Shown: piece by piece, positions 1 through 39,895 of the stretch
How the letters are laid out: each line of letters starts with the position of its first letter
Numbering within the stretch: position 1 is the first letter of the stretch
Assembly: GCA_025351245.1 (NCBI GenBank)
Contig: JANXWH010000055.1
Coordinates: 1-39,895, forward strand
Origin: Chloroflexota bacterium
GTDB lineage: Bacteria; Chloroflexota; Limnocylindria; Limnocylindrales; CSP1-4
Reading direction: 5' to 3'
DNA: 39,895 nucleotides
Notes under the pieces: generated by a model
Databases searched by the model: none
What the model was told of the DNA's origin: nothing
Seen by the model: the letters and a program-made list of their open reading frames with translations, nothing else
Position numbers and translations under genes: made by a program

Positions 1-38
1 GCCGGCGTCGGGCGATCCGGGTCGGCTGGGACGGTCAT
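1..38 (-). CDS. 5' end of an unidentified gene (partial, coupled)
   Basis: An ATG at 38-36 overlaps the TGA of the upstream FAD-linked oxidase (37-35) in an ATGA junction and opens a frame that runs off the window, giving only MTVPADPDRPTP. Tight overlaps of this type are common in this window, so a translationally coupled downstream gene is likely. Too little is visible to name it. Confidence 0.45.
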   Translation of the reverse strand, partial: MTVPADPDRPTP

Positions 39-1636
39 CGCGCGTCCGGCAGCAGGACGCCCGGATGCATGATGGCGGCCGGGTCGAAGCGCCGGGCGAG
101 GTCCCCCAGGGCCGCCATGCCCAGCTCTCCCTTCTCGGCGGCGAGGTAGGCCGCGTGGTCGCTCCCGACTCCGTGCTGGTGGCTGATCGTGCCGCCCAGC
201 CGAACGATGGCCTCCGATGCCGTGGCCTTGAGCCGGCGCCATCGCTCCAGCGTCACGTCGGGGTCGTCGGCAAGGCGGAAGACGAACGTCGTGTAGAGGC
301 TGCTCCCGGTCGGGTAGACGTGGGACAGGTGGGTGAAGGCGTGGACCCGCTCGCCCTCGTCGGCAAGGCCGCGCCGAATCGCCGGCGCGAGCGAAGCCGC
401 CATGGCCGGGACGCGGTCCCAGGCGACCGCCGTCTCGAGCGTGTCGATCCCATAGCCGGCACTCCACAGCGTGTTGCGCAGGTACGGCGTCCGGAAGCGG
501 CCCTTGTGCCACTGGCGCCCGAACATCGACGGCGCCCTGACCGCTCCGAACGCGCGGGCGATCCCCAGCACCTCTACGTAGGTTGCGGCCGTCACCCGCC
601 GCCGCCCGACCAGGCCCAGGAGCACCATGCAGCGGCCCGGGCCGGCGCCGCGTGCGGTGAGGTACCGGCGCAGGGCGGTCAGCGTCCGCTGGTGGCCGGC
701 CATGGCGAGGTTCGTCCACGTCTCGGCGGGCGTGGAGGTGCGCACCATCGCGAGCGGGAGCCGCGCCCGCGCGAGCGCCCGGGTGAACGCGAGCGCCCGC
801 TCCCAGTCGGGCAGGAAGAGTGTCGGGAAGGCCTCCACCTCGGGGAGCGGCGCGACGCGCAGGACGGCATCGGTGAGGATCCCGAACCGCCCTTCGCTGC
901 CCAGGATCGCCTGGCGCAGGTCCGGACCGGCGGCCGAGGCCGGGTGCGGCGGCATCCCCAGGGTCCCGGCCGGCGACTCCACGGTCCCGCCGGCGAAGAG
1001 CGTCTCGATCCGCCCGTAGCCCGCCGATTGCTGGCCCGCGCTTCGCGCCGCCACCCAGCCGCCGACCGTGGAGAGCTCCCAGCTCTGCGGATAGTGCCCA
1101 AGGGTCAGGTTCCGCGCGCGCAGGGCGGCTTCGACGTCCGGCCCGATCGTGCCAGCCCCGAACGTCGCCAGCAGGCTCGCCTCGTCGAGGACCCGCAGCC
1201 CCGCCAGGTGCGCCATCGAGATGGTCAGCCACGGCGAACCGTCGGTCGCGGGCGTCACTCCGCCGACGACGCTCGTGCCACCCCCGTATGGAACCACCCG
1301 GGCACCCACGGCCGCGGCCCACGCCAGCAGCTCGCGGACCTCGACCCCGTCATTCGGGAAGGCGATCCCATCCGGAACCGCGCCCAGCCGTCCCGTGCGG
1401 AGCGCCACCCAGTCCGGGAGGCTCTGGCCCCGCGCGTGGCGGACCCGCGTCTCCGGGTCGTCCACGACGAGGCGGTGGCGGGGGAGGCGGCTCGCCGGAA
1501 CTCCGGCGAGCACGTCGGCCAGGATCGCGTCGCGCCGAGGCGTGGCCGGCCCGACCACGCGCTCGATCGCGTCGGCCCCGCCGGCCGGGAGCTCGTCGCT
1601 GATCGACTCGTCGCCCCAGCCGTTCCAGCGTCGCAT
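35..1636 (-). CDS. FAD-linked oxidase, alkyldihydroxyacetonephosphate-synthase-like
   Basis: 533-residue flavoprotein of the PCMH/VAO family. The N-terminal half has the FAD-binding segment PYGGGTSVVGG and, further on, a segment ending in GSEGRFGILTDAVLRV, which contact the flavin pyrophosphate and ring. The C-terminal cap ends with SHQHGVGSDH and FDPAAIMHPGVLLPD, the layout seen in alkyl-DHAP synthase, glycolate oxidase GlcD and D-lactate dehydrogenases. The His-x-His-Gly near the C-terminus matches the active-site His cluster of AGPS-type enzymes best. The frame is open 100 codons further upstream, but that extension is low-complexity and Arg-rich, so I place the start at the ATG giving MRRWNGWGDE. 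The true substrate (an acyl-DHAP for ether lipids or a 2-hydroxy acid) cannot be decided. Its stop overlaps the start of the next gene. Confidence 0.85.
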   Translation of the reverse strand: MRRWNGWGDESISDELPAGGADAIERVVGPATPRRDAILADVLAGVPASRLPRHRLVVDDPETRVRHARGQSLPDWVALRTGRLGAVPDGIAFPNDGVEVRELLAWAAAVGARVVPYGGGTSVVGGVTPATDGSPWLTISMAHLAGLRVLDEASLLATFGAGTIGPDVEAALRARNLTLGHYPQSWELSTVGGWVAARSAGQQSAGYGRIETLFAGGTVESPAGTLGMPPHPASAAGPDLRQAILGSEGRFGILTDAVLRVAPLPEVEAFPTLFLPDWERALAFTRALARARLPLAMVRTSTPAETWTNLAMAGHQRTLTALRRYLTARGAGPGRCMVLLGLVGRRRVTAATYVEVLGIARAFGAVRAPSMFGRQWHKGRFRTPYLRNTLWSAGYGIDTLETAVAWDRVPAMAASLAPAIRRGLADEGERVHAFTHLSHVYPTGSSLYTTFVFRLADDPDVTLERWRRLKATASEAIVRLGGTISHQHGVGSDHAAYLAAEKGELGMAALGDLARRFDPAAIMHPGVLLPDAR

Positions 1637-1801
1637 GGGGAGATGATGCGCTCCCGCGCCTCGGCCCGTCGCGTCGCGTCGGCTCCGATGCTGCCAGTAA
1701 CGTGCGATGCTGCGCGGAGGGTGCGCCGTCCGCGACGATCGCCACACCTCGACAAGGGCCCGCCGGAGGATCCGCTGGAGCGTGGGTTTCGCGCGCGCGG
1801 G

Positions 1802-1831
1802 TTGGCAGCGAAGGCGCCCGCCCCGTACACT
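1802..1831 (+). promoter_or_regulatory. Sigma70-type promoter of the 23-codon gene
   Basis: TTGGCA (1802-1807) and TACACT (1826-1831) are separated by 18 bases. The expected transcription start, about 1838, falls on the Shine-Dalgarno AAGGAGG (1838-1844), so the mRNA leader would be only about 13 nt. The -35 matches consensus in 5 of 6 positions and the -10 in 4 of 6. Confidence 0.55.
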
Positions 1832-1850
1832 CCCTGCAAGGAGGAACCAC

Positions 1851-1922
1851 ATGGGCGACAAGACACCAAAGCGTCCGCCGAAGCCGAAGAAGCCGAAGAC
1901 GCCGACGGCCGCCACCCGCTGA
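1851..1922 (+). CDS. 23-residue basic Pro/Lys-rich small protein
   Basis: A very short ORF starting MGDKTPKRPPKPKKPKTPTA. A perfect AAGGAGG (1838-1844) lies six bases before the ATG, a promoter lies directly upstream and a hairpin follows 25 bases after the stop. The peptide has 7 Lys and 7 Pro among 23 residues and no hydrophobic segment, so it should be cytosolic, extended and strongly cationic; binding to RNA, DNA or the ribosome is conceivable but not shown. No domain is recognised. The regular PK and KP spacing and the strong expression signals make it unlikely to be chance. It is divergent from the FAD-linked oxidase and converges on pyrE. Confidence 0.7.
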   Translation: MGDKTPKRPPKPKKPKTPTAATR

Positions 1923-1946
1923 ACCCGGCACTCCACGACGTCGGGG

Positions 1947-1968
1947 CGCGGCCGATCGGTCGGCCGCG
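1947..1968 (+). terminator. Hairpin terminator after the small gene
   Basis: CGCGGCCGA-TCGG-TCGGCCGCG is a perfect 9-bp stem with a 4-base loop, followed by TTGCCGGCTTTC on the plus strand. The T-rich tail is imperfect. It separates the small gene from the convergent pyrE. Confidence 0.5.
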
Positions 1969-2004
1969 TTGCCGGCTTTCGTCAGGCGCCCGCGACAGCG
2001 GCGG

Positions 2005-2682
2005 TCATGCGCCCGCGGCGCCCGTGCTCCCCGGCGCGTGGAGCGGCGCGCCCGCGGCGCAGCCCGGGCAGGTCTCCGGCCCTGGGTCGAAGGTCGGGAT
2101 CTCGAGCTGCCAGAGGCCCTGGACCGGGTAGCGGCGCTCCGTCGTCGGGGAGACCAGGACCGCTGTCCCACCCGAGCGGTCGGCCAGCACGAAGCAGGCC
2201 ACGATCTCCCCGCCGGCCGCCTCCACGGGCGGCAGCATCGCGAGCAGCGAGCCGCCAGTGGTCAGGATGTCGTCCACCAGCAGGACCCGCTCGCCGGGCT
2301 CGATCCGGAACCCGCGCCGGAACTCACGGCGGGTCGCCCCATCGGGGCCCCGGACCTCCTCGGCGAAGATACCGCGAACCCCGAGCTGGCGCGCCGTCTC
2401 GAACGCCAGCACGATCCCGCCGGTCGTTGGACCGGCGACGACGTCCACCATCGGCCGGCCCTCCGTCCCGCGGGCCGCGGCGGCCCAGAACGAGCAGAGC
2501 TCGCTGGTCACGGCCGGGTCCTGGAGGAGCAGGAACTTTTCCAGGTAGCGCTCGCTGTGGCGGCCGGACTTGAGGAGGAAGTGGCCTTCCTTCAGGGCGC
2601 CGGCGCGCTGGAAGAGGGACTCCGTGCGGGCGCCCATCGCGGCGCGCGCTGCTGCGTCAAGGGCGGGGCGGATCGTGGTCAT
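2005..2682 (-). CDS. pyrE: Orotate phosphoribosyltransferase
   Basis: 225 residues. Transfers the phosphoribosyl group of PRPP to orotate, giving orotidine 5'-phosphate, the fifth step of UMP synthesis. The PRPP-binding motif VLLVDDILTTGGS is intact, and the N-terminal half has the typical GHFLLKSGRHSERYLEKF substrate segment. The C-terminus carries about 20 extra residues with a CPGC pair and a low-complexity Pro/Gly/Ala tail; a CxxC here is unusual for PyrE. The ATG has no Shine-Dalgarno but sits six bases after TAGAAT, so the mRNA may be leaderless. It follows pyrK-pyrD-DUF1294 on the same strand. Confidence 0.93.
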   Translation of the reverse strand: MTTIRPALDAAARAAMGARTESLFQRAGALKEGHFLLKSGRHSERYLEKFLLLQDPAVTSELCSFWAAAARGTEGRPMVDVVAGPTTGGIVLAFETARQLGVRGIFAEEVRGPDGATRREFRRGFRIEPGERVLLVDDILTTGGSLLAMLPPVEAAGGEIVACFVLADRSGGTAVLVSPTTERRYPVQGLWQLEIPTFDPGPETCPGCAAGAPLHAPGSTGAAGA

Positions 2683-2688
2683 GTCCGG

Positions 2689-2694
2689 ATTCTA
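2689..2694 (-). promoter_or_regulatory. -10 element (TAGAAT) of a probable leaderless pyrE transcript
   Basis: TAGAAT on the minus strand differs from TATAAT at one position and ends six bases before the pyrE ATG, which puts the expected transcription start on or next to the A of the start codon. No convincing -35 box or Shine-Dalgarno is present. Confidence 0.4.
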
Positions 2695-2770
2695 CGGGCC
2701 GCGGCAGGGCGCCATGGGCCGGCATCCGCGCAGCACCGGCATCTGCGGAAGGTCGGCTGGGACCCGCGCG

Positions 2771-3043
2771 TCAGGAGACGAGCAGCCAGAGCAGGAGCCC
2801 GACCCAGAGCACGGTCGCGACCGATTGCACGATCCAGAAGCTGCGGTGCTGCGTCTTGTGGCGCATCCCGAAGAACACGAGCCAGGCGCCGCCCACGCCG
2901 CCGAGGAAGCAGAGCAGCCAGAGCGTCCGCTCGCGGATCCGGCGCCCGCCGCGCCGCGCGGCGACCTTGTCGAGCGCGTACGCCACGCCGGTCACGAGGT
3001 TGATGGCGATGAGCCAGGACAGCAGGGCGGGGACGAGCTGCAC
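2771..3043 (-). CDS. DUF1294-family small membrane protein
   Basis: 90 residues with hydrophobic segments near residues 4-24, 41-58 and 69-89 and an Arg-rich loop (AARRGGRRIRERT) that matches the DUF1294 pattern, including the following LLCFLGGVGGAW and FFGMRHKTQHRSF. The start is GTG with GAGG five bases upstream. The function of DUF1294 is unknown; in some proteins it is fused to a cold-shock domain, but not here. It lies 33 bases after pyrD and before pyrE, so it may be co-transcribed with pyr genes without having a pyrimidine role. Confidence 0.8.
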   Translation of the reverse strand: MQLVPALLSWLIAINLVTGVAYALDKVAARRGGRRIRERTLWLLCFLGGVGGAWLVFFGMRHKTQHRSFWIVQSVATVLWVGLLLWLLVS

Positions 3044-3076
3044 GTGGACCTCGTGGACAGATGCGCCGGCGTGCCG

Positions 3077-4246
3077 CTACGGCCGGTACTCGACGCCCTT
3101 CGCGGAGGCTGCGTTCGGCCGCGTTGGCAGCGCCGTCCCGATCAGCGGCCCGTACGAGGCGAGGCCCCGGCGGCCGCATTCCGCCGCCAGCTGATCCACC
3201 AATCGCACGGGCAGCGTCGGGTCCGCGAAAATCGCCGTCCCCACCTGGACCGCGACCGCGCCGGCCGCCAGGTAGTCCAGGACGTCGTCGAGCCCCGTCA
3301 CCCCGCCGATCGCGATGACGGGGATGCCCACGACCTGCGCCACCTCGTAGACGATCCGAAGCGCCACCGGCTTGATCGCCGGGCCGGACAGCCCGCCGTA
3401 CGTGTTGCCGAGGAACGGGCCCGTCCGGTCCGCGCGGAGCGCCATCCCGGAGAGCGTGTTGACCGCCGAGAGCGCATCGGCCCCGGCGGCGGCGATTGCC
3501 GCCGCGATCGGCCGGATGTCGGCGACGTTGGGCGAGAGCTTGACGATGAGCGGCAGCTCCGTGGCGCGCCGGACCGCGCGCGTCACGGCCGCCGCGGCTT
3601 CCTGGTCGATCGCGAACTGGAGCCCGCCCTTCCCGACGTTCGGGCAGCTGATGTTCAGCTCCACGCCGGCAATCCCCGGCACGAGGTCGAGCTTCCGGAC
3701 CACGCCCACGTAATCCTCGATCGACTCTCCGGCGACGTTCACGATCACGGGAACCTTCCAGCCTGCCCACTGCGATGCGTACCGCTCCAGCACCGCGTCG
3801 ACGCCGGGGTTCTGCAGGCCGATTGAGTTGAGCATCCCGCCCGGCGTCTCCGTGACGCGCGGCGGGCGATTTCCCTGGCGTGGCCGCAGCGTGGTTCCCT
3901 TGCAGCAGATCGCCCCGATCCGCTGGATGTCGACCACGTCGGCGTATTCCACCCCGTAGCCGAACGTCCCCGACGCGACGAGGATCGGGTTGCGCAGGAC
4001 CAGGCCGCGCCCGAGGTCCACCGAGAGATCCACGGTGGATCGGGCGGGTCCCGCGACCGGCGGGCCGACCGGTCGGGCGGCGGGCGACGCCGGACCCGGC
4101 GGGGGCGCCGGCCTCGGCTCCACGATCGCGCTCCGGATCGTGCGGACGGTGGGCGTCCGGCGTGTCTTCGGCGCGGGACCGCTCGTCGCGCCCCGCGACG
4201 GCGGCACGGCCTTGCCGTAGGTCACGACCCGCTTCTTCGCCCTCAT
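3077..4246 (-). CDS. pyrD: Dihydroorotate dehydrogenase, class 1B catalytic subunit
   Basis: 389 residues. Oxidises dihydroorotate to orotate with FMN. Class 1B is shown by the catalytic cysteine in NISCPNVGKGG and by the adjacent PyrK partner. Further motifs are LRNPILVASGTFGYG, the NTLSG segment and VGIPVIAIGGVTG (phosphate and FMN binding). The ATG overlaps the pyrK stop as ATGA, fixing the start. Residues 1-70 form an extension rich in Pro, Ala, Arg and Lys that is absent from ordinary PyrD (about 305 residues); the recognisable barrel begins near residue 71. Downstream comes DUF1294, then pyrE. Confidence 0.93.
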   Translation of the reverse strand: MRAKKRVVTYGKAVPPSRGATSGPAPKTRRTPTVRTIRSAIVEPRPAPPPGPASPAARPVGPPVAGPARSTVDLSVDLGRGLVLRNPILVASGTFGYGVEYADVVDIQRIGAICCKGTTLRPRQGNRPPRVTETPGGMLNSIGLQNPGVDAVLERYASQWAGWKVPVIVNVAGESIEDYVGVVRKLDLVPGIAGVELNISCPNVGKGGLQFAIDQEAAAAVTRAVRRATELPLIVKLSPNVADIRPIAAAIAAAGADALSAVNTLSGMALRADRTGPFLGNTYGGLSGPAIKPVALRIVYEVAQVVGIPVIAIGGVTGLDDVLDYLAAGAVAVQVGTAIFADPTLPVRLVDQLAAECGRRGLASYGPLIGTALPTRPNAASAKGVEYRP

Positions 4247-5121
4247 CGCTTGTGCGTCCCCGCCCCGGCCGTCGCCTCCCAGTCGATCTCGTCGAAGGCG
4301 AAGACCGGGCCCTCGCGGCAGACGCGCTGCGGTCCGTTGACGCCCCAGATCACGCAACCCAGGCAGGCGCCCACCGCGCAGCCCATGTTCTGCTCCATCG
4401 CGACCTGCAGAAAGGCCTTCTTCCGGGCCGCCGGCGACCCGAGCGGGACCGGCCTGCCGCCGCCTCGCTTGCGCCCGAGCGTCGCGACGCCAAGGCGGCC
4501 CTTCCGCCCGGCGACCAGGCCTGCCAGGGTCCGGAGCATCGGCAGCGGGCCGCAGGCAAAGGCCTGGTCCGCCCACGCCTCGTAGTCGAGGACGAGATCG
4601 GTGACGAACCCGCGGTGGCCCACCGACCCGTCGTCCGTCGCGACCAGGTATTCCACCTCGTCCGGAAGGAGCGACGAGGGATAGACCTCGGACGCGTCGC
4701 GGCAGCCGTAGAGGAGGACCACCTGCCGACCGTCGCGGAGCGCCTCGTCGACGAGCAACCGGAGGTCGGCGATCCCCAGCCCGCCGGCCACCAGCAGGAG
4801 GTGCCGGCTCCGCGAATCCACCTGGAACCCCTGACCCAGCGGGCCCAGCATGTCGATCCTTTCGCCCGGCCGCAGGCGTGTCAGCCAGGCGGTCCCGCGG
4901 CCGACTTCCCGGAAGTGCAGCGAGATCGCGCCGGTCGCGGGGTCTGCGGTGTTGATCGTGAACGGCCGGCGCAGGACGAGCCCTGAGCAGTCACCGGTCC
5001 GGACATGCACGAACTGCCCGGCCCGGGCGCTCACCGCCAGCGCCGGGGCGTGGTACTGCTGGAGCCACTGGCCCGGCAGGACCTGCCGGCTTTCCTGGAG
5101 TTCGGCGTCGACGAGCTGCAT
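4243..5121 (-). CDS. pyrK: Dihydroorotate dehydrogenase electron-transfer subunit
   Basis: 292-residue FAD/2Fe-2S subunit that passes electrons from PyrD to NAD+. The FAD-binding part has LVLRRPFTIN, the NAD-binding part LLLVAGGLGIADLRLL and AFACGPLPML, and the C-terminus the 2Fe-2S ligands in NMGCAVGACLGC followed by RVC. About 20 residues between the pyridine-nucleotide domain and the cluster (RKGRLGVATLGRKRGGG region) are Arg/Gly-rich and longer than usual. There is no clear Shine-Dalgarno at the ATG. It is translationally coupled to pyrD by ATGA and forms the start of the second pyr group. Confidence 0.92.
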   Translation of the reverse strand: MQLVDAELQESRQVLPGQWLQQYHAPALAVSARAGQFVHVRTGDCSGLVLRRPFTINTADPATGAISLHFREVGRGTAWLTRLRPGERIDMLGPLGQGFQVDSRSRHLLLVAGGLGIADLRLLVDEALRDGRQVVLLYGCRDASEVYPSSLLPDEVEYLVATDDGSVGHRGFVTDLVLDYEAWADQAFACGPLPMLRTLAGLVAGRKGRLGVATLGRKRGGGRPVPLGSPAARKKAFLQVAMEQNMGCAVGACLGCVIWGVNGPQRVCREGPVFAFDEIDWEATAGAGTHKR

Positions 5122-5189
5122 ACGGCGTGTTCGGTGATGACAGCGTGCGACAGGCCAGGCGAGGACGGCTTCCGTCGCGTTCCTGGCGG

Positions 5190-6113
5190 CTAGCGGTCCG
5201 CCCCCGGGCGGGCCTCGGCGGCGGCGTTCGAATTGTCGTCGTCGTCATCGTCGGATTCGTCGTCCTCGTCGGACTCGTCGTCCTCGTCCATCTCGGGCGC
5301 GACGACCGGGTAGGCCTCCGCGATTGCATCCGCGATGTCGCCAAAGACGTCCGTCGGGTCGTAGAACTCCACCAGCTCCTCGGGCGTCGTGAGCTTGCGC
5401 CACGCACCCTCGTCGCCCTCCGGCTCCACCTCGGCCTGGATCTGGCCGGAGCGGGCCAGCGAGAGCCGCTCGTCGTCGTCGTCGATGACGATCAGGTCGC
5501 CCACCTGCTCGGCAAGGCCGCTCGCCGCCTGCTGGAACTGCTCGATCAGGCGGGCCTCGGACAGCTGGCTCCGCTCCTGGAACGTGAGCGCGAGGTCGTA
5601 GAGCTTGTGCGCGGCCGACGTCTCGTCGTCGGCGTCGAGCGGCTGGCCGGCCGCCCAATCGTCGGCGGCGGCGGCGTACGCGACGTCGGCCTCCGGCGAG
5701 ACCGTCTCTTCGGGTCCGATCCCGGCGACGTTGAGGAGATCATCGGCGGCGGTCGGCTCCGGCTCCAGGCCAGCGGCTTCGCGCGCGGCCTCGGCGAATG
5801 CCGCGTAGATGTCGGCGGGGTTGTAGAGCTCCACCAGCTCCGCGGCGCTCTCGATCACCTCGGTCTCGCTGACCCACTCGTCGGTCACCTCGTCCTGAAA
5901 TCGTGTCCGGCTGCGGAACGAGAGATCGGGCGCGACGGAGAGGTAGTCGGGGTCGTCGTCGATCAGCGTCATGCCGCCGATCTCCTTGATCCGGGCGGCG
6001 TTCGCCTCCAGGAAACCCTGGAGCTGTTCGGCCGATCGGACCAGGAAATCGGAACGCTCGAGGGCGGCGTCGCGGGCGAGCTCGCCGAGCAGATCGGTGC
6101 GGTTCGCGTCCAT
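5190..6113 (-). CDS. Acidic protein with two diverged copies of a ~90-residue unit
   Basis: 307 residues, no known domain recognised. Residues about 19-113 and 180-268 align with each other: both begin with ERS, continue to a DD-rich turn (TLIDDDPDYLSVA versus IVIDDDDERLSLA) and end with matching segments (LVELYNPADIYAAFAEA versus LVEFYDPTDVFGDIADA). The linker is Ala/Asp/Glu-rich, and the tail from residue 275 is almost entirely Asp, Glu and Ser. The start is the ATG preceded by GAAGGAGG; the frame is open 23 codons upstream but that part is not needed. There is no signal peptide or TM segment, so it is probably cytosolic. It lies 52 bases after a small barrel protein and before pyrK. The function is unknown. 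Confidence 0.8.
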   Translation of the reverse strand: MDANRTDLLGELARDAALERSDFLVRSAEQLQGFLEANAARIKEIGGMTLIDDDPDYLSVAPDLSFRSRTRFQDEVTDEWVSETEVIESAAELVELYNPADIYAAFAEAAREAAGLEPEPTAADDLLNVAGIGPEETVSPEADVAYAAAADDWAAGQPLDADDETSAAHKLYDLALTFQERSQLSEARLIEQFQQAASGLAEQVGDLIVIDDDDERLSLARSGQIQAEVEPEGDEGAWRKLTTPEELVEFYDPTDVFGDIADAIAEAYPVVAPEMDEDDESDEDDESDDDDDDNSNAAAEARPGADR

Positions 6114-6165
6114 TGCTGGCGCCTCCTTCTCGATTCGATGTCCGGGTCGTCGTCGGCGCCCGGTG

Positions 6166-6492
6166 CTAGGGGTGGTATTCAAGGTCGGTGCCCATCCGCT
6201 CCCGGAGGAACATCGAGTGGTGCCGCTCGAAGATCCACTCGCCGGCCCGATGGCCGAGCGCGCGGGTGGCCTCGTCGGCCTCCAGCTTGTCGAGGGTGGC
6301 GTAGTCGGGCAGGTCCATGAGGATCACGTTGTCGAAGTCCCAGCCGTGGGCCACGTTGTACCAGCCCAGGAACCGGATGCCGAACTTCTCCTCGTACTCC
6401 CGAACCTGCCGCGGGAAGATCGTGCGCATGAAGAACTTGAAGAACGGGTCGCGCCCACGTCGGACCGAGAAGTAGGTCGCGAGCACCGGCAC
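6166..6492 (-). CDS. Small dimeric alpha/beta-barrel-like protein
   Basis: 108 residues. The pattern of a beta strand (MPVLATYFSVRRG), an aromatic-rich helix, then VILMDLPDYATLDKLEADEATRALGHRAGEWIFERH resembles the NIPSNAP/DUF-type ferredoxin-like fold whose members dimerise and often act in small-molecule oxidation or binding. No catalytic residue can be assigned. The start is GTG with AAGGAGGG ten bases upstream. It is followed closely by the duplicated acidic protein on the same strand. Confidence 0.7.
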   Translation of the reverse strand: MPVLATYFSVRRGRDPFFKFFMRTIFPRQVREYEEKFGIRFLGWYNVAHGWDFDNVILMDLPDYATLDKLEADEATRALGHRAGEWIFERHHSMFLRERMGTDLEYHP

Positions 6493-6575
6493 GGCGGTCA
6501 GCCCTCCTTCTCCGCCGGCCCTCCCGGCGGTTCGGGGACGCGAGCCCCCTGGTTGGTCGCCGTTCGCGGCGAACG

Positions 6576-7091
6576 CTATTCTCGCACGCCCTCCGACCCG
6601 GGCTCGATCGTCTGCGGCGCGGGGGGCTCCGTCGCGGCAGTCGCACCTCCGCGACCGACTTCATCGGCGGCCGGCACGCCGAGCAGCACGTCCTCCAGCT
6701 CGCCCACCGTCGGCGTGGCGCTCGCAAGCGGCCGGCGACGACCCGCGTCGCGGCGATCGGCCGCCACGAGCCGCAGCAGGAAGATCAGCGTCTGGCCCAC
6801 GAAGAGGAGCAGGCCCAGCGCCACGAAGAGGAGCGCCGCGAGGACCTCGAACGGCCAGTTCAGCGTGACGCCGATCGGGATGAGGACCAGAAAGAAGGCG
6901 AGGACAACAGCCTGGAACCAGAAGCAGCCAAGGCCCGGGCCGCGCGCGGCATCGAGCTCCTCCCCCTTGTAGGCGGGGCGACGGGCCGCGACGTCGGCGG
7001 AGCTCCGGCGATCGCCGGAGGGTGCCGCGGCTCCAGCGGGGTGGGATGGCTCGCGGTCAAGGGCAGTCGTGGGCGTCGCGTCGTCGGTCAC
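6576..7091 (-). CDS. Two-TM membrane protein of unknown function
   Basis: About 171 residues from a GTG start. The N-terminal 50 residues are disordered (Asp, Thr, Pro, Ala, Arg). Two hydrophobic helices follow (near residues 55-77 and 80-108), starting with GCFWFQAVVLAFF. The C-terminal tail is polar and acidic. The frame continues upstream for hundreds of codons only as the antisense shadow of the decarboxylase, so the start is uncertain. It is divergent from the decarboxylase across a region with tandem repeats. Confidence 0.65.
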   Translation of the reverse strand: MTDDATPTTALDREPSHPAGAAAPSGDRRSSADVAARRPAYKGEELDAARGPGLGCFWFQAVVLAFFLVLIPIGVTLNWPFEVLAALLFVALGLLLFVGQTLIFLLRLVAADRRDAGRRRPLASATPTVGELEDVLLGVPAADEVGRGGATAATEPPAPQTIEPGSEGVRE

Positions 7092-7130
7092 GGAGTCGGA
7101 TGTCCTCGGCGGCCCCGCGGGGCATTTCGA

Positions 7131-7166
7131 TTTCGTCGGCCTGACGAATTTCGTCGGCGTGACAAT
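7131..7166. repeat. Two tandem 18-bp repeats in a divergent promoter region
   Basis: TTTCGTCGGCCTGACGAA (7131-7148) is followed without gap by TTTCGTCGGCGTGACAAT (7149-7166), with 15 of 18 matches. The junction forms a 13-bp palindrome, GACGAA-T-TTCGTC (7143-7155). It sits between the divergent membrane-protein and decarboxylase genes and is a fair candidate for a regulator binding site; no regulator is adjacent. Confidence 0.5.
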
Positions 7167-7262
7167 ACGCCCGAACGATCCCGAGCGTCCGAGGACCCGG
7201 CAAGTGGCCCCCCGCACCGCGGTCAGACGGCACACGTGCGGCGTCCGGTACGATCTCCGGCG

Positions 7263-8918
7263 ATGCACGACGAGCCCGCCGACCCACTCGCCCGCTTCCG
7301 CTGGCACCCGGAGCCTGAGCTGCTGGGGATCGGCGACGAGGCGACCAGCCGGGCGGCACTCGAGCGCCTCGGCGCGGCAGCATGGCAGACGAGCCTGGAC
7401 TACCTCTACCGCGAGGGCGTCCGGCGCGGAACGGGCCCGGAAACGTACGCCGAGCTGCGCAAGCGCCACTTCGGCGCGTCGGGCGGGCCCGGCCCGGCCC
7501 CGGCCACGCCGACGCCGGCCGCGGAGATCCTCGCCGAGTTCACCGCCCGGCTGGCGCCGTACCAGCTCAACCCCTACCACCCCGGCGTCCTCTCGTACTT
7601 CACGCCGCCGCCACTCGCGCTGTCGATCGTCGGAGAGCTCCTCGCCCAGTGGATCAACCAGGGGATCGACGTCTACCAGGCGGGCCCGGTCGGGACGTTC
7701 GTGGAGGAGGAGGTCAACCGCTGGCTGTGCGACCTCGTGGGGTACGGCGCGGGGAGCTGGGGCGTGCTGACGTCCGGCGGCACGATGGCCAACCTGATGG
7801 CGCTCACGGTCGTCCGCGACGTGCACCTCGCGCGGCTGGCGGCCGCCGCCGCGGCCGGGCTGCCGGCGGCGGCAGCCCTGGATCCGGCGCGCCTCGCAGC
7901 GGGTGGCGTGGCCGCCTATCCGGCCGTGCCGCGCGGGGCCGCGCTCGACGGCGTCCGCGTCTACGCCAGCGACCAGGCGCACTTCTCGATCGCGAAGGCG
8001 CTCGACATCCTGGGCTTCCCGGAGGGGACGCTGCACGTCGTGCCATCCGACGAGCGATTCCGCCTCCGCGGCGTGGACGTGGCTCGGGCGCTCGCCGAAG
8101 ACGCCGCGGCCGGCCTGCGGCCGCTCGCCATCTCGGCTGTCGCCGGGAGCACGAACACGGGTGCGGTGGACGCGACCGGTGAGCTGGCCGACGTGGCGGC
8201 GGCCCACGGGCTCTGGCTCCACGTGGACGCGGCGTACGGCGGAGCCGCGCTCCTTTCTGCGCGGGACGCGGGCCGCGTGCCAGACCTTGCGCGGGCAAAC
8301 TCCATCACGATCGACCCGCACAAGTGGTTCTTCCAGGCCTACGACATCGGCGGGCTCCTGGTCCGGCGGCAGGAGGATCTGCGGCAGACGTTCCACCGTG
8401 AGCCGGAGTACTACCGCCACGGCAACCTGGACGAGGAGCCGATCCACTGGTACCAGTACAGCTTCGAGGGGACGCGGCGGTTTCGCGCCCTCAAGCTCTG
8501 GGCAAGTTGGAAGCACCTCGGGACGGCTGGCCTGGGACGGCTTGTAGAGATGAACGACGATCTCGCCGCGCACCTCGCGGCCCGGATCGCGGAGAGCGAC
8601 GACCTGGAGGCGATCCCGGACGGCGCCCCGGACCTCTCGGTCGTCTGCTTCCGGCACGTCCCGGGCGGGCGGGCCCGGGCAGCCGAGCTCGAGGCGTCCG
8701 ATCCCGCTTCGCTCGACCACTACACGGACCTGCTCTGCGCGGCGCTGAACCGGTCCGGCGAGGGCTGGCTCTCGACCACGATCCTCCGCGGCCGGACGTA
8801 CCTGCGGGCCGGGATCGTCAACTACCTGAGCTCGCCGGCGGCGGTGGACGCGGTCCTTGCCACGCTTCGCCGCCTGGCGCCCGCGGCGGCCGACGCGGCG
8901 GGGCTCTCCCTGACCTGA
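7263..8918 (+). CDS. PLP-dependent group II amino acid decarboxylase
   Basis: 551 residues, fold type I, glutamate/aromatic-amino-acid decarboxylase family (Pfam pyridoxal_deC type). Visible motifs: LTSGGTMANLMAL (cofactor phosphate), HVDAAYGGAALLS (the Asp pairing with the pyridine N), and the Schiff-base lysine K354 in ITIDPHKWFFQ. The N-terminal NPYHPGVLSYFTPPPLALSIVGELLAQWINQ is the substrate and dimer part. Removes CO2 from an amino acid to give an amine; which amino acid cannot be read. The ATG at 7263 has no Shine-Dalgarno, but TACGAT lies eight bases upstream, so a nearly leaderless mRNA is possible. It converges with a FAD amine-oxidase-like gene 17 bases away. Confidence 0.9.
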   Translation: MHDEPADPLARFRWHPEPELLGIGDEATSRAALERLGAAAWQTSLDYLYREGVRRGTGPETYAELRKRHFGASGGPGPAPATPTPAAEILAEFTARLAPYQLNPYHPGVLSYFTPPPLALSIVGELLAQWINQGIDVYQAGPVGTFVEEEVNRWLCDLVGYGAGSWGVLTSGGTMANLMALTVVRDVHLARLAAAAAAGLPAAAALDPARLAAGGVAAYPAVPRGAALDGVRVYASDQAHFSIAKALDILGFPEGTLHVVPSDERFRLRGVDVARALAEDAAAGLRPLAISAVAGSTNTGAVDATGELADVAAAHGLWLHVDAAYGGAALLSARDAGRVPDLARANSITIDPHKWFFQAYDIGGLLVRRQEDLRQTFHREPEYYRHGNLDEEPIHWYQYSFEGTRRFRALKLWASWKHLGTAGLGRLVEMNDDLAAHLAARIAESDDLEAIPDGAPDLSVVCFRHVPGGRARAAELEASDPASLDHYTDLLCAALNRSGEGWLSTTILRGRTYLRAGIVNYLSSPAAVDAVLATLRRLAPAAADAAGLSLT

Positions 8919-8935
8919 GCCCGGCGCGGCGTCCT

Positions 8936-10255
8936 TCAGGCCCGCGGCCGCTCCCGGCCGGCCCGCCAGTCCGCGAGGCGGTACCACTCCCCCACGGCCG
9001 GCAGGAACCAGGGTCGGCCCTCGTATGGCGCCGGGACCAGCGGGAAACGCAGCGACGCGAGCGCCGGGGCCGGCTCGCCGCCCAGGATCCAGCCCGCCGC
9101 GCGATGCCCCAGGTACGGCAGGATCGCGACGCCGCTCCCGCAGCAGCCGCTCGCATAGGTGATCCCGCCCAGCCGGCCGACGTGGGGCATCCGGTCGAAC
9201 GTGAAGCTCACCTTGCCGCCCCATGCGTATGCAATGCGAACGCCGGCGAGCTGCGGGTGAACCCGGAGCATGCCCCGGAGCAGGATTCGCGCCGTCTTCT
9301 CGACCGACGAGGGCCAGAACGAGGCGCGCCCGCCGAAGAGCATCCGCCGGTCCGGCGTGAGTCGCCAGTAGTAGAGGAAGTTCTTCGAGTCGAAGAACAT
9401 CCGGCCGTTGGGGCTGATCTCGCGGGCCAGGTCCTCGGAGAGCGGATCCGTGGCGACGATGTAGCTGCCGATCGGCATGACCCGCCGACGGAGCTCCGGC
9501 GCGGCGCCATCCGTGTACCCGTTCGTGGCGACGAAGACCTCGCGCGCGACGATCGGGCCCGCCGTCGTCTCCACCACCGCCCGTCCGTCCGCCTGCGGCC
9601 GCACCCGGAGCGCTCGGACACCCTCGTGGAGCGACGCGCCGGCACGCTCGGCCGCGGCCGCGAGCCCGGCGGCATACTTCGCGGGGTGGAGCCCTCCGGA
9701 ACGCTCCACGACCAGCGCCCCGTGATAAGCATCCGTGCCGATCTCCGTGCGCATCTCGGCGGCCGGGATGGCGCGCGCGCGCTCGCCAACGGTCGCGAGC
9801 GATGCCACGGCAGTCGAGAGGTGCTCCATGTGGGACGGCGCGTAGGCGAGCTCCAGGTGCCCGGAGCGCACGAAGTCGGCGTCGATCGCCTCGTCCGCGA
9901 TCGTGGCCGCGGTCCATTCGAAGGCGTCCACGGATTCCCGGTAGATCGCTTCGCCCAGGATCGCGCCGTGGCGCTCCATGAGCTCAGCCGGGCCCCATTT
10001 GAAGCCGGGGTGGCACATGCCTCCGTTGCGCGACGAGGCGCCCCAGCCGATCGCTTCGGCTTCCAGCAGCACCACCCGTGCCCCGAGCTGGGCCCCCCGC
10101 CGCGCGGCCGCGCTCCCGGCCAGGCCGCCGCCGATGACGACGAGGTCCGCGGCGTCGGGAAGCGGCCGCCCGCGCCGGTCCGGCTGGGGCGGAAGCTGGG
10201 CCTGCCAGAGCGCGCGGCGCTCGAATGAACGAAGCGGGTCGGCGGTCGGCGACAT
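8936..10255 (-). CDS. FAD-dependent amine/amino acid oxidoreductase (DAO family)
   Basis: 439 residues. The Rossmann FAD motif VVIGGGLAGSAAARRGAQLG starts near residue 39, followed by GWGASSRNGGMCHPGF, a hallmark of the PuuB / gamma-glutamylputrescine oxidase and glycine oxidase group. The C-terminus has FDRMPHVGRLGGITYASGCCGSG, the second FAD-contact segment. Oxidises an amine or N-alkyl amino acid to an imine with O2 or another acceptor; the exact substrate is open. It is convergent with the decarboxylase, which fits a decarboxylate-then-oxidise route for an amine. That pairing is inferred from position only. Confidence 0.88.
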   Translation of the reverse strand: MSPTADPLRSFERRALWQAQLPPQPDRRGRPLPDAADLVVIGGGLAGSAAARRGAQLGARVVLLEAEAIGWGASSRNGGMCHPGFKWGPAELMERHGAILGEAIYRESVDAFEWTAATIADEAIDADFVRSGHLELAYAPSHMEHLSTAVASLATVGERARAIPAAEMRTEIGTDAYHGALVVERSGGLHPAKYAAGLAAAAERAGASLHEGVRALRVRPQADGRAVVETTAGPIVAREVFVATNGYTDGAAPELRRRVMPIGSYIVATDPLSEDLAREISPNGRMFFDSKNFLYYWRLTPDRRMLFGGRASFWPSSVEKTARILLRGMLRVHPQLAGVRIAYAWGGKVSFTFDRMPHVGRLGGITYASGCCGSGVAILPYLGHRAAGWILGGEPAPALASLRFPLVPAPYEGRPWFLPAVGEWYRLADWRAGRERPRA

Positions 10256-10550
10256 TGCATCGCGAGGGTAGCGGACGCGGTGCGACGGCGACGGCGTGTT
10301 CCGGGCGGTGCGGTGCCGGCGAGCGATGTGCCGCCAGACCGGCGGAGTGCGGCGCGCTCGGCCGGCGGCGTCGTGCCGCGCACGGCCAGCCGTTCGGCGG
10401 GTCGGGACGGGACGACCGGCCCTGTGCGCGCGGCCGCCGCGTTCATTGATCTCGCCCCGTACGGCTACTCGCCGCCGCAGCCGGGCGCGATGCCCTGGCG
10501 CTCGCGGCAGACGCGACCGCCGCCGTTCGCGGCCGCGGCCGACACGCCCC
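10256..10550. other. Gene-free stretch between pyrC and the FAD oxidoreductase
   Basis: Very GC-rich, with no ORF that has a ribosome site or recognisable product on either strand. It breaks the minus-strand run after pyrC, so the oxidoreductase probably has its own promoter here, but I cannot point to one. Confidence 0.5.
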
Positions 10551-11984
10551 CTACGCGTCTCCGGCTGCGTCCCGGTAGGCCAGGCGACCCTGCGCCACGG
10601 TCAAGAGGATGCGGCCCGGGAGCTCGCGGCCGAGGAGCGGCGTGTTCTTGCCGCGCGACGCAAGCGCATCGGCAGTGACGAGCCAGCGGTCCCCGGCGTC
10701 CACCACGACGAGGTCCGCGGGAGCGCCCTCCACGAGCCCGCGCGCGCCGCCGCGCCGGCCCGGCCGGGCGCCGAGCACGGCCGCCGGCCCGATCGTCAGG
10801 GCCGCAACGGCCCGGGCCAGCGGGAGCTTCCCGGCGGCGACCGCGGCGAGCAGCACGCCGAAGGCCGTCTCGGCGCCGCTGATCCCGTTCGCGGCAAGCC
10901 CGAACTCCGCCTCCTTGTCCACCGCTGTGTGCGGGGCATGGTCGGTCGCGACCGCATCCGCGGTCCCATCGGCCAGCGCCGCGAGGCACGCGGCCGCATC
11001 CGACGCGCCGCGGAGCGGCGGGTTTACCCGACAGGCGGTCCCGTACGGATGGGCGACCAGGGCGCCGTCGGCCCACGGATCGCGCGCTGTTCCCGCGCCG
11101 TCCAGCGCCTCCCAGGCCCAGCGCCGCGCGCCCGCGACCCACTCGTCGGTGAACCCCAGGTGGTGCGGCGTCACGTCGCAGGTCACCGGCAGCCCGGCCG
11201 CCTTTGCGCGCCGCACCGCGTCCAGCGCTCCGGCGGTGGAGAGATGCGTGAGATGGAGCCGGGCCCCCGGCGCGTCCGCACGCACCGAGTCGAGGATCGC
11301 GATCGCGCGCTCCACCGCCGAGATCTCGGCGGCCGCAGGCCACCCCTTGAGGCCCAGGATCGTCGCGACGAGACCCTCGTTCGCCTCGGCGCCCCCGGTG
11401 AGCGTCACGTCCTCGGCGTGCTCCACGATCGGGAGCCCCAGCATGCCGGCGTACAGGAGCGCATTGCGGAGAAGGATCGCGCTCTTCACCGGCGAACCGT
11501 CGTCGGAGAGGCCGACCGCCCCGGCGTCGGCCAGCTCCCCGAGCGCAGCGAGGCGCTCCCCTCCCCGGCCGACGGTGACCGCTCCGTGGAGGAGCAGCTC
11601 CACCGGCGAGCCGGATGCCGCGGCCGCCCCGGCAACCCGCGCGAAGACGCCCGGCTCGTCCGCGGCCGGCGTCGTGTTCGGCATCGCGCAGACGGTCGTA
11701 AAGCCACCGTGCGCGGCTGCGGCGAGCCCGCTCGCGACCGTCTCCGCGTCCTCGTTGCCCGGCTCGCGCAGGTGCACGTGGAGGTCGAGGAATCCCGGCA
11801 GCACGAGCACCCCGTCCGGCCCGATGCCGTCGGCCTTGGCGCCCCGAAGCCAGGTCACGGCCTCCAGGATGCCGTCGCGGACCACGATCTCGCCGGGTCC
11901 CTCGCGCTCCCCGACCGGGTCCACCAGCCAGGCCCGGCTGATCTCAAGGAGCGGGACCATCGTGCCGACGCGCAGATCAGGCAT
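10551..11984 (-). CDS. pyrC: Dihydroorotase
   Basis: 477 residues, class I (PyrC/AllB amidohydrolase type). Interconverts carbamoyl-aspartate and dihydroorotate. Metal and substrate motifs: FLDLHVHLREPG (first two His and the Arg), VCAMPNTTP, a buried HLTHLSTAG and CDVTPHHLGF, and the catalytic Asp in ATDHAPHT. About 40 residues longer than the common 430-residue class I enzyme, mainly in Ala/Gly-rich loops. Its ATG overlaps the end of pyrB by eight bases, so translation is probably coupled. Confidence 0.94.
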   Translation of the reverse strand: MPDLRVGTMVPLLEISRAWLVDPVGEREGPGEIVVRDGILEAVTWLRGAKADGIGPDGVLVLPGFLDLHVHLREPGNEDAETVASGLAAAAHGGFTTVCAMPNTTPAADEPGVFARVAGAAAASGSPVELLLHGAVTVGRGGERLAALGELADAGAVGLSDDGSPVKSAILLRNALLYAGMLGLPIVEHAEDVTLTGGAEANEGLVATILGLKGWPAAAEISAVERAIAILDSVRADAPGARLHLTHLSTAGALDAVRRAKAAGLPVTCDVTPHHLGFTDEWVAGARRWAWEALDGAGTARDPWADGALVAHPYGTACRVNPPLRGASDAAACLAALADGTADAVATDHAPHTAVDKEAEFGLAANGISGAETAFGVLLAAVAAGKLPLARAVAALTIGPAAVLGARPGRRGGARGLVEGAPADLVVVDAGDRWLVTADALASRGKNTPLLGRELPGRILLTVAQGRLAYRDAAGDA

Positions 11985-12993
11985 TCGTCACGGCCTCCGG
12001 GTGCCCGCCGGCGAGGAGATAGAGGAGTGCCATCCGGACCGCCACGCCGTTCGTCACCTGCTCGGTGATCACGCTCCGGTCGAGGATCGCCACGTCCGGC
12101 GCGATCTCCACGCCCTCGTTCATCGGCCCCGGGTGCATGACAAGCGCAGCCGGCTTCGCGACCGCGAGCCGCTCGCGCGTCAGCCCGAACCGCGCCGCGT
12201 ACTCGCGCAGCGACGGGAGGAGCCCGGCGTCCATCCGCTCGCGCTGGAGACGCAGCGCCATCACGACGTCGGCGTCGCGGAGCGCGGCGTCCACGTCCGA
12301 GGTGACGGTGAAGCCGACGTGTCCCGGTGCGCCGCCGCCAGCCCAGCGGCCGGCCCAGGCGTCGAAGCCGCGCAGGATCGTCGTGGGCCCGCAGATCCAG
12401 AGGTCCGCACCGGCCGCGGTGAGCGACCACACGTTGGAACGTGCGACCCGCGAGTGGAGGACGTCGCCGAGGATCACGACCTTCTTCCCGCGGACGTCGC
12501 CAAGGTGCGCCCGCATCGTGTAGAGGTCCAGGAGGGCCTGGCTCGGGTGGGCATGCCAGCCGTCTCCGCCGTTGAGGATCGAGCCGGAGAAGACCTCGGC
12601 CGCAAGGTACGGCGCGCCCGACGTCCCGTGGCGCATCACGATCATGTCAGCGCCCAGCGCCTCGACGGTCCGGATCGTGTCCACCAGCGACTCGCCCTTC
12701 GTCACCGACGACGACGACGCAGCGATATTCACGACATCGGCGGAAAGGTTCTTGGCGGCGACCTCGAAGCTCACCCGCGTTCGCGTCGACGCCTCGTAGA
12801 AGAGGATCGTCACGTTCGTGCCCCGGAGCGCGGGGACTTTCGAGATGGGCCTAGCCAGGACCTCCTTCATCGCGTCCGTCGTCTGCATCACCAGCTGGAT
12901 CTCGGCGAGGGAGAGGGCGTCCACGTCCAGGAGGTGCTTCTGTCGCCAGGCGACGTCGGGCGGGGTTGGGGTGCGGGAGGCGTTCATGGCCAT
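11977..12993 (-). CDS. pyrB: Aspartate carbamoyltransferase catalytic chain
   Basis: 338 residues. Joins carbamoyl phosphate and aspartate. Motifs: FYEASTRTRVSFE (carbamoyl-phosphate loop), HPSQALLDLYTM, GDVLHSRVARSN, LRLQRERM and MHPGPMNEGVEI. The start is taken at the first ATG of MAMNAS, seven bases after the pyrR stop; a second ATG lies two codons later. The larger open frame upstream is only the shadow of pyrR. No pyrI is seen. It is the second gene of the pyrR-B-C operon. Confidence 0.95.
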   Translation of the reverse strand: MAMNASRTPTPPDVAWRQKHLLDVDALSLAEIQLVMQTTDAMKEVLARPISKVPALRGTNVTILFYEASTRTRVSFEVAAKNLSADVVNIAASSSSVTKGESLVDTIRTVEALGADMIVMRHGTSGAPYLAAEVFSGSILNGGDGWHAHPSQALLDLYTMRAHLGDVRGKKVVILGDVLHSRVARSNVWSLTAAGADLWICGPTTILRGFDAWAGRWAGGGAPGHVGFTVTSDVDAALRDADVVMALRLQRERMDAGLLPSLREYAARFGLTRERLAVAKPAALVMHPGPMNEGVEIAPDVAILDRSVITEQVTNGVAVRMALLYLLAGGHPEAVTNA

Positions 12994-13000
12994 GCCGCCC

Positions 13001-13660
<660 letters not shown>

Positions 13661-13709
13661 TCAGCGGCGCGGCCAGCGGGATGCAGGCCCGCGAGCGAAG
13701 GGCGGACCG

Positions 13710-15764
13710 TCAGCGAGCGACGACGAGATCGTCGGTCCCCGGATCCGGGGCGCCGTGGAGGCTCCCGGCACCATCCTTCGACCACGCATACACGCTCATG
13801 GTGCTCCCCTGCCCGTTCTGGCCGGGCGGGCTGGCCCAGGCCAGCCGGTCGCTGCCAAGCGACAGGCCCGGGAGCGCCGCGATGTCGGCCAGCAGCGTGT
13901 CGCCGACGCTCCCGTCCGCGTTCACCGCGAAGAGGCTGAGCCGCCCGGCCGACCGGTCCGTCGTGTCGGCGATCCAGACGGCCAGGTGCCGGCCCGACGG
14001 ATCCCAGCGCACATCCCAGCTTGTGACGCCCGCCAGCCCGGCGGACCCGGGGAGCGGCATCGCGGTGACGTCGCCGGGGCCGACGAGCGCCTGCCAGTCG
14101 GCAGTGACGAGCCGGCCATTCGTGGGGATCCACGTGTTGGTCGCGGGATCCAGGGCCTGGTTGCCGGTCCAGAAGACGACGCTCCGGTTCGTCGGGTCCA
14201 CGACGGGGCGCCAGACCCCCGGGCGGGCGATCGGCGTCTGCGCGCCGGTCACGGGATCGAGCAGGAAGGAGACGACCGGGCCGCTCGGAGGCGCGGACGG
14301 GACCGCGGGAGACGGGGACGCCGACGGGGCCGCACGTCCGGTCGGGACGGCGGGCGACGGGGACATCGAGGGGGCCGGAGTCGCGGAGGGCTCTGCGGAC
14401 GCCGCCGGGGACGCCGCCGCCGGGGACGCGGCTGCCGTGATCTTGACGGCCGAGGTCCCCGACCCCGTGCTGCCGGCCAGCAGCACGGCGCTTCCGAGGA
14501 TCTGATCGACGTCCCAGGCGGAGAACACCGACGCGTGGTCCGTGGTGAGCAGCCGCGCCTTCGCATCGCCCACGTGCCAGACGTAGATGTCCGGGCCCCG
14601 GGTGCCATCCGACGCTCGCGCCGAGAAGGCAACCCACTGCCCGTCTGTGGAGTAGGCCGGCGGTGCACCCACGAGCACGACGCCCTCGACGATGGGGGTC
14701 GTCACGGCCGCCGACGGGGCCGGGCTCGCGGGCGGGATGCTCACGAGCGAGGCCGGCGGCGTCGGCACATCCGAGGCCGGCGGTGTCGCGCCAGGCTCCC
14801 CGGACGGGGCGGCGGTCGGGAGGAGAGAAGCGGTTGGGGCGGGCGCCGTGGGTCCGGCAGACGCGGACGCCGCCGGTACAGCGGACGCGGGCGACGGGGT
14901 CCCGGTGGGGCGCGGACTGGGGGAACCGGTCGGGACGGGAGTGGCTACTGGAGGAGTAGCGGCCACTCCCGTCACCGACGGCGTCGGGGAAAGTGCCCCG
15001 GGTGTCGGGATGGAGGACGAAGGAACGGACGTCGGTGTGACGCGAGCCTCGCGCGGGACGGAGAACGCGTAGAGCGCGTTGCGGCCCACGAGCACCGCGG
15101 ATGTCCCGTTGTGCTGCAGGAGGACAGCCGACGGCTTCACCGTGAGCGCCACCAGCTGTCGGGCGCCGCCATCCAGCGTCCCGCAGGGCGAGGCGTCGAG
15201 CCCCGGGCACACCAGGTCGACCGAGGCCCTGCTGAGGACGTAGCTCCCGTCGGGCTGCCGCTGGACCCACGCCACGGCCTGCGTGTCCACCGTCATCGGC
15301 GTCGCGGCCGGAGCGCCGCTGCCGCCGGGCCCGGGACCGATCGGGGCATTCCCGATCCCGAGCCAAGCCAGCGTGAGCGGAAGGAAGACGACCGCGAGCA
15401 CCGCCGCAACGGCGATCCCGACGAGCGCGAACGACGGCGACCCGAGGAGCGACCGCCGACCCCGACGGACGTCCTCCCGGACGGCCCGCCGAACCTCGAC
15501 GTCGAGCGCCCTGGACAGGCGCGCGCCCAGGTCGCGGGGAGGCACCGGCAGTTCGTCGCGGAGGGCGAGGATCCTGGCGCGGTCCGCCGCGAACGAATCT
15601 GCCATCTGGCGGCACGGGCCGCACGCGTCCAGGTGATCCCGGAGCCACGCGGCATCCTCCCCCGGCAATGGGGCAAGAAGCCGGTCGGAGGCGAGCGCAC
15701 GCGCGTGGGCGTGCGGATCGCTGCGGCGGTCGGGGTGGCGCATGGCGCGCTGCAGACCGCTCAT
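13710..15764 (-). CDS. Zinc-finger anti-sigma factor with extracytoplasmic propeller-like domain
   Basis: 684 residues. The N-terminal zf-HC2 motif has H44, C48 and C51 (HLDACGPC), which binds the cognate sigma factor. One TM helix lies near residues 110-136. Outside follow a Pro/Thr/Ser-rich linker (about residues 230-350), repeats such as YSTDGQWVAFSAR, RWDPSGRHLAVWIAD and DRLAWASPPG that look like WD40/TolB propeller blades, and a second Ala/Pro/Ser-rich insert between blades. The ATG overlaps the sigma-factor stop (ATGA), so the pair is coupled. The membrane anchor means the outer domain could sense an external signal; which signal is unknown. It is much larger than typical anti-sigma factors. 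Confidence 0.82.
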   Translation of the reverse strand: MSGLQRAMRHPDRRSDPHAHARALASDRLLAPLPGEDAAWLRDHLDACGPCRQMADSFAADRARILALRDELPVPPRDLGARLSRALDVEVRRAVREDVRRGRRSLLGSPSFALVGIAVAAVLAVVFLPLTLAWLGIGNAPIGPGPGGSGAPAATPMTVDTQAVAWVQRQPDGSYVLSRASVDLVCPGLDASPCGTLDGGARQLVALTVKPSAVLLQHNGTSAVLVGRNALYAFSVPREARVTPTSVPSSSIPTPGALSPTPSVTGVAATPPVATPVPTGSPSPRPTGTPSPASAVPAASASAGPTAPAPTASLLPTAAPSGEPGATPPASDVPTPPASLVSIPPASPAPSAAVTTPIVEGVVLVGAPPAYSTDGQWVAFSARASDGTRGPDIYVWHVGDAKARLLTTDHASVFSAWDVDQILGSAVLLAGSTGSGTSAVKITAAASPAAASPAASAEPSATPAPSMSPSPAVPTGRAAPSASPSPAVPSAPPSGPVVSFLLDPVTGAQTPIARPGVWRPVVDPTNRSVVFWTGNQALDPATNTWIPTNGRLVTADWQALVGPGDVTAMPLPGSAGLAGVTSWDVRWDPSGRHLAVWIADTTDRSAGRLSLFAVNADGSVGDTLLADIAALPGLSLGSDRLAWASPPGQNGQGSTMSVYAWSKDGAGSLHGAPDPGTDDLVVAR

Positions 15765-16489
15765 CCGCGTCCGTTCGGTCGGGTGCCGCGCGTCGCCGGC
15801 CGGTCCAGGGGCCGCCCGGCAGCCTCTGCCTCGGCGGCGAGGAGCCGCTCCTCGGCAAAGACGCGGCGAAGGCTCTCGCGGGCGCGCGTGAGGAGCGCGC
15901 GTGCCGCGACGTGCGAGGTGCCCAGAGACGCGGCCAGCTCCACGCCGGTCAGCTCGTGAACTTCGGCGAGGAGCAGGGCGGAGCGCTGCCGCTCCGGGAT
16001 CCGGGCGAGGGCTCGCTCGAGCTCGCCGGAGAACCGCGTATCCATTGCCAGCCGCTCCGCGGACGGCGCCGCGCCGCGGGACTCTCCCGTCCACGGGATG
16101 AAGCGGACGATCTTCCGGCGGCGGATCTCGTCGAGCGCGACCCGGTTGGCGATCTGGTAGAGCCACGCGCGGGCTTTGGTCGGGTCCTCCAGGCTGGCGT
16201 GCGCTCGATAGGCACGGATGAAGGCGTCCTGGGCAAGGTCGGCAGCGAGCTCCGGGTCGCGGAGCATGCGGATGAGGTACGCGTAGATCTCGCCGTGGTG
16301 GCGCGCAAAGAGACCTTCGACGAAGGCGCGCGCCGCGATCGGATCGGCCGGCAGCGCAGCCGCGGCGTCCTCGGCGGCTGGGAGGAGCACGTCCGACACG
16401 GGCTCGTCGGGCACGTCCGACCGCGGCTGGGGGCCGCGGGGCAGGCTCATCGGCCCGATCCCCCAGCGGCGCGTGACGTCGAGGACCAC
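15761..16489 (-). CDS. ECF-family RNA polymerase sigma factor
   Basis: 242 residues. Region 2 (FARHHGEIYAYLIRMLRDPELAADLAQDAFIRAYR) binds core polymerase and the -10; region 4 (ALARIPERQRSALLLAEVHELTGVELAASLGTSHVAARALLTRARESL) is the helix-turn-helix for the -35. The GTG start has GGAG five bases upstream; an ATG 13 codons later (MSLPRG, 16450) is an alternative start. About 40 disordered N-terminal residues precede region 2. Its stop overlaps the anti-sigma start. Confidence 0.92.
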   Translation of the reverse strand: MVLDVTRRWGIGPMSLPRGPQPRSDVPDEPVSDVLLPAAEDAAAALPADPIAARAFVEGLFARHHGEIYAYLIRMLRDPELAADLAQDAFIRAYRAHASLEDPTKARAWLYQIANRVALDEIRRRKIVRFIPWTGESRGAAPSAERLAMDTRFSGELERALARIPERQRSALLLAEVHELTGVELAASLGTSHVAARALLTRARESLRRVFAEERLLAAEAEAAGRPLDRPATRGTRPNGRG

Positions 16490-16604
16490 GAATTCTCCAG
16501 CCCGAAGACAAAATCACGCGGGTCCGCCCCGCGCTCTGGACGGTTGACGACGCAGCCTGCGACGGTGTGACGCGCGGCGCTGGCGCGAAGGCGCGGCGGA
16601 CGGT

Positions 16605-17621
16605 TCATCGACGGGCCCCCGGCCGCTCGTCCCGCCCTTCGTCGGGGTCGCGCGACAGGCGGTGGAGCAGCTGGTCGACCGCCTCTTCGGGGCTCACCGG
16701 GTTGACCGGCAGGCCCGTCCCCAGCTCGAGCCCGGCGATCTCGCGCAGACGCGGGTGGACCTCCCAGTGCCAGTGGTACGTGGCGTCCACGTTGCCGCCC
16801 AGCGGTGCCGTGTGGAGGACCAGGTTGTACGGCGGGCCATCGAGCTGCGCCAGCAGCCCGAGCACGTGGCGGAGGCCCTCCGCGGCGGAGGCGAGGTCGT
16901 GGTCCGTGGCCCGCCCGAAGTCCGCCTCGTGGCGACGCGGCACGATCCAGACCTCGAACGGCGAGCGCGATGCGAACGGCGCGAACGCGATCGAGTGGTC
17001 GTCCTCCCAGAGGAAGCGGGTTCCGCGCTCGCGCTCCACCCGGACCGCGCGGCAGTACGGGCACTCGCTCTCGCGGATCATGAAGCGCGCCGCACCCCCG
17101 ATCTCCTCCGCAACCTCGTGCGGGATCTGGGGCAGGTCGTACAGGTCCAGGCAGAGGTGGTTCGTGCGGGCGCCCGCCTGGCGGCCCCAGTTCTGGAGAA
17201 CCTGCAGGTACTGGGTCTGGCCCGCCCCACCGGCCTCGATGATCGCCTCGCGGGCGCCACGGAGCAGCGCCGCGATCAGCTCCGTCCCCACCGAGTGGAG
17301 GGGCCTGTGCTCGCCGGGTGGCGCCACGATCGTCCGCCAGCTGCCGGCGGCCCGGGCCTGGCTGAGCGTGATCTGGCTGACGCTCTTCTCCTGCTCTCGC
17401 GCGTCGGCCTCCGTCCCGACCGTTCGGAACGCGAAATCCTTGAGGATGCGGAGGCGGACGCCATCCCCGGCGGGCAGTCGGCAGTTGAGGCAGTCCCCGC
17501 CGTCGTCGATGGGCTCCGCGGCCAGCGTGAAGCGATCGCGTTGAAAGGCGCGGTCGACCACGGTGGCGACCCACCAGCCGGTGATCGAGTCGCGGCGCAG
17601 CTCGAAGAGCCCGGCAGACAT
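16605..17621 (-). CDS. GalT-like (HIT superfamily) nucleotidyltransferase homologue with altered active site
   Basis: 338 residues. Zinc-type CxxC pairs at C44/C47 and C187/C190, the second-half HIT segment PFEVWIVPRRHEADF and YHWHWEVHPRL identify the galactose-1-phosphate uridylyltransferase family. Where that family has His-Pro-His-(Gly/Ser)-Gln, this protein reads H155-L-C157-L-D159 in NHLCLDLYDLP, so the nucleophilic His is replaced by Cys and the Gln by Asp. It may use another chemistry, bind without transfer, or be a distinct nucleotide-sugar enzyme. The ATG overlaps the lipB stop (TGATG). Confidence 0.75.
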   Translation of the reverse strand: MSAGLFELRRDSITGWWVATVVDRAFQRDRFTLAAEPIDDGGDCLNCRLPAGDGVRLRILKDFAFRTVGTEADAREQEKSVSQITLSQARAAGSWRTIVAPPGEHRPLHSVGTELIAALLRGAREAIIEAGGAGQTQYLQVLQNWGRQAGARTNHLCLDLYDLPQIPHEVAEEIGGAARFMIRESECPYCRAVRVERERGTRFLWEDDHSIAFAPFASRSPFEVWIVPRRHEADFGRATDHDLASAAEGLRHVLGLLAQLDGPPYNLVLHTAPLGGNVDATYHWHWEVHPRLREIAGLELGTGLPVNPVSPEEAVDQLLHRLSRDPDEGRDERPGARR

Positions 17622-18517
17622 CAGCGGGCGCCTGCGGGGGTGGGCGTCAAGGATGGCGCGCGGAGGCGTTCGACCAGCGCCTCCAGCGCCCGGCGCTCTC
17701 CTGTCGCGTCGTCGCCCGGTGGCAGGTCGCCCACAAGCTCGAAGCCCAGGCGCCGCGCGAGGGCCGGCGCGAAGGCCGCGGCCGCCTCGGCAACGCTCGC
17801 GGTCGTCGGCGCCGCGTCCGCGTCCGCGTCCACACCCGGAAGGCCCGCTCGGGCGCGCTCGCGCGCGAGGGAGGTCGAGCGGAGCCCGGGCATCCCGCAG
17901 GGGTCAATCAGGTCGAAGTCCGCGAGGTTCGTCGTCACGTTGAGGGCGATTCCGTGGAAGCTGACCCCGCGCGCGACCCGGATCCCGAGCGCTCCAATCT
18001 TGCGCGGCAGCGGCCCCGTCGCATCCACCCAGCAGCCCGGATGGCCGGGGCGCGGACCGGCTGCGATGCCGGCGGCCGCGCACGTGTCGGCCATCGCGCC
18101 CTCGAGGGCCTCGACGAAGGAACGGACGCCGAGGGGGCGCGAACCCACGTTCGCGGAACCGGCGCCCGGCGCCGCAACGGCGACGATGGGGTACGCGACA
18201 AGCTGGCCAGGGCCGTGGTAGGTCACCTCGCCGCCCCGCTCCACGCGAATCGGCTCGATGCCGCGCTCGCGGAGCAGCGGCTCCGGGGCGATCACGTGCC
18301 CGACGTCGGCATGACGCCCGAGCGTCAGGACCGCGTCATGCTCCAGGAGGAGGAGCTGGTCTTCGTCAAGCGTTCCGTCCACGCGGGCCGCTGCCAGCGC
18401 GCGCTGCAACGCCCAGGCATCGCGATACCCGATCCGGCCCAGCCATCGCGCGCGGAGCGTGCGGGTGCGAGGCGGGACGGCGCGCGCGTCCACGCGTGGC
18501 GTGCCGGGCTCCTCCAT
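17621..18517 (-). CDS. lipB: Lipoyl(octanoyl) transferase
   Basis: 298 residues from MEEPGT; the frame is open to 18610. Moves octanoyl from acyl carrier protein to lipoyl domains. Motifs: RGGEVTYHGPGQLVAYPI, the catalytic Lys in PRKIGALGIR, the SFHGIALNV strand and the catalytic Cys in DPCGMPG. A Gly/Ala insert (VAAPGAGSANVGSR) and a long Ala/Asp linker after the catalytic Cys make it longer than the usual 210-230 residues. No lipA is seen here. It is coupled to the GalT-like gene. Confidence 0.9.
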   Translation of the reverse strand: MEEPGTPRVDARAVPPRTRTLRARWLGRIGYRDAWALQRALAAARVDGTLDEDQLLLLEHDAVLTLGRHADVGHVIAPEPLLRERGIEPIRVERGGEVTYHGPGQLVAYPIVAVAAPGAGSANVGSRPLGVRSFVEALEGAMADTCAAAGIAAGPRPGHPGCWVDATGPLPRKIGALGIRVARGVSFHGIALNVTTNLADFDLIDPCGMPGLRSTSLARERARAGLPGVDADADAAPTTASVAEAAAAFAPALARRLGFELVGDLPPGDDATGERRALEALVERLRAPSLTPTPAGAR

Positions 18518-18975
18518 ACGCTCCACGTCGTCCACGATACCAGCCGAGGCTGCGCGCGCGGCCGACGATCCCATGAACCGCCGTCGGGCAACGGTGGCGG
18601 GTCGGCGCACTGCCGCAGCCGCGGCCTGTGCTTTCAGGATGAATTCAGGCTCCGGTGGTCAACTTCGCGTCACGGAGCTCGGCTCCCTCATCCGAGCCTC
18701 CACCTCCGCCGGCCCGACCGACCTCCTCCCGGTTAACCGGCACCGAACACGGACCCGCGTCGCCCCTGCACCTCGGGCGGCCGGGTCCGTTTCGCGTCCA
18801 CGAGAGCGTCGGCGGATCCCGCTGCGACATGTCCGGAAACCTGGAGCGTCGCGCTGTCCGGTCGGGCGGTCACGGGTCGGCCGAAATCGCGGGCAATGGC
18901 TCGGGGGCTTCAAGGCGCGAGAGCAACGTTCCGGGCGTCGCGGGGAGCGAGATCGAGTAGCCGATCCCGGCGGCC
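18518..18975. other. Gene-free stretch upstream of lipB
   Basis: No ORF here has a convincing start, ribosome site or recognisable product on either strand; the open plus-strand frames are Pro/Ser/Arg-rich, as expected of non-coding GC-rich DNA. The lipB start and any promoter lie at its left end; at the right end is the hairpin after the AlaDH-like gene. Confidence 0.45.
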
Positions 18976-18997
18976 AGCCCCGCGGCGACGCGGGGCT
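18976..18997 (-). terminator. Hairpin at the end of the AlaDH-like gene
   Basis: AGCCCCGCG-(4)-CGCGGGGCT is a perfect 9-bp stem with a 4-base loop (GCGA on plus, TCGC on minus). It begins within the stop codon of the gene upstream on the minus strand. There is no T tract, so it may act as a Rho-assisted or RNA-end-protecting hairpin. Confidence 0.45.
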
Positions 18998-20306
18998 ACG
19001 AACCCGACCTGGGCGCAGGGGGGCTCAAGCCTGGCGAGCGCCGCCCCGCGTGGAGCTGTCCGGCCTCGGTGACCGACGCACGCCCGGGCTGTGCCGTCAT
19101 ATCCGCCTCGCCCGAATCGACCGCCGGCGCCCCGGGGACCAGCCCCGACGGCACCTGCCCATCCGGCGCGTCGTCGCCCGGGCCCGCCGGCCAGGCGCGC
19201 AGGCTGCCCCGCCACAGCGCCCGGGCGTGGAAGGAACCCTGCGCCGTGATGCCGTCCATGTCACCGCTCAGCACCAGCGTCTCGAGGAGCGGGGCCAGCT
19301 GGGAGCCGTAGACGTGCATGCAGGGTTCGGGGCGCACGCCCGGCCACGAGTAGCACGACACGACGGTCCGGCGGTGTGTGGTGGGAACCGTCGACGGCAG
19401 CGCATCCCAGGCGGGATCGTCCGGCGCGAATTCCCACTGGTCGAGGTCGCCCTGCGGGATCCCTTCGATCCCCCGCACGACAGCCGGCTGGACGTCGAGG
19501 AGATACGGGTCGACGATGAGGTCGCACAACACCGCATGTGGCGGCATCAGGCCGATCCACTCGTTGCGGACCACCGAAACGGATGGGTCGCGGCGCTGTG
19601 TGGCGTCCACGAGCAGGTCGGTGATCGCGAGCCGCGCCCGGAAGTACGCTGTGTCCTGGGTCAGGTTCCGGCCGGTGGTGACGACCTCGACGCCCGGCAG
19701 CCCGAGCCGCATGAACGCCTCGTTGCGGGCGTCGTCGCCGTACTTCGTGGCGAACTCAACAGCGTGCTTCCCAACGGTGCCGGCGCCCATGATCGTGACC
19801 CGGACGGGCGACCGGTTCGGATCGGTCAGGCCGGGCCACGTTCGCTCGAGGGCTGCAAACGCCGCGCCGACGCCGTTCCAGGCCACGCTTCGCAGGTTCT
19901 CGACGAGTCGCCGCCCCTCGTCGTTCGCGACCAGGTCCATGCTGATCGCGTCAATCCCAAGATCCCGCAGGAGCGCGACACGCGCCGGCCGGGTCGCGAA
20001 GTGGAGCATCGACACGAGCACGGCGCCGCTCCGCATCTTCTCGTAGCGGCCCTCCGGCGCCCGAAGCACGACGACCACGTCCTGGCGGTAGGCACCGTCC
20101 TCGTCGGTGACGTGCACGTCGGGCGACAGGGCCGCGTAGTCGTGGTCGGCGTAGCCCATCCCGGACCCCATGCCCGTCTCGATGTGGACCTCGGCGCCGA
20201 GCGCGGTCAGCAGGCCGACGAAGGGCGGCAGGAAGTCGCGCCGCTCGCCGGCCTCCTTGTGCATCCGCGGGAACCCGATCGTCAGCGGGCGAACGGCGTC
20301 TGCCAT
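18996..20306 (-). CDS. AlaDH/PNT-family NAD(P)-dependent dehydrogenase
   Basis: 436 residues. The N-terminal domain starts with LTIGFPRMHKEAGERR, the substrate region of alanine dehydrogenase and transhydrogenase alpha subunits; the Rossmann segment is VTIMGAGTVGKHAVEFATKYG. The expected catalytic Lys of AlaDH (KxKxP) appears as Arg in VVVLRAPEG, while the His in MLHFAT is kept, so it may not be a true alanine dehydrogenase. The last 55 residues are a disordered Pro/Gly/Asp-rich tail. GGGGGAG precedes the ATG. Neighbours give no pathway clue. Confidence 0.78.
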   Translation of the reverse strand: MADAVRPLTIGFPRMHKEAGERRDFLPPFVGLLTALGAEVHIETGMGSGMGYADHDYAALSPDVHVTDEDGAYRQDVVVVLRAPEGRYEKMRSGAVLVSMLHFATRPARVALLRDLGIDAISMDLVANDEGRRLVENLRSVAWNGVGAAFAALERTWPGLTDPNRSPVRVTIMGAGTVGKHAVEFATKYGDDARNEAFMRLGLPGVEVVTTGRNLTQDTAYFRARLAITDLLVDATQRRDPSVSVVRNEWIGLMPPHAVLCDLIVDPYLLDVQPAVVRGIEGIPQGDLDQWEFAPDDPAWDALPSTVPTTHRRTVVSCYSWPGVRPEPCMHVYGSQLAPLLETLVLSGDMDGITAQGSFHARALWRGSLRAWPAGPGDDAPDGQVPSGLVPGAPAVDSGEADMTAQPGRASVTEAGQLHAGRRSPGLSPPAPRSGS

Positions 20307-20626
20307 AGCCTGTACTCCCCCTGGGATCGCGTCGCAGCCCGGACCGACGCCGGCGCGGCATCGTCAGGTCCGCGGATCGTGCCCCGCTGGCCCGATCCTC
20401 GCATGTGCCAAGCGTCACGAGCGGCCGGGACGCCGGGCCCGATGACCGGGCGCCGTTCAGGCGGTTGGTGGGAGGACGAACCGGAGCGCTGATGCCGTCG
20501 AGGCGGCAGAAGACCCGGCGGGGTTCGGGGTGGCTGGACTCCGGCCTGGCTTCGGGTGGCACGTGCCTCGTGGGTCCCGGAAGGATTCGCGGAGCGCTCG
20601 CAACCAATCACGCCGCGACGGCCGTC
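20307..20626. other. Gene-free stretch between AlaDH-like and ABM-like genes
   Basis: No supported gene. Minus-strand frames are Arg/Ser/Pro-rich and lack ribosome sites. The promoter of the AlaDH-like gene should lie in the first 100 bases, but no clear -35/-10 pair is seen. Confidence 0.4.
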
Positions 20627-20923
20627 CTAGTCCGCCCGAACGTCGAGCAACACCGGCCCCACGACCCGATCCTGACTCTCCGCGTGGGGAGCGATGAACG
20701 TGTTGAAGACCCCAGGACCCAGGATCGCGGCCCCTGCTCCGGCCGCCTCGACCGAGCTCCACGAGATGACGACCACCATCTCGTTCGCCCCCACCTGGAC
20801 CAGGCTGGCTCGTTCGAACCCCGGGAGTCCCCGGAGCACGGGCAGGACCTCGCGCTCGACCGCGGAGGCCACTTCCTCGACAGGAACGCGGAGCTTGATC
20901 CGATTGACGACGATCGCCGACAT
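20627..20923 (-). CDS. Small ABM-like (dimeric alpha/beta barrel) protein
   Basis: 98 residues. The strand IVVNRIKLRVPVE, the helix to REVLPVLRGLPGFERASLVQ and the strand MVVVISWSSVEAA follow the antibiotic-biosynthesis-monooxygenase layout. Members oxidise small aromatics or haem without cofactors, or just bind ligands. A run of seven G seven bases before the ATG serves as ribosome site. It stands alone. Confidence 0.65.
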   Translation of the reverse strand: MSAIVVNRIKLRVPVEEVASAVEREVLPVLRGLPGFERASLVQVGANEMVVVISWSSVEAAGAGAAILGPGVFNTFIAPHAESQDRVVGPVLLDVRAD

Positions 20924-21175
20924 GACGACACCCCCCCGTTTCGGCCGAAACCGGATCGGCCCGGGTCGTCGGGGAGCCTACCATCCCGGGGCGCTGCCGC
21001 TTCCGAACGTCAGGCTGCGGAGCGGCTACACCTGGCCCACCGGCCACCCGCGCTTGCCCGGGCTCCTGTCTGGGCGGATGGCCGTTCGCTCAGCGCGCAG
21101 AGGGTGAGAGCTGGGACTTTCTCGCAGCGCCCACCGGCCAGGGCTGCCGATACACCTGCGCCGGCCGGTCGAAGC

Positions 21176-21799
21176 TCAGCGCCAGCTCAGCACGATCGAG
21201 CCGACCCCGGTGCCCAGCGGGCCGCAGACGCGCTGGAAGACGGCTGCGTCGAGGTCGACGAGGTTGCCTCCGCCGGCCGACGGGCCGTTCCCGGATGACA
21301 CGCCCTCCCAGCAGCCGAGGCTGCCGCAGACGCGGATGCGGGTTCCCGGCGGCAGGCGGGTGATCACGGCGCCTCCGAAGTTGCCCCAGGTGGCCCGCCC
21401 GGTGGCCCGGTATTGATACACGATCGCGGGCGTCGGCTTCGGAGTGGGAGCCGGGCGCGGCGTCGGCGCCGCGGTCGCCCGGACGGCCGGCTTCTTCACG
21501 GGGACGGCCGTCGGACGGGGCGTCGCCTTCGGGCGTGGGGTCGCCGTTGGTCGGGGCGTCGCCTTCGGGCGCGGCGTGGCCCATGCCACGGCCGGCGAGG
21601 CGGAATGCGGCACGCCGCCGGAGGCGTCGCCCGACGCCTCACCCGCGGGATCGGCCGACACGATCGGCAGGGAGGAGACCGCGGCGTGGAACCGCGCCAG
21701 GCTTGCCTCGATCGACGGGACGGTCGGGGCGGCGCTGCCGGTGGTCGACCCGGCCACCATCCTGGTGGACACAAGAGCGACGGCAAGTAGAACGCCCAT
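21176..21799 (-). CDS. Exported RlpA-like double-psi barrel protein
   Basis: 207 residues from the ATG. The N-terminus (MGVLLAVALVSTRMVAG) is an export signal or anchor; a GTG 21 codons upstream (21862) would add a positively charged start and is a real alternative. Residues 70-120 are a Pro/Arg/Lys/Thr stalk with a 6-residue repeat. The last 80 residues (ATWGNFGGAVITRLPPGTRIRVCGSLGC to NLVDLDAAVFQRVCGPLGTGVGSI) match the RlpA-like double-psi beta-barrel, with its conserved Asp (VDLD) and a likely disulphide between Cys residues. RlpA proteins act on or bind cell-wall peptidoglycan. Confidence 0.72.
   Translation of the reverse strand: MGVLLAVALVSTRMVAGSTTGSAAPTVPSIEASLARFHAAVSSLPIVSADPAGEASGDASGGVPHSASPAVAWATPRPKATPRPTATPRPKATPRPTAVPVKKPAVRATAAPTPRPAPTPKPTPAIVYQYRATGRATWGNFGGAVITRLPPGTRIRVCGSLGCWEGVSSGNGPSAGGGNLVDLDAAVFQRVCGPLGTGVGSIVLSWR
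21506..21577 (-). repeat. Four 18-bp repeats coding for TPRPKA/TPRPTA
   Basis: Residues 75-98 of the RlpA-like protein read TPRPKA, TPRPTA, TPRPKA, TPRPTA: four 6-residue units, or two 12-residue units. It forms a stiff basic stalk across the wall and may vary in copy number. Confidence 0.75.
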
Positions 21800-22157
21800 G
21801 ACCCAGCCCGGCTCTACGCGGATGCCGCCGGCGTGCAGGGCGACGCGGTGCGCCTGGCGCACCGGCGGGATCCCGGGAGTGCGCAGGCGACGCGGGTCAT
21901 AGGGGCGTTTCCCGGACCTCGGGCCGCCCGCTGGGGACGGTCCTCCGACGGAAACCGAAGCGACGATCGAGACCCTCCGATTGGCTGGGAAACGATGGTA
22001 CGCGCCCTGCGTCCGGGGCGCCAGAGCTTGCGCAGGCCAGGACCCACAACGCCGACCGGATCGCGGCCGGGCCACCCAGGTCCCGCCCGCGATCGGACGG
22101 CAGCGTTGATCGCTTCCATTCTGGGCGGAATCCTTGCCGCTCGACCGCGCGTCTCCG
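21800..22157. other. Stretch without an intact gene (between RlpA-like gene and nagA remnant)
   Basis: No recognisable product in any frame. The frame of the nagA remnant continues to 21814 but loses all resemblance to NagA after about 22158, so the join probably marks a deletion. The RlpA-like gene's promoter, and its possible GTG start at 21862, lie here. Confidence 0.45.
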
Positions 22158-22486
22158 CGCCGGTCGCCGTTGGCATCCAGGCGCGGACGCGGTTGGCGAA
22201 GGCCGGGAGCTCGACGGCGGGCAGGCTTGGTGCAGTCGGCAGGAACGAGGTGACACCGTGGCGCTGGAGCGCGCGAGCCATGCCCGCCAGCGCGTCCCCA
22301 CCGCCGGTCGCGTCGTGGCCGCCCCAGCCGTGCACGTGGATGTCCACGAACCCCGGTGCCGCGTATGGGCTGTTAGCGGCGCGCGTCCGGCTCCACGGCA
22401 GTGATCCAGCCGTCCTCCACGGTCACGCGCCCCGGCACGACGGTCTCGGCAAGCACCAGCCGACCGCGGACCACCTCACCCGGCAT
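22158..22486 (-). pseudogene. nagA: N-terminal remnant of N-acetylglucosamine-6-phosphate deacetylase
   Basis: Begins with ATG at 22486 (MPGEVVRGRLVLAETVVPGR), overlapping the end of the UroD-like gene, and reads to TAA at 22373. One base out of frame, NSPYAAPGFVDIHVHGWGGHD and the HGVTSFLPT segment continue the NagA sequence, including the metal-binding HxH. Homology ends near 22158 after roughly 105 of about 380 residues; the rest is gone. A frameshift near 22375 plus a 3' truncation make it non-functional. The overlap suggests it was once in an operon with the UroD-like gene. Confidence 0.8.
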
Positions 22487-23627
22487 GCTCGACCTCGCGA
22501 ACCGCCAACCGCATCGCAAGCACGTTCTCCGGCGGCACGTTGGGCTGGATGTTGTGGACCGCCGCGAACACGAACCCGCCGCCCGGCGCGAGGTCGCCGA
22601 CCCGGCGCCGGACCTCGGTGCGCACCTCGTCCGGCGTGCCGCTGCCCAGGACGCGCTGCGTGTCGACGCCGCCGCCCCAGAAGACCAGGTCCCGGCCGAA
22701 CTCGCGCTTGAGCGCCGCGGTTTCCATGCCCGCCGCGGAGACCTGGACGGGGTTCAGGACATCCACGCCGATCTCGATGAGGTCGGGGATCAGCTCGCGC
22801 ACCGCGCCGCAGGTGTGGAAGAACACCTTCGCGTCGGTGTGGGCGTGGAGGAAGGCGAACAGCTCCCGGTGGAGCGGCTTGACCAGCGTCCGGTAGGTTG
22901 CCGGTGAGAACAGCGTCCGGTCCTGGCCGCCCAGGTCGTCCGCTTCCCCCACCACGTCCACGACGCCGGCAAGCTGGGGCAGGATGCTCGCCCAGTAGGC
23001 GAGCTTCACCTCGAGGATCCGCTCCATCAGCCGGCGCGCCCGGGCAGGCTCCGCCGCCAGGTCCATGTACCCGTCCTCGAAGCCGCGCAGCTTGAACAGG
23101 CCCTCGGTCAGGCCGCCGCATATCGAGCCGACGTGGACCGCCCGCTGCTCCTCGAGCGCGTACCGACGAGCTTCCTCGGCCATGCCCGCGGAGCGAGCCG
23201 GGTCCGCGGCATCCGGCCAGGGATAGGCGTCGATCGCTGCATCCTCGACGTCGCCGGCGAGGGGGGGTGCATACGCGTCGTAGTACAGGCCGCCGTCGAG
23301 CGGAATCCGTCGACCGACGCCCCACTCGTCCACGAACGTTCGGTATTCGCCGTCCTCGCTCAGCTCCCGGCGGTACCTGGAGGCGGCGCGCGGCGCCACC
23401 CCGCGGACGTCGCAACCCAGCGCGTCCAGGACGTCCGCCTCCACGTCGGCCAGCTGCTGGGTGATGTCGCCGACGCGCGGCTCCCCGACCGGGAGGCCCA
23501 GCAGCGCGCGGAGCCGCGCATAGGCACGGACGTGGATCCCGGTGACGCGGGACCCACCGAGGTCGAATGGAATGCGGTCGGGCTCGCGGTGCGCAAGCGC
23601 GGCCCGCACGCGCTCGCGCGAGGTCAT
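22476..23627 (-). CDS. UroD-family methyltransferase-like protein
   Basis: 383 residues from MTSRERVRAALAHREPDRIPFD, the standard N-terminus of the uroporphyrinogen-decarboxylase-like corrinoid methyltransferases (MtaA/CmuA type); an in-frame ATG 18 codons upstream lacks a ribosome site, while GGGGG precedes the chosen one. The Zn-binding residues fit HTCG (VFFHTCGAVREL) and a late His (AVHNIQPNVPPENV). True haem-pathway UroD is less likely, since N-terminal substrate motifs are missing. The next gene was nagA, so a role in sugar or amino-sugar use was once possible. Confidence 0.82.
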   Translation of the reverse strand: MTSRERVRAALAHREPDRIPFDLGGSRVTGIHVRAYARLRALLGLPVGEPRVGDITQQLADVEADVLDALGCDVRGVAPRAASRYRRELSEDGEYRTFVDEWGVGRRIPLDGGLYYDAYAPPLAGDVEDAAIDAYPWPDAADPARSAGMAEEARRYALEEQRAVHVGSICGGLTEGLFKLRGFEDGYMDLAAEPARARRLMERILEVKLAYWASILPQLAGVVDVVGEADDLGGQDRTLFSPATYRTLVKPLHRELFAFLHAHTDAKVFFHTCGAVRELIPDLIEIGVDVLNPVQVSAAGMETAALKREFGRDLVFWGGGVDTQRVLGSGTPDEVRTEVRRRVGDLAPGGGFVFAAVHNIQPNVPPENVLAMRLAVREVEHAG

Positions 23628-23844
23628 GCCCCCACGCGATCGGGCGACGAGGTCGGCGGCCGGGGCTGCAACGTCACGCATGGCCGGTCGGCGTCTGCCT
23701 GCCCAGGATCCGGGTCGTCGAGCTCGACGTCAAAGACGACGTCCAGGGCATAGGTATCAGCCGGGTACCGGGACGCTGCGCGATCCCGGTTGCCTCGAGG
23801 GGCAGGCCGGTCATGTCTGGAGGGTCATGTCAGGGCCACAGTAC

Positions 23845-23872
23845 GGGGGATGACGGCGAACCGCCATCCCCC
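23845..23872. terminator. Strong hairpin between IS remnant and UroD-like gene
   Basis: GGGGGATGACGG-CGAA-CCGCCATCCCCC pairs at 11 of 12 positions. It lies between the end of the transposase remnant and the start of the UroD-like gene, so it could stop readthrough from the element. No T tract. Confidence 0.45.
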
Positions 23873-23880
23873 GACGGAAC

Positions 23881-23900
23881 CGGTCAAACCCCGTGAGACA
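23881..23900 (-). repeat. Possible terminal inverted repeat of the IS remnant
   Basis: The minus strand reads TGTCTCACGGGGTTTGACCG, 15 bases after the transposase stop. IS3-type elements commonly end in TGT/TGA-starting repeats of this kind. The partner end is missing. Confidence 0.4.
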
Positions 23901-23914
23901 CCCCGGCGTGCGGA

Positions 23915-24215
23915 TTACTGGGGCGGTATCTCCTTCTTCGTAGGCGGGTTGATCCAGACCGCCGGCGGGCCCTCGGGCAGCGCGGGTGTCGGCGGACGAA
24001 GCGCTCGGGATGGGCGAGATAGGCGGCGTCGAGGGTGAGAGCCCGGGCAACCGTGATCTCGGCGGCCCGCCCGGCATGAATGCCGGCCGGGGTGAGACGG
24101 CCGATCCCCGCGTGGCGGTGCCCCGCGTTGTACCAGGTGGAGAGGGTGGCTCAGAGGGCCCGGGCCTCATCGACCGAGCCGAAGCGCGCCGCCGGCAGCG
24201 GCAGCTCCACCACGG
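23915..24215 (-). pseudogene. C-terminal remnant of an IS3-family transposase (integrase core)
   Basis: Reads RFGSVDEARAL, an in-frame TGA, then ATLSTWYNAGHRHAGIGRLT, GIHAGRAAE, TLDAAYLAHPERFVRR and, after a one-base shift, PPAVWINPPTKKEIPPQ and TAA (23917-23915). This is the usual end of IS3/OrfB DDE transposases (WYN...HRHSGIG...TPADVH...PERFVRR...WINPP). At least two lesions and loss of the N-terminal DDE part show it is dead. Confidence 0.85.
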
Positions 24216-24284
24216 CGCCGCTACCATCGCGTTGGTGTGGACGGCCCCGCGGTGGGTTCACGACGCAGCGATCGGAGGGCGCGG

Positions 24285-25142
24285 ATGGAAGTCACGGTTC
24301 GTGAGGCGGAGCCGGACGATTGGCAGGAGTGCGGGCGCATCTGCTACGAGGCGTTCGGGACGCTCGCGGCGCGCCACGGATTCCCGCCGGACTTCCCGAC
24401 GGTCGCGGCGGCGGCCGAGCCGATCAGGTATCTCATCAACCATCCACATGTCTACGGGGTGGTCGCGGAGGGCGGCGGCCGCATCCTGGGCAGCAACTTC
24501 CTCGACGAGCGGTCGACCATCTCCGGGCTGGGGCCGATCAGCGTCGATCCCACCGCGCAGGACCACAAGGTTGGTCGCGCGCTCATGACCGCCGTGCTCG
24601 ATCGGGCGGTTGAGCGTCGCGCCCCGGGCGTCCGGCTGCTCCAGATTGCCTACCACAACCGGTCGCTCAGCCTCTACGCGAAGCTCGGCTTCGACGTTCG
24701 CGGCTCGTTCGCCGCGATGTACGGGGAACCTCTTGGGATCTCGATGCCGGGCTACGCCGTTCGCGCGGCCACGAGTGCCGACGAGGCCGCGTGCAACGCC
24801 CTGTGCGTCCGCGTGCACGGCCACGATCGGGCGGGCGAGCTGCGCGAGGCGATCGCCGACGGCAACGCGAAGGTGGTGGAGCGTCTGGGGCGCATCACCG
24901 GCTACACGACCGGTATCACGTACTTCAGCCACTCGGTCGCGGAGACCACCGACGACCTCCAGGCGCTCATCGGCGCGGCAGCGGACTTCGGGAGGCCGGG
25001 CTTCCTCGTTCCCCTGGCCAACACCCAGCTCTTCCGCTGGAGTCTGGCCCATGACCTGCGCGTCTTCTTCGTCGTGAACATGATGACGATCGGCATCTAC
25101 CAGGAACCCGCCGGCGCCTACATGCCCTCCGTGGGCTACTGA
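24285..25142 (+). CDS. Tandem GNAT-type N-acetyltransferase
   Basis: 285 residues. The first GNAT domain (residues 1-155) has LGPISVDPTAQDHKVGRALM, the acetyl-CoA pyrophosphate loop, and the end motif YHNRSLSLYAKLGFDVRGSF. The second half (residues 165-285) repeats the fold with a weaker acetyl-CoA loop and is probably structural. The substrate is unknown. GGAGGG lies five bases before the ATG. It abuts the IS remnant on one side. Confidence 0.85.
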   Translation: MEVTVREAEPDDWQECGRICYEAFGTLAARHGFPPDFPTVAAAAEPIRYLINHPHVYGVVAEGGGRILGSNFLDERSTISGLGPISVDPTAQDHKVGRALMTAVLDRAVERRAPGVRLLQIAYHNRSLSLYAKLGFDVRGSFAAMYGEPLGISMPGYAVRAATSADEAACNALCVRVHGHDRAGELREAIADGNAKVVERLGRITGYTTGITYFSHSVAETTDDLQALIGAAADFGRPGFLVPLANTQLFRWSLAHDLRVFFVVNMMTIGIYQEPAGAYMPSVGY

Positions 25143-25167
25143 CCCGGCCCCTGCAGCCGCGGCCGGG
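25143..25167 (+). terminator. Hairpin after the GNAT gene
   Basis: CCCGGCC and GGCCGGG, separated by 11 bases, start directly after the stop codon. The next 120 bases to the permease stop hold no gene; the minus strand there reads MCQDLEALYQAK and, out of frame, TFIWQMLVSF-stop, perhaps the ruin of a small gene. Confidence 0.35.
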
Positions 25168-25292
25168 AGGCCGGGCGCGGCGCGGGGTCTCCTTCAGAAC
25201 GAGACCAGCATCTGCCAGATGAACGTCGCGCCGCCGGCGTCCGCCGCTTCGCCTGGTAGAGCGCCTCCAGGTCCTGGCACATGCGGGTTCGC

Positions 25293-26282
25293 CTAGGACT
25301 CCGCTGTCACGCGCGTGTAAGCGGCCGCGACGACGACGATGATCGCGCCGAAGAGGACCTGGCGCGTCGGCTCGGGCAGCCCGAGCACGGTGAGCAAGGC
25401 CGTGAGCACCGTCAGGATGAGCGCGCCGACGATCGTGCCGCCGAAGCCGCCGCGGCCGCCAAGGATCGAGGTCCCACCGATCACCGCCGCCGCGACGGCC
25501 GGCAGGAGCGAGGTATCCACGAGCGACACGCTGGCGGTGTTGGTGAGACCCGTGATGAGCAGGCCGGCTATCGCCGCCATCAGCGCGGAGATCACGTACA
25601 GGGCGATCAGGACCTGCCATGCGCGGGCGCCCGACAGCCGCGCGGCAACCGGGTTGTCGCCGATCGCGTACAGCAATCGGCCGAATCCGGTCCGCCGCAG
25701 GCCCAGGAGGATCAGGAGCATCAACGGAACGAACACCACCAGGCTGTACGGCAGGACGTCGAGGAACGTGCCCGTCCCGAGCGTCCTGAGCGACGAGGGA
25801 ACACCCGCGCCCGTCTGCACCATCTGCAGCTGCCAGACGTTCGCCAGGCCCAGCACGACGAAGCTCATCCCGAGGGTCATGATCAGCGGGTGCACCCGGA
25901 ACACGCCGACCCCGATCCCGTTGAGCAACCCGGCCAGTGCCGCCGCCACGAGCGCCACGGCGATGCCCTCGATCACGCCGCCGGGACTGTTCACGAGCGT
26001 TGCGGTGACGAACCCGGCCATGGATGCGACCGCGGCGACCGAGAGGTCGATGCCGCCGGTCAGCATGGTCAGCGTCTGGCAGCCGGCAAGGATTGCCAGG
26101 GGCACGGAGGCGCGCAGGATGACGCTCGCCCACTCGGGATTGACGATGCCCGGATCCGCCAGCTCGATGACCACGACCAGGAGGACGAGCAGTCCGACCA
26201 GCGGGATGATGGGCCGGTCGCGGAGCAGACCGCGCCAGGCGTCCACCCTGAGCCAGCGGTTGGCAGGCGGGGTCGCGCTCAT
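25293..26282 (-). CDS. Sugar ABC transporter permease (RbsC/BPD_transp_2 type), second
   Basis: 329 residues with about eight to ten TM helices. Typical segments: LAGCQTLTMLTGGIDLSVAAVASMAG, YAIGDNPVAARLSGAR (the EAA-like cytosolic loop that meets the ATPase) and AAAVIGGTSILGGRGGFGGTIVGALIL. It starts with ATGA overlapping the first permease, and the two permeases should form a heterodimeric channel. Last gene of the importer operon. Confidence 0.92.
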   Translation of the reverse strand: MSATPPANRWLRVDAWRGLLRDRPIIPLVGLLVLLVVVIELADPGIVNPEWASVILRASVPLAILAGCQTLTMLTGGIDLSVAAVASMAGFVTATLVNSPGGVIEGIAVALVAAALAGLLNGIGVGVFRVHPLIMTLGMSFVVLGLANVWQLQMVQTGAGVPSSLRTLGTGTFLDVLPYSLVVFVPLMLLILLGLRRTGFGRLLYAIGDNPVAARLSGARAWQVLIALYVISALMAAIAGLLITGLTNTASVSLVDTSLLPAVAAAVIGGTSILGGRGGFGGTIVGALILTVLTALLTVLGLPEPTRQVLFGAIIVVVAAAYTRVTAES

Positions 26283-27274
26283 GCGCGGGCCCGCCGAAGC
26301 TGGATGAGGCTCCCGAACATCACCACGCCGATGAGGATGACGCCCTGGGCGACGAGCGCCAGGTTCGAGTCCATGTTGAGGAACGTCATGTCGGTCGCGA
26401 TCAGTTGGAGGACGACGACGGCGACGATCGGGCCGAAGACACCGCCCCGGCCGCCGGCGAGGCTGACGCCGCCGAGGACGACCGCCGCCACGCTCTCCAG
26501 CGTGTACGGCCCGGGGACGGGCGTCCCGATCCCGGTGCTCGCCGTGAGGGAGAGGCCCGCGAACGCAGCGAACAGGCCGGTGAGGGCATAGGCGAGGAAC
26601 CTCGTCCTCCCGACGGCGACGCCGCTCCGGAACGCCGCCGGGCGGTTGCTGCCGATCGCGTAGATCGACAGGCCCAGCCGCGATCCCCGGATCGGGATCC
26701 AGATGATGGCCACCGTGACGACGAGGACGACTGCCGCCTTCGGGACCCATTCGTTGGCAAACGACCCGGTTGCGAGTCCCATGAGCCAATGCGAGGCGCC
26801 GCCACCCGGCGCGGCCCGGACGAGCAGCGCGACACCGGCCCACACGAAGGACATCGCGAGCGTGACCACGATGTCCGGGACGCGGGTGATGACGATGAGG
26901 GCGCCGTTCACGGCGCCGAGCGCGAGACCCAGGAGGAGCACGGCCACCACGACGGCGACCCCGAACTCCTCGCCCTGGCCTTGCATCGCCGTTGCCGTGA
27001 CGACACTGGTGAGCGCCATCATCGATCCGATCGACAGGTCGATCCCGCCGCCGATGACGGCGACCCCCTGCGCGACGGCGGCGAAGGCAAGCGGCAGCAC
27101 GCCGATGCCGAGCCCCTGGACTGCCGCCACCCCGTAGCTCGGCTGGATGAGCTTCGTGAACGCCAGGAGGAGGGCAAGGAACCCGAGCAGCCCGATCGTC
27201 CAGGTGTTGCGGCGGGCCGTGGCGACAACCGAGTCGAGGGTGCGCTGGCGCGATGCGATCGCCGCGGCGGTCAC
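26279..27274 (-). CDS. Sugar ABC transporter permease (RbsC/BPD_transp_2 type), first
   Basis: 331 residues from a GTG overlapping the ATPase stop (GTGA). Segments: VAVIGGGIDLSIGSMMALTSVV, YAIGSNRPAAFRSGVAVGRT (ATPase-contact loop) and AAVVLGGVSLAGGRGGVFGPIVAVVVL. The open frame extends upstream over the ATPase only as shadow. It is paralogous to the next gene. Confidence 0.92.
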   Translation of the reverse strand: MTAAAIASRQRTLDSVVATARRNTWTIGLLGFLALLLAFTKLIQPSYGVAAVQGLGIGVLPLAFAAVAQGVAVIGGGIDLSIGSMMALTSVVTATAMQGQGEEFGVAVVVAVLLLGLALGAVNGALIVITRVPDIVVTLAMSFVWAGVALLVRAAPGGGASHWLMGLATGSFANEWVPKAAVVLVVTVAIIWIPIRGSRLGLSIYAIGSNRPAAFRSGVAVGRTRFLAYALTGLFAAFAGLSLTASTGIGTPVPGPYTLESVAAVVLGGVSLAGGRGGVFGPIVAVVVLQLIATDMTFLNMDSNLALVAQGVILIGVVMFGSLIQLRRARA

Positions 27275-28854
27275 CCCCGGGCCTCCGGGCCCCCGGCCAC
27301 CTCGGATGGCGGCCGGTCGACGCTCGCCGCATCGACGACGGCGGCGGCGACCTGCTCGGGCATCGGAGCGTCCGACCGCAGGTGGTAGGCAGCGCGCAGG
27401 AGCGTCGCCTCGTCCGCGTCCACGGCGCCGACCTCGGCCACCACCCGCCCGCCGAAGATCACGATCGCGCGGTCGCACACGAGCTGCACCTCCTTCAGCT
27501 CCGAGGTGTAGAGGAGCACCGCCGCCCCGGCTTCGGCGAGGTCGCGGAGCAGGAGGTAGATCTGCTGCTTGGTCCTGATGTCGATCCCGCGGGTCGGGTC
27601 GAAGCACAGCATGGTACGGACCCCGCCGGCGACCCACCGCGCGATCGTCACCTTCTGCTGGTTGCCGCCGGAGAGCCGGCGGACCTCGCTTCCGGCGCGG
27701 GCGTCGATCTGCAGCTTGGTGACCGCCTGGTCGACCTTCTGCCGCTCCGCGCCCAGGTCGATCAGCCCCCACCGGCCGATGCGCGCCGTGAACGGCAGGG
27801 CGATGTTCTCCCGCACCGACCGCTGCATGAGGAGGGCCTCCGCACGGTCGGCGGCGACGTACACCAGCCCGGCGCGGATGGCGTCCGCAGGGTGACGGAA
27901 CGAGGCGGCGGAACCGTCCACGAGGAGCTCGCCGCTGCCCGGGCGCTCTGAGCCGGCGAGGATGTCGAACAGCTCGTCCTGGCCCTGGCCCTCCAGCGCC
28001 ACGACCCCGAGCACTTCGCCGGGGTAGAGGTCGAACGAGACGTCCCGGAGCTTCGTCCCCGAGCTGATCCCGCGCACTGCCAGGCGCGGCGTCGCGCCCG
28101 TCCCACGGTGCCCCGCTGTCGCCTCCGCGACCGCCGGCATCTCGTGGATGATCTGGCCGAGCATCAGCTCGACGATCCGCTCGTCCGAGCCCGCCGTCAC
28201 GTCGACGACGCCGACGGTCTCGCCCTCCCGCAGCACCGTCGCCCGGTCGCACACGGACGCGATCTCGCTGAGGCGGTGGGAGATGAAGACGACCGAGCGC
28301 TCTCCGCCGCGTCGGCTCCCGACCACCTCGAGCACGCGCTCCGTCAGGTTGGCGGGCAGGGCCGCGGTCATCTCGTCGAGCATGAGCACGTCGGGCTCGA
28401 TCGCGAGCGCCCGCGCGAGGTCGATGATCCGGAGCGAGGCCAGCGGAAGGCGCCGCGCCATGCTCGACAGATCAAGGTCCCCGAGGCCGAGCTCGGCGAG
28501 CCAGTGCCGGAATGGCTCCAACGGCGTGTCGGTCAGGCGCAGGTTGGCCCGGATGTCCAGGTCCGGGATGATGGACGGCTCCTGGTACACGGAGACCAGC
28601 CCACCGCGGCGCGCCTCGGCCGGGGAGTGGACGGTGCGTTCCCGCCCTCGGACCGCGATCCGTCCGCCGTCCGGCCGGACTGCCCCGGTGAGGATCTTGA
28701 CGAGGGTGCTCTTGCCGGCGCCATTGGCGCCCATGAGCGCATGGACCTCCCCGGGGCGCACGGCCAGGGACGCCGACCTCAGGGCAACGACGGCGCCGTA
28801 GGTCTTGGAGACGCCTGTCGCCTCGAGCATCAAGTCAGTGGCGGTGATGGTCAT
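27271..28854 (-). CDS. Sugar ABC transporter ATPase, two-domain (RbsA/MglA type)
   Basis: 527 residues. Domain 1: Walker A GANGAGKST (42-50), Walker B VLMLDEMTAAL, but its signature reads LPLASLRIIDLARAL instead of LSGGxxQ. Domain 2: no normal Walker A (VALEGQGQDEL), an intact signature LSGGNQQK (394-401) and Walker B TMLCFDPTRGID. Such complementary halves give one full ATP site, usual in this family, although domain 1's signature is more altered than most. The start has AGGA six bases upstream. Confidence 0.93.
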   Translation of the reverse strand: MTITATDLMLEATGVSKTYGAVVALRSASLAVRPGEVHALMGANGAGKSTLVKILTGAVRPDGGRIAVRGRERTVHSPAEARRGGLVSVYQEPSIIPDLDIRANLRLTDTPLEPFRHWLAELGLGDLDLSSMARRLPLASLRIIDLARALAIEPDVLMLDEMTAALPANLTERVLEVVGSRRGGERSVVFISHRLSEIASVCDRATVLREGETVGVVDVTAGSDERIVELMLGQIIHEMPAVAEATAGHRGTGATPRLAVRGISSGTKLRDVSFDLYPGEVLGVVALEGQGQDELFDILAGSERPGSGELLVDGSAASFRHPADAIRAGLVYVAADRAEALLMQRSVRENIALPFTARIGRWGLIDLGAERQKVDQAVTKLQIDARAGSEVRRLSGGNQQKVTIARWVAGGVRTMLCFDPTRGIDIRTKQQIYLLLRDLAEAGAAVLLYTSELKEVQLVCDRAIVIFGGRVVAEVGAVDADEATLLRAAYHLRSDAPMPEQVAAAVVDAASVDRPPSEVAGGPEARG

Positions 28855-28878
28855 CGATTTCCTGGAACTGGAGGGATG

Positions 28879-28919
28879 TCGCGCGAGGGACGCCGGCGGA
28901 ACCGGCGTCCCTCGCGCGA
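28879..28919 (-). promoter_or_regulatory. 18-bp intercistronic hairpin between binding protein and ATPase
   Basis: TCGCGCGAGGGACGCCGG, a 5-base loop (CGGAA on plus), and its exact complement make a perfect 18-bp stem, the strongest hairpin in the window. It lies 19 bases after the binding-protein stop. It has no T tract, so it more likely protects the upstream mRNA end and partly stops transcription, giving more binding protein than ATPase. Confidence 0.7.
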
Positions 28920-28938
28920 GCTGCGTCTGCTGGTCGAG

Positions 28939-30123
28939 TTACGCGCCCTTGCAGGACGCGGGGACGGTGTTGGGATCGTACGTGGTCCAGCCCTCGATGG
29001 AGAGGCTGAGCGGCCACAGCAGGTCCATCCCGGGGACGGACACCCACGAATTCAGCCCCGCCTTGCCGGTATCGGTCAGGTTGTCGAGCAACACCGGGTC
29101 CAGCAGGACGGTGTTGGCCTTGGCGCCGGCAGAGGCGGTGACCGTCTCGCCGTTGAGGAGCTTGAGCGCCAGGGTGATGCCCGCACCGCCGACGGAGGCC
29201 GTGTTGGTCACGGCCGCGCCCTTGAGGCCCGGGAAGTTGGTGGGATCGAGGAGCTGGGCGACGAACCCGCCGATGTCGGCATCGACGATGGGCACGAACT
29301 TCTTGTTGGCAGCTTTGATGGCATCGACGATCTGCTTGCCCATGCCCGACGCCCAGATGCCCTGGATCTTGTCGTACTGGCCGCTCTGGATGAAGTCGTT
29401 GGTCAGCTGGGTGGTCTTTGCCGGATCCCACCCCGTGAACACGCCGTCCGCGGTCGGGACGACCTTGATGCCCGGGTAGTCCTTGAGGACGTTCTTGAAC
29501 CCGATGTCACGGTCGGAGTCGGCCGGGTGGCCGGCGAGGCCGCGCGTGTACCAGACGGTGCCCTTGCCTCCGAGCTGGTCGAACAGCCACTTGGCGCCGA
29601 GCTCCGCGTACTTCACCTGGTTGTTGGTCAGGTTCCACGTGCTAGGGTCGGTCACGTTGGCATCGACCGAGACGGTCACGATCCCGGCGGCTTTCGCCTC
29701 GGCAAGGGCCGGGTTGAGGGCAGCCGGATCGTTCGGGTTGAAGACGATCGCTTTGACGCCCTTCGCGATCAGGTTCCGGATGTCGGACAGCTGGCCAGCA
29801 GCGTCCGTGTTGCGGTGGATCACGGTGAGGTTGGAGACCGAACCCGACGCCTTGGCCTGTGCCTTGGCCGTGCAGACCTGCTCCTCGCGGAAGCCGTTGC
29901 CCACGCCGCCGCCGTTCGAGTACCCGATCGTGTACTGCTTCGGGGCTGCCGACGGCGAGGCTGCCGCTGCGGACGGCGCGGCGGACGGCGCGACGGACGC
30001 CGCTGCAGACGGCGCTGCGGCCGATGCCGCGGGCGAGGGTGTTGCGGCACCGGAGCACGCTCCGACGACGACCGCGATCGCGGCCAGCATCGCGAGGCTG
30101 CGCACGATTCCGTTTCGTTTCAT
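28939..30123 (-). CDS. Sugar-binding lipoprotein of the ABC importer (RbsB type)
   Basis: 394 residues. Signal peptide with lipobox VGAC (Cys23), then an Ala/Ser/Pro linker of about 35 residues, then a periplasmic-binding-protein type 1 fold: YTIGYSNGGGVGNGFREEQV, NTDAAGQLSDIRNLIAKGVKAIVFNPNDPAALNPAL, AGIVTVSVDANV and WASGMGKQIVDAIKAAN. GGAGGAG lies eight bases before the ATG. It is longer than RbsB (about 300 residues). The ligand should be a sugar or sugar derivative. Confidence 0.92.
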   Translation of the reverse strand: MKRNGIVRSLAMLAAIAVVVGACSGAATPSPAASAAAPSAAASVAPSAAPSAAAASPSAAPKQYTIGYSNGGGVGNGFREEQVCTAKAQAKASGSVSNLTVIHRNTDAAGQLSDIRNLIAKGVKAIVFNPNDPAALNPALAEAKAAGIVTVSVDANVTDPSTWNLTNNQVKYAELGAKWLFDQLGGKGTVWYTRGLAGHPADSDRDIGFKNVLKDYPGIKVVPTADGVFTGWDPAKTTQLTNDFIQSGQYDKIQGIWASGMGKQIVDAIKAANKKFVPIVDADIGGFVAQLLDPTNFPGLKGAAVTNTASVGGAGITLALKLLNGETVTASAGAKANTVLLDPVLLDNLTDTGKAGLNSWVSVPGMDLLWPLSLSIEGWTTYDPNTVPASCKGA

Positions 30124-30214
30124 GAACGGGACTCCTCCACTGGGTGACCGCCGGCTCCTCGCTGGAGCGCCGGTCGAGCCATTGATGACTGCGTTGCTGC
30201 GGCCCGTCGCCTCG

Positions 30215-30382
30215 TTATCCACCTCCTCGCTGGTCGATCGCACGGGCCAGCTGCCGCGCGTGGTCTCGGTAGGTGCGTCCACGAGGGTGACTGCGCCGAC
30301 GGTGGACCCGGGTCCAATGGGGCTCTCCGGGCCGCCGGTCGTCACCATCCGAATCGAGCATCCCCAGCCGGCCGGTACGCAT
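30215..30382 (-). CDS. Possible 55-codon ORF coupled to deoC
   Basis: An ATG overlapping the deoC stop (TGATG) opens a frame of 55 residues (MRTGRLGMLD...YRDHARQLARAIDQ). It is Arg-rich, like an out-of-frame reading of GC-rich DNA, and shows no domain. The junction is the only argument for it. The binding-protein promoter should also lie in this space. Confidence 0.25.
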   Translation of the reverse strand: MRTGRLGMLDSDGDDRRPGEPHWTRVHRRRSHPRGRTYRDHARQLARAIDQRGGG

Positions 30383-31122
30383 CAGTAGCCGCCCGGCTCG
30401 CCGGTCGACGCACCGGCGGGCGCGGTCCCGGCCTTGCGCGCGCGGAAGTCCAGGATGATCGCCTCGGTCGCGGTGGCGCCGATCCGGGTGACGCCGAGCT
30501 CCATGACGGCCAGGAGCGCGTCGAGCGTTCGAACCCCGCCGGCGGCCTTGACCCGGACGTGGGGCGAGGTGTTGGCGCGCATCAGGCGGAGGTCGTCGTG
30601 CGTTGCGCCGGACGGCGCGAAGCCGGTGCTCGTCTTCACGAAGTCGGCGCCGGCGGCTTCGGTGAGGCGGCACGCTCGGACCTTCTCGTCGTCGGTCAGG
30701 TAGGCGTTCTCGAAGATCACCTTGACGATCGCGCCGGCGGCATGCCCAACCGTCACGACGGCCTCGATGTCCGCCTGGACGTCGGCGTCGCGGCCGGACT
30801 TGAGCGCGCCGATCTGGAGGACCATGTCCAGCTCGGTGGCACCGTCGGCCAGCGCTTGCTGGGCCTCGAAGACCTTCGTCTCCGTGCGGTGGTTGCCGTG
30901 CGGGAACCCGATGGTGGTGCCGACCGCGACATCCGTACCGGCGAGGAGCGCCGCCGCCCGCCTGACGTCCACCGGCCGCACGCAGACCGATGCCACGTCG
31001 TACTTCGCGGCCAGCCGACAGCCGGCCTCGACGAACGCGTCGTCCAGCTCCGGCCGCAGCAGCGAGTGATCGATGGTCTTCGCGATGTCGCGCTCGGTGA
31101 GCTTGTCGATGAAGAGTGCCAT
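30382..31122 (-). CDS. deoC: Deoxyribose-phosphate aldolase (or DeoC/LacD-like aldolase)
   Basis: 246 residues. Class I aldolase: KTIDHSLLRPE at the N-terminus, the Asp in ELDMVLQIGALKSG, the Schiff-base Lys in GADFVKTSTGF and the second Lys in VRVKAAGGVRT. Splits 2-deoxyribose 5-phosphate into glyceraldehyde 3-phosphate and acetaldehyde, but in a catabolic cluster a related phosphosugar is possible. It starts 20 bases after the isomerase/epimerase gene. Confidence 0.9.
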   Translation of the reverse strand: MALFIDKLTERDIAKTIDHSLLRPELDDAFVEAGCRLAAKYDVASVCVRPVDVRRAAALLAGTDVAVGTTIGFPHGNHRTETKVFEAQQALADGATELDMVLQIGALKSGRDADVQADIEAVVTVGHAAGAIVKVIFENAYLTDDEKVRACRLTEAAGADFVKTSTGFAPSGATHDDLRLMRANTSPHVRVKAAGGVRTLDALLAVMELGVTRIGATATEAIILDFRARKAGTAPAGASTGEPGGY

Positions 31123-31142
31123 GGGGCTCCTGCCTGGGGACG

Positions 31143-32057
31143 CTACTTGCAGTACGGCCGCAGCACGTCCCTCGCGATGAGGAACCCCTGTTTGACCTTG
31201 TCGTCGGTGCCCTCGAAGCGGCGATCCTCGTGCTCGATGATGCAGTCGCCCTCGAAGCCCTGCCGGTAGAGCTCCGAGAAGACGATGCTCCAGTCAACCT
31301 CGCCGAGGCCCGGGATGCGCGGGATCTGCCAGCCGATGCCCATCGAGAAGACGCCCCGCTCGTAGAGCCCGTCGCGGTCGATCATCAGGTCCTTGGCCTG
31401 GAAGTGAAGGACGTGGGCGCCGAACTCCTTGAGGAACCGGCGCGCATCGATCATCTGGAGGACGAGGTGCGACGGGTCGAAGTTGAGCCCGATCGTGCCG
31501 CCCCACTGCTCCAGGATCCGGCGCCACATGCGCGGGGTCGTGGCGATGTTGTGCCCGCCCGGCCATTCGTCGTACGAGAACAGCATCGGGCAGTTCTCGA
31601 GCGTGACCTTCCGACCGTGGTCGTTGGCGAATGCCACGACGTCCGGCCAGACGCGGAGCGCCTCCTCCCAGTTCTGGTCCTGGTTCTTCGCGCCGTCACC
31701 GCCCATGAACGTGTTCACCAGGGGCACGCCCATCTTCTCCGCGGCGGTGATCACGTGCTTCAGGTGGCCGATCACCTGCTCGCGATGGGCCGGGTCGGGG
31801 TGGAGCGGGTTCGGGTAGAAGCCCAGGCCGGAGATCGAGAGGCCCTTGCCCGCGAGCTCGTCCACGATCTCGGTGGCCTGCGACGACGACAGGTTCGCAA
31901 CGTCGATGTGGCTCGTCCCGGCATACCGGCGGGTGGGGCCGGTGGTCCGCGGCCAGCAGGCGATCTCGAGGACCTCGAAGCCGGTCCCGGCAGCCCAGTC
32001 GGCCACCTCCATGAGCGGCGTGGCGGGGAATGGTGCGGTCAGGAAGCCGAGCTTCAT
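31143..32057 (-). CDS. Sugar isomerase/epimerase family TIM-barrel protein
   Basis: 304 residues, AP-endonuclease-2/xylose-isomerase-like barrel. Starts MKLGFLTAPFPATPLMEVADWAAGTGFEVLEI. Likely metal ligands are the Glu in VTLENCP, the Asp-Pro-Ser-His in NFDPSHL, the His in VLHFQAKD and the Glu in CIIEHEDRRFEG. Some family members isomerise sugars, others dehydrate inosose or cleave 3-keto-glycosides. GGAGGG precedes the start. It lies between a Gfo/Idh/MocA dehydrogenase and deoC. Confidence 0.88.
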   Translation of the reverse strand: MKLGFLTAPFPATPLMEVADWAAGTGFEVLEIACWPRTTGPTRRYAGTSHIDVANLSSSQATEIVDELAGKGLSISGLGFYPNPLHPDPAHREQVIGHLKHVITAAEKMGVPLVNTFMGGDGAKNQDQNWEEALRVWPDVVAFANDHGRKVTLENCPMLFSYDEWPGGHNIATTPRMWRRILEQWGGTIGLNFDPSHLVLQMIDARRFLKEFGAHVLHFQAKDLMIDRDGLYERGVFSMGIGWQIPRIPGLGEVDWSIVFSELYRQGFEGDCIIEHEDRRFEGTDDKVKQGFLIARDVLRPYCK

Positions 32058-32112
32058 CGCGGCTGACCCTCCAGGCTCAACGGCGTGACGAGGTGACACG
32101 AGGGGATGATTG

Positions 32113-32123
32113 TCGATAATCGA
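32113..32123. promoter_or_regulatory. AT-rich palindrome upstream of the isomerase gene
   Basis: TCGATAATCGA, a perfect 11-bp palindrome inside an unusually AT-rich patch (32107-32137) in an otherwise GC-rich gap of 121 bases between the Gfo/Idh/MocA gene and the isomerase gene. It may hold an internal promoter with an operator, for example for a GntR- or LacI-type regulator not in this window. Confidence 0.35.
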
Positions 32124-32178
32124 TTGCCGAGAGTATCACCTCGCCGCGCGCCGTCCAAGCCCATCGGGCAAACGCCGC

Positions 32179-33339
32179 TCATGCGGGTCGGGCCACCTCG
32201 ACCCAGCGGCCGGCGCGCGAGCTCTCCAGGACGGCGTCGCCGATGAGCATCTCCTCATGGCCGTCGGCGAAGGTCGCGTAGGCGGGCGCCCGGGACGGGA
32301 CCCCGGCGACGACGTCGGCGTAGATCGCGGCGAAGACGGCGCCGAACGTGTCCGCAAATCCTTCCACGTGCCCGCCCGGCAGCCGGGCGGCGGCGCGCCC
32401 GCTGGCGTTCATGAGGGCCGGGTTTCGGAGAAGGAGCTCGTTGGGCCGGTCGCGATGGCCGATCCAGAGCTGCTCGGGCTGCTCGGAGTCCCACGCCACG
32501 GCGGACGAGGAGCCGTCGATCTGGTAGGCAAGGCTGTTCTTCCGGCCTGGACTGAGCTGGGAGATCGCCACGCTGCCGCGCGCTCCGCCCTCGAGACGCA
32601 GGAGGATCGTCGCCACGTCCTCCGTGTGGATCTCGACCGGGATGGTCTCCGAGGCGCGCTCCGTGGAGAAGGTGAGGACGGGACCGGCGGGCTTCCGGCG
32701 GACCGGGATGAACGTGGTGAGGTCGGCCATGACCGCCTCGACCCGGCGTCCGGTCAGGAACGTGGTCAGGTCGAGCCAGTGCGAGCCGATGTCCCCCACT
32801 GCCCGCAGGGCTCCGCCCTGGTCCTTTTCCAGGCGCCAGTTCCAGTCCGTGTCGTAGAGCAGCCAGTCCTGGAAGTACCGCCCGGTGACCAGCCGGACGT
32901 CGCCGAGCCCGCCCTCGCGGACCAGGCCGGCCACGTGCTGGTTGAGCGGATAGAAGCGGATGTTGAAGTTGACCGCGTTGACCAGGCCGCTGGCCGCGGC
33001 CAGCTCCACCAGTTCCGCCGACTCCCCGGACGTCATCGCCAACGGCTTCTCGCAGATGACGTGCCGACCCGCGGCGAGGATCTCCTTGACCTGCGGATGG
33101 TGGAGCTCATTCGGCGACGTGACGTGCACGACCTGGACGGCGTCGTCCGCGAGGGTCTCCGCCAGGCTCGCATAGGCCCGCGGCAGCCCCAGCTCCGCGG
33201 CGCGCACGGCGCCCAGCTCCGGCGTCGCCTCCAGAAGCCCGACGACCCGGACGCCGATCCGGCGCAGCGCCTCGATGTGGACCGTGCCGATGAAGCCGCT
33301 GCCAACGACGGCGGCCCCGATGTCACTGAAGTGCCTCAT
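32179..33339 (-). CDS. Gfo/Idh/MocA-family sugar dehydrogenase, first
   Basis: 386 residues. NAD-binding segment AAVVGSGFIGTVHIEALRRIG, the family motif HVICEKPLAM, and the C-terminal domain with GDIGSHWLDLTTFLTG (the Asp/His used for hydride transfer). Oxidises a hydroxyl of a sugar, sugar acid, cyclitol or glycoside. CGGAG lies six bases before the ATG; the open frame upstream is spurious. The 75-bp AraC-type element ends 34 bases before its start. Confidence 0.9.
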   Translation of the reverse strand: MRHFSDIGAAVVGSGFIGTVHIEALRRIGVRVVGLLEATPELGAVRAAELGLPRAYASLAETLADDAVQVVHVTSPNELHHPQVKEILAAGRHVICEKPLAMTSGESAELVELAAASGLVNAVNFNIRFYPLNQHVAGLVREGGLGDVRLVTGRYFQDWLLYDTDWNWRLEKDQGGALRAVGDIGSHWLDLTTFLTGRRVEAVMADLTTFIPVRRKPAGPVLTFSTERASETIPVEIHTEDVATILLRLEGGARGSVAISQLSPGRKNSLAYQIDGSSSAVAWDSEQPEQLWIGHRDRPNELLLRNPALMNASGRAAARLPGGHVEGFADTFGAVFAAIYADVVAGVPSRAPAYATFADGHEEMLIGDAVLESSRAGRWVEVARPA

Positions 33340-33373
33340 ACCAACTCCGGAGCCCGCGACGTCATGCTGTCGG

Positions 33374-33448
33374 TCGCCAGTCTCGCGGTCGGCGCTCGCC
33401 AGCGGCAATGACACTAACGGCAGATTAACTGTCAGGAGCGGCTGGCGC
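33374..33448 (-). promoter_or_regulatory. AraC-type promoter/operator element, copy 1 (drives minus-strand arm)
   Basis: A 75-bp element that matches 69 of 75 positions with the copy at 34650-34724, read toward the gene it precedes. It holds TGACA (33434-33430) and TGTCA (33413-33409), spaced 21 bp start to start, the usual spacing of AraC-family half-sites. TTGCCG, a -35-like box, follows the second half-site. Confidence 0.7.
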
Positions 33449-33597
33449 CGGGCGTCGGTGACGTCCCCCGCCGGGATGAGTTGGACATGTTTGGCCATTT
33501 CCGTCCATTCGGCCCTCCTGCCAACCGGGCCACGAGTCCGATCATCCACGCCAGGCCTGCAGCATCTCCCGGACGTCGGCGGAGGCGAAGCCGGGCC

Positions 33598-34548
33598 ATG
33601 GAGGGTTTCGTGACGGTCTTCTTCTGGCAGCACGACCTCGATCCGGCGTTCCCACTGTCCGTGCTCGAATACGAGACACGTGACGCGGACGACCAGCTGC
33701 ACTGGCACGAGTACCTCGAGATCGCGCTATGCCTCCAGGGGAGCGGGCGGTTCCTGTTCGGGCGCCGCAGCTATCCTGCCGAGCCCGGAGACATCTTTCT
33801 GATCGACGACGCCGAGCCGCACGTGTGCGTCACCGATCCCCCCAACCGGATGCGCCTCCTCCTCGCGCTCTTCCGCCCGGAGCTCATCGCGGCGCCGGGC
33901 TGTCGCAGCTTCGACGCCGAGTACCTGGCCCCTTTCAGATGCGGTGGGCGTCCGTTCGCCAACCGCCTTCCAGGAGGAGGGCCGGCCGCCTCCGAGCTCC
34001 GGCCGATCCTCCTCGAGCTCAAGACGATCTGGGACCGGGAGGATCCCGCCGATCGGCACCTCCTCGACGCCATCCTGAGACGCGCGCTCGCCGTCCTTGT
34101 GCGGCATGCGCGTGCCAGCGAGTCGGCTCGGGATGACTCGGCCGCGCCCAGCGATCGACACGAGCAGGTTCGGCCGGTGCTGAGCTACGTCGAGCAGCAC
34201 TTCAGGGAGAGCCTGACGCTGGAGCGGGTGTCGGAGCACGTGCACGTGAGCGCGTCGCGCGTGCGCCACCTGTTCAAGGACGTGACGAGCGTGGGCTTCA
34301 AGGAGTACGTCACGAGCCTGCGCCTCTCGGAGGCGAAGCGCCTGCTTCTGACCAGCGATACCTGCGTGCAGGAGGTGGCCTACACCGTCGGGTACACCAA
34401 CCTGAACCAGTTCTACAAGGTGTTCCAGCGCTACTCGTCGATGTCGCCCGCCGACTACCGGCGGTACTACCGGCGTTCGGGCGGGGCAGAGGTCGTGCTG
34501 CGGGAAGACCGCGGGCTTGCGCGCGGGGGTCCCGCGCGCGTCGCGTGA
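33598..34548 (+). CDS. AraC-family transcriptional regulator
   Basis: 316 residues from MEGFVTVFFW; an in-frame ATG 39 codons upstream (33481) gives only low-complexity sequence. The N-terminal cupin (HWHEYLEIALCLQGSGRFLFG and PGDIFLIDDAEPH) binds the effector; two helix-turn-helices follow (LTLERVSEHVHVSASRVRHLFK and VQEVAYTVGYTNLNQFYKVFQRYSSMSPADYRR). It sits between two nearly identical outward-facing elements, which suggests it activates both catabolic arms. Confidence 0.93.
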   Translation: MEGFVTVFFWQHDLDPAFPLSVLEYETRDADDQLHWHEYLEIALCLQGSGRFLFGRRSYPAEPGDIFLIDDAEPHVCVTDPPNRMRLLLALFRPELIAAPGCRSFDAEYLAPFRCGGRPFANRLPGGGPAASELRPILLELKTIWDREDPADRHLLDAILRRALAVLVRHARASESARDDSAAPSDRHEQVRPVLSYVEQHFRESLTLERVSEHVHVSASRVRHLFKDVTSVGFKEYVTSLRLSEAKRLLLTSDTCVQEVAYTVGYTNLNQFYKVFQRYSSMSPADYRRYYRRSGGAEVVLREDRGLARGGPARVA

Positions 34549-34575
34549 CTCACGGGCACGCGTTGCCCGTGAGTC
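34547..34575 (+). terminator. Hairpin at the end of the AraC gene
   Basis: GACTCACGGGCA-CGCGT-TGCCCGTGAGTC, a perfect 12-bp stem starting in the stop codon. No T tract. It would insulate the next promoter at 34650. Confidence 0.6.
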
Positions 34576-34649
34576 GCGGACGCCGTCGCAGTGCCGTTGC
34601 TGACAACTCGGACGCGACCGTCCGGAGCCCGGAACGCCACCGCCGCGCC

Positions 34650-34724
34650 GCGCCAGCCGCTCCTGACAGTTTATCGGCCGCTAGTGACATTGCCGCTGGC
34701 GACCGTCGACCGCGAGACTGGCGA
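34650..34724 (+). promoter_or_regulatory. AraC-type promoter/operator element, copy 2 (drives plus-strand arm)
   Basis: The second copy of the 75-bp element. TGACA at 34664-34668 and 34685-34689 are exactly 21 bp apart; TTGCCG at 34690-34695 follows as a -35-like box, with only a weak -10 (GAGACT), as expected for an activator-dependent promoter. The flavin reductase starts 72 bases downstream. Confidence 0.7.
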
Positions 34725-34796
34725 TCAAGACCGCGCATCGGTCGGGACGTCCCGTTTCCGCTGCGGATGCGACCCGCGCCAGTCAGGGAGAGGTCC

Positions 34797-36971
34797 ATGC
34801 CGTCGTTCCCGCACCTGTTCAGTCCGATCCAGCTCGGTGGCCTGGAGCTGCCGAACCGCGTGGTCCATGTTCCGACGGACATCAGCTCCTCCCACGCCGA
34901 CGGCGAGGTGAGCGAGCGCGACATCCACCACCACGCCGACATCGCGCGCGGTGGGGCCGGGTTCATCATCGTCGGCGCCACGACGCCGGACATGAGAACC
35001 GGGCGACCGACGGTGACGTGCCTCGTGGCCGACGGTGACAACTACATTCCGGGCCTGGCGCGCCTCGCCGAGAGCATGCATCGCTACGGCGCGAAGTGCG
35101 CGGTGCAGCTCCAGCACCCAGGCCGCCAGTGCGCGATCCCGCGCTACAACACCCTGGGCGCGACCGACCGGGTCCTCAAGCTCCCATGGTCGGCCGGGCA
35201 CGAGATCATCTACGAGAACGCCGAGGAGAAGGGCAAGGAGATCCGGGCCGCCTCGATTGCCGAGATCCTCGAGCTGGTCGACCTCTTCAGCGAGGCCGCG
35301 TGGCGCGTGAAGCAGGCCGGCTTCGACGCCGTTGAGCTCCACGCAGCCCACGGCTACCTGCTCTCGGAGTTCATGAGCCCGTTTCTCAACCAGCGCAACG
35401 ACCGGTTCGGCGGGAGCCTCGAGAACCGGATGCGCTTCCCGCTGGCGGTCGTCGATTCGATCCAGAAGAAGTGCGGCAAAGGCTTCCCGGTCCTCGTCCG
35501 ATACTCCTTCGACGAGTGGTGCGAGGGCGGACGCGGGCTCGAGGAGGGCATCGAGATCGCGAGGATGCTCGAGCGGGCCGGTTGCGCCGCGGTCGACCTC
35601 TCGATGGGCATGCAGGAGAGTCCCGGAGCCGGCTTCGACCCGATGCAGTATCCCCAGGGCTGGGCAACGTACGCCGCCGAGGCGACGAAGAAGGCGGTCC
35701 GGATCCCGGTCATCACCAGCCACTCACTGCGCGATCCGGAGTACTGCGATCGGATCATCGCGGAGGGCAAGACGGACCTCGTGGGCCTGGCCCGCCAGTT
35801 GCTCGCGGACCCGTACTGGCCGGTCAAGGCACAGTACGGCAGGGTCAAGTCGATCCGGAAGTGCATCTCCTGCCTGGGCGGATGCTGGCAGGAGTCGCTG
35901 ATGGCGAAACACGAGATCGCCTGCTCGATCAACGCGGCGTGCGGGAATCCCGCGTACGCGGACATGCAGCGAACGACGAAGGCAGTCCGCGTCGCGGTCG
36001 TCGGCGGCGGACCGGCCGGGATGGAAGCCGCGCGAATCGCCACGGAGCGCGGGCACACCGTCACCCTGTTCGAGAAGGCCGGCGAGCTGGGCGGCGCATT
36101 GCTCTACTGCTGCCTGGTGCCGGGCAAGGAGAAGATGCGCTGGTACCTGGATTGGATCCGGAACCAGCTCCTTGACCTGCACATCGAAATCCGGCTCAAC
36201 CACGCCCCGACCGTGGACGAGCTCCGCGGGTTTGACGTCGTCCTGAACGCGACCGGCGCGATCTCGTACGTCCCGGAAGTCCTTGGCCAGCGTGATCGGG
36301 TCGTGCCCTTCGAGGAGGCGATGGCCTGCCCGAAGATCGCGTGCGAGTGCCATCCCGGCGCACGGAAGCTCCACAAGCTGGGGTCGCACGTGCTCCTGTG
36401 GGGCGACCATTACGCCGCGGCCGACACGGCAGCATTCCTGGGCAGCATCGGCAAGCAGGTCACGATCGTGACCGAGAAGCACGAGTTCGCGGCCGAGTGC
36501 GAGGTCATCCACATGTATGTCCTGCGCAAGCGCTTCGCGCAGGGCGACGCCGAGGCGCTCAGCTCTCGACCGTTCAGGCACCCCGTGACCGTCATCACGA
36601 ACGCCACCGTGCGCGAAGTGCGCGAGGGCGAGGTCGTCATCGAGGACCACGACTTCGGCCGCACCACGCTCCAGGTGAGCGACGTGGTTTCGTGCCATAC
36701 GCGACCCGTCGTCGACCTGCTCGGCGAGCTGCAGGCCGCCGGCGTCCACGTCATCAACGTCGGCGACTCCGTGCGTCCCCGCAACCTCTACTACGCCGTG
36801 AAGGAAGGGTCGGCGTTCGGCCTCGCGGTCGACGAGCACATGCTGTTCAACCCGAACCACGCAATCCTCAACGAGCTCCCGATCGACGTTCTCGCGCAGC
36901 TGACGCGTGAGGAGGCCCCTGCCTACTCGCACCAGCAGATCGTGGCGCTCACGGCGCGGCGCGATGGCTGA
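34797..36971 (+). CDS. Fe-S flavin oxidoreductase of the OYE / 2,4-dienoyl-CoA reductase family
   Basis: 724 residues. Residues 1-350: OYE TIM barrel with FMN (VQLQHPGRQC, DAVELHAAHGYLLSEFMSPFLNQRNDRFGGSLENR). Next the 4Fe-4S ligands in CISCLGGC and a later Cys in IACSINAACGNP, then an FAD/NAD-binding domain (VAVVGGGPAGMEAARIATERGHTVTLFEK). The layout matches FadH, trimethylamine dehydrogenase and flavonoid or bile-acid ene-reductases. It would reduce or demethylate a substrate of unknown nature. GGGAGAGG precedes the ATG. Confidence 0.92.
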   Translation: MPSFPHLFSPIQLGGLELPNRVVHVPTDISSSHADGEVSERDIHHHADIARGGAGFIIVGATTPDMRTGRPTVTCLVADGDNYIPGLARLAESMHRYGAKCAVQLQHPGRQCAIPRYNTLGATDRVLKLPWSAGHEIIYENAEEKGKEIRAASIAEILELVDLFSEAAWRVKQAGFDAVELHAAHGYLLSEFMSPFLNQRNDRFGGSLENRMRFPLAVVDSIQKKCGKGFPVLVRYSFDEWCEGGRGLEEGIEIARMLERAGCAAVDLSMGMQESPGAGFDPMQYPQGWATYAAEATKKAVRIPVITSHSLRDPEYCDRIIAEGKTDLVGLARQLLADPYWPVKAQYGRVKSIRKCISCLGGCWQESLMAKHEIACSINAACGNPAYADMQRTTKAVRVAVVGGGPAGMEAARIATERGHTVTLFEKAGELGGALLYCCLVPGKEKMRWYLDWIRNQLLDLHIEIRLNHAPTVDELRGFDVVLNATGAISYVPEVLGQRDRVVPFEEAMACPKIACECHPGARKLHKLGSHVLLWGDHYAAADTAAFLGSIGKQVTIVTEKHEFAAECEVIHMYVLRKRFAQGDAEALSSRPFRHPVTVITNATVREVREGEVVIEDHDFGRTTLQVSDVVSCHTRPVVDLLGELQAAGVHVINVGDSVRPRNLYYAVKEGSAFGLAVDEHMLFNPNHAILNELPIDVLAQLTREEAPAYSHQQIVALTARRDG

Positions 36972-38046
36972 CGGGGGCGGTCCCGGCTTGCACGCGGGCA
37001 GCCGAGCGGTGAGCGACATGAGGCCAGCCCGAGCCCGCACAGATACGCCGTTGCGCGTCGGCGTCGTGGGGGCCGGGTTCATCGGCGAGACACACGTCGC
37101 CGCATGGGCCGCCGAGGGCGTCCAAGCCGTGATCCACGACGTGGATGCCGGCCGCGCGGCCGCGCTTGCCGACCGGCACGGGGCACGCGTCGCGGAATCC
37201 CTCGACGAGCTGTTCGGCGCGGTCGACGTCGTCGACGTCTGCTCGCCCACACACCACCATGCCGGAGTCGCCATCGCCGCTGCACGCCCCGGCCGCCACG
37301 TGAACTGCGAGAAGCCGATGGCGCGCACCCTGGCGGACGCAGAGGCGATGCTCGCGGCCGCGCGCGACGCCGGTGTCCGGCTCTTCGTGGCTCACGTGGT
37401 GCGGTTCTTCCCGGAGTACGTCGCGGCGCGGGCGGCCGTGCTGGCCGGCGCGATCGGCGAACCCGCCGTGCTCCGCCTCACCAGGGCGAGCTTCCGTCCG
37501 CGGCAACCCGCCGGACACTGGTTCTTCGACCATGCCAAGTCGGGCGGGATCGTCCTCGACCTGATGATCCACGACCTCGACTACGCGCGCTGGATTGCCG
37601 GCGACGTCGTGGCGGTTCATTGCAGATCGGCGAGCCTGGCGCAACCGGACGCGGGCGTCGACCACGCGGTGGCAATCCTCACCCACCGATCGGGCGCGAT
37701 CAGCCACGTCTCGGCATCGTGGGGCTACGCGCCGCCCATCTTCCGGACCGCCCTGGAGATCGCGGGCTCACACGGTCTCATCGAGCAGGACTCGACGACG
37801 ACCGCGCCGGTCACGCCGTCACTGCTCGCAGGCGCCGCGGGCGGTGGCCTGACGGGGATTGCCGACACGGGCCTCGCCGGGGACCCCTTCCGCCTGGAGC
37901 TCGCTGAGTTTGCCAAGGCGATCCGCGACGGGTCCGAGGCGAGGATCGGGGCCGCGGACGGCCTCGAGGCACTCCGCATCGCTCTCGCCGCCGACGCGTC
38001 GGCACGGACCGGGGCCGTCGTCCGGCTCACGCAGGCGGCCGGGTGA
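36964..38046 (+). CDS. Gfo/Idh/MocA-family dehydrogenase, second
   Basis: 360 residues. NAD motif VGVVGAGFIGETHVAAWAAEG, CEKPMARTL, and IVLDLMIHDLDYARWIAG in the catalytic domain (lysine of EKP and the Asp/His pair). The start overlaps the flavin reductase stop by eight bases; an ATG at 37018 or GTG at 37009 is an alternative, since the first 25 residues are low-complexity. Second gene of the plus-strand arm. Confidence 0.88.
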   Translation: MADGGGPGLHAGSRAVSDMRPARARTDTPLRVGVVGAGFIGETHVAAWAAEGVQAVIHDVDAGRAAALADRHGARVAESLDELFGAVDVVDVCSPTHHHAGVAIAAARPGRHVNCEKPMARTLADAEAMLAAARDAGVRLFVAHVVRFFPEYVAARAAVLAGAIGEPAVLRLTRASFRPRQPAGHWFFDHAKSGGIVLDLMIHDLDYARWIAGDVVAVHCRSASLAQPDAGVDHAVAILTHRSGAISHVSASWGYAPPIFRTALEIAGSHGLIEQDSTTTAPVTPSLLAGAAGGGLTGIADTGLAGDPFRLELAEFAKAIRDGSEARIGAADGLEALRIALAADASARTGAVVRLTQAAG

Positions 38047-39065
38047 TGGTCGTCGACCCGGAAGGCCGTGCGCCCGTGCGGATCGGCGTCCTCTCCGCCG
38101 AGCATGTCCACGCGCCTACGTACATCTCGCTCCTAGCGTCGATGCCGGGCGCGCACCTGGTAGGGGTGTGGGACGACGATCGGCAGCGCGCCGCGGCCGC
38201 GGCGGAACCCGTCGCGACGCGCGCGTTCGACGCCATCGAGGCGCTGCTCGAGCGCGTCGACGGCGTCGTGATCGCCTCGGCCAACAGCCGCCACCTGCGG
38301 CTCGTCGAGATCGCAGCGGGGGCGGGGGTGCACATCCTGTGCGAAAAGCCGCTCGCGACCACGGTCGAGGACGCCCGGGCGATCGTGGACGCCTGCGCCC
38401 GTGCGGGCGTTCGCCTGATGACCGCGTTCCCCACCCGCTGGAACCCCGCCGCGCGGGCGCTGGAATCCGCGGTGCGGTCCGGGGCACTCGGCACGCCGGT
38501 CTTCCTCGAGGGCGTCAACACCGGGACGATGCCGGACATCCACGCGGCCTGGTTCGTCGACCCCGTCCTCGCCGGGGGCGGCGCGGTGACGGACCACGTC
38601 GTGCACCTGGCGGACCTCTTTCGCTGGATCCTGCGCTCCGAGGTCGTCGAGGTGTACGCCGTCGCGAACCGGATCCTCCAGGAGCGATTCGCGGGGGTCG
38701 AGACCGGCGGGCTCGTCTCGATGCGCTTCGCCAGCGGCGTGTCCGCCACCATCGACTGCAGCTGGAGCAAGCCGCGCTCCTACCCAACGTGGGGCGGCCT
38801 CTCGGTCCAGGCGGTTGGCACGGGCGGGGCGTTCGGCATCGACGCCTTCCGACAGCGCCTCGCCGTGTATGGAACACGCGAAACCGGGATCTCGTGGCCG
38901 ACGTGGGGCCCCGACGCCGACCGCGAGATGCTGGCAGAGTTCGTATCCATGGTGCGGGACGATCGGGAGCCGGCGGTGACGGGGGTCGATGGGCTGCGGG
39001 CGGTCGAGATCGTCGACGCGGCGTACCGCTCGATCGCGGCCAGTGCACCGGTCTCGCTCGGGTGA
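38046..39065 (+). CDS. Gfo/Idh/MocA-family dehydrogenase, third
   Basis: 339 residues. The N-terminus RIGVLSAEHVHAPTYISLL lacks the usual GxGxxG, giving Ser-Ala-Glu-His instead, so NAD binding may be unusual. The EKP motif is kept (HILCEKPLATT) and GGAVTDHVVHLADLFRW is the catalytic helix. It starts in TGATG with the previous stop; a GTG one codon earlier is possible. Confidence 0.85.
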   Translation: MVVDPEGRAPVRIGVLSAEHVHAPTYISLLASMPGAHLVGVWDDDRQRAAAAAEPVATRAFDAIEALLERVDGVVIASANSRHLRLVEIAAGAGVHILCEKPLATTVEDARAIVDACARAGVRLMTAFPTRWNPAARALESAVRSGALGTPVFLEGVNTGTMPDIHAAWFVDPVLAGGGAVTDHVVHLADLFRWILRSEVVEVYAVANRILQERFAGVETGGLVSMRFASGVSATIDCSWSKPRSYPTWGGLSVQAVGTGGAFGIDAFRQRLAVYGTRETGISWPTWGPDADREMLAEFVSMVRDDREPAVTGVDGLRAVEIVDAAYRSIAASAPVSLG

Positions 39066-39895
39066 CGTCCACCCGGCACCTCGGGCTGGACCTGGGGGGC
39101 ACGCTGCTGAAGTGGGCCGTGGTCGAGTCCACGGACAGCGGCTGGGACCGGCTCGCGACCGACCTGGTCCCGACGCGCCTGGACGCAGGGGCTGACGGGA
39201 TTGTCGACCAGCTGGGGGAGACGGCCGCCGCCGCCGCCGTCGATTGGGGCCCCATTGCCTCGGTCGGCCTGGGTGTTCCGGGGCGCTACGACGCCGCCGG
39301 CGGCCGAGTGATCCTGACCCCGAACATCCCCGTGCGCTGGGCGGGCATTCGCGTGGTCGAGCGCCTCGAACGGGTCGTCCACGTGCCCGTCCACCTCCTG
39401 AACGACGCGCGTGCGTTCACGCTTGCCGAGCTTCGCCTCGGGGCGGGGCGGGGCGCCCAGACGCTCGTCGGCATGACGTTGGGCACCGGCGTCGGCGGGG
39501 GGATCGCCATCTGGGGAAAGCTGTATCTCGGCCGTGACGGCGCAGCCGGCGAGATCGGCCACCAGACGATCGACCCCGACGGTCCGCTCTGCAATTGCGG
39601 GAACCGCGGCTGCGTCGAGGCCTTCGCCCGGGCAGACGTCATCGCGGCGACATGCGGCACGTCCTCCGTGGAAGCGGCCGTGCGGGCGGCGGCCGCCGGC
39701 GACGCCCGGGCGCTCGACGGGCTCGCGCAGGTCGGTCGCTACCTGGGGATCGGAATCGCGAACATCGTGACCACCTTGACGCCGGATCGCGTGGTGGTGG
39801 GGGGCGGCGTGGCAGCGGCGGGCGAGATCCTCTTCGCGTCGATCCGCGCGGAGCTGGACCGGCGAGTCCGGATGACGGGCACGGTGATGACGGTC
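39062..39895 (+). CDS. ROK-family sugar kinase (partial, cut by window end)
   Basis: 278 codons visible, from a GTG overlapping the previous stop (GTGA). ATP motif LGLDLGGTLLKWAVV, the sugar-contact Asp in LLNDARAF, TLGTGVGGGIA, the ROK signature GAAGEIGHQTID and the zinc motif CNCGNRGCVEAF. Phosphorylates a hexose or N-acetylhexosamine, or is a ROK regulator; no N-terminal HTH is present, so a kinase is more likely. Confidence 0.9.
   Translation, partial: MTSTRHLGLDLGGTLLKWAVVESTDSGWDRLATDLVPTRLDAGADGIVDQLGETAAAAAVDWGPIASVGLGVPGRYDAAGGRVILTPNIPVRWAGIRVVERLERVVHVPVHLLNDARAFTLAELRLGAGRGAQTLVGMTLGTGVGGGIAIWGKLYLGRDGAAGEIGHQTIDPDGPLCNCGNRGCVEAFARADVIAATCGTSSVEAAVRAAAAGDARALDGLAQVGRYLGIGIANIVTTLTPDRVVVGGGVAAAGEILFASIRAELDRRVRMTGTVMTV

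Follow-up and report, generated by a model that had tools for sequence, protein, structure and literature searches.

The gene pair described here combines a duplicated domain, a neighbouring small protein of 108 aa and a place in the pyr operon, and these three elements (the domain, its pairing with the small protein, and the operon position) are the conserved core of the system. The domain occurs twice in an acidic protein encoded in the window, by which we mean the whole stretch of DNA analysed (39,895 nucleotides, one whole contig of a 2.9-Mb genome from a soil Chloroflexota bacterium). Tentatively, we infer that this two-unit protein is a non-catalytic binding or scaffold partner of the 108-aa protein, and that it serves pyrimidine synthesis. 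The gene and its parts are located as follows.

5190-6113, minus strand: gene for the two-unit acidic protein (translation of 307 aa; ATG at 6113, stop codon 5190-5192)
5766-6113, minus strand: unit A, residues 1-116 (unit profile; predicted αα-ββββ-αα)
5952-5960, minus strand: DDD turn in unit A, residues 52-54 (from the sequence; strands 48-53 and 56-60 form the hairpin)
5808-5822, minus strand: NPADI of unit A, residues 98-102 (from the sequence; start of helix 99-113)
5628-5765, minus strand: linker, residues 117-162 (mostly predicted disordered; pLDDT low at 121-154)
5649-5678, minus strand: linker peptide YAAAADDWAA, residues 146-155, with W153 invariant (conserved in the alignment; candidate docking motif)
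5295-5627, minus strand: unit B, residues 163-273 (profile; predicted elements; unit model with pLDDT 91.7 and pTM 0.80)
5472-5483, minus strand: DDDD turn in unit B, residues 211-214 (from the sequence; strands 207-211 and 215-219 form the hairpin)
5346-5360, minus strand: DPTDV of unit B, residues 252-256 (from the sequence; start of helix 253-267)
5193-5294, minus strand: acidic tail, residues 274-307 (56% D/E; pLDDT below 50, disordered; dN/dS about 0.9-1.3)

A plus-strand open reading frame of 397 aa (5127-6320) lies over this gene. It was rejected as a shadow, since the minus-strand frame has a coding-type distribution of GC over the codon positions (0.76/0.44/0.89), many homologues, and low dN/dS in its domains (about 0.05-0.13 within the genus).

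The initial annotation had described the protein as a diverged internal duplication, with copies at residues 19-113 and 180-268, and local alignment, profile-profile comparison and BLASTP all bear this out. Smith-Waterman alignment paired residues ~18-114 with residues ~180-268, in agreement with the proposed boundaries, at a score of 96 against 31.0±5.5 for shuffled sequences (maximum 57; 0 of 2000 shuffles reached 96). The unit-A and unit-B profiles, made from about 45 homologues, matched each other in hhalign with a probability of 98.1 and an E-value of 8.8e-14, and BLASTP aligned unit A with unit B at 33% identity (E 1e-8). These scores indicate that units A and B are true homologues. The motifs that had been noticed in both copies take equivalent places in the predicted structure: the DDD turns (D52-D54 in unit A, D211-D214 in unit B) both fall in the β1-β2 hairpin, and the matched (N/D)P(A/T)D(I/V) segments (N98-P-A-D-I102 and D252-P-T-D-V256) are predicted to cap the last helix of each unit. 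The tail that follows, reported as almost pure Asp/Glu/Ser, is nearly so over residues 274-293.

The AlphaFold2 model of the whole protein, built from 23 sequences, has a mean pLDDT of 71 and a pTM of 0.42, low values that accompany pLDDT below 50 in the linker and the tail. For unit A it predicts helices 2-37 and 39-45, strands 48-53, 56-60, 66-73 and 80-87, and helices 90-96 and 99-113; for unit B, helices 164-181 and 187-204, strands 207-211, 215-219, 225-229 and 239-241, and helices 244-250 and 253-267. The two units have the same order of elements, αα-ββββ-αα, corresponding one to one; from the first strand on, they also follow the register of the sequence alignment. The likeness of fold is read here from the order of the predicted elements, which does not refute the duplication. 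The separate model of unit B, for which 44 A and B sequences were used, has the scores given above. Each unit would thus consist of a long N-terminal helical part, a four-stranded meander and two C-terminal helices.

The earlier statement that no family is recognised also stands, as sequence searches of Pfam, NCBIfam and the PDB gave no family match for the two-unit protein. No relative was found in plasmids and phages by tblastn. Foldseek searches with the whole protein and with the unit model returned no significant match; the AlphaFold DB was outside the search, and a new fold therefore cannot be claimed. The top match of the unit model was YkuJ of Bacillus subtilis (PDB 2ffg), with an E-value of 0.25, a TM-score of 0.30 by query and an rmsd of 7.1, and thus not the same fold by usual standards.

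Homologues of the two-unit protein were identified in about 30 of the 37 genomes of the window's own family, and its named relatives, with identities of 53-95%, are MAGs of Chloroflexota that include one labelled Candidatus Limnocylindrales. When the whole class Limnocylindria, whose families are labelled here f1 to f5, was searched with the unit profile, 136 of the 177 genomes matched. Nearly all matching genomes of f1 and f4 have two units per protein, and those of f2, a family with small genomes (about 1.1 Mb), have one. Using the description in PMC13212565, we infer that f1 corresponds to CSP1-4 and f2 to Limnocylindraceae. The profile gave no convincing match in f3 and f5 or in the sampled rest of the phylum Chloroflexota. 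The weak matches outside the clade that were inspected (G148, G491), which sit in a beta-lactamase-like protein and a large GAF-type protein, were discarded as chance. Within the genomes sampled, the unit family is confined to part of the class Limnocylindria.

In a tree of the units, for which the program flags long branches meeting, a fully supported branch divides A from B, both sides include sequences of f1 and f4, and the f2 single units fall with unit A. The presence of both families on both sides places the duplication before their split. On this evidence the duplication is ancient, A and B having separated before the families did. The position of the f2 units is independently backed by the f2 proteins themselves, which beyond the unit read PTGAI..GLGVAGD, much as the linker between A and B begins (PTAADDLLNVAGIG). 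The single-unit homologues envisaged by the initial annotation exist, in f2. This form is ruled out as the ancestral state by its grouping with A and the apparent retention of the linker start; the f2 proteins look like unit A with unit B secondarily lost, which agrees with the reduced genomes that PMC13212565 describes for Limnocylindraceae.

Other arrangements of the unit were also observed. One f1 genome has, on another contig and outside the pyr operon, a solitary three-unit paralogue (L035 2340-3794), the units of which group with unit B in the tree. In several single-unit proteins (L038-L043) the N-terminus is extended by a stretch rich in Lys and Ala (KKPAKK...), whose charge is the reverse of that of the acidic tail in the two-unit proteins.

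We compared the window gene with three close relatives in the genus and obtained dN/dS values of about 0.05-0.14 for units A and B, 0-0.09 for the linker, and about 0.9-1.3, that is near-neutral, for the tail; a fourth, more distant comparison gave higher values throughout. Within the genus, the domains and the linker are under purifying selection and the tail is not. The tail is also short or almost absent in several homologues. The linker is conserved though much of it is predicted to be disordered, and the Trp of its YAAAADDWAA peptide is invariant among the two-unit proteins. Every residue invariant among these proteins is hydrophobic, aromatic, acidic, Gly or Pro. His, Cys, Lys, Ser and Arg do not occur among them, and therefore no catalytic signature is seen; an enzyme working through its backbone or through variable residues may nevertheless have this appearance.

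The acidic character emphasized at first holds for the window protein and for the two-unit branch, the f1 proteins having a pI of about 4.05 and a net charge of about -62, and fails for the family at large. The single-unit orthologues of f2 have a median pI of 9.25 and are without the acidic tail, the DDD turn, the YAAAADDWAA linker peptide and unit B. The turn, the peptide and unit B are thus not essential to the role that the proteins share, and the acidic features (DDD turn and tail) appear to be mostly specific to the two-unit branch.

The neighbours of the gene in the window are listed below, with names assigned by Pfam; genes of the relatives were named by reading translations and by tblastn with the window proteins. 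Both neighbours mentioned by the initial annotation, pyrK downstream and a small protein upstream, which it took for a barrel, were found.

6166-6492, minus strand: paired orphan small protein, 108 aa, GTG start (adjoins the unit gene; no Pfam match)
6576-7100, minus strand: small membrane-type protein of the module, start not set (tblastn relatives; no Pfam match)
4243-5121, minus strand: pyrK, electron-transfer subunit of dihydroorotate dehydrogenase (PF10418, PF00175, PF00970)
3077-4576, minus strand: pyrD reading frame, true start inside the frame (PF01180, E 1.4e-75)
2005-2682, minus strand: pyrE-type phosphoribosyltransferase (PF00156)
10551-11984, minus strand: pyrC-type dihydroorotase (PF01979, PF12890)
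11977-13257, minus strand: pyrB-type aspartate carbamoyltransferase reading frame (PF02729, PF00185)

The gene of the 108-aa protein adjoins the unit gene in every locus with enough flanking sequence, except that of the three-unit paralogue, and the two genes have the same distribution among the genomes searched for both. Most gaps between them are short; in f4 the genes overlap by 4 bp, and in several f2 loci by a single base. Gene starts were picked by alignment, so that some f2 gaps are overestimated. When the window is compared with f2, identity is 83-85% for the 108-aa protein, 33-36% for PyrK and about 52-62% for PyrE. Invariant residues of the 108-aa protein include Arg, Asp, His and Trp, and it has no match in Pfam. 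Of the pair, it is the likelier to be catalytic or to bind a ligand, and it may merit more attention than the two-unit protein itself. Relatives of the membrane-type protein (GPGLGCFW...) were detected by tblastn upstream of the 108-aa gene in many f1, f2 and f4 genomes, and none was detected at this place in a group of fen genomes.

The gene order at one f1 locus (L068) is pyrR-pyrB-pyrC-[108-aa protein]-[unit protein]-pyrK-pyrD-pyrE. Other f1 genomes and f2 have the gene of the small membrane-type protein ahead of the 108-aa gene. The order in f4 is pyrB-pyrC-[membrane-type protein]-[108-aa protein]-[unit protein]-pyrE, with pyrK and pyrD missing there. In all three families the module is kept within the pyr operon, between pyrC and pyrK or pyrE, while the rest of the operon differs. 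In the window itself, pyrC is separated from the module by two further genes, and pyrD from pyrE by a DUF1294 gene.

Some further genes were noted in passing. The region 7041-10255 of the window, between pyrC and the other pyr genes, encodes a PLP-dependent decarboxylase on the plus strand and a DAO-type oxidoreductase on the minus strand. At 20627-20923 (minus strand) there is a 98-aa protein (MSAIVVNRIKLRVPVEEV...) that by eye is like small antibiotic-monooxygenase-like proteins and has no Pfam match at 1e-3. The main PyrD of f4 (L129 1333-2385; L138 1255-2310) lies away from the pyr operon and differs from the PyrK-PyrD type of f1 and f2; from its sequence it looks like the quinone-dependent class (class 2).

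In the scaffold-partner reading that we tentatively prefer, two copies of the orphan domain would be joined by a flexible linker with the conserved YAAAADDW, and the disordered acidic tail would be dispensable. The two-unit protein would bind the conserved 108-aa protein encoded just upstream, with the linker peptide as a putative docking site, and the pair would form an accessory module of de novo pyrimidine synthesis that organises or regulates the enzymes of the operon. We counted in favour of this reading the fixed pairing of the two genes, their same distribution and the kept operon position, as well as the absence of catalytic-type invariant residues, the purifying selection on domains and linker, and the conservation of a linker that is predicted to be disordered. 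As expected of an accessory protein of pyrimidine enzymes, the protein is conservedly encoded with pyrimidine genes. Against the reading we counted that an operon position can be historical, that the f2 proteins do without unit B, the linker peptide and the DDD turn, and that an enzyme of the kind mentioned above may look alike.

A serious alternative, and in our judgement a quite possible one, is that the module shares nothing with the operon except its expression. The pair would then be unrelated to pyrimidines, acting for example in stress or at the envelope together with the membrane protein, and would ride on a housekeeping promoter. Unrelated genes are indeed present in the region, namely the DUF1294 gene after pyrD and the two that separate pyrC from the module, and in many genomes the module includes the small membrane-type protein. 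However, the position is kept in three families although the f4 operon is without pyrK and pyrD, and the f1 genomes checked that have no unit protein (G003, G006, G012) are also without the strong DHO_dh match, of the operon-type PyrD, seen in the others. The absence of the protein from these genomes may reflect a missing or lost operon. We consider it rather unlikely that the unit is a new fold and that, together with its extremely conserved 108-aa neighbour, it makes up a hitherto unrecognised module, obligate for de novo pyrimidine synthesis in this uncultured class, by which the enzymes of the operon would be controlled or coupled.

The immediate proximity of pyrK, with a gap of about 2 bp in many genomes, would also suit an accessory subunit of the type 1B dihydroorotate dehydrogenase (PyrK-PyrD), such as an assembly or electron-transfer adaptor. 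The module is, however, not found solely alongside pyrK and pyrD: in f4 it is followed by pyrE, and the main PyrD is the quinone-dependent-looking one elsewhere. This arrangement makes such a subunit unlikely, and strong PyrD matches occur without the module in f3 (G056) and f5 (G060), so that we regard this reading as improbable. More improbable still is a nucleic-acid mimic or an acidic chaperone-like protein acting by negative charge, for which the pI and net charge of the f1 proteins would speak, but the basic f2 orthologues show that a strong negative charge is not conserved, and the tail is variable and near-neutral. Finally, a diverged amphi-Trp domain (TIGR04354) is scarcely credible and was ruled out at the sequence level, since the weak hmmscan match to unit B (residues 181-235, about 55 residues, E 0.072) reached 13.4 bits against a curated cut-off of 31, was obtained for only 1 of 32 unit sequences and was equalled at two other places in the same genome, while profile-profile comparison with four true members gave probabilities below 0.4% (E 0.17-0.69).

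Pyrimidine synthesis is among the best-known metabolic pathways. In this light one would not expect its operon to have retained an unassigned gene pair throughout a lineage of soil and freshwater, and the matter is easy to test. Lineage-restricted duplicated proteins of unknown function are common, and the two-unit protein taken alone is therefore of limited interest. Its domain has no detectable solved relative, so that one structure would define a new family, and the f2 relatives, from which one unit and the acidic parts are naturally deleted, show what is dispensable.

In kind, the protein of the preferred scaffold-partner reading is already familiar, namely an unassigned accessory-type protein that goes back to a domain duplication and belongs to a metabolic operon, and it is specific to Limnocylindria. 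According to PMC7053772, the aspartate transcarbamoylase of Pseudomonas aeruginosa needs an inactive dihydroorotase-like chain, which offers an analogy as an inactive partner that a pyrimidine enzyme needs. The P. aeruginosa chain is a homologue of dihydroorotase, whereas for the two-unit protein no relation to an enzyme of pyrimidine synthesis was detected, and its part in a complex is putative.
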